From Bacillota bacterium (GTDB lineage: Bacteria > Bacillota > Clostridia > Tissierellales > MES13), in the NCBI GenBank assembly GCA_009711765.1, contig VEND01000037.1:1-55811 (forward strand): a stretch of DNA of 55,811 nt. Direction: 5' to 3'. The notes beneath the pieces were generated by a model. It ran no database searches. It saw only the letters and a program-made list of their open reading frames with translations, and had not been told where the DNA came from. Made by a program: the position numbers and the translations under genes. Shown here in pieces: positions 1-55,811 of this stretch (position 1 is its first letter; every line of letters starts with the position of its first letter).

Positions 1-202
1 CAAATAAAAGTGTTGTAATCCCTGCACCTACTGCTGCTTCTGTTATTGCTAAATCAGGAGCATTAAGTTGTTCCCATAAAATAGCCATAACTAAACTATA
101 AACCATAAATACAATTACAGCCCCTAATAAACTTCTAATTGATGAAACAGCTACCGCTGATGCTATTAATATTAAAATCATTATTAAACTAAATATATCC
201 AT
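1..202 (-). CDS. Partial Mrp/Mbh antiporter subunit (MbhD / MrpA C-terminal type, DUF4040)
   Basis: The first 67 codons of a gene that runs off the left edge. The start ATG (202-200) overlaps the mrpG stop codon as TAATG. The translation begins MDIFSLIMILILIASAVAVS and continues as a very hydrophobic protein containing LWEQLNAPDLAITEAAVGAG. That 'APDlAiteAavGaG' signature is typical of the DUF4040 domain, found at the C-terminus of MrpA and as the separate subunit MbhD in membrane-bound hydrogenase or split Mrp complexes. It is an integral membrane subunit of a multi-subunit cation/proton antiporter. Gene order E-F-G-MbhD fits a split, Mbh-like operon rather than the classical mrpA-first order. 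The remaining subunits would lie to the left. Confidence 0.8.
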   Translation of the reverse strand, partial: MDIFSLIMILILIASAVAVSSIRSLLGAVIVFMVYSLVMAILWEQLNAPDLAITEAAVGAGITTLLF

Positions 203-495
203 TAACTCACCTCTTTATCTTTCATTGAGCTAAAATATGCATTAGATATTAAATGGGTTGCCGTTGGATTAGTAATCCATATAAAAACAATTACTAACAA
301 TAGCTTTACACTACTAAAAGCAAAACCATTATATATAATAAGTGCTATTAAACATAAAACAGCTCCTAATGTATCACATTTTGCTGCTGAATGGACCCTT
401 GAAAATAAATCTGGAAATCTAATTAATCCTATAGTTCCTACTGTAAAGAAAAACAAACCTCCTAAAAGAAAAAGGGATATCAAAATTAATTTCAT
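202..495 (-). CDS. mnhG: Na+/H+ antiporter subunit MrpG/MnhG
   Basis: A 97-residue protein with three predicted membrane segments, the usual size for MrpG/MnhG/PhaG. The family motif is visible as IRFPDLFSRVHSAAKCDTLGA (a Pro-Asp, Arg-x-His and Thr-Leu-Gly block near residues 24-44). MrpG is a small accessory subunit of the membrane-bound Mrp antiporter, which exchanges Na+ (or another cation) for protons; it is not itself the ion path. The start follows a clear AAAGGAGG site lying inside the end of mrpF. The stop overlaps the next start (TAATG), so translation is probably coupled. Third gene of the operon. Confidence 0.93.
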   Translation of the reverse strand: MKLILISLFLLGGLFFFTVGTIGLIRFPDLFSRVHSAAKCDTLGAVLCLIALIIYNGFAFSSVKLLLVIVFIWITNPTATHLISNAYFSSMKDKEVS

Positions 496-759
496 TTAGT
501 TTTGCCTCCTTTTTATAGTACTAGAAATAACTATTGAAGCTATAAAACTTATTAATGCATATACTAAAACCACATCTAAAAAGTAAGTCTCTCTTAATAT
601 AAAAGAAACTATAGATATTATTACAATTGTTTTAGTTCCTATTACATTTATAGAAATTAATCTATCTGCTTGACTAGGACCTTTAATGGCTCTATACATA
701 CATAAAATAATAGTTATTGATAGAAATATTATTGAACCTATTAATACCTTTGTTATCAT
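496..759 (-). CDS. mnhF: Na+/H+ antiporter subunit MrpF/MnhF
   Basis: An 87-residue protein with three hydrophobic segments and the MrpF signature GPSQADRLISINVIGTKT around residues 27-44 (family form GPt..DR..alN..gt). It is an integral membrane accessory subunit of the Mrp antiporter. The stop codon is followed directly by the mrpG start, and its own ribosome site (GGAGAGA) overlaps the mrpE stop region, so E, F and G are tightly coupled. Length and motif are normal for the family. No sign of degradation. Confidence 0.93.
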   Translation of the reverse strand: MITKVLIGSIIFLSITIILCMYRAIKGPSQADRLISINVIGTKTIVIISIVSFILRETYFLDVVLVYALISFIASIVISSTIKRRQN

Positions 760-762
760 AAA

Positions 763-1224
763 CTATCTCTCCATTTTAAGTAATATTTTTTCAAACTTAG
801 AATCTATTACATCTTCTATATATTCCTTTTTTAAACAATGTACCCTTAATTTATTATCCTTTAATGTTACAGTAAGGGTTCCTGGTGTTAATGTTATTGA
901 ATTTGCAAGTATTGCTTTATTAATATCTGATTTAAGCTTTGTCTCATATACAATCATCTCTGGTGATATGTCCATTTTAGGACTTAAAACCACTTTAGCT
1001 ACTAAAAAGTTTGCTGTAATTATTTCTTTTATTAATAAAGTTAAATATTTAAACATATTTTTTATCTTTTCAGTATCAAATTTTTTTAAATTAAAACTAA
1101 AGGAATCTCTATTTAATATAAAAACTATAATAGATACAACAAATCCTAAAATAAAGACCTCTAGATTAAATTTCTCTGCTAAGAAAATCCAAAAGACTAA
1201 AAATGATAATAAGTATTTTTTCAT
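763..1224 (-). CDS. mnhE: Na+/H+ antiporter subunit MrpE/MnhE
   Basis: A 153-residue protein with N-terminal hydrophobic segments and the strongly conserved MrpE core LANSITLTPGTLTV near residues 108-121. MrpE is a membrane accessory subunit of the Mrp/Mbh antiporter module. I use ATG 1224 because GGAGG lies seven bases upstream; the longer frame starting at 1266 has no ribosome site and its first codons overlap the promoter. It is the first gene of the operon. A -24/-12 sigma-54 promoter at 1261-1277 would give a leader of about 27 nt that contains this ribosome site. Three putative activator sites lie further upstream. Confidence 0.92.
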   Translation of the reverse strand: MKKYLLSFLVFWIFLAEKFNLEVFILGFVVSIIVFILNRDSFSFNLKKFDTEKIKNMFKYLTLLIKEIITANFLVAKVVLSPKMDISPEMIVYETKLKSDINKAILANSITLTPGTLTVTLKDNKLRVHCLKKEYIEDVIDSKFEKILLKMER

Positions 1225-1260
1225 AGTTAAACCTCCAAATAAGTATTCACCCATATGTAG

Positions 1261-1277
1261 TTGCAATTATTATGCCA
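1261..1277 (-). promoter_or_regulatory. Sigma-54 (-24/-12) promoter of the Mrp operon
   Basis: Read on the minus strand the site is TGGCATAATAATTGCAA. The invariant GG (1276-1275) and GC (1264-1263) are separated by exactly ten bases, as required for sigma-54. Match to TGGCAC-N5-TTGCA is 5/6 for the -24 box and complete for the -12 box. The predicted start of transcription is near 1251, 27 nt before the mrpE ATG. The sequence is what I see; activity is inferred. Confidence 0.78.
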
Positions 1278-1350
1278 TGTGAATTTAAATATATAACTAT
1301 TTTCTCTTTAATTAGGTTAATCGCTGAACTTTAGAAATATCCCTTTTTTC

Positions 1351-1387
1351 AAAAAAATAAAAAAGGAATCGAAATTTATTCGATTCC
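1351..1387 (-). terminator. Intrinsic terminator after the sigma-54 activator gene
   Basis: On the minus strand a 9-bp perfect stem GGAATCGAA / TTCGATTCC with a 5-nt loop is followed by a run TTTTTTATTTTTTT. It closes the 25 kb flagellar operon after the activator gene and insulates the sigma-54 promoter of the Mrp operon from read-through. It lies between the activator sites and the -24/-12 promoter. Confidence 0.9.
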
Positions 1388-1396
1388 CGTAAAGAA

Positions 1397-1476
1397 AGTT
1401 TCATTTTGATACACTTTTTATAACCTCTAGCTTTCAAATGTGTTGCGTTTTGATACATGTGTTTCATTTTAGAACA
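1397..1476 (-). promoter_or_regulatory. Three putative enhancer (UAS) boxes for the sigma-54 activator
   Basis: Three 17-bp interrupted palindromes, written on the plus strand: AGTTTCATTTTGATACA (1397-1413), TGTTGCGTTTTGATACA (1441-1457) and TGTTTCATTTTAGAACA (1460-1476). All fit TGTTKC-RTTTT-GATACA with dyad symmetry TGTttC...GAaACA. Centres are 19 and 44 bp apart, at about -154, -198 and -217 from the predicted Mrp start. The outermost box overlaps the last codons of the activator gene. Repeats of this form are typical of enhancer sites for AcoR-type activators; binding is inferred. Confidence 0.7.
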
Positions 1477-3464
1477 TATCTTAAATCATATTTATCTATT
1501 TTCCTATATAAAGTACTTCTACCTATTCCTAAAATCTTTGCTGCTAAGGCCATATTTCCATCTACCTTTTGTATTGTTTTTAATATTGAAATTTTTTCTA
1601 TCTCATCTAAGGATAATAAATCATCTGTAATATTTAAATCCTTTGCATTTGGATTTGATTTCATATGTTTAGGTAAATGTTCATAATTAAGGGGTTTATT
1701 TTCATTAGCTAAATTTATAACAAGTTGCATCACATTTTGAAGTTCCCTTACATTTCCTGGCCAGTCATAACTCATCATACCTCTATAAAAACTTTTATCT
1801 ATACCCTTAACTTTTTTACCCATTTTTATTTGAAATTTCTCTAAAAAATAATCTATTAATATTTTTATATCTTCTTTTCTTTCCCTTAAGGATGGGGTAT
1901 GAATAGGCATAACATTTAACCTATAAAATAAATCGCTTCTAAAGTTTCCTTTATCAACTTCCTCTTTTATATCTTTATGGGTAGCAGCTATTACCCTAAC
2001 ATCTACAGGTATTACATCATGACCACCTATTCTGACTATCTCCTTAGTCTCTAAAACCCTTAAAAGATTTGATTGGGTATCTAGGGGCATATCACCAATT
2101 TCATCTAAAAATATGGTCCCTCCATCGGCTAGCTCAAATTTTCCAGGATGTCCACCCCGTTTAGCTCCAGTAAAGGCACCTTCAACATATCCAAATAATT
2201 CACTTGCTACTAACTCTCTAGGTATAGCACCACAATTTAAAAATACAAAGGGTTTTGATTTTCTTTTGCTTTCATTATGAATAGCCTGTGCAAACATTTC
2301 CTTTCCTGTTCCACTTTCTCCTAATAATAAAACTGTAGTATTAGTTTTAGCAGCTTGGGCTGCTATTTTTTTTGCCTTGTTTATTTCTATACTTTCTCCT
2401 AAAATATCATCAAAATTAAATCTTGCTTCAGCACCTACTATTTTATTAACTAAATTGTGTACAACCTTTGCTTCTCTAAAGGTAAATACAGCTCCTTCCA
2501 CATTATCATTACATTTATCTTTAATAGGTGTTATATTTATAATACAAGTAATCTTTCTACCCTTTTTAGTTTTAAAATAAACTTCCTCTTCTTCATACTT
2601 TTTACCATTTCTTATAACATTCATTATTTTATCGCTATGTTCTTTGTGTAGAATACATTTAATATTTTTTTCTTGGATTTCTTCTTCTTCATAATTTAAT
2701 ATTCTACAAGCAAATTGATTTATTCCTCTTATAATTCCTTTTTTATCAACTGAAACTAATCCTTCTGTTATTGATTCAACTATGGCATGATAATGCTGAT
2801 TAGCCATTTTAAGTCTTCTATTCATAAATCCTAGTTTCATTTCGTTTTCTATAGCCTCAGCAGATGCATGGACCATTCCAAGGGTATGAGGATGAACCTT
2901 TTTACAAGGTCCTGACATACTTAAAACACCGATTGTTTTTCCTTTCTTATCCTTAATAGGACAAGCAGAAGTAGTCCAATCATGGTATTCTTTACAGTAA
3001 TGTTCTCCTCCTAAGACCTGTATTGGTTTCTTTGTTATTAAAGCTGTACCTATGGCATTTGTACCTATAATTTCCTCACGTACATTACATCCTTTATGCA
3101 TATTATGGTGTGCTTGATGTTTTATAAGTTTCTTATCACCACTTAATTCTAATACATATCCTTCACTATCTGTAAGTCTAACTATTAACCCAGTATTTCC
3201 TACTATCTTATATAATGTATTCATAAAGGGTTTTGCAGTTGTTAATAAAAAGTTATACTTCTCATATTTTTCTTTTAATTCTTTCTTAGTTAGTTCTTTT
3301 CCTTTGTTTGGTTTATAAGGGTCAACCCCTTTTCTTTCACATCTTAACCAGGAATCAGCAATAATATCTCTTAAAAGCTCTCTTTTTAATATTCCCTCTG
3401 ATGTATATAACTCCCAAGCTTTCATAAAGCCTTCGTTTTTACTTAAAAGCTTTTTAGCTGGCAT
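1464..3464 (-). CDS. Sigma-54-dependent transcriptional activator (AcoR-like: GAF-PAS-AAA+-Fis)
   Basis: A 666-residue enhancer-binding protein. In order: an AcoR-type N-terminal region with GAF-like sensor (about 70-215), a PAS domain (about 222-330), the AAA+ sigma-54 interaction domain (about 350-580) and a Fis-type helix-turn-helix at the C-terminus (VDGNMALAAKILGIGRSTLYRK). Walker A is GESGTGKE (382-389), the sigma-54 contact loop GAFTGA is intact (429-434), and Walker B is FLDEIGD. It should therefore open sigma-54 promoters by ATP hydrolysis. It begins 10 nt after the flgG stop and looks like the last gene of the flagellar operon. Three putative target boxes and a sigma-54 promoter lie just downstream, before the Mrp operon. 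The ligand sensed is unknown. Confidence 0.92.
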   Translation of the reverse strand: MPAKKLLSKNEGFMKAWELYTSEGILKRELLRDIIADSWLRCERKGVDPYKPNKGKELTKKELKEKYEKYNFLLTTAKPFMNTLYKIVGNTGLIVRLTDSEGYVLELSGDKKLIKHQAHHNMHKGCNVREEIIGTNAIGTALITKKPIQVLGGEHYCKEYHDWTTSACPIKDKKGKTIGVLSMSGPCKKVHPHTLGMVHASAEAIENEMKLGFMNRRLKMANQHYHAIVESITEGLVSVDKKGIIRGINQFACRILNYEEEEIQEKNIKCILHKEHSDKIMNVIRNGKKYEEEEVYFKTKKGRKITCIINITPIKDKCNDNVEGAVFTFREAKVVHNLVNKIVGAEARFNFDDILGESIEINKAKKIAAQAAKTNTTVLLLGESGTGKEMFAQAIHNESKRKSKPFVFLNCGAIPRELVASELFGYVEGAFTGAKRGGHPGKFELADGGTIFLDEIGDMPLDTQSNLLRVLETKEIVRIGGHDVIPVDVRVIAATHKDIKEEVDKGNFRSDLFYRLNVMPIHTPSLRERKEDIKILIDYFLEKFQIKMGKKVKGIDKSFYRGMMSYDWPGNVRELQNVMQLVINLANENKPLNYEHLPKHMKSNPNAKDLNITDDLLSLDEIEKISILKTIQKVDGNMALAAKILGIGRSTLYRKIDKYDLRYVLK

Positions 3465-3474
3465 TTATCTCATC

Positions 3475-4248
3475 CTATCTTTTTATATTATTTATCATAT
3501 TCCACATTTCATCAGCAGAACGTATACTTCTTGTATTAATTTGATAAGCCCTTTGTGTTATAAGCATATCTGTCATTTCTTTTGCTATATCTACATTTGA
3601 CTTTTCTAAATACCCTTGTTTGATAGCTGATTTATTATTAGTAATTTTACTTTCATTAATATTAAAATCATTAACAGAAAAATAATTTCCATTTTCATTT
3701 ATTAATGAATCGCTGTCTGTAATTTTAAATAAAGGAATTTCTCCTACTAATTCTTTCTCTCCATCAACTAAAGAGTATATTTCACCATTTTCTTTTATCT
3801 TTATATTATTATTTAATTCATCTCTCTGATTTTCAACATAAACTAAATTTCCATTAGTATCTACTAGGTTTCCTTCAGTGTTTACACTAAAACTTCCATC
3901 CCTAGTAAGAAGTATTTTTCCTGAATTTTTATCAGTTACACCAAAGAATCCTTCTCCATTTATGGCTAAATGACTACCCTTATACGACTTTTCTAATATA
4001 CCTTGGGTATAATCTCTATCCATATTTTTAGTTTTCACTCCAACTCCTGATAATATCCCATCTTCACTTATATTTTCTGAAAAAGGGGTTCCATTATCAT
4101 CAAGTGAATCATATACTAAGTCTTCAAATTTAACTTCCGCCTTTTTATATCCTGTTGTCTGTACATTAGATATATTATTAGATACAATATCCATTTTTCT
4201 TTGAAATGCCTTTAATCCTGATTTTGAAACATTTAAAGCTTTAAACAT
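3475..4248 (-). CDS. flgG: Flagellar basal-body rod protein FlgG/FlhP
   Basis: A 257-residue axial protein. The N-terminal rod motif (NNISNVQTTGYKKAEVKFEDL) and the C-terminal motif (KSNVDIAKEMTDMLITQRAYQINTRSIRSADEMW) are both present. FlgG forms the distal rod of the flagellar basal body. The frame begins at ATG behind GGGGG and follows flgF by 9 nt; the next gene is the sigma-54 activator. The pair flgF-flgG after sigD/swrB corresponds to flhO-flhP of Bacillus, so FlhP is an equally good name. It is exported by the flagellar type III system and has no signal peptide. Confidence 0.9.
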   Translation of the reverse strand: MFKALNVSKSGLKAFQRKMDIVSNNISNVQTTGYKKAEVKFEDLVYDSLDDNGTPFSENISEDGILSGVGVKTKNMDRDYTQGILEKSYKGSHLAINGEGFFGVTDKNSGKILLTRDGSFSVNTEGNLVDTNGNLVYVENQRDELNNNIKIKENGEIYSLVDGEKELVGEIPLFKITDSDSLINENGNYFSVNDFNINESKITNNKSAIKQGYLEKSNVDIAKEMTDMLITQRAYQINTRSIRSADEMWNMINNIKR

Positions 4249-4257
4249 AGTATCCCC

Positions 4258-5016
4258 CTATCTTATTCTTCCCACTTCATTAACAGCTTTTCCTAAGGTA
4301 TCATCAATTGATTGTAGCGTTTTATAATTAGATTCAAAGTTTCTTGTAATCTCTATCATTCTTACCATTTCTTCTAATGGATCTATATTAGATTTTTCTA
4401 AATACCCTTGTTTAACTTTAGTATCTAAATTAAAAGCCGTGGGATTTTCTTCACTACTATATATATTTTCCCCTCTTTTTTCAAGTAAAGCTTTATCATT
4501 AAAATCTACAATCATAAATCTTCTTTCATTTCCATCTAATTTAAACTCTCCATTTTCATTAACAGATATATCCTTATCTTTCACATATATATATCCATCG
4601 TCGCCCTTTGATAAGCCTTCAGCTAATACAGGATATCCTTGCTTTGTTGTAAGTCTACCTGAAGAGTCCACTTTAAAGTTTCCATCTCTAGTATAAAGTA
4701 ATTCACCATCTCCTTCAATGGTAAAAAATCCATTACCATCTATTGCAAAATCCTTATTCTTATTAGTCTGATTTAATAATCCTTGGGTGAAATCTGTATA
4801 AACTTCATCTATCTCTGTACCTAACTCTAAAGTACCTATGGTATCTAATCCACCATTTTCTCTATTTTTTACATACATTTCGTTGAAGGATTTATTTATT
4901 ATTTGTTGTTTTTTATATGAATTAGTATTTAGATTAGCTAAGTTTTCTGAAACATTTTCTTGTTTTCTCTTTTGTACAAGCATTCCTGTTGTTGCAGAAT
5001 AAAGTCCCCTTATCAT
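4258..5016 (-). CDS. flgF: Flagellar basal-body rod protein FlgF/FlhO
   Basis: A 252-residue flagellar axial protein starting MIRGLYSATTGMLVQKRKQE and ending in the coiled region LEEMVRMIEITRNFESNYKTLQSIDDTL. The N-terminal ANLNTNSYKK block and C-terminal SNIDPLEEM block identify the rod/hook family. Context (directly before flgG) and sequence favour the proximal-rod protein FlgF, equivalent to FlhO. Start ATG (5016) overlaps the stop of the preceding small gene (TAATG) and lies behind AAGGAGGAG. FlgF versus a second FlgG cannot be fully decided without alignment. Confidence 0.87.
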   Translation of the reverse strand: MIRGLYSATTGMLVQKRKQENVSENLANLNTNSYKKQQIINKSFNEMYVKNRENGGLDTIGTLELGTEIDEVYTDFTQGLLNQTNKNKDFAIDGNGFFTIEGDGELLYTRDGNFKVDSSGRLTTKQGYPVLAEGLSKGDDGYIYVKDKDISVNENGEFKLDGNERRFMIVDFNDKALLEKRGENIYSSEENPTAFNLDTKVKQGYLEKSNIDPLEEMVRMIEITRNFESNYKTLQSIDDTLGKAVNEVGRIR

Positions 5017-5222
5017 TACTTTTCTCCTCCTTCATTAAAGGCTTTTATTTCATCGGGATAAACCATACCCATAGCCCTAGCTTTTTTTTCAAGTTCTAAT
5101 TTAGAATAATCTTTCTGATAAAAAGGAAGTAATAATAAACAAGCTATTACTAAACCCATACCAAAACCTAAAATGAATTTAGAATCTAGTTTAGTGATTT
5201 TTTTTCTAATCTTTGTAAAAAT
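5016..5222 (-). CDS. Small membrane protein with non-AUG start, between swrB-like gene and flgF
   Basis: An open frame of about 68 codons, easily missed because it lacks ATG, GTG or TTG near its start. It reads FTKIRKKITKLDSKFILGFG, then a hydrophobic segment (GLVIACLLLLPF) and a charged tail with ARAMGMVYPDEIKAFNEGG. One membrane helix is predicted with a basic N-terminus inside. A strong AAAGGGGG site ends seven bases before ATT 5222 (a second ATT is at 5225), so ATT initiation is possible. The frame overlaps the end of the swrB-like gene by about 37 nt in its -1 frame, across a run of eight A. Its stop overlaps the flgF start. The product should be real because the frame fills an otherwise unexplained gap; the start is uncertain. 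Confidence 0.62.
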   Translation of the reverse strand: MFTKIRKKITKLDSKFILGFGMGLVIACLLLLPFYQKDYSKLELEKKARAMGMVYPDEIKAFNEGGEK

Positions 5223-5611
5223 AATACTTCCCCCTTTCCCATATTTAACTCCTTAGCTATATCATCTAATGTATAATCTTTTTCTTTTAAAGAATTAATC
5301 TTTTTTATTAATTTATTAGTATCATCTGATAATTTACTTTCATCACTAGGTTTCTTTTCTTCTTTAACATCCTCTTTAATATTATCATTATCTTTATTTT
5401 CTAACTTTTCTATTACATAATCTAATTTATTTTTTATATCTTTAAAATCATCATCATAATCTAATTCGTTATTTAAAGAATTATTAAACTCTAAATCCGA
5501 TACATCCTGATTATTTAAAATCTCATCAAAATCAAGGATATCTTCTTTATTACTTAAAATAAATCCATAAATAGTTATTATTATTCCAACTACTAAACAT
5601 AAATATATCAT
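5186..5611 (-). CDS. SwrB-like flagellar regulatory membrane protein (DUF6115)
   Basis: About 141 residues: one N-terminal membrane helix (MIYLCLVVGIIITIYGFIL), a long acidic low-complexity/coiled region, and a C-terminal helix-turn-helix-like segment KDYTLDDIAKELNMGKGEVLFLQRL. Topology, C-terminal motif and the position right after sigD match DUF6115 and SwrB of Bacillus, which promotes assembly of the FliM/FliG switch and type III export. I prefer ATG 5611, with AGAAGG upstream and the membrane helix directly after it; ATG 5629 would overlap fliA further and lacks a good ribosome site. The end contains an A8 run where a -1 slip would join the next small frame. Confidence 0.72.
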   Translation of the reverse strand: MIYLCLVVGIIITIYGFILSNKEDILDFDEILNNQDVSDLEFNNSLNNELDYDDDFKDIKNKLDYVIEKLENKDNDNIKEDVKEEKKPSDESKLSDDTNKLIKKINSLKEKDYTLDDIAKELNMGKGEVLFLQRLEKKSLN

Positions 5612-5612
5612 T

Positions 5613-6332
5613 TTAAACATCCTTCTCATTAGTAAGTAAATCCCTTAATTTCATCAATACCTTACCATGTATCTGAGAAACTCTAGATACTGACACTTCT
5701 AAAACATCTCCTATTTCTCTTAGGGTAAGTTCTTCTTGATAATAAAGGTTTAAAACTATCTTATCCCTTTTAGATAAGCTGTCTATAGCATTAATAAGCT
5801 TTTCTTTCCTTTCTTCAACTAATAGTGCTTCCTCAGGATTTTTAGAGTCCTTATCATCTATTATATCGAGTAAATTAAAATCTGAACTATCTCCACCAAA
5901 GATAGTCTCTTCTAAGGATATATTAGATAAATTATGCATTGTTTCATATATCTTATGTAAATCCCTTTGACTTATATCCATCTCTTTTATTATCTCTTCA
6001 TCTTTAGGGTCTCTATTTAATCTTTGTTGTAATTTTCTTTTTACATCATATAATTTATTTAATTTACTCATCTTATCCCTTGATACTCTACCAAATTTTC
6101 TTAATTCATCTATTATTGTTCCCTTTATTCTTAATCTTGCATAGGCTTCAAAGGGTACCTTTTTACTTTCATCAAATTTCTCTATAGCATCCATCAAACC
6201 TATTACACCGATACTTACTAAGTCTTCTTTATCCATTTCATGACCATCTTTAAGATCCATTTTATCTGCAATTTGTTTAACAAGGGGTAAATATTTAGTT
6301 ACAGTATCTTCTTTTTGATAGGCATATCCCAT
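5613..6332 (-). CDS. fliA: Flagellar RNA polymerase sigma factor sigma-28 (FliA/SigD)
   Basis: A 239-residue sigma factor with region 2 (HEMDKEDLVSIGVIGLMDAIEKFDESKKVPFEAYARLRIKGTIIDELR), region 3 and region 4 (LTLREIGDVLEVSVSRVSQIHGKVLMKLR), the length expected for FliA. It directs RNA polymerase to late flagellar promoters. Three matching promoters (TAAA-N15/16-NCCGATAN) are visible in this window before flgM, flaG-fliD and flagellin, and its anti-sigma factor FlgM is encoded at 41.2-41.5 kb. The start has AAGGGTGA upstream. It lies late in the basal-body operon, so it is made once that operon is fully transcribed, as in Bacillus. Confidence 0.96.
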   Translation of the reverse strand: MGYAYQKEDTVTKYLPLVKQIADKMDLKDGHEMDKEDLVSIGVIGLMDAIEKFDESKKVPFEAYARLRIKGTIIDELRKFGRVSRDKMSKLNKLYDVKRKLQQRLNRDPKDEEIIKEMDISQRDLHKIYETMHNLSNISLEETIFGGDSSDFNLLDIIDDKDSKNPEEALLVEERKEKLINAIDSLSKRDKIVLNLYYQEELTLREIGDVLEVSVSRVSQIHGKVLMKLRDLLTNEKDV

Positions 6333-6344
6333 AATATCACCCTT

Positions 6345-7031
6345 TTAAATTAATTTATTCTTTCGCTTTTCTCTCATTTTAACGAATATAAACTGAATAA
6401 CCTTTTCTCTTATTCTTTCTGGAATGTTTATAAACTTAATACCTGTGTGATAAATTACCTTTTCATTTCTTATTAATTTTTTTATTCTACAAATTTCACC
6501 CTTAACTGCTATTTGTATATTTGAATTTTTAAATCTAACTACAATGTTTTTATCTTTATTTAGCTTATCAACAGTACTTACCTTCATGCCTCCACCACTT
6601 ATATCTACAGAATAAGCACTAATAAATTCATCTTTGTTTTTGTCATTTAACATAAAATTATTTAAACTATTATAATTTAAATTTATATGTTCATCATTCT
6701 GACTATAAAATATTTCTTGATTATGTTCTATCCTTACATAATTTCTTCTTTGGATTCTCTTAACTTCTGTTGGCTTTTTTATTTTATATAAAGGTATATT
6801 TTCAACTATTTTTTCTAAAACCTTAGTTTTAAAACTATAGGCTTGATTTTCATAATAATAAATACATTCAATATCTATATCTTTACTTAGTGTAATACGC
6901 TTTTTATCATCCCAAGGAATAGTTACTAATAAAAAATTTTTCCCTTCTCCCTGAATTAAACTTGTAGCTTCCTTTTCATTTTCTAGTAAAAAATCTATTT
7001 TACTATTAGTCTTAAATTTAATCTCATCCAT
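6345..7031 (-). CDS. Flagellar brake protein YcgR (YcgR_2 + PilZ domains)
   Basis: A 228-residue protein with an N-terminal YcgR-type domain and a C-terminal PilZ domain. The cyclic-di-GMP binding motifs are visible: RRNYVR (95-100) and DISGGGMK (143-150). In related bacteria (YcgR, YpfA/DgrA) the ligand-bound form slows the flagellar motor. I place the start at ATG 7031, with GGGGGA upstream; the frame can extend to a TTG at 7046 but that would include the ribosome site. It lies between flhG and fliA. With the riboswitch at 49.0 kb and the GGDEF/EAL protein at 53.5 kb it forms a cyclic-di-GMP circuit. Confidence 0.9.
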   Translation of the reverse strand: MDEIKFKTNSKIDFLLENEKEATSLIQGEGKNFLLVTIPWDDKKRITLSKDIDIECIYYYENQAYSFKTKVLEKIVENIPLYKIKKPTEVKRIQRRNYVRIEHNQEIFYSQNDEHINLNYNSLNNFMLNDKNKDEFISAYSVDISGGGMKVSTVDKLNKDKNIVVRFKNSNIQIAVKGEICRIKKLIRNEKVIYHTGIKFINIPERIREKVIQFIFVKMREKRKNKLI

Positions 7032-7046
7032 TGTAAATTCCCCCAA

Positions 7047-7913
7047 TTAACCAAATACTTTTATTAATCTGTTGTAGACTTCTTGTATAGAATTTATCTT
7101 TTTTAAAGACTTTTTCCCATTTAAAAGTTTATCTGTAATTGAATAGATACACTTACTTGCAAGACATCTAGGGTATCCTAAAACAAAGGGTTCTTGTTTC
7201 ATTACAGAATTCATTACCCTAACATCATCTAATATATACCCTAAATTATCTAAATTAATATTTAAAAAGTTTTTAGCAGTCTTTTTTAAAGTGTTAAAAG
7301 TTGATTTAGCCATTTTTTCGTTTGGTACCCTATTTATAATTATTTTTATATCCTTTTTTAAATTGTATTTAGATATTACCTTCATAACACTATAAGCATC
7401 AGTTAATGAAGTTGGCTCTGGGGTTGTTACTATTATAAGTTCCTGTGAGAAAGTAACAAAGGATAATAAATTTTTTGATATTCCAGCACCTGTATCTATC
7501 AAAATAGTATCAATATCCTTAAGTTTTAAAAACTCCTTTGCTAACTCTTCTTGTTTATCAACACTTAAAGTTGTCATTTCTAAAACCCCTGAACCACCTG
7601 GTATAATTTTTATCCCTTTAGGTCCTCTAAGTAGTGCATCATTTAAGTCTATATCTTTAAACAATACATCATACAGGGTATATTTAGGTGATACTCCTAA
7701 TATAACATCAATATTTGCAAGTCCTAAATCTGCATCTATTATAAGTACATTTTTACCCTTCTTTTGTAGTGTAATTGCAGTGTTTACAACAACATTTGTC
7801 TTTCCTACACCGCCTTTACCGCTTGCTATTGTATATATTTTTATATCTTTATTATTATTATCATTATCTTTATTTACTTTAACTAAGTTTCTAAGTTTCT
7901 GAGCTTGATCCAT
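7047..7913 (-). CDS. flhG: Flagellum number/placement ATPase FlhG (YlxH, MinD-like)
   Basis: A 288-residue MinD/ParA-type ATPase with a deviant Walker A (SGKGGVGKT, about 31-39), switch residues (DADLGLANIDVILG) and Walker B-like LIDTGAGI. The N-terminal MDQAQKLRNLV matches the conserved DQA peptide with which FlhG stimulates the FlhF GTPase. Known role: controls flagellar number and position and helps C-ring assembly. It overlaps the end of flhF by 23 nt, the classic flhF-flhG pair. Length is normal. Confidence 0.94.
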   Translation of the reverse strand: MDQAQKLRNLVKVNKDNDNNNKDIKIYTIASGKGGVGKTNVVVNTAITLQKKGKNVLIIDADLGLANIDVILGVSPKYTLYDVLFKDIDLNDALLRGPKGIKIIPGGSGVLEMTTLSVDKQEELAKEFLKLKDIDTILIDTGAGISKNLLSFVTFSQELIIVTTPEPTSLTDAYSVMKVISKYNLKKDIKIIINRVPNEKMAKSTFNTLKKTAKNFLNINLDNLGYILDDVRVMNSVMKQEPFVLGYPRCLASKCIYSITDKLLNGKKSLKKINSIQEVYNRLIKVFG

Positions 7914-9060
7914 CTTCTACATCTCCCCATATATACTTAAAAAGATTCTGCTTATTAGCTATCTCGATGTCATCGGGGACATTTTGTCCTGTACATATAT
8001 AACTTATTGGTTTATCTGTATAGGAACTAATATTTAATATATTACCATGATTTTCAGATTCGTCTAATTTCGTCAAAATAATATTATTATACCCTATTTT
8101 TTTATAATTCTCTATAATAGATGACAAATCCTTCTTATTTGTAGTAATACTTAAAACTAAATAGGTATTTTTCTCATCTATGGAAGTGAAATAATCATTT
8201 ACCTCATTTAATTTATCTTTATCTCTATGACTTCTTCCTGTTGAATCTATTAAAATTTTATCATAGTCTTTAAATTTATCTATGGCATTAATAAGCTCAT
8301 CCTTAGTAACTACAACCTCTAAGGGAGTATCTAAAATATTAGCATAGGTTTTTAATTGTTCAACTGCTCCTATTCTATAGGTATCTATAGTAATTAATGC
8401 AACATTTTTTTTCTTAGTTAAGGTTTCATTAGCAGCTAATTTTGCTATAGTTGTTGTTTTTCCTACCCCTGTCGGTCCTATAAATATTTGAATTCTTTCT
8501 TCATTTTCTATATCTGTATTTAAAAATTGAGTTAAATTATCCTTTAAAAATTTATATAAGTTAAGTTTATTTGCATCTTTAAAATCAATATTACTTTCAG
8601 TTAAGTAATTAAAAAATTTTTCTCTTACATTTCTATCTAAATCATAATCATCTAATATATCCTCTATGGGATATCTTTTATATTCAACCTTAGTTATCTC
8701 TTCAGTTTCTTTTTCTCCACCGTTAAGCTTAGATACTAGTTTTTTAAGTTCTTCCATTTCCTTTATAAGTTTTTTTTCATCACTATTTGTTTTTTCTTTA
8801 TTCGTATCATTCATTTGTTTATTTATTATATCTTTTTTTACATCTATATCATTAACCTTTTTAACATCCTCAGGTTTTATATTTTCTTCTCCTTCATCAA
8901 CTGCTGCAGTTACTTCTATCATTTTCTTTTTAAAATATTTAAATATTCCCTTTTGTCTTACAAATCTCTTACTTACAATAATAGCATCGTTTCCTAATTC
9001 ATATCGAATCCGAACCATAGCCTCATTCATATCATTAACTAGGTACTTGCGAATTTTCAT
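7891..9060 (-). CDS. flhF: Flagellar SRP-like GTPase FlhF
   Basis: A 389-residue SRP-family GTPase. N-terminal basic region (1-60), a charged linker (60-125), then N and G domains with P-loop GPTGVGKTTT (195-204), TIDTYRIGAVEQLKTYA (G2-like), LIDSTGRS (G3) and TKLDES (G4). FlhF recruits early basal-body components to the membrane at the site of flagellar assembly. The start has GGTGAG upstream and the gene overlaps flhA by 26 nt. Typical of the family. Confidence 0.94.
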   Translation of the reverse strand: MKIRKYLVNDMNEAMVRIRYELGNDAIIVSKRFVRQKGIFKYFKKKMIEVTAAVDEGEENIKPEDVKKVNDIDVKKDIINKQMNDTNKEKTNSDEKKLIKEMEELKKLVSKLNGGEKETEEITKVEYKRYPIEDILDDYDLDRNVREKFFNYLTESNIDFKDANKLNLYKFLKDNLTQFLNTDIENEERIQIFIGPTGVGKTTTIAKLAANETLTKKKNVALITIDTYRIGAVEQLKTYANILDTPLEVVVTKDELINAIDKFKDYDKILIDSTGRSHRDKDKLNEVNDYFTSIDEKNTYLVLSITTNKKDLSSIIENYKKIGYNNIILTKLDESENHGNILNISSYTDKPISYICTGQNVPDDIEIANKQNLFKYIWGDVEDGSSSET

Positions 9061-11128
9061 TTAATCTCACCATCCCTACTGCTTCAATTTCTACATTATT
9101 AGGTATTTCATTTAATGATAATACCGCTAAGTTAGGAAATGCCATTTCTATCATTCTTTTAAATGGACTCCTTATCCTAGGTGCTGCAAGTATTACTGGA
9201 TTCATTTGTTTAATACTAGCAGCTTCAATAAGTTCATGAATTGTTTCAAGTATCTTTGTATTAACATTAGGATCTATAGCTGGAAAGGAACCTTGAAATG
9301 ATTTTTGAATATTATTATGTATCATTTCTTCTAATTCAGGATGTATTGTTAGAACTTGTAATACATTTTCTTCATTAACATAATCCTTTACTATAGTCCT
9401 ACTTAATGCATGTCTTACATACTCTGTTAAAATTTCTGTATCCTTAGTATTAACAGCATGGTCTGCTAAGGTTTCTAAAATTGTTACTAAATCCTTAATA
9501 GCCACATTCTCCCTAAGTAAATTCCTTAATACCTTTTGAAGTTCTCCTATTGATAATAAGTCAGGAATAAGTTCCTCTATAACAGCATTATATCTTTCCT
9601 TTAAAGTATCTAATAATGTTTTTATTTCCTGTCTTCCAAGTAGCTCATGACTATGATTATTAATAACTTCCTTTAGATGAGTTATTAAAACCGTTGTAGG
9701 GTCTACTATTGTATATCCTTTCATTTCTGCCTTTTCCTTTAAATCTTCCTCTACCCATTTAGCAGGTAGATTAAAGGCAGGTTCCTTAGTATCTATACCC
9801 TTAATATCTATATTTCCATTACCAGGGTCCATAACCATTAAATGATCATGAAGTATTTCTCCTCTAGCTACTTCATTTCCCTTTATTTTTATTACATATT
9901 CATTTGTATCTAGTTGTAAATTATCCCTTATTCTTATTGGTTGAACTATTATACCTATATCAGATGCAGCTTGTCTTCTTACGGCTGCTATCCTTTCAAG
10001 TAAATCTCCCCCCGATGATTCATCAACTAAGGGTATTAATCCATAGGCAATTTCTACCTCAAAGGGTTCTACTTGGATATAATTTGTTACTTCTTCAGGT
10101 TCTTTAGTAGCACTTTCTTCTATCTCTAATTCTTGATTTTCTTTTTCTATTTCTTCTTGTTTATTATATTCATTTAATATATAAGCAATTGTCCCTGCAA
10201 CTATGGAAAGTCCTATAAAGGGTGGCGCAGGTAAAGCTGGTATAAGTCCCATTACAAATATTACTACAGAAGCTATAAAAATTACCTTTGGAAATGAAAA
10301 TAACTGCTGGGATAAATCAGTACCAAAGTTTTCATTAGTAGCTGATCTTGTTACTAATATACCACTTGCTATTGATATTAATAAAGCTGGTATCTGACTT
10401 ACTAGACCATCACCTATAGTTAATATACCAAACCTTTGTAAAGCTTCTACTAAGCTTAAACCTTCTTGCCAGGAAAATATTGCAATTCCTCCGATAAAGT
10501 TTATAATAACTATAACAATTCCTGCTATAGCATCACCCTTTACAAACTTACTAGCACCATCCATAGCTCCATAAAAATCTGCTTCATTTTGAAGTTTCTG
10601 TCTCTTTATTCTAGCTTCTTCATCTGTTATTATGCCTGCATTTAAATCAGCATCTATACTCATTTGTTTACCAGGCATTCCATCAAGTGTAAATCTCGCT
10701 GCAACTTCTGCTACTCTTCCAGCACCATTAGTAATAACTACAAACTGAACTACTACTATAATAATAAATATAATTGCTCCTACTATATAATTATTTCCCG
10801 TTACAAAACTTCCAAAGGCCTCTATAACTTGTCCTGCTTGTCCTCTACTTAATATAAGTCTAGTTGATGATATATTAAGACCTAATCTAAAAAGTGTAGT
10901 GATTAATAATAATGTTGGAAATATGGAAAATTGTAAAATTTCTGTTGTAAACATTGTTAAAAGTATAATTACTAGTGCAAAAGTTAAATTAAATGTAAGT
11001 AATAAATCAAGCATAAATGGAGGTAGTGGTAAAACTATCATAGCTACTATACCGATTACTCCAAATGCAGCTATAGCGTCCATATTATTACTCATTCTTC
11101 CTAAAAATCCTGTAGTTGGTTTTTCCAT
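9035..11128 (-). CDS. flhA: Flagellar type III export gate protein FlhA
   Basis: About 697 residues, the expected size. Eight predicted membrane segments occupy the first half, with the conserved FHIPEP-family stretch between them (FTLDGMPGKQMSIDADLNAGIITDEEAR). The cytosolic C-terminal half binds export chaperone-substrate complexes. FlhA forms the nonameric ring of the export gate and uses the proton motive force. I use ATG 11128, about nine bases after GAAGGGTG; a GTG at 11140 is in frame but sits inside the ribosome site. Confidence 0.96.
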   Translation of the reverse strand: MEKPTTGFLGRMSNNMDAIAAFGVIGIVAMIVLPLPPFMLDLLLTFNLTFALVIILLTMFTTEILQFSIFPTLLLITTLFRLGLNISSTRLILSRGQAGQVIEAFGSFVTGNNYIVGAIIFIIIVVVQFVVITNGAGRVAEVAARFTLDGMPGKQMSIDADLNAGIITDEEARIKRQKLQNEADFYGAMDGASKFVKGDAIAGIVIVIINFIGGIAIFSWQEGLSLVEALQRFGILTIGDGLVSQIPALLISIASGILVTRSATNENFGTDLSQQLFSFPKVIFIASVVIFVMGLIPALPAPPFIGLSIVAGTIAYILNEYNKQEEIEKENQELEIEESATKEPEEVTNYIQVEPFEVEIAYGLIPLVDESSGGDLLERIAAVRRQAASDIGIIVQPIRIRDNLQLDTNEYVIKIKGNEVARGEILHDHLMVMDPGNGNIDIKGIDTKEPAFNLPAKWVEEDLKEKAEMKGYTIVDPTTVLITHLKEVINNHSHELLGRQEIKTLLDTLKERYNAVIEELIPDLLSIGELQKVLRNLLRENVAIKDLVTILETLADHAVNTKDTEILTEYVRHALSRTIVKDYVNEENVLQVLTIHPELEEMIHNNIQKSFQGSFPAIDPNVNTKILETIHELIEAASIKQMNPVILAAPRIRSPFKRMIEMAFPNLAVLSLNEIPNNVEIEAVGMVRLNENSQVPS

Positions 11129-11152
11129 ATGTATCTTCACCCTTCTAATAAA

Positions 11153-12352
11153 TTAAAAATATTTCTTTTTTCTTTCCATTTCATATACTAATGCTAGTAT
11201 TTCTGCTACAGCTTGATAAAGTTCCATAGGAATTTCTTCATCTATTTCAACCTGTTTATAAAGTGTCCTTGCTAAGGGTTTATTTTCTATTATAGGAATG
11301 TCAGATTCATTAGCAGCTTCTCTTATCTGTTTTGCTATAAAATCTGCTCCCTTTGCTATAACCTTTGGTGCATCATCTTTATCTGTATCATATCTTATTG
11401 CTACTGCTAAATGTGTTGGGTTTGTAATAACTACATCTGAACTTGGTACTTCAGATATCATCCTATTCATTGCCATATCCCTTTGTTTTTGTTTTCTTTG
11501 GGATTTTATCTGGGGATCTCCCTCCATTTGTTTTGTTTCTTCCTTTATCTCATGTTTAGTCATCCTTAAATTCTTCTTAAAATCATACTTTTGATATATA
11601 AAATCTATTATAGCAAGTATCCCTAAAATTACTGCTAATTTTGTCATTAAACTTATAACAAAATCCTTAAAAAAAGGAAAAACTCCCCTTAAACCTATAT
11701 GGGTTACTGAAAATATTTTATCCATATTATCTTTTATAAAATCATAGGCTATAAAACCCACTGTTAGCATCTTAAAAAAGGTTTTTGCAAAGTCAAATAA
11801 TGCCTTTTTAGAAAATATCTTTTTAAATCCTTCTATAGGATTTAATTTCTTTATATCCGGTTTAAGTGGTTCTGTCGCTTTAATAAAGCCAGATTGTAAT
11901 AAATTAGAAAGCACTCCACCGATTATAATAACTACAAACATATAAGAAGTTATCTTTACATATTTAATAAATAGATGACTAAATAAATCAATAAGATTTC
12001 CCTTTGTAAATAGCATATTATAATTTGTATGTAGTGAGTATTTTAATAAATCATATATACTATAAAATATTTCATCCCCAAAAGCGGTTAATAAAATAAT
12101 CACTATGATAAGTATTATAACAGAACTTAGATCTTGACTTTTAGCGACTTGTCCTTTCTTTTTAGCATCGGCTAACTTTTTTGGAGTTGGGTCTTCTGTT
12201 TTTTCTTCATCGGCTAATAAAAAATTGCTTGGGAAATATTTTTTATTAACTAAAAAAGTTTCACAATATACTAATTCATAAGAAACTTTAATATGATTTA
12301 TAATACTGATTATAAAAAGTGCTAAAAGTATAAAATTAATCTCTTCTATCAA
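11153..12352 (-). CDS. flhB: Flagellar export switch protein FlhB with N-terminal extension
   Basis: A FlhB homologue with four membrane helices and the autocleavage site NPTH (311-314), followed by the cytosolic domain (HLAVAIRYDTDKDDAPKVIAKGAD). FlhB switches export from rod/hook to filament substrates. The family usually begins close to KTEDPTPKKLADAKKKGQVAKS; here about 46 residues precede it, including a hydrophobic stretch (INFILLALFIISIINHI). The start appears to be TTG 12352, nine bases after GGAGG at the end of fliR. No good ribosome site is seen nearer to the conserved part. FliR-FlhB fusions are known in Clostridia, so the extension may be a linker left after separation. The fliR stop at 12358 keeps the frames separate. 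Confidence 0.94.
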   Translation of the reverse strand: MIEEINFILLALFIISIINHIKVSYELVYCETFLVNKKYFPSNFLLADEEKTEDPTPKKLADAKKKGQVAKSQDLSSVIILIIVIILLTAFGDEIFYSIYDLLKYSLHTNYNMLFTKGNLIDLFSHLFIKYVKITSYMFVVIIIGGVLSNLLQSGFIKATEPLKPDIKKLNPIEGFKKIFSKKALFDFAKTFFKMLTVGFIAYDFIKDNMDKIFSVTHIGLRGVFPFFKDFVISLMTKLAVILGILAIIDFIYQKYDFKKNLRMTKHEIKEETKQMEGDPQIKSQRKQKQRDMAMNRMISEVPSSDVVITNPTHLAVAIRYDTDKDDAPKVIAKGADFIAKQIREAANESDIPIIENKPLARTLYKQVEIDEEIPMELYQAVAEILALVYEMERKKKYF

Positions 12353-12357
12353 AATGA

Positions 12358-13125
12358 TTATCCTCCAAATAGTGTTAATATCCTATCCATTTTATATGGT
12401 AAAGTTTCTATTATATCTATCATCTGATTTCCAATTGCCGGTAGTAAAACTATCATAGTTAATATCCCAACTAAAACCTTAAGGGGCATTCCTAGAATAA
12501 ATATATTTATCTGAGGCACTGTTCTTGCTAATAATCCTATAACTATAGTTGATAGTAATAATATAAATATTAAAGGTACAGCTATCTGAAAGGCTATAAC
12601 AAAACTTTCTGTAAATAATTTTCCTATTGTAGTAGCACCCATATTTTTAAAGTCATATTTAGTTAAAGGAACTAACTCAAAGCTTTTAGCTAGGGCATAT
12701 ATTAGATAGTGATGCCCATCAACTACAAAGAAAAGCATTAATCCGAGCCAATAATAAATTTTACCATATAAGGATACTCTATTTCCTGTAACAGGGTCAA
12801 AGGAACTTGCAATGGCAAAACCCGATTGAAAGTCTATCATTTGACCTGCCATTTGAAGACTTACAAATATAATATTAGTAAGATATCCTAATATAAGTCC
12901 AAATATTGTTTCTTTAATAATTAACATAAAATATATTAAAAGACTATTTTTAAATATTTCTTCATTTATTGCTACAACATTAAATAGTAAAAATGAAAAT
13001 ACTAATACAAAACCTATCTTTAAAAGTTTAGGCATTGATTTCATAGAAAATATTGGAGAACTAACCATGAAACTACCTACCCTTACTGATATTAAAAAAT
13101 ATAATTGAAATCCCTCTATACTCAT
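12358..13125 (-). CDS. fliR: Flagellar export gate protein FliR
   Basis: A 255-residue polytopic membrane protein with family features (RVGSFMVSSPIFSMKSMPKLLKIGFVLVFSF near the N-terminus, and QMAGQMIDFQSGFAIASSFDPVTG). FliR joins FliP and FliQ in the export channel. Order fliP-fliQ-fliR-flhB-flhA is canonical. Start ATG behind AGGTGA; stop TAA lies five bases before the flhB TTG. Confidence 0.95.
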   Translation of the reverse strand: MSIEGFQLYFLISVRVGSFMVSSPIFSMKSMPKLLKIGFVLVFSFLLFNVVAINEEIFKNSLLIYFMLIIKETIFGLILGYLTNIIFVSLQMAGQMIDFQSGFAIASSFDPVTGNRVSLYGKIYYWLGLMLFFVVDGHHYLIYALAKSFELVPLTKYDFKNMGATTIGKLFTESFVIAFQIAVPLIFILLLSTIVIGLLARTVPQINIFILGMPLKVLVGILTMIVLLPAIGNQMIDIIETLPYKMDRILTLFGG

Positions 13126-13133
13126 AAAATCAC

Positions 13134-13400
13134 CTAAACCACAGTAGTAATTTTATCAAATATACGATTTGCAAATCCTATTAATGTATTAAGCATAAAG
13201 GTTCCAAAAATTAATAAAGATATAAAAACTGCTAATATTTTAGGTACAAATGTTAAAGTTTGTTCTTGTACCTGGGTTGTGGCTTGTAAAATACTTATTA
13301 AAAGCCCCATACCTAATGCTACTAATAATATTGGGCCTGCTATAAACATAATCGTTGTAAATGCATCCTTCATTATATCTAAAACCATTGCTTGACTCAT
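13134..13400 (-). CDS. fliQ: Flagellar export gate protein FliQ
   Basis: An 88-residue protein with two membrane helices, MSQAMVLDIMKDAFTTIMFIAGPILLVALGMGLLISILQATTQVQEQTLTFVPK: the length and the QatTqiqEqTLtFvPK motif are diagnostic. It forms part of the FliPQR export channel. GAGGTGAG precedes the ATG. Nine bases separate it from fliP. Confidence 0.96.
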   Translation of the reverse strand: MSQAMVLDIMKDAFTTIMFIAGPILLVALGMGLLISILQATTQVQEQTLTFVPKILAVFISLLIFGTFMLNTLIGFANRIFDKITTVV

Positions 13401-13410
13401 TTTCTCACCT

Positions 13411-14175
13411 CTAATAAAAACTTTCTATAAGGGATTTTATTACTAAAAACCATCCATCAACCATTACAAATAAAAGTAATTTAAATGGTAATGAAATCAT
13501 AACCGGAGGTAGCATAAACATACCCATAGACATTAATATACTAGCAACTATTAAATCTATAACTATAAAGGGTATAAATAATAAAAACCCTATTTGAAAA
13601 GCGGTTTTTAATTCACTTATAACAAAAGCAGGAACTAATACTCTAAAGGGTGTATCTAGTCTTTCTTTAGGTAAATCAGATTTTGACATATTTATAAAAA
13701 GTGCTAAATCCTTTTCTCTAGTTTGCTTTAACATAAATTCCTTTATAGGTTCAGAGCCTACTTCTATAGCCTTATCTTGACTTATAGTTCCTTCTAAGTA
13801 TGGATTAATAGCATCATCAATAACCTCTCCATATACAGGTGACATTACAAAAAGTGTCATAAACAGAGCTAAAGCTATTAAAATCTGATTAGGTGGAGTT
13901 TGTTGAGTTCCTACTGCATTTCTAAGTAAAGATAATACTACAATTATCCTTGTAAAGGAAGTCATAAGTATTATAAATGAAGGCGCTAAAGCTAAAAAGG
14001 TAAAAAGTATTAAAAGTTTTAATGAACTGACAACTTCCTTAGGGTTACCATCTTCTCCTATATCAAATCCTAAACCAGGTATTTTAATTTCTAAAGGTTC
14101 AGCAGAAACCTTACTTGTAAAGGTAAATAGTATTAAAATTATTGTTAGTATAATAAATTTTTTTTTGTTTTTCAT
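13411..14175 (-). CDS. fliP: Flagellar export gate protein FliP
   Basis: A 254-residue membrane protein with a cleavable-looking signal sequence (MKNKKKFIILTIILILFTFTSKVSAEP) and the FliP family core (SFTRIIVVLSLLRNAVGTQQTPPNQILIALALFMT). It forms the central pentamer of the export channel together with FliQ and FliR. The start overlaps the fliO stop by 4 nt (ATGA type), so the two are coupled. Normal length. Confidence 0.96.
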   Translation of the reverse strand: MKNKKKFIILTIILILFTFTSKVSAEPLEIKIPGLGFDIGEDGNPKEVVSSLKLLILFTFLALAPSFIILMTSFTRIIVVLSLLRNAVGTQQTPPNQILIALALFMTLFVMSPVYGEVIDDAINPYLEGTISQDKAIEVGSEPIKEFMLKQTREKDLALFINMSKSDLPKERLDTPFRVLVPAFVISELKTAFQIGFLLFIPFIVIDLIVASILMSMGMFMLPPVMISLPFKLLLFVMVDGWFLVIKSLIESFY

Positions 14176-14525
14176 TTTTTTAACATACCTTTTCTTAATT
14201 TTTTATAATTTTCAAGTAGTGCTTCTTTAAAATCATATTTCCCTTCTTGAGAGTACTTTTCAATCTCATCTTCCTTAAGTTCAGTTAAAACTTGAATATT
14301 ATTTTCTGATACCCCTAATACAACATATTTTTCACCTAATTTAGCAATACATAATGAAGACTTATTATGTAGAGGTATTTTTTCAATAATCTTCATATTT
14401 TTACCTTTGTTATACTTCATCAAGTATTTATTACTTAACCTTAAACTTATATAGGCAAGTATTACTACTATAGGAAGTGCTACTAATAATTTTAGAAAAC
14501 TAAAAAGAAACGAAGTGTCATTCAT
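14172..14525 (-). CDS. fliO: Flagellar biosynthesis protein FliO/FliZ
   Basis: A 117-residue protein with one N-terminal membrane helix (LLVALPIVVILAYISLRL) and a small cytosolic domain (KNMKIIEKIPLHNKSSLCIAKLGEKYVVLGVSENNIQVLTEL), the FliO pattern. FliO assists assembly of the FliP ring. Low sequence conservation is usual; identification rests on the motif and on its place directly before fliP. Confidence 0.88.
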   Translation of the reverse strand: MNDTSFLFSFLKLLVALPIVVILAYISLRLSNKYLMKYNKGKNMKIIEKIPLHNKSSLCIAKLGEKYVVLGVSENNIQVLTELKEDEIEKYSQEGKYDFKEALLENYKKLRKGMLKK

Positions 14526-14538
14526 CTTATCACTCTTT

Positions 14539-14979
14539 CTATTGAACCATAAAGTCTGTTATATATACATCGTTGATTACATTTTTATCAAATATTACAT
14601 TTACCTTTTCTAGTATTTCTTTTTTTAATGAATCGGTTTTTTCAACGGTTTTAATATCATCAATTTCTTTACTTCTTAAAATCCTAATAATAATATCCTT
14701 TATTTGAAATTTCCTTTTCTCTAAAATCTCTATATCCTCTTTATTTTTATATGATAAAACAATTTTTGTTTTTAAATATCTATTTATTCTATCATTTTTA
14801 AGATTTACAACAATTTGTCCAACTTCATAATTAAAACTTGTATCCTTTTCTTTAAAAAGTTCAATGTCTTTAAATGTGTCTGTGGCTATATATAAATATC
14901 CCGTAACTGCTGCTAGAATAATTGCTATGATAAGTGGTATAATTATTTTTAATTTACTCTTTTTCTTCTTCTCTTCCAT
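14539..14979 (-). CDS. fliL: Flagellar basal body-associated protein FliL
   Basis: A 146-residue protein with a short basic N-terminus, one membrane helix (IIIPLIIAIILAAVTGYLYIA) and an extracytoplasmic domain related to stomatins (VGQIVVNLKNDRINRYLKTKIVLSYKNKEDIEILEKRKFQIKDIIIRILRSK). FliL rings the stator and tunes motor torque. It follows motB and overlaps it by 26 nt. Confidence 0.92.
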   Translation of the reverse strand: MEEKKKKSKLKIIIPLIIAIILAAVTGYLYIATDTFKDIELFKEKDTSFNYEVGQIVVNLKNDRINRYLKTKIVLSYKNKEDIEILEKRKFQIKDIIIRILRSKEIDDIKTVEKTDSLKKEILEKVNVIFDKNVINDVYITDFMVQ

Positions 14980-15739
14980 CTAAAATCACATCCCCATTAT
15001 GATCTATTACTATCAGGATATTTACCCTTCTATTAAGACTTTTATTTTCCGGTGAATCATTAGGTGCTATTGGCCTATACTTACTACACCCAGCCGCTGT
15101 AAGTCTTGTAGGGTCAATACTTTTTTCTTCAGCAAAATATCTAACAACTGATGTTGCTCTATCTACTGATAGTTCCCAGTTAGTTGGATACCTCTTTGAA
15201 TATATGGGAGTATTATCAGTATGGCCTTCAACTACAATTTCATTTGGAAATTGTTTTATAAGCCTTGATATTGTATTTAGAATTTCTTTACTTTCATATT
15301 TAAGGTCAGCCTCAGCTGGTTCAAATAGTATTCTTTCATTTATATCAACTATTACTCCCCTTTTATCTGCCCTTATTTTAACCTCAGCATCTAAACCTTC
15401 TTCTTTTATAAAATCATTTACTTTATTATACATCTGTCTTACTTTATTAAAATTAGTTATATCTTCTTGATTACTATCTTCATCATTAGGTATAGGAAGG
15501 GGCTGGTCAACTGGTACATCCCCCGGGGCTGTATCATTTTCAAATATTGTTACTTTACCTTGACCTATTAAAACACTTTGTAAAGCACTGGCAACTTTTT
15601 TAAATTTTATAGCATCTAAAGTGGAAAATGAATACAAGAGTATAAAAAATGTTAAAAGTAAAGTCATTAAATCTGAAAATGTAGTTAACCATCCTTGAGA
15701 AGAATTTTCTTCAGTCCTTTTTCTTTTTCGTCTACTCAT
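14954..15739 (-). CDS. motB: Flagellar motor stator protein MotB
   Basis: A 261-residue protein: basic N-terminus, one membrane helix with the ion-binding aspartate (FSDLMTLLLTFFILLYS, Asp23), plug/linker, and a C-terminal OmpA-like peptidoglycan-binding domain (VVEGHTDNTPI...NWELSVDRATSVVRYF). It anchors the stator to the wall and carries the ions that drive rotation. I cannot decide from sequence by eye whether it uses H+ or Na+; an adjacent Na+/H+ antiporter operon at 0-1.3 kb makes Na+ worth testing. It overlaps motA by 8 nt. Confidence 0.94.
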   Translation of the reverse strand: MSRRKRKRTEENSSQGWLTTFSDLMTLLLTFFILLYSFSTLDAIKFKKVASALQSVLIGQGKVTIFENDTAPGDVPVDQPLPIPNDEDSNQEDITNFNKVRQMYNKVNDFIKEEGLDAEVKIRADKRGVIVDINERILFEPAEADLKYESKEILNTISRLIKQFPNEIVVEGHTDNTPIYSKRYPTNWELSVDRATSVVRYFAEEKSIDPTRLTAAGCSKYRPIAPNDSPENKSLNRRVNILIVIDHNGDVILDGREEEKE

Positions 15740-16532
15740 TTTCAGTCACCGTTTTTAAATTTTCATTTGCATTTTCTTTTCTTTCACTTGGGGATAAATA
15801 AGTCTTAAGCCTTTCTTCAACAATTCTTGGATTATTACCAGCTTGAATTGCTAATATCCCCTCTATCATCATTTCCCTTGTAAAGAGTTCTTCTTCAGTT
15901 TGTGTTTTTAAATTATTAGCGATAGGTATTAACACTAAATTTGCAAATAAGGCTCCATAAAAGGTTGTAATTAAAGCTGTAGCCATACCTATACCTATAG
16001 CTGATGAATCCTCTAAATCACTAAGCATAACTATAAGTCCTATAAGTGTACCTATCATACCAAAAGCAGGGGCATAATCTCCCCAGCTTTGAAATATTTT
16101 CTGTCCTGATGAGTGCCTTTTTTCAGTTGCATCCATTTCAAGTTCTAAAATATCTTTTATAGTTTCAGGTTCTATACCATCTATAACCATCTGAATTCCC
16201 CTTTCAAGGAAATCATCATCAACATTTCTTATATCATCTTCTAAAGATAAAATTCCTTCTCTTCTTGATTTTTTAGATAGCCTTGAAAAAAGATTAACTA
16301 TCTCTTTTCTATTATCCATTGGTGCTTGAAAAATTTGTCTAATAACTTGTGGCACTGCCATTAAATCCTTTAAAGGATAACTAACCATTAAAGCTGCAAA
16401 AGAACCTATAATAACAATAATAAAAGCTGAAATGCTTAAAAAACTTCCTAAATCCCCTTGCATATTTATAGCTCCGAGTATTAGGGTTATCCCTGCAAAG
16501 ATAGCTATTAATGGCATTAAATTTCTTCTCAT
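15732..16532 (-). CDS. motA: Flagellar motor stator protein MotA
   Basis: About 266 residues with four membrane helices and the MotA/TolQ/ExbB-type core (FGMIGTLIGLIVMLSDL...ALITTFYGALFANLVLIPIANNLK). The cytoplasmic loop contains charged residues expected to contact FliG. I use ATG 16532, which overlaps the flbD stop (TAATG) and has GGAGGTG upstream; the frame runs back to 16553 without a ribosome site. It pairs with MotB. Confidence 0.95.
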   Translation of the reverse strand: MRRNLMPLIAIFAGITLILGAINMQGDLGSFLSISAFIIVIIGSFAALMVSYPLKDLMAVPQVIRQIFQAPMDNRKEIVNLFSRLSKKSRREGILSLEDDIRNVDDDFLERGIQMVIDGIEPETIKDILELEMDATEKRHSSGQKIFQSWGDYAPAFGMIGTLIGLIVMLSDLEDSSAIGIGMATALITTFYGALFANLVLIPIANNLKTQTEEELFTREMMIEGILAIQAGNNPRIVEERLKTYLSPSERKENANENLKTVTENE

Positions 16533-16732
16533 TACTTCACCTCCAGGTTGCATGAATGAATTTGTCTTTTGTATTTTATTACTTTTCTTACTACTTCTTT
16601 AGAAGTTTCTTTTACTCTAACCTTTTTATCTCCAGTTAAAGTTATTATAGTATCTGATATTTCTTCAATACTTTCTATTAACTCTGCATTTAAATAAAAT
16701 GTATCTCCCCGTAACTTAGTTAACTTAATCAT
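16532..16732 (-). CDS. flbD: Flagellar protein FlbD
   Basis: A 66-residue small protein, MIKLTKLRGDTFYLNAELIESIEEISDTIITLTGDKKVRVKET..., matching the FlbD family (YlzI/SwrD in Bacillus) that sits between flgE and motA/fliL in many Firmicutes. SwrD is reported to increase motor power in Bacillus. AAAGGGGA precedes the ATG. It is coupled to motA by TAATG. Confidence 0.9.
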   Translation of the reverse strand: MIKLTKLRGDTFYLNAELIESIEEISDTIITLTGDKKVRVKETSKEVVRKVIKYKRQIHSCNLEVK

Positions 16733-16785
16733 AGTTAATTCCCCTTTATAAGGTTATTAGGAGAAGCTTACGCCCCTCCTATTAA

Positions 16786-17595
16786 TTATCTTTTTAAGTT
16801 TATAAGCTCTTGTAACATTTCATCTGATGTTGTTATAGTTCTTGAATTAGCTTGATATGCCCTACTTGTTGTAATCATCTCAGTAAATTCATTAGCTAAA
16901 TCAACATTAGACATCTCTAAAAAACCTGGTCTTATTACTCCACCAAATCCATCGTCACCAACTATTACGTCTTCAGGCTCACCAGAGTTATTACTTTTAT
17001 TATAAAGGTTACCTCCTAGCTTTTCTAAACCTTCAGCATTTTCAAAAGTTGCTAGACCAATTTTTGCTGGTGTATCAGTAGTTCCATCTGACTCTAAAGT
17101 ATTAATATTACCATTACCATCTATAGAAATACTTTCATAGTCACCAAGAGTTAATTTTATTGGACTCCCACCATCATCTAATACATGTAATCCACTGGAA
17201 TTTACCAAATTTCCATCTGAATCAAATTTAAAAGCTCCATCCCTTGTATACCTTTTCGTATCGCCGTTGTCATCTGGGGATACAACAAAAAAACCTTCAT
17301 TTTCAATAGCAAGATCTAAATCTCTCCCGGTAGGTTGTAAAGCTCCACCTTCCATTAAAGTATCTATAGACCCTACAGTAGTTCCTAAACCAACTTGCTT
17401 TGGATTTATACCTCCTTTTCCATCACTAACGGGCTTTTGTCCACTTGAGATCGTTTGACTTAACATATCTTTAAAAAGTACTCTACCGCTTTTAAAAGCT
17501 GTTGTATTTACATTGGCAATGTTATTACCTATAACATCCATTTTAGTTTGATTTCCTTTTAATCCACTTACACCAGAATAAAGTGATCTTAACAT
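16786..17595 (-). CDS. flgE: Flagellar hook protein FlgE
   Basis: A 269-residue axial protein with the N-terminal motif LYSGVSGLKGNQTKMDVIGNNIANVNTTAFKSGR and C-terminal FLEMSNVDLANEFTEMITTSRAYQANSRTITTSDEMLQELINLKR. The short form matches the hook protein of Bacillus (264 residues), and the place after flgD and before flbD supports FlgE over FlgG. GGGAGG precedes the ATG. The 76-nt gap upstream holds two hairpins. The 53-nt gap to flbD holds a short imperfect inverted repeat (TAGGAG/CTCCTA) without a T-run. Confidence 0.91.
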   Translation of the reverse strand: MLRSLYSGVSGLKGNQTKMDVIGNNIANVNTTAFKSGRVLFKDMLSQTISSGQKPVSDGKGGINPKQVGLGTTVGSIDTLMEGGALQPTGRDLDLAIENEGFFVVSPDDNGDTKRYTRDGAFKFDSDGNLVNSSGLHVLDDGGSPIKLTLGDYESISIDGNGNINTLESDGTTDTPAKIGLATFENAEGLEKLGGNLYNKSNNSGEPEDVIVGDDGFGGVIRPGFLEMSNVDLANEFTEMITTSRAYQANSRTITTSDEMLQELINLKR

Positions 17596-17617
17596 TATTA
17601 ATTCCTCCCTTATATTT

Positions 17618-17670
17618 ATGCCATATCAATCGGTCAATGGCATCTTGGCTTCCTTTAAAGGTCCAGCCAA
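17618..17670 (-). other. Two consecutive stem-loops in the flgE leader
   Basis: In the gap before flgE, minus-strand RNA can form hairpin A, TTGGCT / AGCCAA (17670-17645) with an inner CCTTTAAAGG palindrome, and hairpin B, ATGCCAT / ATGGCAT (17643-17618). Neither is followed by a T-run, so they do not look like terminators. They end about 12 nt before the flgE ribosome site. Function unknown; possible RNA processing or translation control element. Confidence 0.5.
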
Positions 17671-17671
17671 A

Positions 17672-18061
17672 TTAATCTACAATTACTGCACTATCAATAT
17701 TAGTAAAAACATCACTCTTTGAATTTTTCTTATCCATTGCTGTTATTATTGTTTTATTTTTTATACTCGTAATAAAAGCCATATCCTTATATAACAAAAG
17801 TGATTCCCTTGCTCCCTTATTTTTAGCTTTATCCATAGCCTTTTCTAGGGCTTTCATATCTTTATTATCTAAGTTTAAATCCCTTTGATTTAATCTTTTT
17901 TGTGCATGGGCTGATATTTTAACATTTGTATTATTAATTTCTTTATTTAGTATGTTTTCAAAGCCATTTTTACTATTTTTATTTGCATTTCTTTGAACTT
18001 TTTTATTAGCATTTAACTGATTAAGTCTTTTTATATAATTTCTATTGATTCTGTTATTCAA
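17672..18061 (-). CDS. Flagellar operon protein of the TIGR02530 family
   Basis: About 129 residues. The C-terminal half (KISAHAQKRLNQRDLNLDNKDMKALEKAMDKAKNKGARESLLLYKDMAFITSIKNKTIITAMD) matches the TIGR02530 'flagellar operon protein' that follows flgD in many Firmicutes; its exact role is not established. I place the start at TTG 18061 (MNNRINRNY), because homologues begin in this way and GGGAAG lies upstream. A longer in-frame ATG at 18109 overlaps flgD by 56 nt and lacks a ribosome site. It is cytoplasmic, basic and helical. Confidence 0.85.
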   Translation of the reverse strand: MNNRINRNYIKRLNQLNANKKVQRNANKNSKNGFENILNKEINNTNVKISAHAQKRLNQRDLNLDNKDMKALEKAMDKAKNKGARESLLLYKDMAFITSIKNKTIITAMDKKNSKSDVFTNIDSAVIVD

Positions 18062-18488
18062 TAATTTCACTTCCCACTTCTTTGGTAGGTTCTTTTTGTG
18101 TAACCTCAACTACATTTTCTATAGGGTATTCTTTATCATTTATTACAACATCAACATAATTTCCATTTAATTTTACTTTCTCAACTTCGCCTTTAACTAT
18201 ATTTTCACCATCATAAACACTTACCTTTTTACCAACTAACGAAGTTCCATATTGAGCATTTTGTGAATACATAAGTTTTTCAAAGGATTGGTTTAAATTT
18301 TGCATTTGCTCTAATGCTGAAAATTGGGCCATCTGTGCCACAAATTCAGTATTATCTCCACCCTTCATTGGGTCTTGAAATTGTAGTTGTGCAGATAATA
18401 TTTTAAAAAACTCATTTTTCCCTAATTTGTTATCCTTTTGAATTGGATTAGTTCTTTCTATCTGAGAATAATCAGTATTTATATTCAT
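18054..18488 (-). CDS. flgD: Flagellar hook assembly (scaffold/cap) protein FlgD
   Basis: A 144-residue protein with the conserved N-terminal domain LGKNEFFKILSAQLQFQDPMKGGDNTEFVAQMAQFSALEQMQNLN. FlgD caps the growing hook. The C-terminal domain is the short Firmicute form. Start ATG behind AGGAGGTG. It follows fliK by 10 nt and overlaps the next gene. Confidence 0.93.
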   Translation of the reverse strand: MNINTDYSQIERTNPIQKDNKLGKNEFFKILSAQLQFQDPMKGGDNTEFVAQMAQFSALEQMQNLNQSFEKLMYSQNAQYGTSLVGKKVSVYDGENIVKGEVEKVKLNGNYVDVVINDKEYPIENVVEVTQKEPTKEVGSEIIE

Positions 18489-18498
18489 ATAGCACCTC

Positions 18499-19962
18499 CT
18501 ATGCTAATAAACTTAATGAGTTATTTCCCCTTACTCTTTTATAACCTAAATTATAACTAATATCTTTCTTAGTCTCTATATTTATTTCCTTATCTTTAGT
18601 TTCGTTTTTCTTATTACCCTTTAAAAATTTCTCACCTTGATGTGATTGATTATCCTTCTTTCCCTTACTAAATTCCATAAAGTCTTTATTAACATCAACA
18701 TCAAGATTTTGTAAATCTATATTTTGGGTTTTAAGTTGATTTTTTAGAGTATGTAATTGTTTTTCTAGTGCATGTTTTGCTTCTTCATTACTAACCATTA
18801 TTTTCCCTTCAAGTAATCCATTTTTCATATTAAGCTTAATTTCTATATCCCCTAATTCTTTAGGTCTTAAATTTACTTTTAAAGTTGACTCTTTTCCTTC
18901 ACTTAAACTCTTAGCTTGATGGGTCATTTTCATTGAAATTTCATCTAAGTTTTGTAGCTTAGCATGTTTTACATTGCTTGATTTATTACTTGTATCCTTT
19001 ACTACATTTTCAAATTCAAAGTTTTTATTTAACATTTCCTGTGTATTAGTATTAGTACTTTCTTTACTAGATTTTACTACCTTTATCTTTTCACCTAAAA
19101 TATCCTTAGGATTTGTATCCTTATTTTTTAAAGCTTCTTTATTATTAGTTTCTTTCTTTAAATTAAAATTACTAGTTTCCTTGCTTTCGTTTATCTCTTT
19201 CATAGCTTTTGTTATATTTTTATCTGTTTTTTCAAAATCCTTCTTAATATTTACATCTTTTATATCTTTAAGGTCACTATTAACTACTATATTATCTTTA
19301 TTTATTGTTTTTTTATTTAAACTAAGTTTACTAACTTCTATATTTTTATCCTTCATTTCAAAAGACTTCGATATTTCTAAACCTGATTTCTCCCTAGTAT
19401 TTTTAACATTTAATGTTATTTTTTTAGATGAATTATTTAGGTTTGTATTCTCTAAATTATCTGCATTTTTTACCTTCTTTGAATTTGTTAAGATATTTAA
19501 TTCATTCATTAATTTATTTTGACTATTTTCGTTATTTTTCTCACTTAATTTCATTAGTAAATCTTTTATCTTTCTAACACTTTGATTACTGTCACTAAAT
19601 TTTTTAGAATTTAGCTTAGATAATAGATTCTTTATTTCATTATTATTCAAGTTTTTAGTTTCAAAATTTTTAAGTAAATTATTTAATTTAGTAGTTTCAA
19701 GATTTTTAAAATTTAATTTATCGCTATTTTCATTAAAAAGTGCTAATAAACTTTCATTATTGCCTTTTTTACCTTGGGTAAGTAATTTTAAAAGATTACT
19801 TCCTTCACTAGAGGATTTAGTTAGTTTTTCTTCATTACTAAGTAAGTTTGAAAATAACTCATTAAATAAAATATCTATTTGACTACCCTCTAAACTTTTC
19901 TTATCCTTTGATTTTACATTTAAATTTTTTAATGCTACTGCGCTCACTTCTATTTTTCTCAC
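18499..19962 (-). CDS. fliK: Flagellar hook-length control protein FliK
   Basis: A 487-residue protein. The first 340 residues are low-complexity and extremely rich in Lys, Asn, Ser and Leu. The conserved C-terminal domain (STLKVNLRPKELGDIEIKLNMKNGLLEGKIMVSNEEAKHALEKQLHTLKNQLKTQNIDL) is the Flg_hook domain that contacts FlhB to switch export specificity. The N-terminal part is expected to act as the ruler. The start is unclear: GTG 19962 lies directly against the AAAAGGGG ribosome site, and a GTG at 19947 is 14 nt away, so translation may begin at a rare codon between them. Confidence 0.86.
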   Translation of the reverse strand: MRKIEVSAVALKNLNVKSKDKKSLEGSQIDILFNELFSNLLSNEEKLTKSSSEGSNLLKLLTQGKKGNNESLLALFNENSDKLNFKNLETTKLNNLLKNFETKNLNNNEIKNLLSKLNSKKFSDSNQSVRKIKDLLMKLSEKNNENSQNKLMNELNILTNSKKVKNADNLENTNLNNSSKKITLNVKNTREKSGLEISKSFEMKDKNIEVSKLSLNKKTINKDNIVVNSDLKDIKDVNIKKDFEKTDKNITKAMKEINESKETSNFNLKKETNNKEALKNKDTNPKDILGEKIKVVKSSKESTNTNTQEMLNKNFEFENVVKDTSNKSSNVKHAKLQNLDEISMKMTHQAKSLSEGKESTLKVNLRPKELGDIEIKLNMKNGLLEGKIMVSNEEAKHALEKQLHTLKNQLKTQNIDLQNLDVDVNKDFMEFSKGKKDNQSHQGEKFLKGNKKNETKDKEINIETKKDISYNLGYKRVRGNNSLSLLA

Positions 19963-19984
19963 CCCCTTTTAAATATTTTTATTT

Positions 19985-20422
19985 TTAAGAATTCCTTAAA
20001 TAGGAAAACATGGCAAGCTCATCATTAAACTTTTGCTCTTTTCTAGTAATTTCTACTTTGTATTTTTCATAGGCTTTTTCCTTAAGTTTTTCAATGGTTT
20101 TTCTTTCCTTTTGTGCAAAAATTAGTTCTTTTCTTTTTTCTTCTAGTTCATCTTTATAATTTAAAGTTAATTCCTTTTGCAGTATTATCTTCTCTCTTAA
20201 AAACTGTATGTAGTTATAAACATTTTTTCTATAGTTAACTTCACGAGATGTATTTTTAACTTTTGTATTAACTGCACTTTCTAATTTTCTTTCTAATTCT
20301 TTTAAGTTTTCTTTTTCTATTAAATATTTTCTTTGTATATCAGAAAATTCTTGTTTTATTGTTTCTTCTTTATCTTTTCTATATTTTAAAACATTTTCTA
20401 AAGAATACTTAAAGTTTTTCAT
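19985..20422 (-). CDS. fliJ: Flagellar export protein FliJ
   Basis: A 145-residue, almost wholly helical coiled-coil protein (MKNFKYSLENVLKYRKDKEETIKQEFSDIQRKYLIEKENLKELERKLE...), typical FliJ. It acts as the central stalk of the FliI ATPase ring and escorts chaperones. Directly downstream of fliI by 13 nt. Weak sequence conservation is usual in this family; position supports the call. Confidence 0.9.
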   Translation of the reverse strand: MKNFKYSLENVLKYRKDKEETIKQEFSDIQRKYLIEKENLKELERKLESAVNTKVKNTSREVNYRKNVYNYIQFLREKIILQKELTLNYKDELEEKRKELIFAQKERKTIEKLKEKAYEKYKVEITRKEQKFNDELAMFSYLRNS

Positions 20423-20435
20423 ATAACCACTTCCC

Positions 20436-21749
20436 TTACTCTAATATTTCCTCCATTTTACTAATTGTTTCATCAAACCTTAAGTGATCATTTGTATCCT
20501 GTATTAGAAAATTATTAATAGGTTCAATTAAATTAACTGCCTCATCTACCTTTGGGTTAGTACCTTCTACATAAGCTCCTACATTAATAAGATCTTCAGA
20601 CTTTTCATATGTGGCTAAAACATCTCTCATTTTTCCAGACATTGAATATTGCTTATCACTTACTATTTCCTTCATTAAACGACTTACACTTTCTTGAACA
20701 TCTATGGCTGGAAAATGATTTTGTGAAGCTAATTTACGGGAAAGTACAATATGTCCATCTAATATACCTCTAACTGCATCGGCTATAGGTTCATTCATAT
20801 CATCACCATCAACTAATACAGTATAAAAGGCTGTTATAGATCCCTTTTCTGAAGTTCCAGATCGTTCTAATAATTTTGGTAAAAGTGCAAATACTGAAGG
20901 TGTATATCCCTTCGTTGTAGGTGGTTCTCCAATGGCTAGTCCTACTTCTCTTTGTGCCATTGCAAATCTTGTAACTGAATCCATCATAAGCATAACTTTT
21001 TTTCCTTGATCTCTAAAGTATTCAGCCACTGCAGTTGCAACAAAGGCAGCTTTAAGTCTTACTAGTGCCGGTTGGTCAGATGTTGCACAAACTACTACAC
21101 TTTTTTTAAAACCATCATCTCCTAAATCCTTTTCTATAAAATCTAAAACCTCTCTTCCCCTTTCTCCTATAAGGGCAATGACATTTACATCAGAATCTGA
21201 ATATCTACTTATCATTCCTAAAAGAGTACTTTTACCGACACCACTTCCTGCAAATATACCAACCCTTTGTCCTTCACCACAGGTTAGCATTCCATCTATT
21301 GCCTTTACTCCTGTACTCATTACTTTATCTATTCTTTTTCTTTTAAGCGGATTAGGAGGTTCTCTATGGACCCTATATTTTTTATCTATTAAAAGCTCTT
21401 CATTATTTATTGGATTTCCTAAACCATCTAAGGTTTTACCTAAAAGATCATCTCCAACTTTAACCTTTAATGATTTATTTTTAGGTACAACCACACACTC
21501 TGGGCCAACGCCTTCTAAATTACCCAATGCCATTAATAATACCTTATCTTCTTTAAAACCAACAACCTCAGCTGATACCTTGCTTTCACCATCTTTAAGT
21601 ATAATCTCACATAGCTCTCCAACGAAGGCTTTGATTCCTTCAACTTCTATTGTTAATCCTATTACCTGACTTACTTTTCCCATTTTCTTATAAAAGCTTT
21701 CTTTGTTTAAAGCTTCTTTAAATTCCTTAAATGGAAGTTTATCCATCAT
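20436..21749 (-). CDS. fliI: Flagellum-specific ATPase FliI
   Basis: A 437-residue F1-beta-like ATPase with Walker A GIFAGSGVGKSTLLG, Walker B-region VMLMMDSVTRFAMAQREVGLAIGEPPTTKGYTPSVFALLPKLLERSG, and a normal length. It powers unfolding and delivery of export substrates with FliH and FliJ. Start codons GTG 21758, ATG 21749 and ATG 21746 all lie within the end of fliH and none has a strong ribosome site, so coupled translation is likely; I use ATG 21749. Confidence 0.94.
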   Translation of the reverse strand: MMDKLPFKEFKEALNKESFYKKMGKVSQVIGLTIEVEGIKAFVGELCEIILKDGESKVSAEVVGFKEDKVLLMALGNLEGVGPECVVVPKNKSLKVKVGDDLLGKTLDGLGNPINNEELLIDKKYRVHREPPNPLKRKRIDKVMSTGVKAIDGMLTCGEGQRVGIFAGSGVGKSTLLGMISRYSDSDVNVIALIGERGREVLDFIEKDLGDDGFKKSVVVCATSDQPALVRLKAAFVATAVAEYFRDQGKKVMLMMDSVTRFAMAQREVGLAIGEPPTTKGYTPSVFALLPKLLERSGTSEKGSITAFYTVLVDGDDMNEPIADAVRGILDGHIVLSRKLASQNHFPAIDVQESVSRLMKEIVSDKQYSMSGKMRDVLATYEKSEDLINVGAYVEGTNPKVDEAVNLIEPINNFLIQDTNDHLRFDETISKMEEILE

Positions 21750-22536
21750 CTTCAACACTCATTTCTAAAAGCTTACTTTTAATGTTTTCTAATTGTTCTG
21801 ATATTTGAAGATCAATTATTTCAGATTCACTTTCTATCTTACAACCATTTTCTTCTAATTCCTTATCTTCTAATATAGTAAATTTAGCATTAGGACATAT
21901 CTTATTAAATTGATGAAGATTACTTTCTAAATAAAGTGCACTTTTAGGATGAACCCTTAATATAATTTGTTTTTTCTCCCTTACTTCCTCAAGAGCTTTT
22001 TTTACCATCTCAACTATATTTTTTTCTGATTCATTTATAAGTAAGTTAGTTACATTTTCTGATACATCAATAATTAAATCTATTATCTCTTTATTAGTAT
22101 CTTCTATATAATCCCTTGATTTTTCATGGGCATTATTTAAAACTTCTTTAGCTTCTTTTCTTAAAGCGTCAGCTTCAACTTTTCCTTCATCATAGCCTTT
22201 ATTAAAGCCATTTTCTTTTCCTTTTTTAAAACCTTCATCATAAGCTTCTTTATAGGCTTTATCCTTTAAGTTTTTTATATCTTTATTTGTTTTATTTAAA
22301 AGCTCTTCTTTTTTAGTATTTGCATCATCTATTATTTCTGCGGCTTCTAATTTTGCATTATTTAAAATTTCTTTTTTTAATACCTCAATTTTTTCTAACT
22401 CTTCATCGTATGTATCTACTAGTTCTTCTTCATTAGTATCTTTTACTTTTTTTATCTTCTTTGGAGTCTTTATAGGTACAGAAAATTTTTTTCCATCAAC
22501 ATTACTTTTTTTATATATTTTATAGGACAATTCCAT
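21739..22536 (-). CDS. fliH: Flagellar assembly protein FliH
   Basis: About 265 residues: a charged helical N-terminal half with Glu/Lys-rich coiled coil, repeated GKxxGF motifs (YDEGFKKGKENGFNKGYDEGKVEADALR) and a C-terminal FliH/V-ATPase E-like domain (KNIVEMVKKALEEVREKKQIILRVHPKSALYLES). FliH regulates and anchors FliI. I use ATG 22536, behind GGTGGGG; an in-frame GTG at 22545 lies in the ribosome site. Overlaps fliG by 17 nt. Confidence 0.9.
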   Translation of the reverse strand: MELSYKIYKKSNVDGKKFSVPIKTPKKIKKVKDTNEEELVDTYDEELEKIEVLKKEILNNAKLEAAEIIDDANTKKEELLNKTNKDIKNLKDKAYKEAYDEGFKKGKENGFNKGYDEGKVEADALRKEAKEVLNNAHEKSRDYIEDTNKEIIDLIIDVSENVTNLLINESEKNIVEMVKKALEEVREKKQIILRVHPKSALYLESNLHQFNKICPNAKFTILEDKELEENGCKIESESEIIDLQISEQLENIKSKLLEMSVEDDG

Positions 22537-23533
22537 CGTCCCCACCTCTTGCTACTATAATTTCTCCTGCTTCTTCTAATCTTCTTATAATGCCAACAAT
22601 TTTCTGCTGAGCCTGTTCAACTTCAACAAGTCTAACTGGTCCCATAAACTCAATATCATCTTTAAGGTTCTCTCCAGCCCTTTTAGATACATTTTTAAAT
22701 ATAATTTCTGATACATCTTCACTAGCTCCCTTTAATGCAAGGGCTAAGTCTGAGTTTTCTACCTCTCTTATCACTCTTTGTATTGAAGTATTATCAAGAA
22801 GTATAATATCTTCAAATACAAACATGCTATTTCTAACTTCATCGGCAAGGTCTGGTTTGTCTTTTTCAAGCTCTTCTAATATAACCTTCTCAGTTCCTCT
22901 ATCAACTTGATTTAATATATCAACTAAGGAACTTACTCCACCTAAACTTGCTAGATCTTCTCCTACTACACTTGATAATTTCTTTTCAAGTATTTTTTCA
23001 ACTTGTTCTATAACAAGTGGTGATGTTCTACTCATAGTAGCTATTCTATCTGCAACATCAGTTTGTAACTCCTCAGGCAGTCCTGATAATATACTTGCTG
23101 CTTTATCTGCTTGTAAATAACAAAGTATAAGTGCAATTGTCTGTGGATGTTCATTCATAATAGTATTTAATAATTGCTGAGAATCAGTCTTTCTTGCAAT
23201 TGCAAATGGTCTTCTTTGTTGAGTTACCTCTGAAACTGTATCTATTATTTCCTTTGCTCTTTTATTACCTAAAGCCTTAGTTAATACATTCCTTGCATAC
23301 TCTAATCCACCCTGGGATATATAATTTCTAGCTTCATTCATATCCATAAATTCTTCTAAAACTTTGTTTCTTACCTCTGGTTTAACCTGATCTATATTAG
23401 CTATCTCATAAGTTATCTTCTGTATTAATTTATCTGGTAATTTTTTAAGTATTGAAGACGATATATCAGGACCAAGGGTAATCATTAAAATAGCTGACTT
23501 TTGAATACCTGTTATTTTATTTCTTGCCGCCAT
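22520..23533 (-). CDS. fliG: Flagellar motor switch protein FliG
   Basis: A 337-residue switch protein with the N-terminal FliF-binding domain, the middle domain (PQTIALILCYLQADKAASILSGLPEELQTDVADRIATM, an EHPQ motif just before it) and the C-terminal torque domain (FVFEDIILLDNTSIQRVIREVENSDLALALKGASEDV...FMGPVRLVEVEQAQQKIVGIIRRLEEAGEI). ATG 23533 follows GAGAGGTGA at the fliF stop; ATG 23548 is in frame but inside fliF without a site. Confidence 0.96.
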   Translation of the reverse strand: MAARNKITGIQKSAILMITLGPDISSSILKKLPDKLIQKITYEIANIDQVKPEVRNKVLEEFMDMNEARNYISQGGLEYARNVLTKALGNKRAKEIIDTVSEVTQQRRPFAIARKTDSQQLLNTIMNEHPQTIALILCYLQADKAASILSGLPEELQTDVADRIATMSRTSPLVIEQVEKILEKKLSSVVGEDLASLGGVSSLVDILNQVDRGTEKVILEELEKDKPDLADEVRNSMFVFEDIILLDNTSIQRVIREVENSDLALALKGASEDVSEIIFKNVSKRAGENLKDDIEFMGPVRLVEVEQAQQKIVGIIRRLEEAGEIIVARGGDDGIVL

Positions 23534-23537
23534 AAAA

Positions 23538-25133
23538 TCACCTCTCATCCTCTGCTACCCATGCTTTTATTAACTCTGCCATATTATCTGGATAATCCTT
23601 TGCAAATTCTTTAACCTGTTTTTCAATTCCATCTTCCTCTGCAGGTGTCATTCTTTCAAAGTCATCACTATCTGCTGTGACTTCATCCATTAAATCATCA
23701 TTCACTGTATAATCAATTCCTTCAGTTTTAGTCTCTTCATTTACCCTTTTTTTGGATCTTTTTCTTAATAGTAATACAATTATAAGTCCTAATAGACCAA
23801 GTAAAGCTATCCCTGCATATACATATAATCTATACTTACTAAATAAACTCTCATCTTCAGTATTTGTATCTGGTTCAAATTCCTTTGAAATTTGTTCTTC
23901 TAATTCATTATTAAATTCCATTCCTACTACTTTAATAATGTCTCCTCTTTGTTCTTTATATCCTATAGAACCTATAACAATATCCCTTATAGCATTCTTT
24001 TTCTCCTCTGATAAATTAGCTTCATTACATACAACAGAAGTTGAAATATTTAATACCTTTCCTGGTAAAGTCATAGTTCTAGTTGTTGTTTCTCCAATTT
24101 CATAATTTTTAATAGATTCATAATTTGTAACACTCTCATCATTTTCAGCATTTTCTTCTGTTTCATCAACTACATTTTGCATATTATTATCTATAGGACT
24201 TTGAGCCTCACCATCTGTTAACTCATCATTTCTTTGTATCCTTTTTTGCTCACTTCTAATTACTCCATCATCAGCATATTTTATAACAGTAGTCTCCTTA
24301 GAATCAAAATCTAAATCTGCTGATACTTGTACTACAACATTTCCAAGACCTAAGGTTTTACCTAAAAGTGTTTGTAAATCATCTTCTAAACTTTTTTCAA
24401 ATTGTCTTTTTAAGTTCATTCTTTCATTTACAGATTCCTTTGAATTAAGTCCTTTATCTTCATTAAGTACTCCTCTAGATAATAAATTAGCCCTTGAATC
24501 TAAAACCCTTACATTCTCTTCAGGTAAATCTTTAATAGCACCGGATACTAAGGATATAATCCCTCTTATTTGTTCATTATTAATTTCTTTAAAGTCTTCT
24601 AATTTTAATATTACAGAAGCAGACCCTAATTTAGTTTCTTTTGTAAATATTGTCTCCTCAGGCATTGCAATATGTACCCTTGCAGATTTAACTTCACTTA
24701 AACTCATTATAGAACGCTGCAATTCTCCTTCCATTGCCCTTTGATACATTATTTTTCTATCCTCATCAGTAACTGCAAAACCTGCATCATCAAAAATCTC
24801 ATAGCCTTTTCCGTTATTTGGAATTACTCCATCTATGGCTAAATCTAGTCTTAATTTTTCAACTCCATTTTCAGGAACTAATATTTTTCTTCCACCGTTT
24901 TCTATTTTGTATTCTATATTTTTTTCCTTTAGTTTATTTACTATCTGACTGGAATCTTGAATATCTAGATTGGTAAATATAGGTGCATAGCTTACTTTAC
25001 CAAATAAAAAATAGTAGGCTATAAAAGAAATAATAAGTGTTATACCAACAATCCCTATTACAACCTTTTTCCCCTTACTTAGTCCATTCCAGCCTTCTTT
25101 TATATTATTTAGTATTTCCTTTAATCTTCCCAT
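23538..25133 (-). CDS. fliF: Flagellar MS-ring protein FliF
   Basis: A 531-residue protein with two membrane helices (VVIGIVGITLIISFIAYYFLF near residue 25; VYAGIALLGLLGLIIVLLLRKR near 445), ring-building motifs between them (YQRAMEGELQRSIMSLSEVKSARVHIAMPEETIFTKE) and a cytosolic C-terminus that binds FliG. It forms the MS-ring, the assembly base. It is preceded by a strong terminator hairpin (25217-25244), so its expression depends on read-through or on an unrecognised local promoter. GGGGTGA lies upstream of the ATG. Confidence 0.95.
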   Translation of the reverse strand: MGRLKEILNNIKEGWNGLSKGKKVVIGIVGITLIISFIAYYFLFGKVSYAPIFTNLDIQDSSQIVNKLKEKNIEYKIENGGRKILVPENGVEKLRLDLAIDGVIPNNGKGYEIFDDAGFAVTDEDRKIMYQRAMEGELQRSIMSLSEVKSARVHIAMPEETIFTKETKLGSASVILKLEDFKEINNEQIRGIISLVSGAIKDLPEENVRVLDSRANLLSRGVLNEDKGLNSKESVNERMNLKRQFEKSLEDDLQTLLGKTLGLGNVVVQVSADLDFDSKETTVIKYADDGVIRSEQKRIQRNDELTDGEAQSPIDNNMQNVVDETEENAENDESVTNYESIKNYEIGETTTRTMTLPGKVLNISTSVVCNEANLSEEKKNAIRDIVIGSIGYKEQRGDIIKVVGMEFNNELEEQISKEFEPDTNTEDESLFSKYRLYVYAGIALLGLLGLIIVLLLRKRSKKRVNEETKTEGIDYTVNDDLMDEVTADSDDFERMTPAEEDGIEKQVKEFAKDYPDNMAELIKAWVAEDER

Positions 25134-25216
25134 AGTATATTGTTCACCCCATAACTCGACATAACTCCTTACTTATTTTTCCTAGTGTAATCATTTCAAA
25201 AACATTTAGCTTTACA

Positions 25217-25244
25217 GAAAAAAAGGCCAATTCTAAGGCCTTTT
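25217..25244 (-). terminator. Terminator-like hairpin between fliE and fliF
   Basis: On the minus strand AAAAGGCC / GGCCTTTT (8-bp perfect stem, 8-nt loop) is followed by TTTTTTT. It lies 43 nt after the fliE stop and 84 nt before the fliF start, inside the basal-body operon. It could attenuate transcription so that flgB, flgC and fliE are made in excess. The plus-strand reading also has a T-rich tail, so it may act in both directions. Confidence 0.8.
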
Positions 25245-25287
25245 ACTTTTAGCCACAACTAAAAATCTAAAGCCTACCCTAAATTAA

Positions 25288-25581
25288 CTATATCTGCATT
25301 CTATTAATTTCTTTATATGCTTCTATAACTTTATTTCTAACTTGAACTGTCATTTCTAAGGCAAGTTTTGCTTCTTCTGTGGCTATCATTACAGAGTGAA
25401 TATCTTGAGCTTCTCCAGTTATTAAATCTCTATTTGCTTTATCTGCTTTTAATTGTAGATCATTTACTTTTTCTAATTTTTCCTCTAAAACATCTCCAAA
25501 GGATTTATCGCTTTGTCCATTTTGCTTTTCCGGTGCTATTTGATTTATTAGATTCATCTGAGTTGACGGATCTATTTTCAT
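25288..25581 (-). CDS. fliE: Flagellar hook-basal body complex protein FliE
   Basis: A 97-residue protein ending in the FliE motif ANRDLITGEAQDIHSVMIATEEAKLALEMTVQVRNKVIEAYKEINRMQI. FliE joins the MS-ring/export gate to the rod. The order flgB-flgC-fliE is canonical. GGGAGG precedes the ATG. It is followed by a terminator-like hairpin. Confidence 0.95.
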   Translation of the reverse strand: MKIDPSTQMNLINQIAPEKQNGQSDKSFGDVLEEKLEKVNDLQLKADKANRDLITGEAQDIHSVMIATEEAKLALEMTVQVRNKVIEAYKEINRMQI

Positions 25582-25595
25582 TATTTAACCTCCCA

Positions 25596-26027
25596 CTATC
25601 TTCCTATTTGTAGTGCTTTCATATACATATTTTTAGTAGCATTCATCGCTGTTACATTGGCTTCATAAGCCCTAGTTGCTGCCATCATATCTACCATTTC
25701 ATTTAATATATTTACATTTGGCATCTCTACATACCCATTCTCATCTGCATCTGGATGCTTTGGATTATATACCCTTTTAAAGGGACTTTTATCCTCTACT
25801 ACTCCTGATGCTTTAACACCTTGACTAATTATTTCAGATTCCCCTGATACTTTATTTACTTCTCTTTTTAGACTTTCTTCAAATATAGCAACCTTTCTTC
25901 TATAAGGATCCCCATTTTCAGTCCTTGTAGTTGTCGCATTTGCTATATTTGACGATATAGTATCCATTCTAAGTCTTTCAGCAGAAAGACCACTAGCGCT
26001 TATTCTCATTGATTGGAAAGTATTCAT
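25596..26027 (-). CDS. flgC: Flagellar proximal rod protein FlgC
   Basis: A 143-residue rod protein with FlgC features: N-terminal RISASGLSAERLRMDTISSNIANATTTR and C-terminal NVNILNEMVDMMAATRAYEANVTAMNATKNMYMKALQIGR. Exported by the flagellar system without signal peptide. GGAGG lies upstream; the gene begins 2 nt after the flgB stop. Confidence 0.95.
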   Translation of the reverse strand: MNTFQSMRISASGLSAERLRMDTISSNIANATTTRTENGDPYRRKVAIFEESLKREVNKVSGESEIISQGVKASGVVEDKSPFKRVYNPKHPDADENGYVEMPNVNILNEMVDMMAATRAYEANVTAMNATKNMYMKALQIGR

Positions 26028-26029
26028 AT

Positions 26030-26440
26030 TTATCTACCTCCATTAATTATGTAGCTAAAGTTTCTAAGCTTTTTATTAGTTTGCTGTATAAGTGCATTAT
26101 ACTTTATTTGATTTGCTGCTAAATTAGTCATTTCTAAGTCTATATCCACATTATTTCCATCACTGCTCATAGCAGTTTTTTTATCCTTAACTGTTCTTGG
26201 TTTAATATTATCTAGTTTACTACTTATCCCGAAGTGTCTTTTGTTAGTTGCATTTAATTTTATCTCATCCTTATTTAATGCCTTTTTTAACTCTTCTTCA
26301 AATTTAACCCTATTTGCTTTATAATTTTTAGTATTTATATTTGATATATTATTAGTTATAGCATTATGTCTTAGACTAGTTGCATCTAAAGACTTTTTTA
26401 ATAAGTTATATGTAATATCATTGCTTCCAGGAAAATCCAT
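26030..26440 (-). CDS. flgB: Flagellar proximal rod protein FlgB
   Basis: A 136-residue rod protein (LLKKSLDATSLRHNAITNNISNINTKNYKANRVKFEEELKKAL) ending with the helical DLEMTNLAANQIKYNALIQQTNKKLRNFSYIINGGR. First gene of the basal-body operon. An AGGAGTG ribosome site precedes the ATG, only a few bases after the predicted transcription start of the SigA promoter at 26458-26486. Confidence 0.93.
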   Translation of the reverse strand: MDFPGSNDITYNLLKKSLDATSLRHNAITNNISNINTKNYKANRVKFEEELKKALNKDEIKLNATNKRHFGISSKLDNIKPRTVKDKKTAMSSDGNNVDIDLEMTNLAANQIKYNALIQQTNKKLRNFSYIINGGR

Positions 26441-26457
26441 AAAATCACTCCTAATGT

Positions 26458-26486
26458 ATTATACCTATAAATTCATTATTCGACAA
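26458..26486 (-). promoter_or_regulatory. SigA promoter of the flgB operon
   Basis: Minus strand: TTGTCG (26486-26481), 17-bp spacer, TATAAT (26463-26458). The -10 box is perfect and the -35 box matches 4/6. The predicted start lies just before the flgB ribosome site, leaving a very short leader. It would drive the early flagellar operon, which includes fliA. The stretch from here to the terminator at 26641 is AT-rich with no gene. Confidence 0.75.
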
Positions 26487-26640
26487 GTCTTCCTAATTTC
26501 CTTCAAGTTAACTACTATTCTAACATTTAAATACTAATAAACACAATATTATTTTACAATATAATGGTTTAAAAAAGCAAATAAACTTTTTATTAACAAG
26601 TTTACCTATCTTTATTAATTTTTTAACCTTTTTTTAACAT

Positions 26641-26667
26641 AAAAAACACCATTCCCTTAGAATGGTG
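26641..26667 (-). terminator. Terminator of the fliD-fliS operon
   Basis: Minus strand CACCATTC / GAATGGTG (8-bp stem, 5-nt loop) followed by TTTTTT. It lies about 170 nt after the fliS stop and before the flgB promoter. The 168 nt between fliS and this hairpin show no other feature. Confidence 0.87.
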
Positions 26668-26835
26668 TGATTAAGCCATTTTAGATATCTGCTTTTTCAT
26701 AATAATTTTAAAGTAGCTGTTAACAAAAATTTATATATTAGAATAAACATGCTATATACCCAATTATTGTTAATAGTTTTTAAGGTATTAAAACTATATA
26801 TATTAATTTAAAATTAGGTCTAATTTCCTATGATT

Positions 26836-27207
26836 TTAAGTCTTATTCATAGCCTTTGCCCAAGTTTCTCTTAACTCCTCAATCATTTCTTTTATCATTT
26901 TTATCTTTTCTTTATCTTTTTTAATATTAGCATCTATAAGTTCGTGCTTCATATATTCATATAGATTATATAAATTAGTAGCTATTTCTCCAGCATCAAA
27001 ATTTATAGTATTCATTAATTGATTAAGTATATTTTGTACCTTTATAAGATTCTTATTTGTATTTTCTATATCTTTATCATCCATTGCTATTATAGAAAAT
27101 TTCAAAAATTTAATAGCTCCATCATAAAGCATTAAATATAAATCATTTTGAGAAGCTGTTTCGAATTTATTATTTTGATATGTATTATATGCATTATTTT
27201 GATACAT
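26836..27207 (-). CDS. fliS: Flagellin export chaperone FliS
   Basis: A 123-residue helical protein (MYQNNAYNTYQNNKFETASQNDLYLMLYDGAIKFLKFSIIAMDDKDIENTNKNLIKVQNILNQLMNTINFDAGEIATNLYNLYEYM) with all FliS features. It binds the flagellin C-terminus and prevents premature polymerisation; in Bacillus it also takes part in the FliW-flagellin-CsrA loop. Last gene of the fliD operon, behind AGGAGG. Confidence 0.95.
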   Translation of the reverse strand: MYQNNAYNTYQNNKFETASQNDLYLMLYDGAIKFLKFSIIAMDDKDIENTNKNLIKVQNILNQLMNTINFDAGEIATNLYNLYEYMKHELIDANIKKDKEKIKMIKEMIEELRETWAKAMNKT

Positions 27208-27218
27208 CTTTATCCTCC

Positions 27219-27572
27219 TTACACTAATTGATCAACTAATATTCCTAACATATCATCTAACTTAGTTAAAACATCTGTAACTTCTTCTTCTTTATATTCT
27301 TTTATTACATCTTTTGTCTTTCTATCTAAAACCTTTAACGATAAATTTTCTTCCTTTTTAACATCTAGATATATGTTAATATCTTCTTCTTTGAAAAATT
27401 TATTATACTTTTTTACCTTTTTATTTATTTTAAAAAATGAATATATAGGCTTTTCGTCCTTTTCTTCCTTTCTTCTAGAAACCTCTGTTTCCCTTCCTGT
27501 ATGAACAAGTTCCTTAATAGTTTTATCCTTAACTTGTTTTAATATATTTGGATCAAGATTTTCAAGCCTCAA
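27219..27572 (-). CDS. Second FlaG-like protein of the fliD operon
   Basis: About 117 residues. The C-terminal half (INIYLDVKKEENLSLKVLDRKTKDVIKEYKEEEVTDVLTKLDDMLGILVDQLV) has the layout of FlaG/YvyC: a beta-rich stretch, 'D..T.dVI.e...eev', then an amphipathic helix. The first half is basic and not recognisable. I prefer TTG 27572 as start because AGGCGGTGG lies four to five bases upstream; GTG 27581 lies inside that site. Role is unknown; FlaG proteins affect filament length. The operon also holds a canonical flaG. Confidence 0.6.
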   Translation of the reverse strand: MRLENLDPNILKQVKDKTIKELVHTGRETEVSRRKEEKDEKPIYSFFKINKKVKKYNKFFKEEDINIYLDVKKEENLSLKVLDRKTKDVIKEYKEEEVTDVLTKLDDMLGILVDQLV

Positions 27573-27589
27573 AGCATCCACCGCCTAAT

Positions 27590-28039
27590 TTAATACATTC
27601 TTCTATTCATATTTTGATTGTAGATATTTGTAACCCTTCTACTTTTTTTAATTCCCTTTACATTGGATTTAAATTTTTTTAAAACTTCTTTACTTAATTT
27701 ATTATTATACTCATCTATCTCTTTTAAATCTAAAAGTATTTTTTTAATATCTCTTTGTATTTTCTTTAAATCCTTAGCATTCGGATATTTAAATGAATCT
27801 ATATCTTTAATATCTTCTACTCCGTACTCATTTAAATTTACTTTTAATTTATTAAAGGATTTATCAAGTTCATTTATTCTTTCTATGATTTCTTCTTTCT
27901 TTTCTAAAATTTCATTTAAACTGTCTATATTCTTATCCTCTATAAAAACTCTTTGTTTCTTTGTTAAAGTAAACATTTCTCTTAAAAGTTTAAGTTTACT
28001 TTTACTTAAAACTATCATATCCACAATCAGTGATTTCAT
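27590..28039 (-). CDS. FlgN/FliT-like flagellar chaperone
   Basis: A 149-residue helical protein: MKSLIVDMIVLSKSKLKLLREMFTLTKKQRVFIEDKNIDSLNEILEKKEEIIERINELDKSFNKLK. The pattern of an N-terminal helical pair followed by 'k.e.i..in.ld' is typical of the FlgN family. A separate FlgN is encoded next to flgK at 40.7-41.2 kb, so this copy, directly after fliD, is more likely the FliD chaperone (FliT-like role). That assignment is from context. Confidence 0.7.
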   Translation of the reverse strand: MKSLIVDMIVLSKSKLKLLREMFTLTKKQRVFIEDKNIDSLNEILEKKEEIIERINELDKSFNKLKVNLNEYGVEDIKDIDSFKYPNAKDLKKIQRDIKKILLDLKEIDEYNNKLSKEVLKKFKSNVKGIKKSRRVTNIYNQNMNRRMY

Positions 28040-28061
28040 ATTTTACACCCTCTTGATTCTT

Positions 28062-29765
28062 TTATCCAAGTTGTTGTGCTAACCAATTACTTTGACTATT
28101 CATACTAGCTATTGCTTTTTCCATTGCTGTAAATTCACTATAATACCTTTTTTCAACATTATCTAAACGATTATTCATATCCATTATTCTTTCTTCCATG
28201 TTTATTAAATCTTCACTAAGCATACTTATACTATTATATTCGGATACAAATTTAAGTAACATTTCTGATTTTACATCCCTATATAAATCAGAACTTTCAC
28301 CAGGGCCTGATTTAGTAATTATCTTTTGCATTCCACTTGCTAAGTTATCATGTAATCTATTAATAAGTCCACTTTCTTCTCTCTTTTGCTGAATTTGATC
28401 TGCAGTTAGATTTTTCTCAAAACTTGTCCTTAATGTGCTATCTTCTGGTTGTTTAAAGAAAAGCTCTAACACATTATCAACATCTTCACTAATAGCTTCT
28501 TTTAACTGATCTGGATCTTTAATAGTTAATTTCCCATAACTTGTACCACTTGACCAACTTTCAGTTGTTATGCCTATTTCAGTTAGCTGATTAAACTCTC
28601 CATCAACACCTTTAACTTCCTCATACATTCCACTTCTTACTTTATTCATTGTAGAAGAAATTATCATATCATTTTTAAGTAATCCACTTTTAGCCTTTTC
28701 TTCCCAAAGCTCTACATTTTCATCTGACATAGCTTTTTTTTCCTCATCTGAAAGTGGTTTATAATCTCTATATCTTTTCTCTCCTAATATTTCTCTAGTA
28801 TCAACCACAAGTTTATTATATTTTTCTATAAAACCTTCTATTTTTTCATAAACTGAATCGACATCCGTATCTACATTTACAGTTATATTTTCAGCTGAAG
28901 TTCCATTTAAGTTAAAGTTAATACCATTTATTTCAAAGTTATTAGATTGTTTTTCTATTCCTGTAGCTCCATTAAAGTCTATTTTAGCATTTTCACCTTC
29001 ATTAAGTTCCCCATCAGTAAGACTTAGTTTTAATTTATCTCCTGTTCCTGATAGAAAATTAATATGATTTATATCCTTATCATAATCCCCTGTATCTTTA
29101 TTATAAATTCCTTGATGTACTCTAACATTATTTGACTTTCCTGTTTTATCTGTTTGTAAAAAAAATCTATCTATATCACTATCATATATTGCTGTTACTC
29201 CTAAGTCTGCATCATTTATGTCATCTACAACATCTTTTAAAGTAGTTTCATCTAATTTAGATTCACTAGTCGAACTATAAGAAAATGTTTCTCTTTTATC
29301 TCCATTTTCTGTTTCTATAGTAAATTCTATAGCATCATTAGCTGAGTCTAATCCAAATTGTGTTGCTAAACTCGTCTTATCTCCACTTGATATATTACTA
29401 TCACTTGCTGCTGAAAAGTTATCAGCAAGCTGTGTTACCTTAATATCATAACTACCATCTATAGCTGAGGTATTACTACTTACAGTCGCCACACTTTCAT
29501 CTGATGATGTTGCTGATTTAACCCAATCAGATCTATCTAATGCACTAGATACAGAAACACCTTGATCTAGTCCAAAATCTTCCCTTGTTTCTATAACAAA
29601 GTTAGCAAAGTCTTTATTTAATTTATGATATCTCTCCTGTCTCCACTCTATAACTTGTTTATCCTGTTCTAATTTAGTAAGTTTTGTCTTTTCAGCCTTC
29701 ATAAGCTCTTTTACCATACTATCTATATCCATACCTGATGCTAATCCACTTATTTGTAAACTCAT
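28062..29765 (-). CDS. fliD: Flagellar filament cap protein FliD
   Basis: A 567-residue cap protein starting MSLQISGLASGMDIDSMVKELMKAEKTKLTKLEQDKQVIEWRQERYHKLN, the canonical FliD N-terminus, with the C-terminal coiled region EERIMDMNNRLDNVEKRYYSEFTAMEKAIASMNSQSNWLAQQLG. FliD sits at the filament tip and lets flagellin polymerise; it is often an adhesin. Transcribed after flaG from a sigma-28 promoter. AAGGAGG precedes the ATG. Confidence 0.95.
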   Translation of the reverse strand: MSLQISGLASGMDIDSMVKELMKAEKTKLTKLEQDKQVIEWRQERYHKLNKDFANFVIETREDFGLDQGVSVSSALDRSDWVKSATSSDESVATVSSNTSAIDGSYDIKVTQLADNFSAASDSNISSGDKTSLATQFGLDSANDAIEFTIETENGDKRETFSYSSTSESKLDETTLKDVVDDINDADLGVTAIYDSDIDRFFLQTDKTGKSNNVRVHQGIYNKDTGDYDKDINHINFLSGTGDKLKLSLTDGELNEGENAKIDFNGATGIEKQSNNFEINGINFNLNGTSAENITVNVDTDVDSVYEKIEGFIEKYNKLVVDTREILGEKRYRDYKPLSDEEKKAMSDENVELWEEKAKSGLLKNDMIISSTMNKVRSGMYEEVKGVDGEFNQLTEIGITTESWSSGTSYGKLTIKDPDQLKEAISEDVDNVLELFFKQPEDSTLRTSFEKNLTADQIQQKREESGLINRLHDNLASGMQKIITKSGPGESSDLYRDVKSEMLLKFVSEYNSISMLSEDLINMEERIMDMNNRLDNVEKRYYSEFTAMEKAIASMNSQSNWLAQQLG

Positions 29766-29777
29766 TAATCTACCTCC

Positions 29778-30104
29778 TTAAGCTCTTTTATCAACTAAAA
29801 GTCCTGCTTTTTCCATAAAGTCTGCAACCATATCTAATATTTTCTCCGGTGGAATTTCTCTTATAATTTCATCTGTATCTGAATCTATAACCTTTATCAT
29901 TATATCCTTAGTTTTTTCATGAACTGAAAATTCAAGTCTTCTATTATCTAGAATTAGTTTTTCATTTGATTGTTTTATTTCATCTATTACATTACCTTTA
30001 CTTTTTTCTTTTTTTACTTTCTCTTTTACATTAATTAGATTTTCATTTCTAAAATCATTATTATTTTTTACAGTATTACTCCTACTCACCCCTGATATCT
30101 CCAT
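29778..30104 (-). CDS. flaG: Flagellar protein FlaG
   Basis: A 108-residue protein ending LEFSVHEKTKDIMIKVIDSDTDEIIREIPPEKILDMVADFMEKAGLLVDKRA, which is the FlaG (YvyC) domain with its hallmark 'vIRqIPpE' core. FlaG influences filament length in several bacteria. Start ATG 30104 follows GGGAGG; a frame start at 30119 would lie upstream of this site. First gene after the sigma-28 promoter at 30148-30174. Confidence 0.9.
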   Translation of the reverse strand: MEISGVSRSNTVKNNNDFRNENLINVKEKVKKEKSKGNVIDEIKQSNEKLILDNRRLEFSVHEKTKDIMIKVIDSDTDEIIREIPPEKILDMVADFMEKAGLLVDKRA

Positions 30105-30147
30105 ATCCTTCCCTCCCAATTTTCATACCGTTACCTTCTTTATATTT

Positions 30148-30174
30148 ATATCGGATAAATATAATTAAAGTTTA
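30148..30174 (-). promoter_or_regulatory. Sigma-28 promoter of flaG-fliD operon
   Basis: Minus strand TAAA (30174-30171), 15-bp spacer, TCCGATAT (30155-30148). Matches the sigma-28 consensus TAAA-N15-GCCGATAA with one or two changes, and is almost the same as the flgM promoter. The predicted start lies about 35 nt before the flaG ATG. Confidence 0.88.
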
Positions 30175-30435
30175 ATAATAAAAAAGTTTATAGTTAATAA
30201 AATATGAACATGAAATACTTGAAAATTGACTAAATTATATTAGGCAATTCCATGTATAATCAAAAGAGTTATATCTCATTTAGGTTAAAATCTTAAAATT
30301 ACAATTCATTTCTATAAGTTTGCAAATTATTCTTATCATTTTTCAGTCGAATATATTTACCTAGAGTTTCTTTTGTTTTATCTATGGCATAATAAAAAAA
30401 GCTTAAAGTAACTTATAAATTATTCAAAAATCTTT

Positions 30436-30570
30436 TATTAAGGTTTAACCACAGTACCGTCCTAGATACTTTCAAATATTAATAGTAAATCCTATTGCTA
30501 ATACACTTTTAGAATTAAAAATATCCTAATCGCATTTTTTATTATCATTAGTATCCCTTTTTAATCCTTA
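30436..30570 (-). pseudogene. Highly decayed IS transposase relic (copy 1)
   Basis: On the minus strand fragments such as GLKRDTNDNK and later SKS...IGFTINI...YLGRYCG correspond in order to GMKRDTNVNN and SKSELPLDILVTPANTYDGTVAIP of the relic at 32.0-32.8 kb, interrupted by stops and frameshifts. It is therefore a remnant of the same DDE-type insertion sequence, more degraded than copy 2. Similarity may continue to about 30390. The remaining gap from 30175 to 30435 shows no gene. Confidence 0.65.
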
Positions 30571-30777
30571 GTATACAATAAAAAAATAAACTATTTATTT
30601 AAGCAAGAGATGATAATATCAGCATTAAAAATATTTAGCTTTTTAGCTTAAAATTTCTGCTTGATGATACTCACAAGTACTCACTATAAAGATTGGTACT
30701 TCCCTTTACAGTTAGATCAGCAATACTTATTAGTTAGAAATTTATAATGTTTCACAGTTCAAGTTTATTTTTTTACT
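30571..30777 (-). other. Non-coding AT-rich gap after the sulfotransferase gene
   Basis: About 200 nt between transposase relic 1 and the sulfotransferase stop. No open frame of note and no clear terminator. It contains a loose direct repeat (CAAGTACTCACTATAAAGATTGGTACTT region around 30675-30705). Probably more decayed mobile-element DNA, but I cannot show it. Confidence 0.3.
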
Positions 30778-31767
30778 TTATATTGAATAGAATTTTTTAT
30801 ATAAACTATTATTAAATACTGAATAATAATTTTTGATTTCTTCAATCATATCATCGGATAAAAGATTCTTATACTTATTTATTTGTTTCTTTGCAACTCT
30901 TTTAGTATCAAAACCCTCTCCTTGTTTATTTGATTGACGGATATATCTCTGCACATTTTCGTTCCATTCTAAATCCAACTTGTCAAAAAGTATTTTAAAC
31001 TGACTTTCAGGTGAATAACATAAGTCTTCATGTTTAATTAAAATCCACTGGTCATTCTTTTTTAACTGTTGTTCTAATACATAATAAAATGCTCCAATCT
31101 GAAGAGATATGTGCGCTAAAATTCCCTGAGCTTCTTTAATATGTCCAAGAAAAGGAGCTAAATAATCTTCTACTAAAATTTTCTGAGAATACAAATTTCT
31201 TATACTATCTGGCATCCTTAATTTAAGATAACTAGATGCTACATTTGCTGGGTGTCTTACTATAACGATAATCTTACAATCAAAGTTGTTACTAATCCAA
31301 TCTAATGCTAGTAAATTGTGAACAGATTTTACTATTAGTGTTTTTTTCCTTTTAACATTGTTGACATTAGGTTGAGCGAAAACATTCATAACTTTTTTTC
31401 TTGAAGCTACATCTGTATGTGAAAAAAATTCATCTAATATTAAATTGCACTTTTTCCCGATTTCTCTCTCGATAAAAAAAGGGTTGACTGATTGCATTGT
31501 CTGAAAAACTTTTGAAGAATTAGCTATATTATTAAAATCCTCTGTAAGTATACTCTCCCATAGTCGGTAATAGAGATCACTTCTTTGTGACTTTTTTAAA
31601 TATGGGTATCTGTGTAACTTTTCTTTTAAGAAAAAAGCCTTTAGATAATGTTTTTCATTATCAGGTTCATGTATATACAAGCTATCTGGTGAGTTTGATA
31701 GAACCTTAGCTAACCAAGTTGATCCACTTCTAGGTATTCCACTAATTAAAATTGGTTTGTTATCCAT
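30778..31767 (-). CDS. Stand-alone sulfotransferase family protein
   Basis: A 329-residue protein with the 5'-phosphosulfate loop GIPRSGSTW (10-18) and the 3'-phosphate motif VIVRHPANVASSYLKLR (about 166-182), which together mark PAPS-dependent sulfotransferases. These move sulfate from PAPS to hydroxyl or amino groups of sugars, proteins or lipids; the substrate cannot be read from sequence. It is soluble, with no signal peptide. ATG 31767 has GAGGAGG upstream, and a promoter (TTACCA-N18-TATAAT) lies about 65 nt further up, so it is its own unit. It lies between the flagellin and cap operons, flanked on both sides by relics of the same IS, suggesting acquisition with mobile DNA. A joint role with the sulfotransferase fusion at 33.2-36.0 kb is inferred. 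Confidence 0.85.
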   Translation of the reverse strand: MDNKPILISGIPRSGSTWLAKVLSNSPDSLYIHEPDNEKHYLKAFFLKEKLHRYPYLKKSQRSDLYYRLWESILTEDFNNIANSSKVFQTMQSVNPFFIEREIGKKCNLILDEFFSHTDVASRKKVMNVFAQPNVNNVKRKKTLIVKSVHNLLALDWISNNFDCKIIVIVRHPANVASSYLKLRMPDSIRNLYSQKILVEDYLAPFLGHIKEAQGILAHISLQIGAFYYVLEQQLKKNDQWILIKHEDLCYSPESQFKILFDKLDLEWNENVQRYIRQSNKQGEGFDTKRVAKKQINKYKNLLSDDMIEEIKNYYSVFNNSLYKKFYSI

Positions 31768-31831
31768 TTTTATCCTCCTCAAAATTTTGCATCCTTTTTA
31801 TTATTCCTAAAACCTCTTGTTTACTTTTATT

Positions 31832-31861
31832 ATTATAATGTTAAATGATATGTTATGGTAA
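31832..31861 (-). promoter_or_regulatory. SigA-type promoter of the sulfotransferase gene
   Basis: Minus strand TTACCA (31861-31856), 18-bp spacer, TATAAT (31837-31832). -10 is perfect, -35 is 4/6. The leader would be about 58 nt, ending in GAGGAGG before ATG 31767. Confidence 0.6.
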
Positions 31862-32009
31862 TCGTTTTTTTATTTTTAAAACTGAGGAAATTCATAATTA
31901 AATTTTTATAACCTGAAAAAAAGACCATAGAGCTTAAGCCCATAAGAAATAAGATTTTTTTGAAAGATATATTCAGAACTATAAAATTACAATAACCTCC
32001 TAAACATTT

Positions 32010-32764
32010 TTATGATTCATAAATGCCGTTAAACAGCTTCATTAACGAATTAATTGAATTTAAAGCGATAGCCCCTGCAATAAATGATATACAATTTAAT
32101 AGTGAATGAACCTTAGTTTTTTTAATGCACTTAAAAATATCTTTATAGTTGTCTAGAATTTGTTATATTAAAGGTATAGCTACAGTACCATCATAAGTAT
32201 TTGCTGGAGTTACTAGTATATCTAATGGTAGTTCACTTTTAGAATTACATAATATATGAATTTCCAATCAAACCACCGTATGTTATTAACATTAGTATCT
32301 CTTTTCATTCCCAAATTAGGATTAGTTCCATCATCTTTAATTTTTTTTGACTTTGTAGCCCCATAAAAATCTAACTTTGTTGAATCAATATATACACTAT
32401 CACAATCAATTATATTTAGATCCTTAGCTAATATTACTAGTTTATGGAAAAGTTTTTCAATCTCATCTGTTTGAGTTAATTTATTTAAAAACCTGCTAAA
32501 TGTGGATTCAGAAGGTGTTTCACCATGAAATTCGAATCCACAACAGTATCTTAGAATTCGATTCTGTCTTAGGTTAAGAACTAAATCTTTAATAGTTTGA
32601 ATTTTTTCAACTTGCATAGATAGCTATTAAACCATATATCAATGGCGTTGGATTATAGCCTTTCGAGCCTTTAAACCGCTAGATTTCCTTAACTTATTAG
32701 TTAATTTTATAATATCAATTTCAGATAAAGTCATTTCTAATTTAGTTTCTTGTTGAAATCCCAT
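32010..32764 (-). pseudogene. Degenerate DDE transposase gene (IS1182/IS5-like, copy 2)
   Basis: The reading begins at ATG 32764 (MGFQQETKLEMTLSEIDIIKL), shifts frame (KGSKGYNPTPLIYGLIA), shifts again to an open stretch 32617-32222 (MQVEKIQTIKDLVLNLRQNRILRYCCGFEFHGETPSESTFSRFLNKL, the DUF772-type N-domain, then VYIDSTKLDFYG with a DDE aspartate, then GMKRDTNVNNIRWF), and continues after another shift with SKSELPLDILVTPANTYDGTVAIPLI, a stop, and a C-terminal remnant to about 32010. At least three frameshifts or stops make it inactive. A more decayed copy lies at 30.4-30.6 kb. Confidence 0.85.
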
Positions 32765-32789
32765 TGCCTCAAAGAAAATTAAGCACATT

Positions 32790-32858
32790 TGTCGAATATG
32801 CATTAAGTGGTTTCATTCCTTTTGGATGGTTTGGTTTAGTCACTTAATATATTCGACA
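32790..32858. repeat. 69-bp inverted repeat next to the transposase relic
   Basis: TGTCGAATAT...TTAAGTG (32790-32809) is matched by CACTTAA.ATATTCGACA (32841-32858), giving about 17 paired bases per arm with one interruption and a 31-bp centre that can pair further. It begins 26 bp upstream of the relic start codon. It may be an end of the IS or a separate small palindromic element. Confidence 0.55.
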
Positions 32859-32999
32859 TTTTGGGGTGTTTATCATTAAAATTTAGTAATATCAATGGTT
32901 AATAAATATGAAATTTACTCAACTTAGAATAATCCTAATTTTTATGCTTTTCTTCTACCTTTTCTCCTAATTTTAGTGATATATAATTTTAAAAAAGTC

Positions 33000-33023
33000 T
33001 TAGTATGTTATTTAGTATGTTAT
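33000..33023. repeat. 12-bp perfect tandem duplication
   Basis: TTAGTATGTTAT occurs twice head to tail in the non-coding gap between the IS relic and the fusion gene. Only two copies; no known function. The rest of the gap 32859-33099 is AT-rich without a gene. Confidence 0.45.
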
Positions 33024-33100
33024 AAATGTTTTAATAGTACATTTAAGCGATAAAATTTAATCTTATACTCTTGTATTTATTAATTGTATCACTAATTAAT

Positions 33101-33140
33101 TTAGCCTATATTCATATATTACTCATGAAATATAGGCTAA
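33101..33140 (-). repeat. Long stem-loop downstream of the fusion gene
   Basis: TTAGCCTATATTCAT pairs with ATGAAATATAGGCTAA (one bulge), a stem of about 15 bp around a 9-nt loop, 63 nt after the fusion gene stop. There is no T-run on the minus strand (it continues AATTAATTAG), so it is not a clear terminator; it may protect the 3' end. A second small hairpin ATGTGT/ACACAT lies at 33153-33171. Confidence 0.5.
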
Positions 33141-33202
33141 GTTCCTGTACAAATGTGTCCAAATCACACATGTTTATTAGAAAATTATAATCTTCTTCTA
33201 AT

Positions 33203-35998
33203 TTACCAATCTAAAGAATTTTCATACCCTAAATCTATTAATAACTTTCCGGCAATTTCTTTAAAAGTTTCTTTGTCATCCTTAGTTAAATCTTTCTTCC
33301 AACGATGAATTGATTTACTATATAATCCTTTTGAAACTTGATCAGTACTCGACTCATTTGGTTCATATCCACGATCAATACTATTATAGCTTAAAACTTG
33401 TTCTACCCAGGGTTCATCTAAAAAATCTAGTACATTCTTCATAACTTTTTCAGGGTTTTTGATTAGATCTTCATATTTAATTAATTTAACCCTACCTTTT
33501 AGTAATGGATGCTTTGAGTCTTGTATGCTTTTTACAATTACTTGACTCCAATATTTGGTTGCTTTTTCAATGTTTTGAACATACGGTAAAGGCTTCCCTT
33601 CAAAGTCACGCCAATTCATGGTCACTAATGAAGAAGTTACATCTCTTCCATCTCTTATAACGTTAACAAATTTAGCATTTGGAAAAATACTAACAAGTTC
33701 TTTCATAATTAATACATTATGAGGAGTTTTTTCGACAATTCGCTTAGCAGAGTTATCCTTCTTAAATTTTTGAAAAAAACTACTAATAAAAGAGGCAAAT
33801 GATTGATTAATGTCATTTTTATTTAAGTTATAGGCCTGCCTTATATCTTTCAAACTTATCATTTGGTTATATATACCTGACAAAGGTTGTAACATTTTAA
33901 ACTCAGGACCTGCACATAGGTTAGGATGAGCGTTAAGCATCACTCTTAACAACGTAGTTCCTGACCGTCCAGCACCTCCTATAAATATTGGACTAGATTG
34001 ATTAGATCCAATAGTTGTATTTGAGTGAGTTGATGTTATAGTTCTTTTTTTACTACTTGATATTTTATCTAAGATTATCTCCCTATAATTTGTTTTGTCA
34101 ATATTATTTAATAATTTATTTAACTTTAGTTTGTCTCTATTTCTTAAATAATCCAACTGAAAAATAAGGTATTCGAAAATTTCATTATTCTGTTCCCCTG
34201 ATTCTATAGCTTTTAATAAATTTAGGAATGAATTTTCATAATCATTATTATAATAATATGCTTTTCCAAGCTTGATGTATCCCTCTCCATCAATTACGGT
34301 ATGGGTTAAAGCGCTTTGATAATACCTAATTGCTTCCTTATATTTATTATTTTTATAAAATACATCACCAATAATTAATCCTAAATTACATGAAAATTTT
34401 TCTGCTAAACTTAAAAAGGAATCAGTAGTCTTTGTAGCATCAATTCTTATTAGTGTATCAAGAATAATCTTATATTCCTTAATATTATCTTGTTTTAATT
34501 CTTGAGACTCTTTTAAAAAACAACCTACTATCTTTTGTGATTCATTAGTTAAATTATCTTTATATTTATCGTATAAATTTTTATCTCTTTTAAGTATTAT
34601 ATTAACTATTAATAAATAATATAAGTTCTCGTCTTTCTCATAGTTTTTTAATAAATATGAAAGTGTCTTATTATATTCACCACATAATAACAAATAAAAT
34701 ACAGAATATTCTTTTTTACCTACAAGTTCGGTTAATTTTTTTTGATAATAAGCAATTAATATCCTATTATTAACATCAGATGAAGCATCTATTAACATTT
34801 GAATACTATCTTTATCCTTAAGGTTGTAAATTTTATTTAAGAATCTAATAGTATCTGTCTCACTTTCCTCAGTTAATAACTTCAATAATTTTTTCAATAC
34901 AAAACTTTGGTTAGGATTAAATTGAAGTGACTTAGTGAACATATAAACCGCAGTTTCGTAATCCTTCATCAAACTATATATTAATCCCTTATACTTATAT
35001 ATTTCTGGCATCATCTTAAAGCCTGAGTCTAGCATTTTAGTCTTACTTTCAATTTTTTCATTACTGTCTAAAGCCTGTGAAAAATTATTAAGAGATTCAC
35101 TATATCTATATTCTTCAAAATTAATTAATCCCTTAAAAAAGTTCAATTCTGGATTATCAGGAAATTTTTTAAAAAACTTTTCAATATAATATCTTATAAT
35201 GTTTCTTAGCTTTTGCTTTTTATCTTTATCATTTTCTATTTGCTCTTTTAACCCTACATAGCCTCTAATTAAACTTAAATACGGTAAATAATCTAAAGTA
35301 TCGTCACCAATTCTTCCTAATTCTATAGACTGTTTTGCATAATCTATTTGTTTTTGAAATTCACCCTTTGCAGAATATTCAGTTGACAAATAGTAAGGTA
35401 TCAGTGGATTATTAGGATTATTCTTTTCAGCTTGACGCAATAGGTTTATATTTCTTTCTGATTTATTTTTTTCATTTTTAGTCTCTTTAGTATAACCTGT
35501 GTGTATAATCTCTAATTGCTTAGAGCCATCTAGTATTTTTAGGCTCTTACCATTCTTTACTAAATCCTCATGAATTACACCCTTATATCTAATCGCCTTA
35601 CTATTTTTAAAAATCCTTGTATTAATATTAGAAAAGGCTACTTGACCATTATCGTTTAGGTTTATAATATTAACATATATACCGTCAAATTTTTTAGCTT
35701 GTTTAATTATATTTTCATAACTTTCTCTTTTAGAATCTTTAAAGTATTCATCTGCATCAAGAAAAACTATCCAATCTCCGCTAGCTTTACTAATAGTAAA
35801 ATTTCTCGCAGCTGAAAAATCATTATTCCACTTATAAGTATATATCTTAACACCCATCTCTTTTGCTATAGCCAAAGTGTTATCCTTCGAACCTGTATCA
35901 ACATATATTACCTCATCACAAATATCTAATAAACTCTTTAAACATTTTTTAATAGTTTTCTCTTCATCTTTTGCTATAACACATCCTGATAATTTCAT
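33203..35998 (-). CDS. Glycosyltransferase family 2 - TPR - sulfotransferase fusion protein
   Basis: A 931-residue three-part protein. Residues 1-230 are a family 2 glycosyltransferase (MKLSGCVIAKDEEKTI; VDTGSKDNT; FLDADEYF gives the metal-binding DxD-like motif). Residues 230-650 are tetratricopeptide-type helical repeats. Residues 669-931 are a sulfotransferase with the 5'-phosphosulfate loop FIGGAGRSGTTLLR and the 3'-phosphate motif VIRDGRDVTSS; the segment LLRVMLNAHPNLCAGPEFK resembles that of tyrosylprotein and Sulfotransfer_3 enzymes. It is cytoplasmic, with no signal peptide. ATG 35998 has AGAGGTG upstream, right behind the flagellin terminator, so it is probably expressed by read-through. 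Position suggests modification of flagellin with a sugar and a sulfate; the acceptor is not shown. Low-GC codon use as in neighbours. Confidence 0.9.
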   Translation of the reverse strand: MKLSGCVIAKDEEKTIKKCLKSLLDICDEVIYVDTGSKDNTLAIAKEMGVKIYTYKWNNDFSAARNFTISKASGDWIVFLDADEYFKDSKRESYENIIKQAKKFDGIYVNIINLNDNGQVAFSNINTRIFKNSKAIRYKGVIHEDLVKNGKSLKILDGSKQLEIIHTGYTKETKNEKNKSERNINLLRQAEKNNPNNPLIPYYLSTEYSAKGEFQKQIDYAKQSIELGRIGDDTLDYLPYLSLIRGYVGLKEQIENDKDKKQKLRNIIRYYIEKFFKKFPDNPELNFFKGLINFEEYRYSESLNNFSQALDSNEKIESKTKMLDSGFKMMPEIYKYKGLIYSLMKDYETAVYMFTKSLQFNPNQSFVLKKLLKLLTEESETDTIRFLNKIYNLKDKDSIQMLIDASSDVNNRILIAYYQKKLTELVGKKEYSVFYLLLCGEYNKTLSYLLKNYEKDENLYYLLIVNIILKRDKNLYDKYKDNLTNESQKIVGCFLKESQELKQDNIKEYKIILDTLIRIDATKTTDSFLSLAEKFSCNLGLIIGDVFYKNNKYKEAIRYYQSALTHTVIDGEGYIKLGKAYYYNNDYENSFLNLLKAIESGEQNNEIFEYLIFQLDYLRNRDKLKLNKLLNNIDKTNYREIILDKISSSKKRTITSTHSNTTIGSNQSSPIFIGGAGRSGTTLLRVMLNAHPNLCAGPEFKMLQPLSGIYNQMISLKDIRQAYNLNKNDINQSFASFISSFFQKFKKDNSAKRIVEKTPHNVLIMKELVSIFPNAKFVNVIRDGRDVTSSLVTMNWRDFEGKPLPYVQNIEKATKYWSQVIVKSIQDSKHPLLKGRVKLIKYEDLIKNPEKVMKNVLDFLDEPWVEQVLSYNSIDRGYEPNESSTDQVSKGLYSKSIHRWKKDLTKDDKETFKEIAGKLLIDLGYENSLDW

Positions 35999-36013
35999 AA
36001 ATACACCTCTCAT

Positions 36014-36046
36014 AAAAAAAGAGGCCTTAGTGACTAAGACCTCTTT
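36014..36046 (-). terminator. Flagellin terminator overlapping the leader of the fusion gene
   Basis: Minus strand AAAGAGG-T-CTTAGT / ACTAAG-G-CCTCTTT, about 12 bp with one mismatch, then TTTTTTT. It starts about 10 nt after the flagellin stop, and the T-run ends only a few bases before the ribosome site of the glycosyltransferase-sulfotransferase gene. Leakage here would give low, flagellin-linked expression of that gene. Confidence 0.9.
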
Positions 36047-36055
36047 ATATATTAA

Positions 36056-37414
36056 TTATCTTAATAATTGAAGTACTGCTTGTGGTTGTTGATTAGCTTT
36101 AGCAAGCATTGCTTGAGAAGCTTGAGATAGTATAGATGCTTTAGTTTGCTGCATCATTTCCCTAGCCATATCAACATCTCTTATTCGAGACTCAGAAGCA
36201 GTTAAGTTTTCAGATGCTGTACCTAAGTTGTTAATTGTATGTTCTAGTCTATTTTGATATGCACCTAATTTAGAACGTTCAGCAGAAACATCTTCAATAG
36301 CAGTACTAATAGAAGTTACTGCTTGTTTAGCTGTATCATAAGATGAAACATCTAAATCATTAATATTTAATGCAGAAGATCTCATATCTCCAATAGCTAC
36401 TCTCATAGATTGATCTTCATTTGCACCAATCTGAAGTTGAAGGGCAGCGCCAGATACTTCTATAGATGCAGAAGCATTTCCTAAGGTATTATCAACTGTT
36501 AAACCGAATCCACCTGCATTCATATCACCATCTGATGACACAACATTTGTTTCTTGTGCTATTTGAGTACCACCTTTTGAAACTGTTATAGTAGCCGCTT
36601 CCATTGCAAAATCAAAAGAAGCTGTTCCATCAGCATCGATTGCACCGCCTGCAATTGAAAATCCATCAGTACCACCTATACTAAACCCTGAAGAAACATC
36701 TTGATTAGTTAATTGAGCTATTTGATTTCCCTCAGCATCTTGTAATGTAAGTGTAGCTGCAGTATTACCTGCACTATAACCACTAACAACTAATTGAAAT
36801 GAGTCACCTATATTTACACTTGCTCCGAAACCAGCAATATCAGCCGCGTCATCAAAGCTTCCTGCTGCTGAAATATTATCAGCTGTTGCAGTTGCTCCTT
36901 CTACTTGTACTGTATAGGTTCCCTCATCCATTGCATTAATAGCTTCTGCTCCTTGAATGTTAGTTCCCCCGGCTGTTACATCAGCTTGTTGAGATTGTGT
37001 TCCATCTATTAAGTTTCTTGTATTAAATTCTGTAGTATTACCAATTCTATCTATCTCTTCTACTAGTTGGTCGAGCTCTTTTTGAATTTCCCCTCTATCT
37101 TCTGTCGTAGCTGTATCGTTAGCAGCCTGAACTGACAACTCTCTCATACGTTGAAGAATCGAATGAGTCTCATTTAATGCTCCCTCAGCAGTCTGAATTA
37201 ATGAAATTCCATCTTGTGAGTTTCTTTCAGCTTGTTCTAAACCACGAATTTGACCTCTCATTTTTTCAGATATTGCAAGTCCTGCTGCGTCATCTCCAGC
37301 ACGATTTATTCTTAAACCTGAAGATAATTTCTCCATTGAATTTTGTTGAGACTTATTAGCTTGTCCTAATTGTCTATAAGTATTTAAAGCTGCAATATTA
37401 TGATTAATTCTCAT
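36056..37414 (-). CDS. Flagellin
   Basis: A 452-residue flagellin (hag/fliC type). Conserved D0/D1 at the N-terminus (MRINHNIAALNTYRQLGQANKSQQNSMEKLSSGLRINRAGDDAAGLAISEKMRGQIRGL) and C-terminus (RIRDVDMAREMMQQTKASILSQASQAMLAKANQQPQAVLQLLR); the middle (about 150-330) is a variable, Ala/Gly/Thr/Ser-rich surface domain with many possible O-modification sites. It forms the filament. ATG 37414 follows GGGAGGA; the frame continues to 37480 but that part is the leader. Controlled by a sigma-28 promoter (37508-37535) and probably by CsrA through a leader hairpin. Directly upstream are csrA and fliW. Confidence 0.97.
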   Translation of the reverse strand: MRINHNIAALNTYRQLGQANKSQQNSMEKLSSGLRINRAGDDAAGLAISEKMRGQIRGLEQAERNSQDGISLIQTAEGALNETHSILQRMRELSVQAANDTATTEDRGEIQKELDQLVEEIDRIGNTTEFNTRNLIDGTQSQQADVTAGGTNIQGAEAINAMDEGTYTVQVEGATATADNISAAGSFDDAADIAGFGASVNIGDSFQLVVSGYSAGNTAATLTLQDAEGNQIAQLTNQDVSSGFSIGGTDGFSIAGGAIDADGTASFDFAMEAATITVSKGGTQIAQETNVVSSDGDMNAGGFGLTVDNTLGNASASIEVSGAALQLQIGANEDQSMRVAIGDMRSSALNINDLDVSSYDTAKQAVTSISTAIEDVSAERSKLGAYQNRLEHTINNLGTASENLTASESRIRDVDMAREMMQQTKASILSQASQAMLAKANQQPQAVLQLLR

Positions 37415-37439
37415 ATTAAATTCCTCCCTGAATTTTTTT

Positions 37440-37453
37440 GGGCGTCCTTGCCC
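37440..37453 (-). promoter_or_regulatory. CsrA-type binding hairpin in the flagellin leader
   Basis: Minus strand RNA GGGC-AAGGAC-GCCC: a 4-bp stem presents GGA in a 6-nt loop, and CAAGGACG matches the core of the CsrA consensus (CARGGAUG). A second GGA lies in the ribosome site CAGGGAGGAA (37430-37421), 10 nt further on. This two-site layout is that of the Bacillus hag leader, where CsrA blocks flagellin translation. csrA and fliW lie immediately upstream. Confidence 0.72.
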
Positions 37454-37462
37454 GATTTTTTT

Positions 37463-37485
37463 ATTGCTTGTGGCCACCAAACAAT
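37463..37485 (-). other. Upstream hairpin in the flagellin leader
   Basis: Minus strand ATTGTTTGGTGG / CCACAAGCAAT forms an 11-bp stem around GTGGCCAC with a single bulged G. It lies near the 5' end of the predicted flagellin mRNA, about 20 nt after the start, where it could protect the transcript from decay or support CsrA binding. Confidence 0.55.
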
Positions 37486-37507
37486 TCTTTTTCCTTTACA
37501 TATATAT

Positions 37508-37535
37508 ATATCGACATTTTTTTATAGTTTGTTTA
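37508..37535 (-). promoter_or_regulatory. Sigma-28 promoter of flagellin
   Basis: Minus strand TAAA (37535-37532), 16-bp spacer, GTCGATAT (37515-37508). One change from GCCGATAT; the spacer is one base longer than at flgM and flaG. The mRNA would have a leader of about 85 nt containing two hairpins. Confidence 0.82.
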
Positions 37536-37552
37536 GCCTTTTTTTAAAATTT

Positions 37553-37762
37553 TTATAAGTTTTTTAAAAAATCATCATTAACCTCTGTAGCATTTTTATT
37601 TTCTTTTTTAATCTCTTCTAATACTTCCTTTCTAAATATCTTTTTATCCTTTGGTGCATTTATTCCAAGTTTCACTTTTCCATCTTCTATTCCTATAACA
37701 ACTATTTCTATATCTTCATCAATAATGAGACTCTCTTCTAATTTTCTACTTAGAACTAACAT
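37553..37762 (-). CDS. csrA: Carbon storage regulator CsrA, translational repressor of flagellin
   Basis: A 69-residue RNA-binding protein, MLVLSRKLEESLIIDEDIEIVVIGIEDGKVKLGINAPKDKKIFRKEVLEEIKKENKN, the standard CsrA fold with N-terminal MLVLSRK. I use ATG 37762 because GAGGTG ends seven bases upstream and the family begins with MLVLSR; ATG 37768 is too close to that site. It overlaps fliW by 17 nt. Known partner switch: free FliW binds CsrA and relieves repression of flagellin translation. A probable CsrA target is present in the flagellin leader. Confidence 0.95.
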   Translation of the reverse strand: MLVLSRKLEESLIIDEDIEIVVIGIEDGKVKLGINAPKDKKIFRKEVLEEIKKENKNATEVNDDFLKNL

Positions 37763-38204
37763 TTTCATTCACCTCTTTAGTCTCATTATAGACAAAATGT
37801 TTAGTTTTATAATTTGTATTTTCTAATACAATTTGGTTAGCAAGTTTATTTTTTACATTAATAACTATCGGTGCAAGTAAATTAGCTGTCATCTTTTTGA
37901 TATCTTTAGGTATAGTAACTATATTATATAAAGCTAATTGATTTTTATCACTAATTTTAAGTTTTTCTAACTCTTCATTATCTACTTCTATATCATAGTC
38001 CTTAAAAAAAAGAAATGGATTTATTATTATAAAAGCAACTTCAGGGTCTTTAATACATTGTAAACATTGAAACACTTCATTATTTGGTAAATTTAATATT
38101 ACATATTCTTTTAAGTTTTCAAAACCTAATAATCCCTTTTTAAATTTAATTATTCTTTCTTTTTTTATATCAATTTCTCCTAAATATTTAGTATTTATTA
38201 TCAA
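37746..38204 (-). CDS. fliW: Flagellar assembly factor FliW
   Basis: A 152-residue protein with the FliW pattern (TKYLGEIDIKKERIIKFKKGLLGFENLKEYVILNLPNNEVFQCLQCIKDPEVAFIIINPFLFFKDYDIEV). FliW binds flagellin or CsrA and so couples flagellin export to its translation. Start is TTG 38204 behind AAAGGGATGG. Order flgL-fliW-csrA-flagellin is as in Bacillus. Confidence 0.94.
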   Translation of the reverse strand: MIINTKYLGEIDIKKERIIKFKKGLLGFENLKEYVILNLPNNEVFQCLQCIKDPEVAFIIINPFLFFKDYDIEVDNEELEKLKISDKNQLALYNIVTIPKDIKKMTANLLAPIVINVKNKLANQIVLENTNYKTKHFVYNETKEVNENVSSK

Positions 38205-38230
38205 TTAAACCATCCCTTTATATATATTTT

Positions 38231-38252
38231 AAGCGGAGATTAATCTCCGCTT
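38231..38252. terminator. Perfect 22-bp palindrome between flgL and fliW
   Basis: AAGCGGAGATT followed immediately by its exact complement, able to form a GC-rich hairpin 16 nt after the flgL stop. The minus strand continues AAAATATATATAAAGG, not a T-run, so termination would be weak. It may lower read-through from flgM-flgL into fliW-csrA or protect an mRNA end. A protein-binding operator is also possible. Confidence 0.5.
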
Positions 38253-38268
38253 ATAAATTAATATTAAA

Positions 38269-39159
38269 TTATCTTAAAAAGTCAAGTAAACTAGGTTGTA
38301 ATATCTTACCTCCTGTTTGTAATGAAGAACGATATACATTCTCCATATTCTTATATTGCATTACCTTTTCTGCTACATCTATATCTTCTGTTTTAGATAA
38401 AAATTCAGTCATATTTAAAGTTCCTGCTTCATTTTTATTTAATGCTGCCTTCATTCTATTCGATTTAGCTCCTACTTTAGCTCTTTCTTTTAATATATTA
38501 TCTATATGTTCATCTATATCTCCTAATAAATTAGACAAGTCTTCTGTTTTATTTGAATCCATTTTTTCTATTACGCTTTTTAATGTTTGACTAAGGGTTT
38601 GAGAAGTGTCTTTTCCCATTATAGATTTACCTGTTATATTAATTTCCATCGTTACATTAGGTGATATTTCTCTAGTAAGTTTATTATCATCTCCATCATA
38701 TTTTAATTCTGTATCATCAAAAGTAAATGGTGGTTTAGTTGTTTCTTGTCCTCCAAATATATATCTACCGTCAAAATTAGTATTACCTATTTGTGCTAAC
38801 TGGTCACCTAATTGTTTTACTTCTTCTTTCAAAGCCTGTCTATCCGTATCAGATAAACTACCATTCGCTCCATATGCTGTTAACTCTCTAACTCTTTGCA
38901 TAATATCAGTTACACCCTGCATAGCAGAATCAGTAGTATCTATCCAACCTATGGAATCTTCAATATTTCTTTTGTATTGTTCATTTTTATCTATATTTGT
39001 ATGAAGTGCCATACTCCTAGTTGCTAAGAATGGATCATCTGAGGGCCTTCTTATCTCTTTACCTGAGGATAGTTGGTTTTGATATTTACTCATTTTATCT
39101 AAATTTTTATGTAAATTTCTAGTATAATTTTTAAGTAGCATACCATTTGTTACTCTCAA
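38269..39159 (-). CDS. flgL: Flagellar hook-filament junction protein FlgL
   Basis: A 296-residue flagellin-like protein: N-terminus MRVTNGMLLKNYTRNLHKNLDKMSKYQNQLSSGKEIRRPSDDPFLATRSM, C-terminus ISKTEDIDVAEKVMQYKNMENVYRSSLQTGGKILQPSLLDFLR-like. It joins hook and filament with FlgK. The start is TTG 39159 behind AAGGAGGG. It follows flgK by 12 nt. Confidence 0.95.
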   Translation of the reverse strand: MRVTNGMLLKNYTRNLHKNLDKMSKYQNQLSSGKEIRRPSDDPFLATRSMALHTNIDKNEQYKRNIEDSIGWIDTTDSAMQGVTDIMQRVRELTAYGANGSLSDTDRQALKEEVKQLGDQLAQIGNTNFDGRYIFGGQETTKPPFTFDDTELKYDGDDNKLTREISPNVTMEINITGKSIMGKDTSQTLSQTLKSVIEKMDSNKTEDLSNLLGDIDEHIDNILKERAKVGAKSNRMKAALNKNEAGTLNMTEFLSKTEDIDVAEKVMQYKNMENVYRSSLQTGGKILQPSLLDFLR

Positions 39160-39171
39160 TTATATCCCTCC

Positions 39172-40695
39172 TTATAACCCAGTTCTATTTATTAATGTAT
39201 CAAGCATTTGTGCTAATGTTGAAATAACCCTTGAATTCGCTTCATAGGAACGCTGAAATTGTATTAAGTTTGCTACTTCTTCATCTATGGATACCCCTGA
39301 TATTGATTCTTTCCTATTTTCAAGTTGTCCAAGTAAGGTTTCTTGGTTCGTTGTCATCCTCTTTGCTTCTTGAGTTGATATCCCAAGTTTAGCAACTATA
39401 TCCTTATAATATGAATCAAAACTTGTATCATTAATTATATCCTCATCATTTCTAAGTTCTGCTATATCTAATGCCCTAGTATTATCTCCTTCTGGACTAG
39501 TAAGTTCAGCTCCTGCTATTATCTTAGTAGGATCCTCTAAAATATTTTCATTTACTTCTATGTTACTAGCATTAAATTCAGAATCTCCGCCTTTTTTGAA
39601 AAAATCAATTTCACCAGTATCCTGATTATGTATATTATTAATCTCTGTTGCTAAAGCTTTTGCAAATTCATCTAGACTTTTCTGATACTCTTTGGTTTCT
39701 TCAAGTACAGATTGATATCCCTTTAATGATCCGTTTTCTAAATCTAGTACTTGTAAATCTTTTATCTTCTTACTAGTAGGATTAGTAGGATCCCAACTTG
39801 GATCATTTAATACCACACTACCTGCCTTAAGATCACCCAAATCTGAACTATCTATAGTCTCAGTTGCAACATTTTTAGGATTAGAAGAATCTCCTCCTTT
39901 TATAAGAGTCACTTCATAATTGCCACTACCTTTATCAACCACATCTTTTATTATCGATATTTCTTTATTAATATCTGTTCCTAAAATTTTTTCACCATCT
40001 AAAGAAATTTCTATTTGTCCATGATCTTTTTTGTCTACTTCAAAGTCTGTGATTTCAGATAATTCATCTAAAAGCTTATCCCTTTTATCTAGAAGGTCAT
40101 TTGGATGTTCTCCTTTTATTTTCACATTGAAAATCTGTTTATTTAAAGTATCCACTTGAGTAAGTATTGATTTAGCATCAAAGGCCTTTTTTTCCATAAG
40201 TTCAACTGTATTATTATTTAACTCATCCATTTGTGTATACATATGATTTAGTGTATCTGCAACTGCTTTTGATTCTTCTGCTACTATTGTTTTTGCATTT
40301 GAGTTTTCAGGATTTTTACTTAATTCTTGCCAAGCATTCCACATCCTACCCATCATAGTATTAAGACCTGAATCAGTAGGTTCCATAAATATTGATTCTA
40401 TTTGTTCTAATACATCCTCACGGGCTGCATATTCTTTACTTACAGCTTGTTCTGATCTTATTTGTGTATCTAAAAACCCATCTCTAACTCTTTTTATTGA
40501 CTCTACATCAACACCAGTTCCTAATTGACCTACACCTGCCTTATTAAAGGCTAAACTAGTTTCTAAATGTACTCTTTGCCTTGAGTATCCTTTAGTATTT
40601 GCATTTGATATATTATGACTGGTTGTTGTTATAGCAGCTTGTTGTGCGAACATTCCCCTTCTTGCTGTATTAAGGGTTGTAAACAAACCTGACAT
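39172..40695 (-). CDS. flgK: Flagellar hook-associated protein FlgK
   Basis: A 507-residue axial protein beginning MSGLFTTLNTARRGMFAQQAAITTTSHNISNANTKGYSRQRVHLETS and ending EVANLIQFQRSYEANSRVISTLAQMLDTLINRTGL, both diagnostic. It is the first junction protein on the hook. GGGGTG precedes the ATG. Its chaperone FlgN is the gene before it. Confidence 0.96.
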   Translation of the reverse strand: MSGLFTTLNTARRGMFAQQAAITTTSHNISNANTKGYSRQRVHLETSLAFNKAGVGQLGTGVDVESIKRVRDGFLDTQIRSEQAVSKEYAAREDVLEQIESIFMEPTDSGLNTMMGRMWNAWQELSKNPENSNAKTIVAEESKAVADTLNHMYTQMDELNNNTVELMEKKAFDAKSILTQVDTLNKQIFNVKIKGEHPNDLLDKRDKLLDELSEITDFEVDKKDHGQIEISLDGEKILGTDINKEISIIKDVVDKGSGNYEVTLIKGGDSSNPKNVATETIDSSDLGDLKAGSVVLNDPSWDPTNPTSKKIKDLQVLDLENGSLKGYQSVLEETKEYQKSLDEFAKALATEINNIHNQDTGEIDFFKKGGDSEFNASNIEVNENILEDPTKIIAGAELTSPEGDNTRALDIAELRNDEDIINDTSFDSYYKDIVAKLGISTQEAKRMTTNQETLLGQLENRKESISGVSIDEEVANLIQFQRSYEANSRVISTLAQMLDTLINRTGL

Positions 40696-40707
40696 TTTAT
40701 CACCCCG

Positions 40708-41157
40708 TTATTTATACTGATTTATCATCGAAGCTCTATTTCCAGAGCTAACCTTTCCATTTGCTTTATAGGTATTATTTCCACCTTTTTTCTTATTTTT
40801 CATAAATATATTAACCATACTATTTGCATAATCTAATGACTGTTTAGTTAACATTTGATTAGTAAGTTGCATTTCATTAATCTTAACTATAGTTTCTGTA
40901 TAACTATCTTTAATATCTAAAATTTCTTCTTTATTTTCACTATTTAAAGCTAAACTCTCTAAGGTTTCATCACCACAAACTGAAACCCTATCTTTCTCTA
41001 TTTCATCTAACTCTTTCATTAAATCCATTTTTTTATCTACTATTATCTTTAAGGCATCTGCATCCTCTTTAATTAAAAGTTCTTTTTCCTCTTTAAGACA
41101 ATCTAATAGTTTTTTTAACACATCTAATTGTGTGTTTAATACATTTGTAATTTCCAT
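40708..41157 (-). CDS. flgN: Flagellar chaperone FlgN
   Basis: A 149-residue helical protein (MEITNVLNTQLDVLKKLLDCLKEEKELLIKEDADALKIIVDKKMDLMKELDEIEKDR) of the FlgN family, the chaperone for FlgK and FlgL. Position between flgM and flgK is canonical. CAGGAGG precedes the ATG. Related to the helical protein after fliD (27.6-28.0 kb). Confidence 0.9.
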   Translation of the reverse strand: MEITNVLNTQLDVLKKLLDCLKEEKELLIKEDADALKIIVDKKMDLMKELDEIEKDRVSVCGDETLESLALNSENKEEILDIKDSYTETIVKINEMQLTNQMLTKQSLDYANSMVNIFMKNKKKGGNNTYKANGKVSSGNRASMINQYK

Positions 41158-41173
41158 ATTAATCCTCCTGAAA

Positions 41174-41455
41174 TTACTGCTTATTCATTTTTTCTATTAT
41201 TTTTTTAGCTAATTTTTCTGATGATACTTTATAACTTCCTGAACTAATCTCATTTTTTATTCTAGCTACAGTCTCAGCTTTCTTAGCTTTAGTATTTTTC
41301 ATTTGATTTTTATAGGTATTAAGTGCTTTACTTGATGTAGAAAGCTCTATACGGTCCTTTGTAGTTTCTTTTTTCTTATTTTTATATTTAGTCTCAGCCT
41401 TTTGTTTGTTTAGTCTTTTAATAAGTTGTGAGTAACTTGAGCTATTAACCTTCAT
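41174..41455 (-). CDS. flgM: Anti-sigma-28 factor FlgM
   Basis: A 93-residue protein with the FlgM C-terminal pattern (KDRIELSTSSKALNTYKNQ...KAETVARIKNEISSGSYKVSSEKLAKKIIEKM). It binds sigma-28 until it is exported through the completed hook. ATG 41455 follows GAAGGTG; a GTG at 41464 is within that site. First gene after a sigma-28 promoter, giving negative feedback. Confidence 0.92.
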   Translation of the reverse strand: MKVNSSSYSQLIKRLNKQKAETKYKNKKKETTKDRIELSTSSKALNTYKNQMKNTKAKKAETVARIKNEISSGSYKVSSEKLAKKIIEKMNKQ

Positions 41456-41490
41456 AAAATTCACCTTCTTTTAAAATCTTTATACATTTA

Positions 41491-41517
41491 CTATCGGAGT
41501 ATAAAAATAAATGTTTA
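41491..41517 (-). promoter_or_regulatory. Sigma-28 promoter of the flgM operon
   Basis: Minus strand TAAA (41517-41514), 15-bp spacer, TCCGATAG (41498-41491). The leader would be about 28 nt to the flgM ATG. It should drive flgM-flgN-flgK-flgL and, by read-through, fliW-csrA. Confidence 0.88.
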
Positions 41518-41527
41518 GTTTTATTAT

Positions 41528-41556
41528 AAAAAAAGTAGAAGATTAAAATCTTCTAC
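41528..41556 (-). terminator. Terminator of the chemotaxis/switch operon
   Basis: Minus strand GTAGAAGATT / AATCTTCTAC, a perfect 10-bp stem with a 2-nt centre, followed by TTTTTTT. It lies 8 nt after the fliY stop and just before the flgM promoter. Confidence 0.92.
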
Positions 41557-41564
41557 TGTAATTT

Positions 41565-42716
41565 CTATTTAAGAGTTTTTACTCTCTCCCTTGCACTTAA
41601 AATATTTGTAATCCTTATCCCAAAGTTTTCGTTTATAACGACAACTTCCCCTTGGGCTATAAGTTTACCATTTGCATATATCTCTAAGGGTTCTTCTGCA
41701 AATTTATTTAACTCAACTATAGATCCTGGACTTAATGCAAGTACCTCTTTAATTGATTTTTTAGACCTTCCTAAAATAACACTTAATTCTAAAGGCACAT
41801 CTAATATAAGGTCTAGATTCGAATTTTCATCACTTTTACTTTCCTTTAAAGGTGCAAATTGAGGCTTTTGTACTGTAACATTTTCTTCTTTTATATTACT
41901 TGCACTACTACTTACAGCTACTTCTTCTTTAACTTCATTTACTTCAGTTTTCACTTCCTCTTTAACTGGTTCTTCTTTTGGCTGTTCCTTTGGTTCTTCT
42001 TTAGATTCTTTTAGCTCTTCCTTTGGTTCTTCTTTTGGCTTTGGTTCTTCTTTTTTAGAGCCTCCAGTCATTTTATCTACTATCTCATCTACTGTATCCA
42101 TGGTAAATAATTGCATTATTTCACTATCTATAAGTCCTTCAACAGTTAGGTTAAAAGATGTTTTAACCATTTCAGTATCTTCACTAAGTTCAGCTGGCAT
42201 CTCATCTCCATTATTACTATCCCAAACAGATACATTTGGAGGTGTTATATTTACATCGCCATTTATCATTGTACTCATAGCAGTGGATGCTGAACCTATC
42301 ATTTGATTCATAGCTTCTGATATAGCACTCATTTCAATCTCTGATAATTCTTCATTAGGGTTAGTTCCATCTCCACCCATCATAAGATTTGCTATAATCG
42401 AAGCGTCTTTTATTTTAAGAGCTAATATATTATTTCCCTTTAATCCTTCACTAAATTCAACTTGTAAAACCACAACCGGTACATTTAAATCATCGGTTAC
42501 AGATTTTATATCTGTAACTTCAACCTTAGGTGTATTTATCATAACCTGTTTACCTAATATTGTAGATAAAGCAGTGGCGGCTGTAGCCATTGAGATATTT
42601 CCAACTTCTCCTAAAAGGTCCTTAATTTCATCATCGATATCATTATTTCCATTAACTTCTTCATTTTTATTCAGTAGGGAATCTATTTCTTCCTGTGATA
42701 GAAAGTTATCATTCAT
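41565..42716 (-). CDS. fliY: Flagellar motor switch phosphatase FliY
   Basis: About 383 residues. N-terminal CheY-P-binding motif LSQEEIDSLLN (residues 6-16), a CheC-like domain with both phosphatase centres (EVGNISMATAATALS and EAMNQMIGSASTAMS), a Glu/Lys/Pro-rich linker of about 60 residues, and a C-terminal FliN domain (LDVPLELSVILGRSKKSIKEVLALSPGSIVELNKFAEEPLEIYANGKLIAQGEVV). It is a C-ring protein that dephosphorylates CheY-P at the switch. ATG 42716 overlaps the fliM end. Last gene of the operon. Confidence 0.95.
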   Translation of the reverse strand: MNDNFLSQEEIDSLLNKNEEVNGNNDIDDEIKDLLGEVGNISMATAATALSTILGKQVMINTPKVEVTDIKSVTDDLNVPVVVLQVEFSEGLKGNNILALKIKDASIIANLMMGGDGTNPNEELSEIEMSAISEAMNQMIGSASTAMSTMINGDVNITPPNVSVWDSNNGDEMPAELSEDTEMVKTSFNLTVEGLIDSEIMQLFTMDTVDEIVDKMTGGSKKEEPKPKEEPKEELKESKEEPKEQPKEEPVKEEVKTEVNEVKEEVAVSSSASNIKEENVTVQKPQFAPLKESKSDENSNLDLILDVPLELSVILGRSKKSIKEVLALSPGSIVELNKFAEEPLEIYANGKLIAQGEVVVINENFGIRITNILSARERVKTLK

Positions 42717-43713
42717 CGTTATCCACATCCTTTTCTACAATATCAACTACTTGTACAGATAATTTATTATTATAAATTCCTGGTTGTACATGGAAATGTA
42801 ATTGATCTTCTACATACATTCTAAGGGGCTTATCAGCACTTTTATCTAATTCTATTACATCACCTAAACTTAAATCTAAAAAGTCATTTACTGTTATCTT
42901 TGTTTTTCCTAACAATACATTTAAATCTACCTTAGATGGCATTATATTACCAGTCAGTGTATTATAATATTCCCCGTATTCATCCCGTTCTTCATTTTCA
43001 AACCAATGTTGAATGTATAATTTATCAATTATATTTTCAACAGCCAAATAAGGTATACAAAGGTTCATATAACTTTTACTTTCAGATATCTGAGCTGAAA
43101 AGGTAACTAAAGCAACAGGTTCATTAGGTGACATTATTTGATTTACTTGGGGGTTAGTTTCTATATTATCAAGCTTTGGATTAACCTCTAAAACATCCTC
43201 CCAAGCAAGTTTCATATTCCCTATCATTTCCCCTACTACTTCTTTAATTATATTAGTTTCTATATCTGTAAATCCCCTTATATTTTGTTTATGTTCTGCT
43301 GAGCCTCCACATAGTAAATCAATCATTTGAAATCCAAACTGTGGGTTAACCTCTAGAAGTAGAGCCCCTTGTAGTGGGGGCATTTGAAATATAGAAAGTA
43401 AAGTGGGATTAGGTATAGATTTCATAAATTCTTCATAGGTAACCTGTTCTACTGATATAACATCAACTTTAACATTAGACCTAATTTGTGCTGATAAATA
43501 GTTAGCAACAATCCTTGAATAATTATCATAAATCATCTCTAAAGTACTTATATGATCTTTAGATAATTTATTAGGCCTTCTAAAGTCATAATTTTTTATC
43601 CTTTGTCGTTCTTCGTTTTCCTGTTCTTTTTCTATTTCCTCTTCATCTATTTCTCCTGAGGAGATGGCGTTTAGTAATTGATCAATTTCCTGTTGCGAAA
43701 GTACTTCTCCCAC
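42709..43713 (-). CDS. fliM: Flagellar motor switch protein FliM
   Basis: A 334-residue C-ring protein: N-terminal CheY-P binding motif VLSQQEIDQLLNAI, a middle domain that contacts FliG, and a C-terminal SpoA/FliN-like domain (LDLSLGDVIELDKSADKPLRMYVEDQLHFHVQPGIYNNKLSVQV). The start is GTG 43713 behind GAGGTGG. It overlaps fliY by 8 nt. In Bacillus fliM-fliY lie in the basal-body operon; here they sit with the chemotaxis genes. Confidence 0.96.
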   Translation of the reverse strand: MGEVLSQQEIDQLLNAISSGEIDEEEIEKEQENEERQRIKNYDFRRPNKLSKDHISTLEMIYDNYSRIVANYLSAQIRSNVKVDVISVEQVTYEEFMKSIPNPTLLSIFQMPPLQGALLLEVNPQFGFQMIDLLCGGSAEHKQNIRGFTDIETNIIKEVVGEMIGNMKLAWEDVLEVNPKLDNIETNPQVNQIMSPNEPVALVTFSAQISESKSYMNLCIPYLAVENIIDKLYIQHWFENEERDEYGEYYNTLTGNIMPSKVDLNVLLGKTKITVNDFLDLSLGDVIELDKSADKPLRMYVEDQLHFHVQPGIYNNKLSVQVVDIVEKDVDNDE

Positions 43714-43725
43714 TGTACCACCTCA

Positions 43726-44133
43726 TTATACTTTTTCTAAAATACATTTCTCTAAATTAAGGAAATTTACAATACCATAATCTAATTTTATTATTCCTTC
43801 TATTGCTCCTTCATGTTCTTTTCTTCTTAACTTATCTATTTCATCTTCTTCTATATCTATTACTTCTTTAACTTGATTTACAGAAATACCTATTAATTCT
43901 TCTTCCATATTCACAATAATAATATGACTATATTCCTCTTCTTTTTTCTCTAATTTAAGTAAACTTCCTAAATCCATTAAAGATATTATATTTCCCCTTA
44001 AATTAACTAAACCAACAATATGATCTGGAGATTTAGGTACATTTCTTACTTCTAAGGGCTTACTTATTTCACTTACAAACTCTGTATTTATAGCATAGTA
44101 CTGATTATTTAATTCAAATACTAAAACTTGCAT
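43726..44133 (-). CDS. cheW: Chemotaxis coupling protein CheW
   Basis: A 135-residue CheW domain (VLVFELNNQYYAINTEFVSEISKPLEVRNVPKSPDHIVGLVNLRGNIISLMDLGSLL). It connects receptors and CheA. The second CheW-like gene is at the start of this operon (48.5-48.9 kb). AAGGGTGG lies before the ATG. Confidence 0.93.
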   Translation of the reverse strand: MQVLVFELNNQYYAINTEFVSEISKPLEVRNVPKSPDHIVGLVNLRGNIISLMDLGSLLKLEKKEEEYSHIIIVNMEEELIGISVNQVKEVIDIEEDEIDKLRRKEHEGAIEGIIKLDYGIVNFLNLEKCILEKV

Positions 44134-44147
44134 AAAACCACCCTTTC

Positions 44148-44510
44148 TTAGCCTAAAGCTTTATTTAATGCTTCTAATACCCTATCTGCTTGAAATGGTT
44201 TAACAACAAAGTCTGAAGCCCCTTCTTTTATAGCTTCCATAACCATTGCTTGCTGTCCCATTGCGCTACACATAATAACTTTAGCATCTCCATTTAACTT
44301 TTTTATCTCTTTTAAAGCTTCTATACCATCCATCTCTGGCATTGTTATATCTAATGTAACTATATCAGGATTAGTTTGTTTAAAACTTTCTACAGCTTCC
44401 TTACCATTTGCAGCTTCACCTACAACTTCATATCCATTGTTTGTTAATATATCTTTAACCATCATTCGCATAAATGCAGCATCATCAACAACTAGTACCT
44501 TCTTTGACAT
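44148..44510 (-). CDS. cheY: Chemotaxis response regulator CheY
   Basis: A 120-residue receiver domain: acidic pair VVDDAAFMRMM, phosphoacceptor Asp in VTLDITMPEMDG (about residue 53), Ser in IMCSAMGQ and Lys in VVKPFQ. It binds FliM and FliY when phosphorylated by CheA. ATG 44510 has AAAGGAGTG upstream; a GTG at 44519 is inside that site. No output domain. Confidence 0.95.
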   Translation of the reverse strand: MSKKVLVVDDAAFMRMMVKDILTNNGYEVVGEAANGKEAVESFKQTNPDIVTLDITMPEMDGIEALKEIKKLNGDAKVIMCSAMGQQAMVMEAIKEGASDFVVKPFQADRVLEALNKALG

Positions 44511-44523
44511 TAAAATCACTCCT

Positions 44524-45126
44524 TTAAATGTTTATGCTTGAAATTATTGTATCTAAAGAATTTGGACTCGGTATAAAAAATAAGTATCCATTTATTTTTT
44601 TATTATCTTCTATAAATATATTTTCAATAATTAATTGTTTATCATCTATATATCCAGATTCTATATATGCTGTTGTTAATATAGCTCCAAACATGTCCTT
44701 AGAAAACTGAGGAACACTTGAAACCATATTTAAATTAAGCATCCTTGTTAAAGCATTTATATATGAGGAAGCTATAATATTTACAACTTCCTTTAATGCT
44801 GATACTACCATATCATCAAGCTCTTTTAAATCTTCTTTTCCTAAAAGTAATTTAGCTAAATGTAGTGCATATTTTTCTTCTAATACAAATAAAAATATAC
44901 CCGGTGCATCCCCTAATACTTTTAGTGAGATTGCTATAACAGGACTTTCCTCTTCCTTAATATTAGTGAAAATCTCGTCATATGACAATAGTCTTACGGT
45001 AGGAACTTCCATATCTATTCTTTTATTTAAAAGCTGCGCTAAGGAAGTAGCAGCATTTCCTCCGCCAATATTTGTTACCTCTTTTAAAAAATCATAATGT
45101 ATTGGTGTTAACTCTGAAAAACTCAA
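44524..45126 (-). CDS. cheC: CheY-P phosphatase CheC
   Basis: A 200-residue CheC protein with two active-site helices, EVTNIGGGNAATSLAQLL and EVVNIIASSYINAL (Glu-x-x-Asn each). It removes phosphate from CheY-P and binds CheD. The start is TTG 45126 behind GTGAGGTGG. Together with FliY it gives two CheY-P phosphatases and no CheZ. Confidence 0.94.
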   Translation of the reverse strand: MSFSELTPIHYDFLKEVTNIGGGNAATSLAQLLNKRIDMEVPTVRLLSYDEIFTNIKEEESPVIAISLKVLGDAPGIFLFVLEEKYALHLAKLLLGKEDLKELDDMVVSALKEVVNIIASSYINALTRMLNLNMVSSVPQFSKDMFGAILTTAYIESGYIDDKQLIIENIFIEDNKKINGYLFFIPSPNSLDTIISSINI

Positions 45127-45143
45127 TCTATTACCACCTCACG

Positions 45144-47114
45144 TTAAGTAGTTAATTTAGGTACATCTAATATAAGTGTTACATTACCATCACCTAAAAT
45201 AGTTGCTCCGATATAATATCCAGCACCCTTTAATGAATTACCTAAATCCTTTATAACTATTTCTTTTTCTCCTTCAATCTTATCAACCATTAAGGCATAT
45301 TTTCTTTGTCCTACCTTTAAGATTACCATTACCTTTTCCTTTGTATCATCCTCATCAATATCTAATTTTTCATTTAATCTAATAACAGGAACTGCTTCAT
45401 TATTATACATATATACTTCATCATTATAAGACATCTTAATGTCTTCTTCTTTAACATCAATTATCTTTTCAATAAATTCTAGTGGTATAGCAAAGTTTTC
45501 ATTATCAACACATACAAGTATAGATTTAATTATTGAAAGTGTCAATGGAAGTTCTATAGTAAATGTCGATCCATTTCCTACCTCACTTTTAACATCTATA
45601 TTACCACCAAGATTTGATATCTTTCTTTTTACTACATCCATACCTACTCCACGACCTGAGATATTAGTTACCTCATCATTAGTAGAGAAACCTTGATTAA
45701 ATATCATTCTAACTATTTGATCATCATCTAATCCTTCAACGTCTATATTCTTTTCTATGCATTTTTCTTTTATTTTATCAGGGTCTATTCCCTTACCGTC
45801 ATCTTCTATTTTAATTATACCTTTGTTCCCCTCTTGATAGGCAATCATTTTTACAGTTCCAGCAGGGTCTTTTCCATCAGCTATTCTTTCTTCTTCGGTT
45901 TCTATACCATGGTCTATAGCATTTCTTATTAAGTGTACCATAGGATCTCCTAATTCAGTTATAACTGTCCTATCTAATTCTGTTTCTTGACCCTTTATTA
46001 TTAATTCAACCTTTTTACCTAACTGATTTGATACATCACGAACCATACGTGGGAATCTATTAAACACTGTATCTATAGGTACCATTCTCATTTGTAAAAC
46101 TAAGTCCTGTAAATTAGTAGTTATTCTATTAACTTGTTCTAATGTTTCATTTAAATCATTTATTTTATAAGCACTACTTATATCTTCTATTCTAGTTCTA
46201 TGAATAACTAATTCTGATACTAAGTTCATAAAGTTATCTAATTTATCTAAACTCACCCTTATAGATTGATTTATTTTAACTTTATCTGAGACTTGTTTTT
46301 CGTTTTTCTTTTTAGGCTTTTTCTTACCTTTATTTTTCTTTTTATTATCTGTTTTAACGTTTTTAGGTTTATCCTTTACTTTTATTTGTTCAACTGAAAC
46401 CTTTTCTATTTCAGATATTTTATCTATTAGATTTTCTACCTCTTCTGTATCTAATTTAGAAACATAGAAAAGTTCAATATCATAATCAAATTCCTCATCT
46501 TCAATTTCTTCAATTGAAGGTATGGATTTTATTATTTCACCGTTTTCTTCTAATCTTTTTATAATCATATATGCCCTTGCTGACTTTATTAAACAACTTG
46601 AGGCTATAGTTATATCAATTTTATATGTGTTATAATCCATGCCCTTTGCCCTTTGGGCTACACTAAGTTCATATTGATCTAAAACTTCAGTGGCAGCTAC
46701 TTCATCTTCTGCTTTTTTAGAAACATCTTTTTCTTTCTCTACATTACCTTCAGCTATTTTATCAAGCTTGTCCATTAAGGAATCATTTCTAAAGTCTCCT
46801 TCACCTTCAATAATATTATCTACCATATCCGATAATGTATCAAGGCATTCAAATAACATATCTATTGTATCTGAATTAACTTTTAACTGTTCACTTCTAA
46901 ATAATTCTAGGATGTTTTCCATTCTATGGGTTAACTCTTCCATATTAGGAAATCCCATAGTACCAGACATCCCCTTTAAGGTATGAGCAACTCTAAAAAT
47001 TTCATTCATAGTGTCTATATCTTCTGGGTCTTGTTCTACTTTTAATATTTCATCATTAAGCTTTTGTAAATTTTCTTTAGATTCTTCTATAAACAAAGTT
47101 AAATATTTTTCCAT
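45144..47114 (-). CDS. cheA: Chemotaxis histidine kinase CheA
   Basis: A 656-residue kinase: P1 phosphotransfer domain with His44 (VAHTLKGMSGTMGF), P2 CheY-binding domain (about 150-245), a Lys-rich linker (KPKNVKTDNKKKNKGKKKPKKKNEK), P3 dimerisation helix, P4 ATPase (HLIRNAIDHGIE; IEDDGKGID; GRGVGMDVV) and P5 CheW-like domain. All catalytic motifs are intact. GGAGGTAG lies before ATG 47114. Confidence 0.97.
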   Translation of the reverse strand: MEKYLTLFIEESKENLQKLNDEILKVEQDPEDIDTMNEIFRVAHTLKGMSGTMGFPNMEELTHRMENILELFRSEQLKVNSDTIDMLFECLDTLSDMVDNIIEGEGDFRNDSLMDKLDKIAEGNVEKEKDVSKKAEDEVAATEVLDQYELSVAQRAKGMDYNTYKIDITIASSCLIKSARAYMIIKRLEENGEIIKSIPSIEEIEDEEFDYDIELFYVSKLDTEEVENLIDKISEIEKVSVEQIKVKDKPKNVKTDNKKKNKGKKKPKKKNEKQVSDKVKINQSIRVSLDKLDNFMNLVSELVIHRTRIEDISSAYKINDLNETLEQVNRITTNLQDLVLQMRMVPIDTVFNRFPRMVRDVSNQLGKKVELIIKGQETELDRTVITELGDPMVHLIRNAIDHGIETEEERIADGKDPAGTVKMIAYQEGNKGIIKIEDDGKGIDPDKIKEKCIEKNIDVEGLDDDQIVRMIFNQGFSTNDEVTNISGRGVGMDVVKRKISNLGGNIDVKSEVGNGSTFTIELPLTLSIIKSILVCVDNENFAIPLEFIEKIIDVKEEDIKMSYNDEVYMYNNEAVPVIRLNEKLDIDEDDTKEKVMVILKVGQRKYALMVDKIEGEKEIVIKDLGNSLKGAGYYIGATILGDGNVTLILDVPKLTT

Positions 47115-47138
47115 AACACTACCTCCACCCCCATCTAT

Positions 47139-47912
47139 TTACTTCTTACGATATAGAAAAGCATTAATTTTTTCAAAGTTTAATTCTCTATAGTTAATTA
47201 TATTCTCAGTAGCACCTACAAACAATAAACCACCGGGTACTAAAGCATCATAAAACTTTTTATATATTTTATTTTTCGTTTCCATTTTAAAATATATAAG
47301 TACATTTCTACATACTATAAGATGGAAATTATTTTCGTATCTATCTAATATTAAATCATGTTTTTTAAAGGTAACTTTTCTTTTAATATCATTATCTAAA
47401 TGATATTTGCTACCCTTTTTTAAAAAGTATTTATCAATATCCTTATTATCTAAATTTTTTATTTCATTTTTAGAATACACACCTTCTTTAGCCCTATTTA
47501 TTATACTATTATCTATATCTGTTGCTAGTATATAATCCTTATTTTTTCTATTTAATCTATCAAGTATAATACTTATAGAATAGGGTTCTGCTCCTATTGA
47601 ACAGGCTGCACTCCAAATATTTAATTTATTATATTTAGGTATCAATATATCTTCTATCTTTTTTTCAAGTTCATCAAACATAGCTTTATTTCTAAAAAAT
47701 TCTGATACATTTATCGTTATATAATCTAAAAATTTAAGTCTTTCTTTTGGGTTATTACTTATCATTTTAGAATATTCCCTTAAATTATTAGCTCCACTTC
47801 TATTCATAACAGAGAGTATCCTTCTATGAAGTTGCTTAGAATTATAAGCTGTTAAATCAATATTTAGGTTTTCAAAAACCCATTTTTCAAAAAAATCAAA
47901 ATCATTATTCAA
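47139..47912 (-). CDS. cheR: Chemotaxis protein methyltransferase CheR
   Basis: A 257-residue methyltransferase with the helical N-domain (MNNDFDFFEKWVFENLNIDLTAYNSKQLHRRI) and SAM-binding motif WSAACSIGAEPYSISIIL, plus DLILDRYENNFHLIVCRNVLIYF. It methylates receptor glutamates. I use TTG 47912, behind AGAAGGTGA; a GTG at 47921 lies in that site. No cheB is seen in the operon. Confidence 0.93.
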   Translation of the reverse strand: MNNDFDFFEKWVFENLNIDLTAYNSKQLHRRILSVMNRSGANNLREYSKMISNNPKERLKFLDYITINVSEFFRNKAMFDELEKKIEDILIPKYNKLNIWSAACSIGAEPYSISIILDRLNRKNKDYILATDIDNSIINRAKEGVYSKNEIKNLDNKDIDKYFLKKGSKYHLDNDIKRKVTFKKHDLILDRYENNFHLIVCRNVLIYFKMETKNKIYKKFYDALVPGGLLFVGATENIINYRELNFEKINAFLYRKK

Positions 47913-47949
47913 ACTTATCACCTTCTATAACTTTGTCTATTAGTAAAAC

Positions 47950-48435
47950 CTAAATATTTTTAATACCTTTACCTATTTGTTTAATAGAAACCTCAAATTT
48001 CTCCAAATCCACAATCATCGTTCTTCCTAATGTTCCCCCTACATCTTCAGCTTTTATAGGTATTTTCATATCCTTTAGTATTTCCTTTACTGCTTCTATA
48101 TTTCTTTGTCCAATATTTAATTTAGGGTTTTTATCTGAAAATTGGAACATGCTTGCTCCTCCTGCTATTTTTGCCACTAGCCTATTTTTTCTAGCACCAT
48201 TTTTAACTAGCTTTTCTATCATTTCAGGCAGTGCCAAATCAGCATACTTTGCAACCTTATTAACCTTTCTATATTGAGAGCTATAAGGAAGCATAATATG
48301 GGATAAACCTCCCACTTCACTTTTTTTATCATATACTGCTATGCCAACACAGGAGCCCAAACCAAGAGTAATGAGATTGTTTGGAGACTTAGTTATTTTA
48401 TAATCAGCTATACCAACCTTTATATCCTCTTTCAT
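47950..48435 (-). CDS. cheD: Chemoreceptor glutamine deamidase CheD
   Basis: A 161-residue CheD with the catalytic Cys in LGLGSCVGIAVYD and His in GLSHIMLPYSS, and Thr in the TLGRTMIVDLE region. It deamidates receptors and is regulated by CheC. Two ATG codons in a row follow AGGAGG; spacing favours the second, 48435. Confidence 0.93.
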   Translation of the reverse strand: MKEDIKVGIADYKITKSPNNLITLGLGSCVGIAVYDKKSEVGGLSHIMLPYSSQYRKVNKVAKYADLALPEMIEKLVKNGARKNRLVAKIAGGASMFQFSDKNPKLNIGQRNIEAVKEILKDMKIPIKAEDVGGTLGRTMIVDLEKFEVSIKQIGKGIKNI

Positions 48436-48453
48436 CATTTCCTCCTGATTTTT

Positions 48454-48918
48454 TTATGAGTCTTTTATAACATCCTTTAACTCTTCTTTTTGTGAGCTTG
48501 AAAATATTTTATTAGGATTTAAATAAATAATTATGTCTTCATCCTCTTTTATAAAACCCTTTAGGTATTCCTTTTTTATTTCAGTATTTACTTCTGCTTT
48601 TTTATGTATTTTGTCTTCTTCTATATCCTTAATTTCTAATACATCATCAACCATAAGGCCTAATCTATGGTCTTCCCATATTATAACAACTATTTTATTT
48701 TCTCCTGTATCTAAATAACCTTCTTTATAAAGTCTTTTATTTAAATCTATTACTGGTAATATTGACTCTTCATAAGACATAATGCCTATAATATGTTCTG
48801 ATGTTTCTGGTAATGCTTTTGGCTTTGTATATTCTAAAATCCTTTCAACATTATAAACATCAATAGCATATTTTCTATCCTGAGTTTTTAATATAACAAC
48901 TTTATTATCTTTTTCCAC
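48454..48918 (-). CDS. CheW-like coupling protein, first gene of the chemotaxis operon
   Basis: A 154-residue CheW domain protein (VVILKTQDRKYAIDVYNVERILEYTKPKALPETSEHIIGIMSYEESILPVIDLNKRL) with a C-terminal extension (FSSSQKEELKDVIKDS). Likely a second CheW or a CheV-like adaptor without receiver. GTG 48918 is chosen because GGGGGTG ends about six bases upstream; ATG 48957 is inside the riboswitch terminator. Expression depends on passing that terminator. Confidence 0.88.
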   Translation of the reverse strand: MEKDNKVVILKTQDRKYAIDVYNVERILEYTKPKALPETSEHIIGIMSYEESILPVIDLNKRLYKEGYLDTGENKIVVIIWEDHRLGLMVDDVLEIKDIEEDKIHKKAEVNTEIKKEYLKGFIKEDEDIIIYLNPNKIFSSSQKEELKDVIKDS

Positions 48919-48947
48919 AGTGACACCCCCTATTATCTTTATATAAT

Positions 48948-48980
48948 AAAAAAACATAGCAGATTTCCATAAATGCTATG
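48948..48980 (-). terminator. Riboswitch-controlled terminator before the chemotaxis operon
   Basis: Minus strand CATAGCA / TGCTATG (7 bp, 12-nt loop) followed by TTTTTTT. It lies between the cyclic-di-GMP aptamer and the first cheW gene. An alternative hairpin GATT.CCAT / ATGG.AATC (48986-48962) shares the CCAT of the 5' arm and would exclude the terminator, suggesting a switch; that pairing is inferred. Confidence 0.88.
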
Positions 48981-48989
48981 GTAATCATT

Positions 48990-49066
48990 ACAGCAACCAG
49001 GCTATCATAGTTTAATACCTTAGACCCTAGGCTTTGCGTCCTAATTTTTCAATTAGTTTGCTTATT
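48990..49066 (-). ncRNA. Cyclic-di-GMP class I (GEMM-I) riboswitch aptamer
   Basis: The minus-strand RNA has the GEMM-I landmarks in order: AGCAAAC (49062-49056), P2 stem CTAATT-GAAA-AATTAG with GNRA-type loop, GGACGCAAAGCC (49041-49030), a GGTCTAAGG segment, the P3 arm, and GATAGCCTGGTTGCT (49006-48992). AGCAA at the 5' side pairs with TTGCT at the 3' side (P1). A SigA promoter lies upstream and a terminator directly downstream, so the class would act on transcription of the entire chemotaxis/fliM-fliY operon, most simply turning it off at high cyclic-di-GMP. Confidence 0.93.
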
Positions 49067-49098
49067 AAATTTGTCCTTTAAAATAAGTAATCTTCTCT

Positions 49099-49126
49099 AA
49101 TATATATTTTCTACATTTTTAGTCAA
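49099..49126 (-). promoter_or_regulatory. SigA promoter of the chemotaxis operon
   Basis: Minus strand TTGACT (49126-49121), 16-bp spacer, TATATT (49104-49099). Transcription would start near 49092 and enter the riboswitch after about 25 nt. No sigma-28 box is seen here, so chemotaxis genes appear under SigA and cyclic-di-GMP control. Confidence 0.7.
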
Positions 49127-49417
49127 AATCCTTCAAAAAATACTAAGAATTAATGCTACATAATACTATAATCGTCTTTCTTTTATAAATCTTTAGGGTC
49201 TTATAGCATTTTCTTAATATTATCAAAGATTATTATAGCATTTATTAAACTTAAAAGAAAAACTATTAACAAATGTTAACAGTATTTCCAATAAAATAAT
49301 ACCCTTTGATTTTAACCTAAATCAAATTTTTAATATTTACTCATTATTTAAGTTCAGCTAATACTAATTTTACTAAAACTTTGTTAACTTAATAAAAACT
49401 TTAAATTAAATTTAAAT
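49127..49417. other. Non-coding AT-rich gap between argH and the chemotaxis leader
   Basis: About 290 nt without a credible open frame or structured RNA. It includes a short dyad, GTTAAC..GTTAAC, around 49266-49281, and the nearly repeated ATTTTAACCTAAATCAAA stretch near 49310. I see no promoter other than the one at 49099-49126. Confidence 0.4.
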
Positions 49418-49447
49418 AAAAAAGATAGGAGACTTTCCCCTATCTTT
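49418..49447 (-). terminator. Terminator of the arginine operon
   Basis: Minus strand AAAGATAGG / CCTATCTTT (9-bp perfect stem, 9-nt loop) followed by TTTTTTATTT. It overlaps the last bases of argH. Confidence 0.9.
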
Positions 49448-50762
49448 AAAGCATATCCTTTTTTATTCCCTTTTTTAAAACATTTTCATAATCTATAAAA
49501 TCATATAAATCTTTATCAAAATATGAACTTATATTTTTAAGGTCATCAAGTTTTAAATCTTCTATTGTACTATTTTTTTCTTCGCAATATAAAACTACTT
49601 CTCCTACTATTTTATGGGCATCTCTAAATGCTACACCTTTATTTACAAGATAATCAGCAACTTCAGTTGCATTTAAAAATCCCTTCTTAACTCCCTTTTT
49701 CATATTTTCTTTATTTACCTTTAAAGTTTTAATCATTTTATCCATAATTTCTATACAGGGTATTACAGTATCTAATGCATTAAAAAAGTGGATTTTATCC
49801 TCTTGCATATCTTTATTATAAGCAAGGGGCAGTCCCTTCATAACTGTCAGTAATGAAAATAAATTACCATATACACTACCAGTTTTACCTCTAATTAACT
49901 CAGCTGCGTCTGGATTTTTCTTTTGAGGCATTATACTGCTACCAGTTGAGTAAGAATCATCAATTGTTATAAAGTTAAACTCTTGACTACTCCATAATAT
50001 TAACTCTTCACATAATCTAGATAAATGCATCATCATTATAGAAAATGAAGAAGTTATCTCTATTAAATAATCTCTATCACTTACACCATCTAAAAAGTTA
50101 TCTACACTTTTATTAAATCCTAACTCTTTAGTTGTAATATCTCTATCTATATCATAGGTAGTTCCTGCTAAAGCGCAACATCCTAAGGGATTTTCATCTA
50201 AAAGATCTAAAGCATTTAAAAGTCTTTTTTTATCCCTTAAAAACATATTATAATATGCTAAAAGATGATGTTTAAATGTTACAACCTGAGCTCTTTGTAG
50301 ATGTGTATACCCTGGCATAATGTAATTATTTTTATCAGCTACATCCTTGATGGTTTTTAAAATACTTTCAATACTTTTTACAACAAGTTTTGTCTTTTCC
50401 TTAGTAAAAAGTTTCATATCTAATGCTACTTGATCGTTTCTACTTCTTGAAGTATGAAGTTTCTTACCGACTTCTCCTATTTTTTCTATTAGTTTAGCCT
50501 CTATAAAACTATGAATATCTTCATAATTACCTTCAATTTTTAGTTTATCATTTTCTATATCCTTTAATATTTCCTTTAATCCATCAATAAGTGAGACTTT
50601 TTCATCTTCTTTAATGATGTTTTTTTCCCCTAACATATTCACATGGGCTATACTTCCTAAAATATCGTACTTATATAGTCTTTTATCAAAATGTAGAGAA
50701 CTATTAAAGTCTTCCATTTGCTTATCTTCTTCCTTTTTAAATCTTCCACCCCATAACTTCAT
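49446..50762 (-). CDS. argH: Argininosuccinate lyase
   Basis: A 438-residue enzyme of the fumarase/aspartase superfamily that cleaves argininosuccinate to arginine and fumarate. Signature loop SSIMPQKKNPDAAELIRGK is present, with THLQRAQ and HTSRSRNDQVALD active-site motifs. The N-terminus MKLWGGRFKKEED is canonical. AGGAGG precedes ATG 50762. Third gene of an operon behind two T-box leaders. Confidence 0.97.
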   Translation of the reverse strand: MKLWGGRFKKEEDKQMEDFNSSLHFDKRLYKYDILGSIAHVNMLGEKNIIKEDEKVSLIDGLKEILKDIENDKLKIEGNYEDIHSFIEAKLIEKIGEVGKKLHTSRSRNDQVALDMKLFTKEKTKLVVKSIESILKTIKDVADKNNYIMPGYTHLQRAQVVTFKHHLLAYYNMFLRDKKRLLNALDLLDENPLGCCALAGTTYDIDRDITTKELGFNKSVDNFLDGVSDRDYLIEITSSFSIMMMHLSRLCEELILWSSQEFNFITIDDSYSTGSSIMPQKKNPDAAELIRGKTGSVYGNLFSLLTVMKGLPLAYNKDMQEDKIHFFNALDTVIPCIEIMDKMIKTLKVNKENMKKGVKKGFLNATEVADYLVNKGVAFRDAHKIVGEVVLYCEEKNSTIEDLKLDDLKNISSYFDKDLYDFIDYENVLKKGIKKDML

Positions 50763-50772
50763 TTTATACCTC

Positions 50773-51972
50773 CTATTTCTTTTTCATCATTGCATTAATC
50801 TTTAAGGGTAAATTATAGATATTTATAAACCCTTCAGCATCTGATTGATTATAGAATTCACTATCTCCAAAGGAAGATATACTCTCTTCATATAATTTAT
50901 TAGGTGAATCCATCCCTGCTATCATTATATTACCCTTATATAGTTTTAATTTTACCCATCCTGTAACATTTTTTTGCGTCTCTTCTATGAAACTATCTAA
51001 GGATGCTCTTAAAGTAGTATGCCACTTTCCATTATAAACTAATTCAGCATATTTAAGCGCTATTCCCTGCTTGTATTGAAATGTTTCTTTATCTAGGGTT
51101 AATCTTTCTAATTCCTTATGGGCTTCTAATAATATTGTTCCCCCTGGAGTTTCATATACTCCTCTAGATTTCATTCCTACTAATCTATTTTCTAATATAT
51201 CTATTATACCCACTGCATTCTCTCCAGCTATTGAGTTTGCCTTTTTTAATAAATCAACTCCATTTAATTCTTCATCATTTATTTTTTTAGGAATACCTTC
51301 TTCAAAATGTATCTTTACATAAGTTGGCTCATCCTTAGCCTCTTCTAATGTTTTTGTCATTTGATATAAAACATCTGGCTTATGCTCATTTTTAGGATCT
51401 TCTAAATCTCCACCTTCATGACTTACATGTAGAAGGTTTTTATCTCTTGAATATATTTTTTCCTTTGTAACAGGAACTTCTATACCATTTTTATTTGCAT
51501 AATCTATTGCATCTTCTCTTGATTTAATATCCCACATTCTCCATGGTGCTATAACTTTAATTTTTGGATCTAAAGCTGCTATGGCACTTTCAAATCTTAC
51601 CTGGTCATTTCCCTTGCCAGTACAACCATGCACAATATAATCTGCGTTTTCTTTATGGGCTAATTCAACAAGTTTCTCACCAATTATAGGTCTTGCTAGG
51701 GGTGTTCCTAATAAATATTTATCTTCATATACTGCATTTGCTTTAATTGCTTTAAAAACATAATTTTCAACGAATTCATCTTCTACATTAACCACATATG
51801 CCTTTGATGCACCTGATTTAATTGCCTTTTCTTCTACCTTATCTAATTCATCATCTTGTCCTACATTTATACAAGCTGCTATTATATCAAAATCAAATTT
51901 TTCTTTAACCCAAGGGATTATAATAGATGTATCTAATCCCCCGGAGTATGCTAATATTACCTTTGGTTTCAT
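50773..51972 (-). CDS. argG: Argininosuccinate synthase
   Basis: A 399-residue ATP-pyrophosphatase-type enzyme joining citrulline and aspartate. Motifs: AYSGGLDTS (PP-loop), [14 protein letters not shown], and [43 protein letters not shown]. The length is normal. ATG 51972 has AAGGAGG eight bases upstream; ATG 51978 is too close to the site. Seven to thirteen nt after the preceding gene, so cotranscribed. Confidence 0.97.
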
Positions 51973-51985
51973 TATCATTTCCTCC

Positions 51986-52783
51986 TTAGTTATTCATTTC
52001 AGTAGCTTTAGTTACAAATTCAGCAATTTTTCCATTTTCTTTTAATTTATCTAAAGTTTCGTTTACAGCTTTTACTAAAGATTCATTGCCCTTTTTAATA
52101 GCAACGGCTGAACCGCTATCTCCAGTATTTAAAGCTATATTTGAAAGTACTATACTATCATTTTTCTTTGCATAGGATTCAGCAACGGGTTTTTCTGCTA
52201 TTACTGCATCTATCTTTTTCTGCATAACCTGTAGCATTATATCTGATATCTTACCAAGTCCTACTATTTTAGCCTCTTTAAAGTTTTCTTTAGCTATCTT
52301 TTCTTGAGTTGTTCCCTTTTGTACACCGATCTTTTTATCTTCTAAATCCTTCTTTGTTTTAATTTCATCAGCTTTTTCCTTACTTACTACAACACCTTGT
52401 TTTGCTGTATAATATACCTTTGAAAAATCAACACTTTTCTTTCTATCCTCTGTAGGAGTCATACCTGCTATAACAATATCTATTTTCTTTGCATTTAGTG
52501 CTGCTAATAATCCTGCAAACTGCATATCCTTAATTTCAAGTTCCACACCAAGATCATTTGCTATTTCCTTAGCTATATCAATATCAAAACCAACAATAGT
52601 ATCTTTACCATCTATTTCTTTATGGAATTCATATGGTGGATACGCTGCACTTGTTCCTATAACTAACTTACCCTTTTTCTGTATCTTTTCTACTTTAGTT
52701 AATTCTTTTTCTTCCCCACTTTGACAAGCTACCATTGTAAATACTAAACATGTTATTAAAATTATTGATAATACCTTTTTCAC
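51986..52783 (-). CDS. Amino-acid ABC transporter substrate-binding lipoprotein (probably arginine)
   Basis: About 265 residues: signal peptide with a lipobox-like Cys ([23 protein letters not shown]), then a family 3 solute-binding domain ([88 protein letters not shown]). It captures an amino acid outside the cell; the operon with argG-argH and the Arg T-boxes suggests arginine or a relative. No permease or ATPase gene follows. GTG 52783 fits the GGGAG spacing best; GTG 52792 abuts it. Confidence 0.88.
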
Positions 52784-52898
52784 TTTAACCACTCTCCCTT
52801 TAAATTTTTTATATTTTTTAACATATTAATCAATTAAAACGCTAAAGTATAATTGTATATAATCACCACCTTTTTTATTTTTTCCCATATAGGGTAAT

Positions 52899-53113
52899 AA
52901 AAAACGCCCCTTATATCTAAGAGACGAATAATATCCGCGTTACCACTCTAGTTAAAGCAATACTTTGCTTTCACTTAATTCATTAACGGCTGATACCGGA
53001 TTCTTTTACTTATTTTCAAAGAATCTCTTCATGGACTCTTTTCATTATAGCCTTTGTTACTAGACTCCCACCAACTCTAGCTCGCTTTAACGCATTCTAT
53101 AACTACTCTTCCA
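52899..53113 (-). ncRNA. T-box leader 2 (proximal), apparent AGA (Arg) specifier
   Basis: Minus-strand RNA has the T-box order: GGAAGAGTA at the stem I base, AGCGAGC, GTTGGTGGGAG (distal loop region), specifier side AATGAAA-AGA-GTCC (AGA at 53039-53037), T-box sequence AGAGTGGTAACGCGG (52949-52935) and terminator CGTCTC / GGGGCG then TTTTTT (52926-52899). Uncharged tRNA-Arg would prevent termination. The specifier call rests on alignment with leader 1 and on the arg genes downstream. Confidence 0.9.
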
Positions 53114-53141
53114 ATCGAAAGATTTGTTTATTAAATTGTAT

Positions 53142-53357
53142 AAAAAAAACGTCCCTATAAAAGAGACGAATAATATCCGCGTTACCACTCTAGTTAAAGC
53201 AATACTTTGCTTTCACTCAATTCATTAACGGCTGATACCGGGTTCTCATACTTATACTTTCAAAGAACCTCTTTATGGACTCTCTTCATTATAGACTTTG
53301 TACTAGACTCCCACCAACTCTAGCTCGCTTTAACGCATTCTATAATTACTCTTCCAA
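53142..53357 (-). ncRNA. T-box leader 1 (distal), apparent AGA (Arg) specifier
   Basis: Almost identical to leader 2: GGAAGAGTA, AGCGAGC, GTTGGTGGGAG, specifier side AATGAAG-AGA-GTCC (AGA at 53283-53281), T-box sequence AGAGTGGTAACGCGG (53191-53177), and terminator CGTCTC / GGGACG then TTTTTTTT (53168-53142). The two leaders must both be passed in series before the arg operon is transcribed, which should sharpen the response to arginine starvation. High similarity indicates recent duplication. Confidence 0.92.
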
Positions 53358-53409
53358 TCACTAGATTTTTTTAATGTTTATTCAATATGTTTTATATTTA
53401 TTAATTAAT

Positions 53410-53438
53410 AGTATACAGGTTTAGCTAGGTAAAGTCAA
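53410..53438 (-). promoter_or_regulatory. SigA promoter of the T-box/arginine operon
   Basis: Minus strand TTGACT (53438-53433), 17-bp spacer, TATACT (53415-53410). Both boxes match 5/6. Transcription begins near 53403, upstream of the first T-box. No second promoter is obvious between the two leaders. Confidence 0.88.
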
Positions 53439-53490
53439 GAAGAAATTTTTGTATTTATAAATATTTTTACTCATTAATAAATTTACATAT

Positions 53491-53521
53491 AAAAAAAGCA
53501 CTAACTAAAAGAGTCAGTACT
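53491..53521 (-). terminator. Terminator of the GGDEF-EAL gene
   Basis: Minus strand AGTACTGACT / AGTTAGTGCT (10 bp with two G-U pairs, 5-nt loop) then TTTTTTT. It lies 19 nt after the stop codon. Confidence 0.88.
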
Positions 53522-53539
53522 AATAATTTAAGTTTCCTC

Positions 53540-55576
53540 TTATATATATTTTTTAGAAAGTAATTTTTCAAAGGTAGTGTCACTAACAGGTTTACTGAAA
53601 AAATAACCTTGTAGCATATCACACATCTTACCCTTAAGGAAATGTAAATGTTCATTTGTCTCTACACCCTCTGCAACAATATCAACACCTAAACTCTTAG
53701 CCATAGATATTATAGCAGTTATAATCTTTGTATTTTCTATCTTTTTAATATCCATTAGAAATGATTTATCTATTTTTAATTTATTTATATTAAGCTCTTT
53801 TAACTTATTTAATGAAGAGTATCCAGTTCCAAAATCATCCATGGATATTTTTATTCCAAGTTTTTTAAGTTTATTTAAATTTTTAATTATTCTATCAAAG
53901 TTTTTAGCACAAACTGATTCTGTTATTTCAAGCTCTAAAAACTTTGAAGAAAGTTTTGTTTCTTTTAAAATATTTATAACTATATCAGGAAAATCCAATT
54001 GCTCTAATTGTTTACTAGATATATTTACAGCCATAAATATAGGATTGAATCCTTGATCTATCCATTTTCTATTTTGAATACATGCATTCTTTAAAACCCA
54101 GTTTCCTATTTTATAAATCATTCCACTACTTTCAGCTATGGGTATAAACTTATCTGGAGGTATAAAACCCATTTCTTCACTTTCCCATCTAAGTAATGCC
54201 TCTGCTCCTATAACCTTTCCTGTTTTAGTACTTACCACTGGCTGATATTTAATATACAGCTCATCCTTTTCTATAGAATTTCTTAATTTATTTTCTATAG
54301 TGAATTGTTCCCATAGTTCAGAGTTAAAATTCTTATCATATAGTATAATTTTATCTTCTTTACAATCTTTAGCCTTATACATAGCAGTTTCAGCATTTTT
54401 TATAAGAAAACTAGAGTTTAATCCATGGTAGGGATATAAAGAAAGTCCTATACTAGCAGATAAATATATACGATGTTTATCTATTATAAAAGGCTTATTA
54501 AATAAATCTAATATCCTTTTAGAGATTTCAAATATCTCTCTAATATTTACACTTTCATATAATAAAATAAACTCATCTCCACCAAATCTAGATATAACAT
54601 CAAATACATCTTTATATTTCTTAAGTCTAATTGAAATTTCCTTTAATATTAAATCCCCTACTATATGCCCTAAATTATCATTTATTTTACTAAAACCATC
54701 TATATCTATTAATAGTATTGATACCTTTTCATTCTTTTTTATTCTCTTATCAAGTTCATTTATGAAAAAGTCTTTATTATAAAGTTTAGTTAAACTATCA
54801 TTATCTGTTAAAAACTTATACTTTCTCTTTATGTCTAATTCTTCTGTTACATCATAAACAATAGTATGTAATAATACTTTCTCATTTATTTTTATTGGTT
54901 CAATGAAAGCTTTAACATCCCTTATTTCACCATTTGAAAGTTTGTTTTTTAAGCCATAAGCTCTTTTTTCTCCTGATTTAACCTTTTTTATTTCTTTATT
55001 TAAATTTTCTTTACTTAACACATTTATATCATCGGTTTTTAACTTTAAAAGTTCTTTTTTACTATATCCATAGTATTCACAGGCTGATTTATTTGCATCT
55101 ACTATTTTATTATTTCGAGGGTCAACTAAAAGCATTATTGCATTATTATGTCTAAAAAAGTTTGTATATTCCTCTTCCTTTTGAGTTAATAAATCAAACA
55201 TCTCACTTTCTTTTGAAACATCCCTAACGAAAACATTTAAGAAATTACCACTTTCTTTTACAAAGGATACTTCAGCAAGAAAAGAATTTCCATTTGCTTT
55301 TTTAAGTAACCACCTAAAGCTTTTTTTATCTTTAATAATTTTTTTAAAGTCTTTAGCAGTACTTTCATCAATTTTCTCATCATAATATAAAAGATCATAG
55401 AAATTTTTACCCACTAAATCTCCTTTATTCGAATACTCAAACAAATTTAAAGATAAATTATTGCACTCTATTATTTTCTCTTTATCTAGTATAATAACTG
55501 CTTCAGGGAACTTATTAAAAACTTTTTTATAATAATCATCGTCTAATAAATATTTATTATTTAATTGTGTCATCAT
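53540..55576 (-). CDS. PAS-PAS-GGDEF-EAL cyclic-di-GMP enzyme
   Basis: A 678-residue soluble protein. Two PAS domains (about 12-125 and 130-245), a GGDEF domain (about 250-420) with intact RFGGDEF and an EAL domain (about 430-678) with intact EALLRW, DDFGTGYSSL and VAEGVE. Both catalytic motifs are preserved, so it could make and break cyclic-di-GMP; the PAS domains sense a small molecule or redox state. Not obviously membrane-bound. It has its own terminator. Start ATG 55576 (or 55573) follows GAGGGGG. The riboswitch at 49.0 kb and YcgR at 6.3 kb are likely readers of the same signal. Confidence 0.95.
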   Translation of the reverse strand: MMTQLNNKYLLDDDYYKKVFNKFPEAVIILDKEKIIECNNLSLNLFEYSNKGDLVGKNFYDLLYYDEKIDESTAKDFKKIIKDKKSFRWLLKKANGNSFLAEVSFVKESGNFLNVFVRDVSKESEMFDLLTQKEEEYTNFFRHNNAIMLLVDPRNNKIVDANKSACEYYGYSKKELLKLKTDDINVLSKENLNKEIKKVKSGEKRAYGLKNKLSNGEIRDVKAFIEPIKINEKVLLHTIVYDVTEELDIKRKYKFLTDNDSLTKLYNKDFFINELDKRIKKNEKVSILLIDIDGFSKINDNLGHIVGDLILKEISIRLKKYKDVFDVISRFGGDEFILLYESVNIREIFEISKRILDLFNKPFIIDKHRIYLSASIGLSLYPYHGLNSSFLIKNAETAMYKAKDCKEDKIILYDKNFNSELWEQFTIENKLRNSIEKDELYIKYQPVVSTKTGKVIGAEALLRWESEEMGFIPPDKFIPIAESSGMIYKIGNWVLKNACIQNRKWIDQGFNPIFMAVNISSKQLEQLDFPDIVINILKETKLSSKFLELEITESVCAKNFDRIIKNLNKLKKLGIKISMDDFGTGYSSLNKLKELNINKLKIDKSFLMDIKKIENTKIITAIISMAKSLGVDIVAEGVETNEHLHFLKGKMCDMLQGYFFSKPVSDTTFEKLLSKKYI

Positions 55577-55721
55577 ACTTCCCCCTCGTTGTAAAGCCTT
55601 TTATTTAGAAAGCTAGTAAAGTGTAGTTAATCTGTTTAAGTTTACCATATATTTCTTTATTATTCAACAATTTTTGTAAAAAATCTACAATTCGTAATAT
55701 GAAAAAAATCATTATTTTCTG

Positions 55722-55811
55722 TTATACTAAGGCTAAAGTTGGTTCAAGGAGCTTTTTAACTTCTTCACTACAACTTGCATACAACTTCATAAATTCAAGG
55801 AAAGTAAATAT
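55722..55811 (-). CDS. Possible 3' end of a gene entering from the right
   Basis: The minus strand is open from the window edge to a TAA at 55724-55722 and reads IFTFLEFMKLYASCSEEVKKLLEPTLALV. It looks protein-like, but 29 codons are too few for recognition. A plus-strand promoter-like TATACT overlaps the stop, so it could instead be a leader of a gene on the other strand. The 145 nt between it and the GGDEF-EAL gene hold nothing I recognise. Confidence 0.25.
   Translation of the reverse strand: MFTFLEFMKLYASCSEEVKKLLEPTLALV

Follow-up and report, generated by a model that had tools for sequence, protein, structure and literature searches.

A single continuous gene in a Tissierellales bacterium (Bacillota; lineage MES13) joins a family 2 glycosyltransferase (GT2), a helical-repeat region and a PAPS sulfotransferase (ST), and lies directly behind flagellin. 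We propose, with a probability of roughly 0.6, that it encodes a cytoplasmic two-step flagellin-modifying enzyme, which would add first a sugar and then a sulfate. What would be new is the extension of GmaR-type flagellin glycosylation by a sulfation step of the tyrosylprotein sulfotransferase (TPST) type. That the ST recurs next to flagellin in Bacillota that are unrelated and for the most part salt-loving suggests a kind of bacterial flagellum, sulfated, that is not yet described.

The gene was found in a stretch of 55,811 nucleotides (contig VEND01000037.1), which we call the window. Its open reading frame is uninterrupted, with 936 amino acids from the first ATG and 931 from M6 (35998); because a ribosome-binding-like stretch, GAGAGG, precedes the M6 ATG, the likely start is at 35998, giving a protein of 931 residues. 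The initial annotation had described one frame made of GT2, helical repeats and a C-terminal PAPS sulfotransferase, placed directly behind flagellin, and had quoted the motifs VDTGSKDNT, LDADE, GGAGRSGTT and RDGRDVTSS. All four motifs are present, the flagellin is on the same strand, and the domain search that had been suggested matched each of the three parts in Pfam: Glycos_transf_2 at residues 6-117 (E 1.7e-22, well above cut-off), TPR_2/TPR_1 at residues 331-363 with weaker TPR matches at 543-598, and, at the C-terminus, Sulfotransfer_3 at residues 670-864 (E 6.2e-36, 125 bits against a cut-off of 27) and Sulfotransfer_1 at residues 670-922 (E 7e-17). A PHROGs search gave weak or generic matches at best. 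In a full-length AlphaFold2 model (pLDDT 78), the GT (mostly 81-97) and ST domains are confident, the solenoid is all-helical with moderate to low confidence, and the linker at residues 650-666 is probably flexible. We considered whether the fusion might be a chance, assembly, frame or annotation artefact, but this is ruled out by an independent GT-TPR-ST fusion of 1042 amino acids, found at the corresponding locus position in Salinibacillus kushneri.

Table 1. Features of the flagellin-fliD interval in the window
Feature	Coordinates	Strand	Basis
Flagellin, 452 aa, presumed substrate	36056..37414	-	Flagellin_N + Flagellin_C
Terminator-like hairpin between flagellin and fusion gene	36018..36046	-	Consensus scan
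GT2-TPR-sulfotransferase fusion gene	33203..36013	-	ORF list, Pfam, AF2 model
GT2 domain, residues 3-200, GmaR/SunS-like, VDTGSKDNT + LDADE	35399..35992	-	GmaR identity, Foldseek, model
TPR/helical-repeat solenoid, residues about 174-653	34040..35479	-	TPR_1/TPR_2, model
Low-confidence linker, residues 650-666	34001..34051	-	pLDDT <50
TPST-type PAPS sulfotransferase (ST) domain, residues 667-931	33206..34000	-	Pfam, structure matches, catalytic residues
Second sulfotransferase ST2, 329 aa	30778..31767	-	PF13469 E 3.6e-15; Salinibacillus homolog
flaG	29778-30119		ORFs + homologs in related loci
fliD, downstream edge of flagellin-fliD interval	28062..29765	-	ORFs + homologs in related loci

The N-terminal part resembles a known flagellin glycosyltransferase. 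The GT domain is 39% identical to that of GmaR (E 1.1e-35), a Foldseek search with it returned SunS and ThuS, and the position of the GT2-TPR gene next to flagellin holds for the window and for its homologs. By GT kinship, TPR content and gene position, the fusion would be a GmaR-type GT2-TPR flagellin glycosyltransferase, for which sugar transfer is predicted.

The C-terminal domain had been noted as resembling TPSTs, a likeness that sequence, profile and structure matches now bear out. Its strong matches among solved structures are exclusively protein-tyrosine sulfotransferases and PKS sulfotransferases, and the best, both in sequence and in structure, are the human and tick TPSTs. Identity to human TPST1 is 30% over 253 aligned positions, with a profile match to TPST at E about 6e-37; the domain, modelled with AlphaFold2 (pLDDT 86), can be superposed on TPST1/2 at a TM of about 0.78, compared with about 0.47 for heparan sulfate 3-OST. 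Human TPST1 R79, E100, K159 and S286, which we take to be the catalytic residue set of TPST, align to ST-domain R19, E40, K98 and S225, all four of which are invariant in 10 homologs, as are ST-domain S20, G21, T22, T23, R123 and S131. The 5'- and 3'-phosphate loops and the catalytic residues of the ST thus appear intact. The TPST1 arginines R102, R106 and R123, which presumably recognise acidic residues flanking the tyrosine to be sulfated, align to K42 (invariant), to P46 or a variable residue, and to a non-basic position, the alignment of R123 being uncertain by about one residue.

The surroundings of the fusion gene are flagellar. The flagellin is the genome's sole PF00669 flagellin apart from flgL, and 57 nt separate it from the fusion gene start at 35998. 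The terminator-like hairpin in this gap has a stem of 13 bp; the scan that detected it found 3 such hairpins in the region against 1.8 expected. Downstream, ST2, a gene left out of the initial annotation, sits between the fusion gene and flaG/fliD, and the order flagellin, GT-TPR-ST, ST2, flaG, fliD is common to the window and Salinibacillus, whose ST domains are 71% identical and whose ST2 proteins are 51-52% identical at equivalent positions. Salinibacillus holds the sole strong ST2 match among 397 genomes of its order, a hint that ST and ST2 moved as a pair. No solved-structure relative of ST2 was found by sequence. Debris of a transposase (DUF772) separates ST2 from the fusion gene, and ST2 is flanked by two degenerate stretches (30490-30570 and 32220-32311) in direct orientation, about 85% similar and spaced by 1.73-1.74 kb, the right-hand one falling inside the broken transposase; an insertion sequence may have moved ST2. 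A congener (G001) has flagellin followed by GT-TPR, with no adjoining ST, and then a methyltransferase-GT2 fusion in the flagellin-fliD interval (L039:13083-15002), implying that this interval swaps modification genes within the genus.

We surveyed relatives using the ST alignment, rather than flagellin, as bait. A profile search of genome contigs gave six loci. Within the order of Salinibacillus (397 genomes) there were six matches at E<1e-50, and three of these were new; the class of the window (391 genomes) held, besides the window, weak matches alone; and in its phylum (398 genomes) the window was the sole match at E<1e-40. With so few close matches in these searches, the ST family is rare. 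Nine of ten close homologs, a count that includes the window itself and related, non-independent genomes, lie in flagellin or flagellar loci. A survey showing the architecture unlinked to flagellin had been named in the initial annotation as a refutation, and the outcome here was the opposite. Wherever flagellin is alongside, a flagellar-type GT2 adjoins the ST or is fused to it (8/8).

The arrangements vary. Salinibacillus kushneri has its fusion followed by ST2; in Gracilibacillus dipsosauri, GT-TPR is followed by a GSCFA-ST fusion, and in a further genome (G667) by a pyruvyl-transferase-like-ST fusion. An ST standing alone follows GT-TPR in Alkalibacillus almallahensis and in two other genomes, G512 and G495, where a methyltransferase is also present, G495 having a further ST. 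In MAG FK2.bin46 the ST lies between two GT2s with flagellin on the contig, and in MAG DX2.bin28 within a flagellar export gene cluster. In Sporosalibacterium, the ST is beside cysD/cysN, away from flagellin, and the flagellin has a GT-TPR without ST. One locus (L046) initially seemed non-flagellar, its genes being masked by long spurious ORFs in DNA of high GC content; tblastn placed a flagellin about 5.6 kb away, and it was dropped as a non-flagellar case. Plasmid homologs are less than 32% identical, and none of the four inspected is in a flagellar setting. No sugar-nucleotide pathway was found to be conserved alongside the ST.

Several further features of these loci were recorded. Because one genome fuses the ST to GSCFA (L043:8696-10786) and another to a polysaccharide pyruvyl transferase-like domain (L075:8826-10709), the ST can be regarded as a module with changing partners. 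In three genomes an ORF of about 110 amino acids with no Pfam match lies between flagellin and GT-TPR (L043:6301-6642, L044:7644-7976, L097:849-1175); its product may have a helper role comparable to that of GlfM, a factor described for Maf-2. In Gracilibacillus, two similar 329-aa proteins with a P-loop-like start, GMMKTATTY (L043:12246-13235 and 13592-14581), are encoded downstream of GSCFA-ST; the first has no Pfam or NCBIfam match, and both are possible divergent sulfotransferases. In Sporosalibacterium faouarense, a second small, divergent Sulfotransfer_3 protein (L042:10892-11647) adjoins the ST and cysD/cysN; close by, and outside the flagellar locus, is a series of unusual glycosyltransferases.

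The trees of the two halves of the fusion conflict. In the ST tree, the window and Salinibacillus are sisters, with support (93/85) that just misses the threshold for strong; the GT tree places them in different well-supported groups, and their pairing is rejected (AU p 1.3e-7). Simple vertical descent of one fused gene was therefore dropped despite the sisterhood of the STs, and the conflict implies either two origins of the fusion or a transfer of the ST domain between GT backgrounds.

The host is predicted to make PAPS: CysD, CysN, CysC and CysQ are encoded in one cluster, cysQ-cysD-permease-cysN-cysC (L038; G000:C9:44296-50207), the permease being of DASS/CitMHS type. The cluster adjoins polysaccharide biosynthesis genes, and CysN ends, at the C-terminus, in an additional APS-kinase-like domain that is degenerate. 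Because the host genome (94% complete) has no NIR_SIR (sulfite reductase) match, this PAPS is unlikely to feed sulfate assimilation; the genome contains two Sulfotransfer_3 genes in total, both at the flagellin locus. PAPS synthesis tracks the presence of ST. A strong APS kinase match is found in 9/9 ST-containing genomes tested; there is none in the ST-less congener (88% complete), and among other members of the window's order only one of 19 (G016) has one. Because APS kinase in Bacillaceae serves assimilation too, this co-occurrence is informative in the window's order alone.

These observations suggest how the enzyme might work. The GmaR-like GT2 domain would attach a sugar, which by analogy would be GlcNAc or another HexNAc, to Ser/Thr of flagellin, which would be held unfolded or chaperoned by the TPR solenoid; the TPST-type domain would then move sulfate from PAPS onto the new sugar, before export. 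ST2 would probably add a second sulfate or sulfate a different position. PAPS would come from the host CysD/CysN/CysC, with the by-product PAP cleared by CysQ, and the filament would bear a sulfated, strongly anionic O-glycan.

If the ST domain is active, its fold alone would suggest another acceptor, tyrosine. On that unlikely reading it would be a bacterial TPST acting on flagellin tyrosine independently of the GT, which would itself glycosylate Ser/Thr of TPR-bound flagellin. Indeed, TPST is the best match by every measure given above, far ahead of 3-OST in structure, the presumed catalytic set is fully conserved, and Tyr359 and Tyr167 of the window's flagellin lie near acidic residues. However, a comparison of seven flagellins that adjoin an ST found no tyrosine common to all of them: Tyr13 is missing from two, and the flagellin of G495 has no other. 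The presumed substrate-reading arginines of TPST1 are not kept, the flagellin-adjacent ST always has a GT2 partner, and PKS sulfotransferases (CurM) and, weakly, NoeE belong to the same family yet do not act on tyrosine. A glycan is favoured as the probable sulfate acceptor because the partner flagellins share no tyrosine and the GT2 partner is constant. Ser/Thr are plentiful in these flagellins, with fourteen alignment columns Ser/Thr in all seven; because these columns are Ser/Thr in the ST-less congener too, we propose no modification site.

It is less probable still that the fusion modifies a flagellin glycan while its ST has a different target, either a soluble sugar nucleotide or another cell-surface glycan or protein, the proximity to flagellin reflecting shared regulation. 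The Sporosalibacterium locus, the fusions to GSCFA and pyruvyl transferase-like domains, and the non-flagellar settings of the distant plasmid homologs are what such a role would lead one to expect, but the position between flagellin and fliD is conserved and in two genomes the ST is fused directly to a flagellin-type GT-TPR. Nor, given the transposase debris beside ST2 and trees implying that GT and ST move separately, did we overlook the idea that the ST is a recent, functionally idle acquisition on mobile DNA. This is very improbable: the frame is intact and every catalytic residue kept, members of two classes have kept close homologs at flagellin, and APS kinase and ST occur together. Sugar transfer followed by sulfation of flagellin is accordingly the reading carried forward here, and to it we attach, at somewhat less than even odds, a broader proposal: that this single polypeptide is a two-step flagellin line, performing O-glycosylation and then glycan sulfation on a TPR-held substrate, and part of a wider flagellin-sulfation system of Bacillota, mostly from saline habitats where these are named, with a parallel in haloarchaea and their sulfated archaella.

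If correct, the joining of a sulfotransferase to a flagellin glycosyltransferase in one protein would define a class of flagellar decoration that is chemically new. The enzyme would be a compact protein modifier working in two steps, possibly usable as a sulfation tool for intact protein, and the system would allow one to test whether swimming filaments have adapted to salt in parallel, the glycan perhaps conferring a benefit in saline habitats. A direct test is feasible, as the ST-containing strains Salinibacillus kushneri, Gracilibacillus dipsosauri and Alkalibacillus almallahensis are culturable. A literature search, mostly outside subscription journals, returned no sulfated bacterial flagellin and no sulfotransferase at bacterial flagellin loci, and a term search of a survey published in 2026 on flagellar glycosylation islands in Clostridium showed no sulfotransferase (PMC13317340). 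Archaella are described as motility filaments bearing sulfated sugars; in the papers on bacterial flagellin that we found, the glycans carry other acidic groups.

Finally, the proposed enzyme can be set beside known systems. GmaR of Listeria monocytogenes, a flagellin GlcNAc transferase and MogR antirepressor, is described as transferring GlcNAc to flagellin, and its TPR is proposed to recognise flagellin (PMC9638930). Like the fusion, GmaR has an N-terminal GT2 followed by TPRs, and flagellin is its acceptor, as presumed here; it continues into a linker and antirepressor domain and has no sulfotransferase, whereas the fusion ends in a TPST-type domain. The peptide S-glycosyltransferases SunS and ThuS also combine GT2 with a helical C-terminal part and glycosylate a polypeptide directly, the role proposed for the fusion, but they act on Cys of glycocin peptides, and the fusion falls below the SunS curated cut-off (110.6 vs 350 bits). 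TPST1 and TPST2 have the fold, PAPS loop and R/E/K/S residues in common with the ST domain, which, unlike them, is bacterial, fused to GT-TPR and without two of the three arginines presumed to read the substrate. Type B flagellin of Clostridioides difficile carries a taurine-derived sulfonate on its glycan (PMC5207245); this sulfur-bearing acidic O-glycan, which starts from GlcNAc-Ser, is found in a related class of bacteria, but it is a sulfonate and not a sulfate ester, and the word sulfotransferase is absent from that paper. Halobacterium archaellins bear sulfated N-glycans (PMC11239922) made with dedicated sulfotransferases (PMC11980604). Although those of Halobacterium salinarum are archaeal and N-linked, and involve other enzymes and another filament, they too place sulfated sugars on the motility filament of a halophile, as we propose for these Bacillota.
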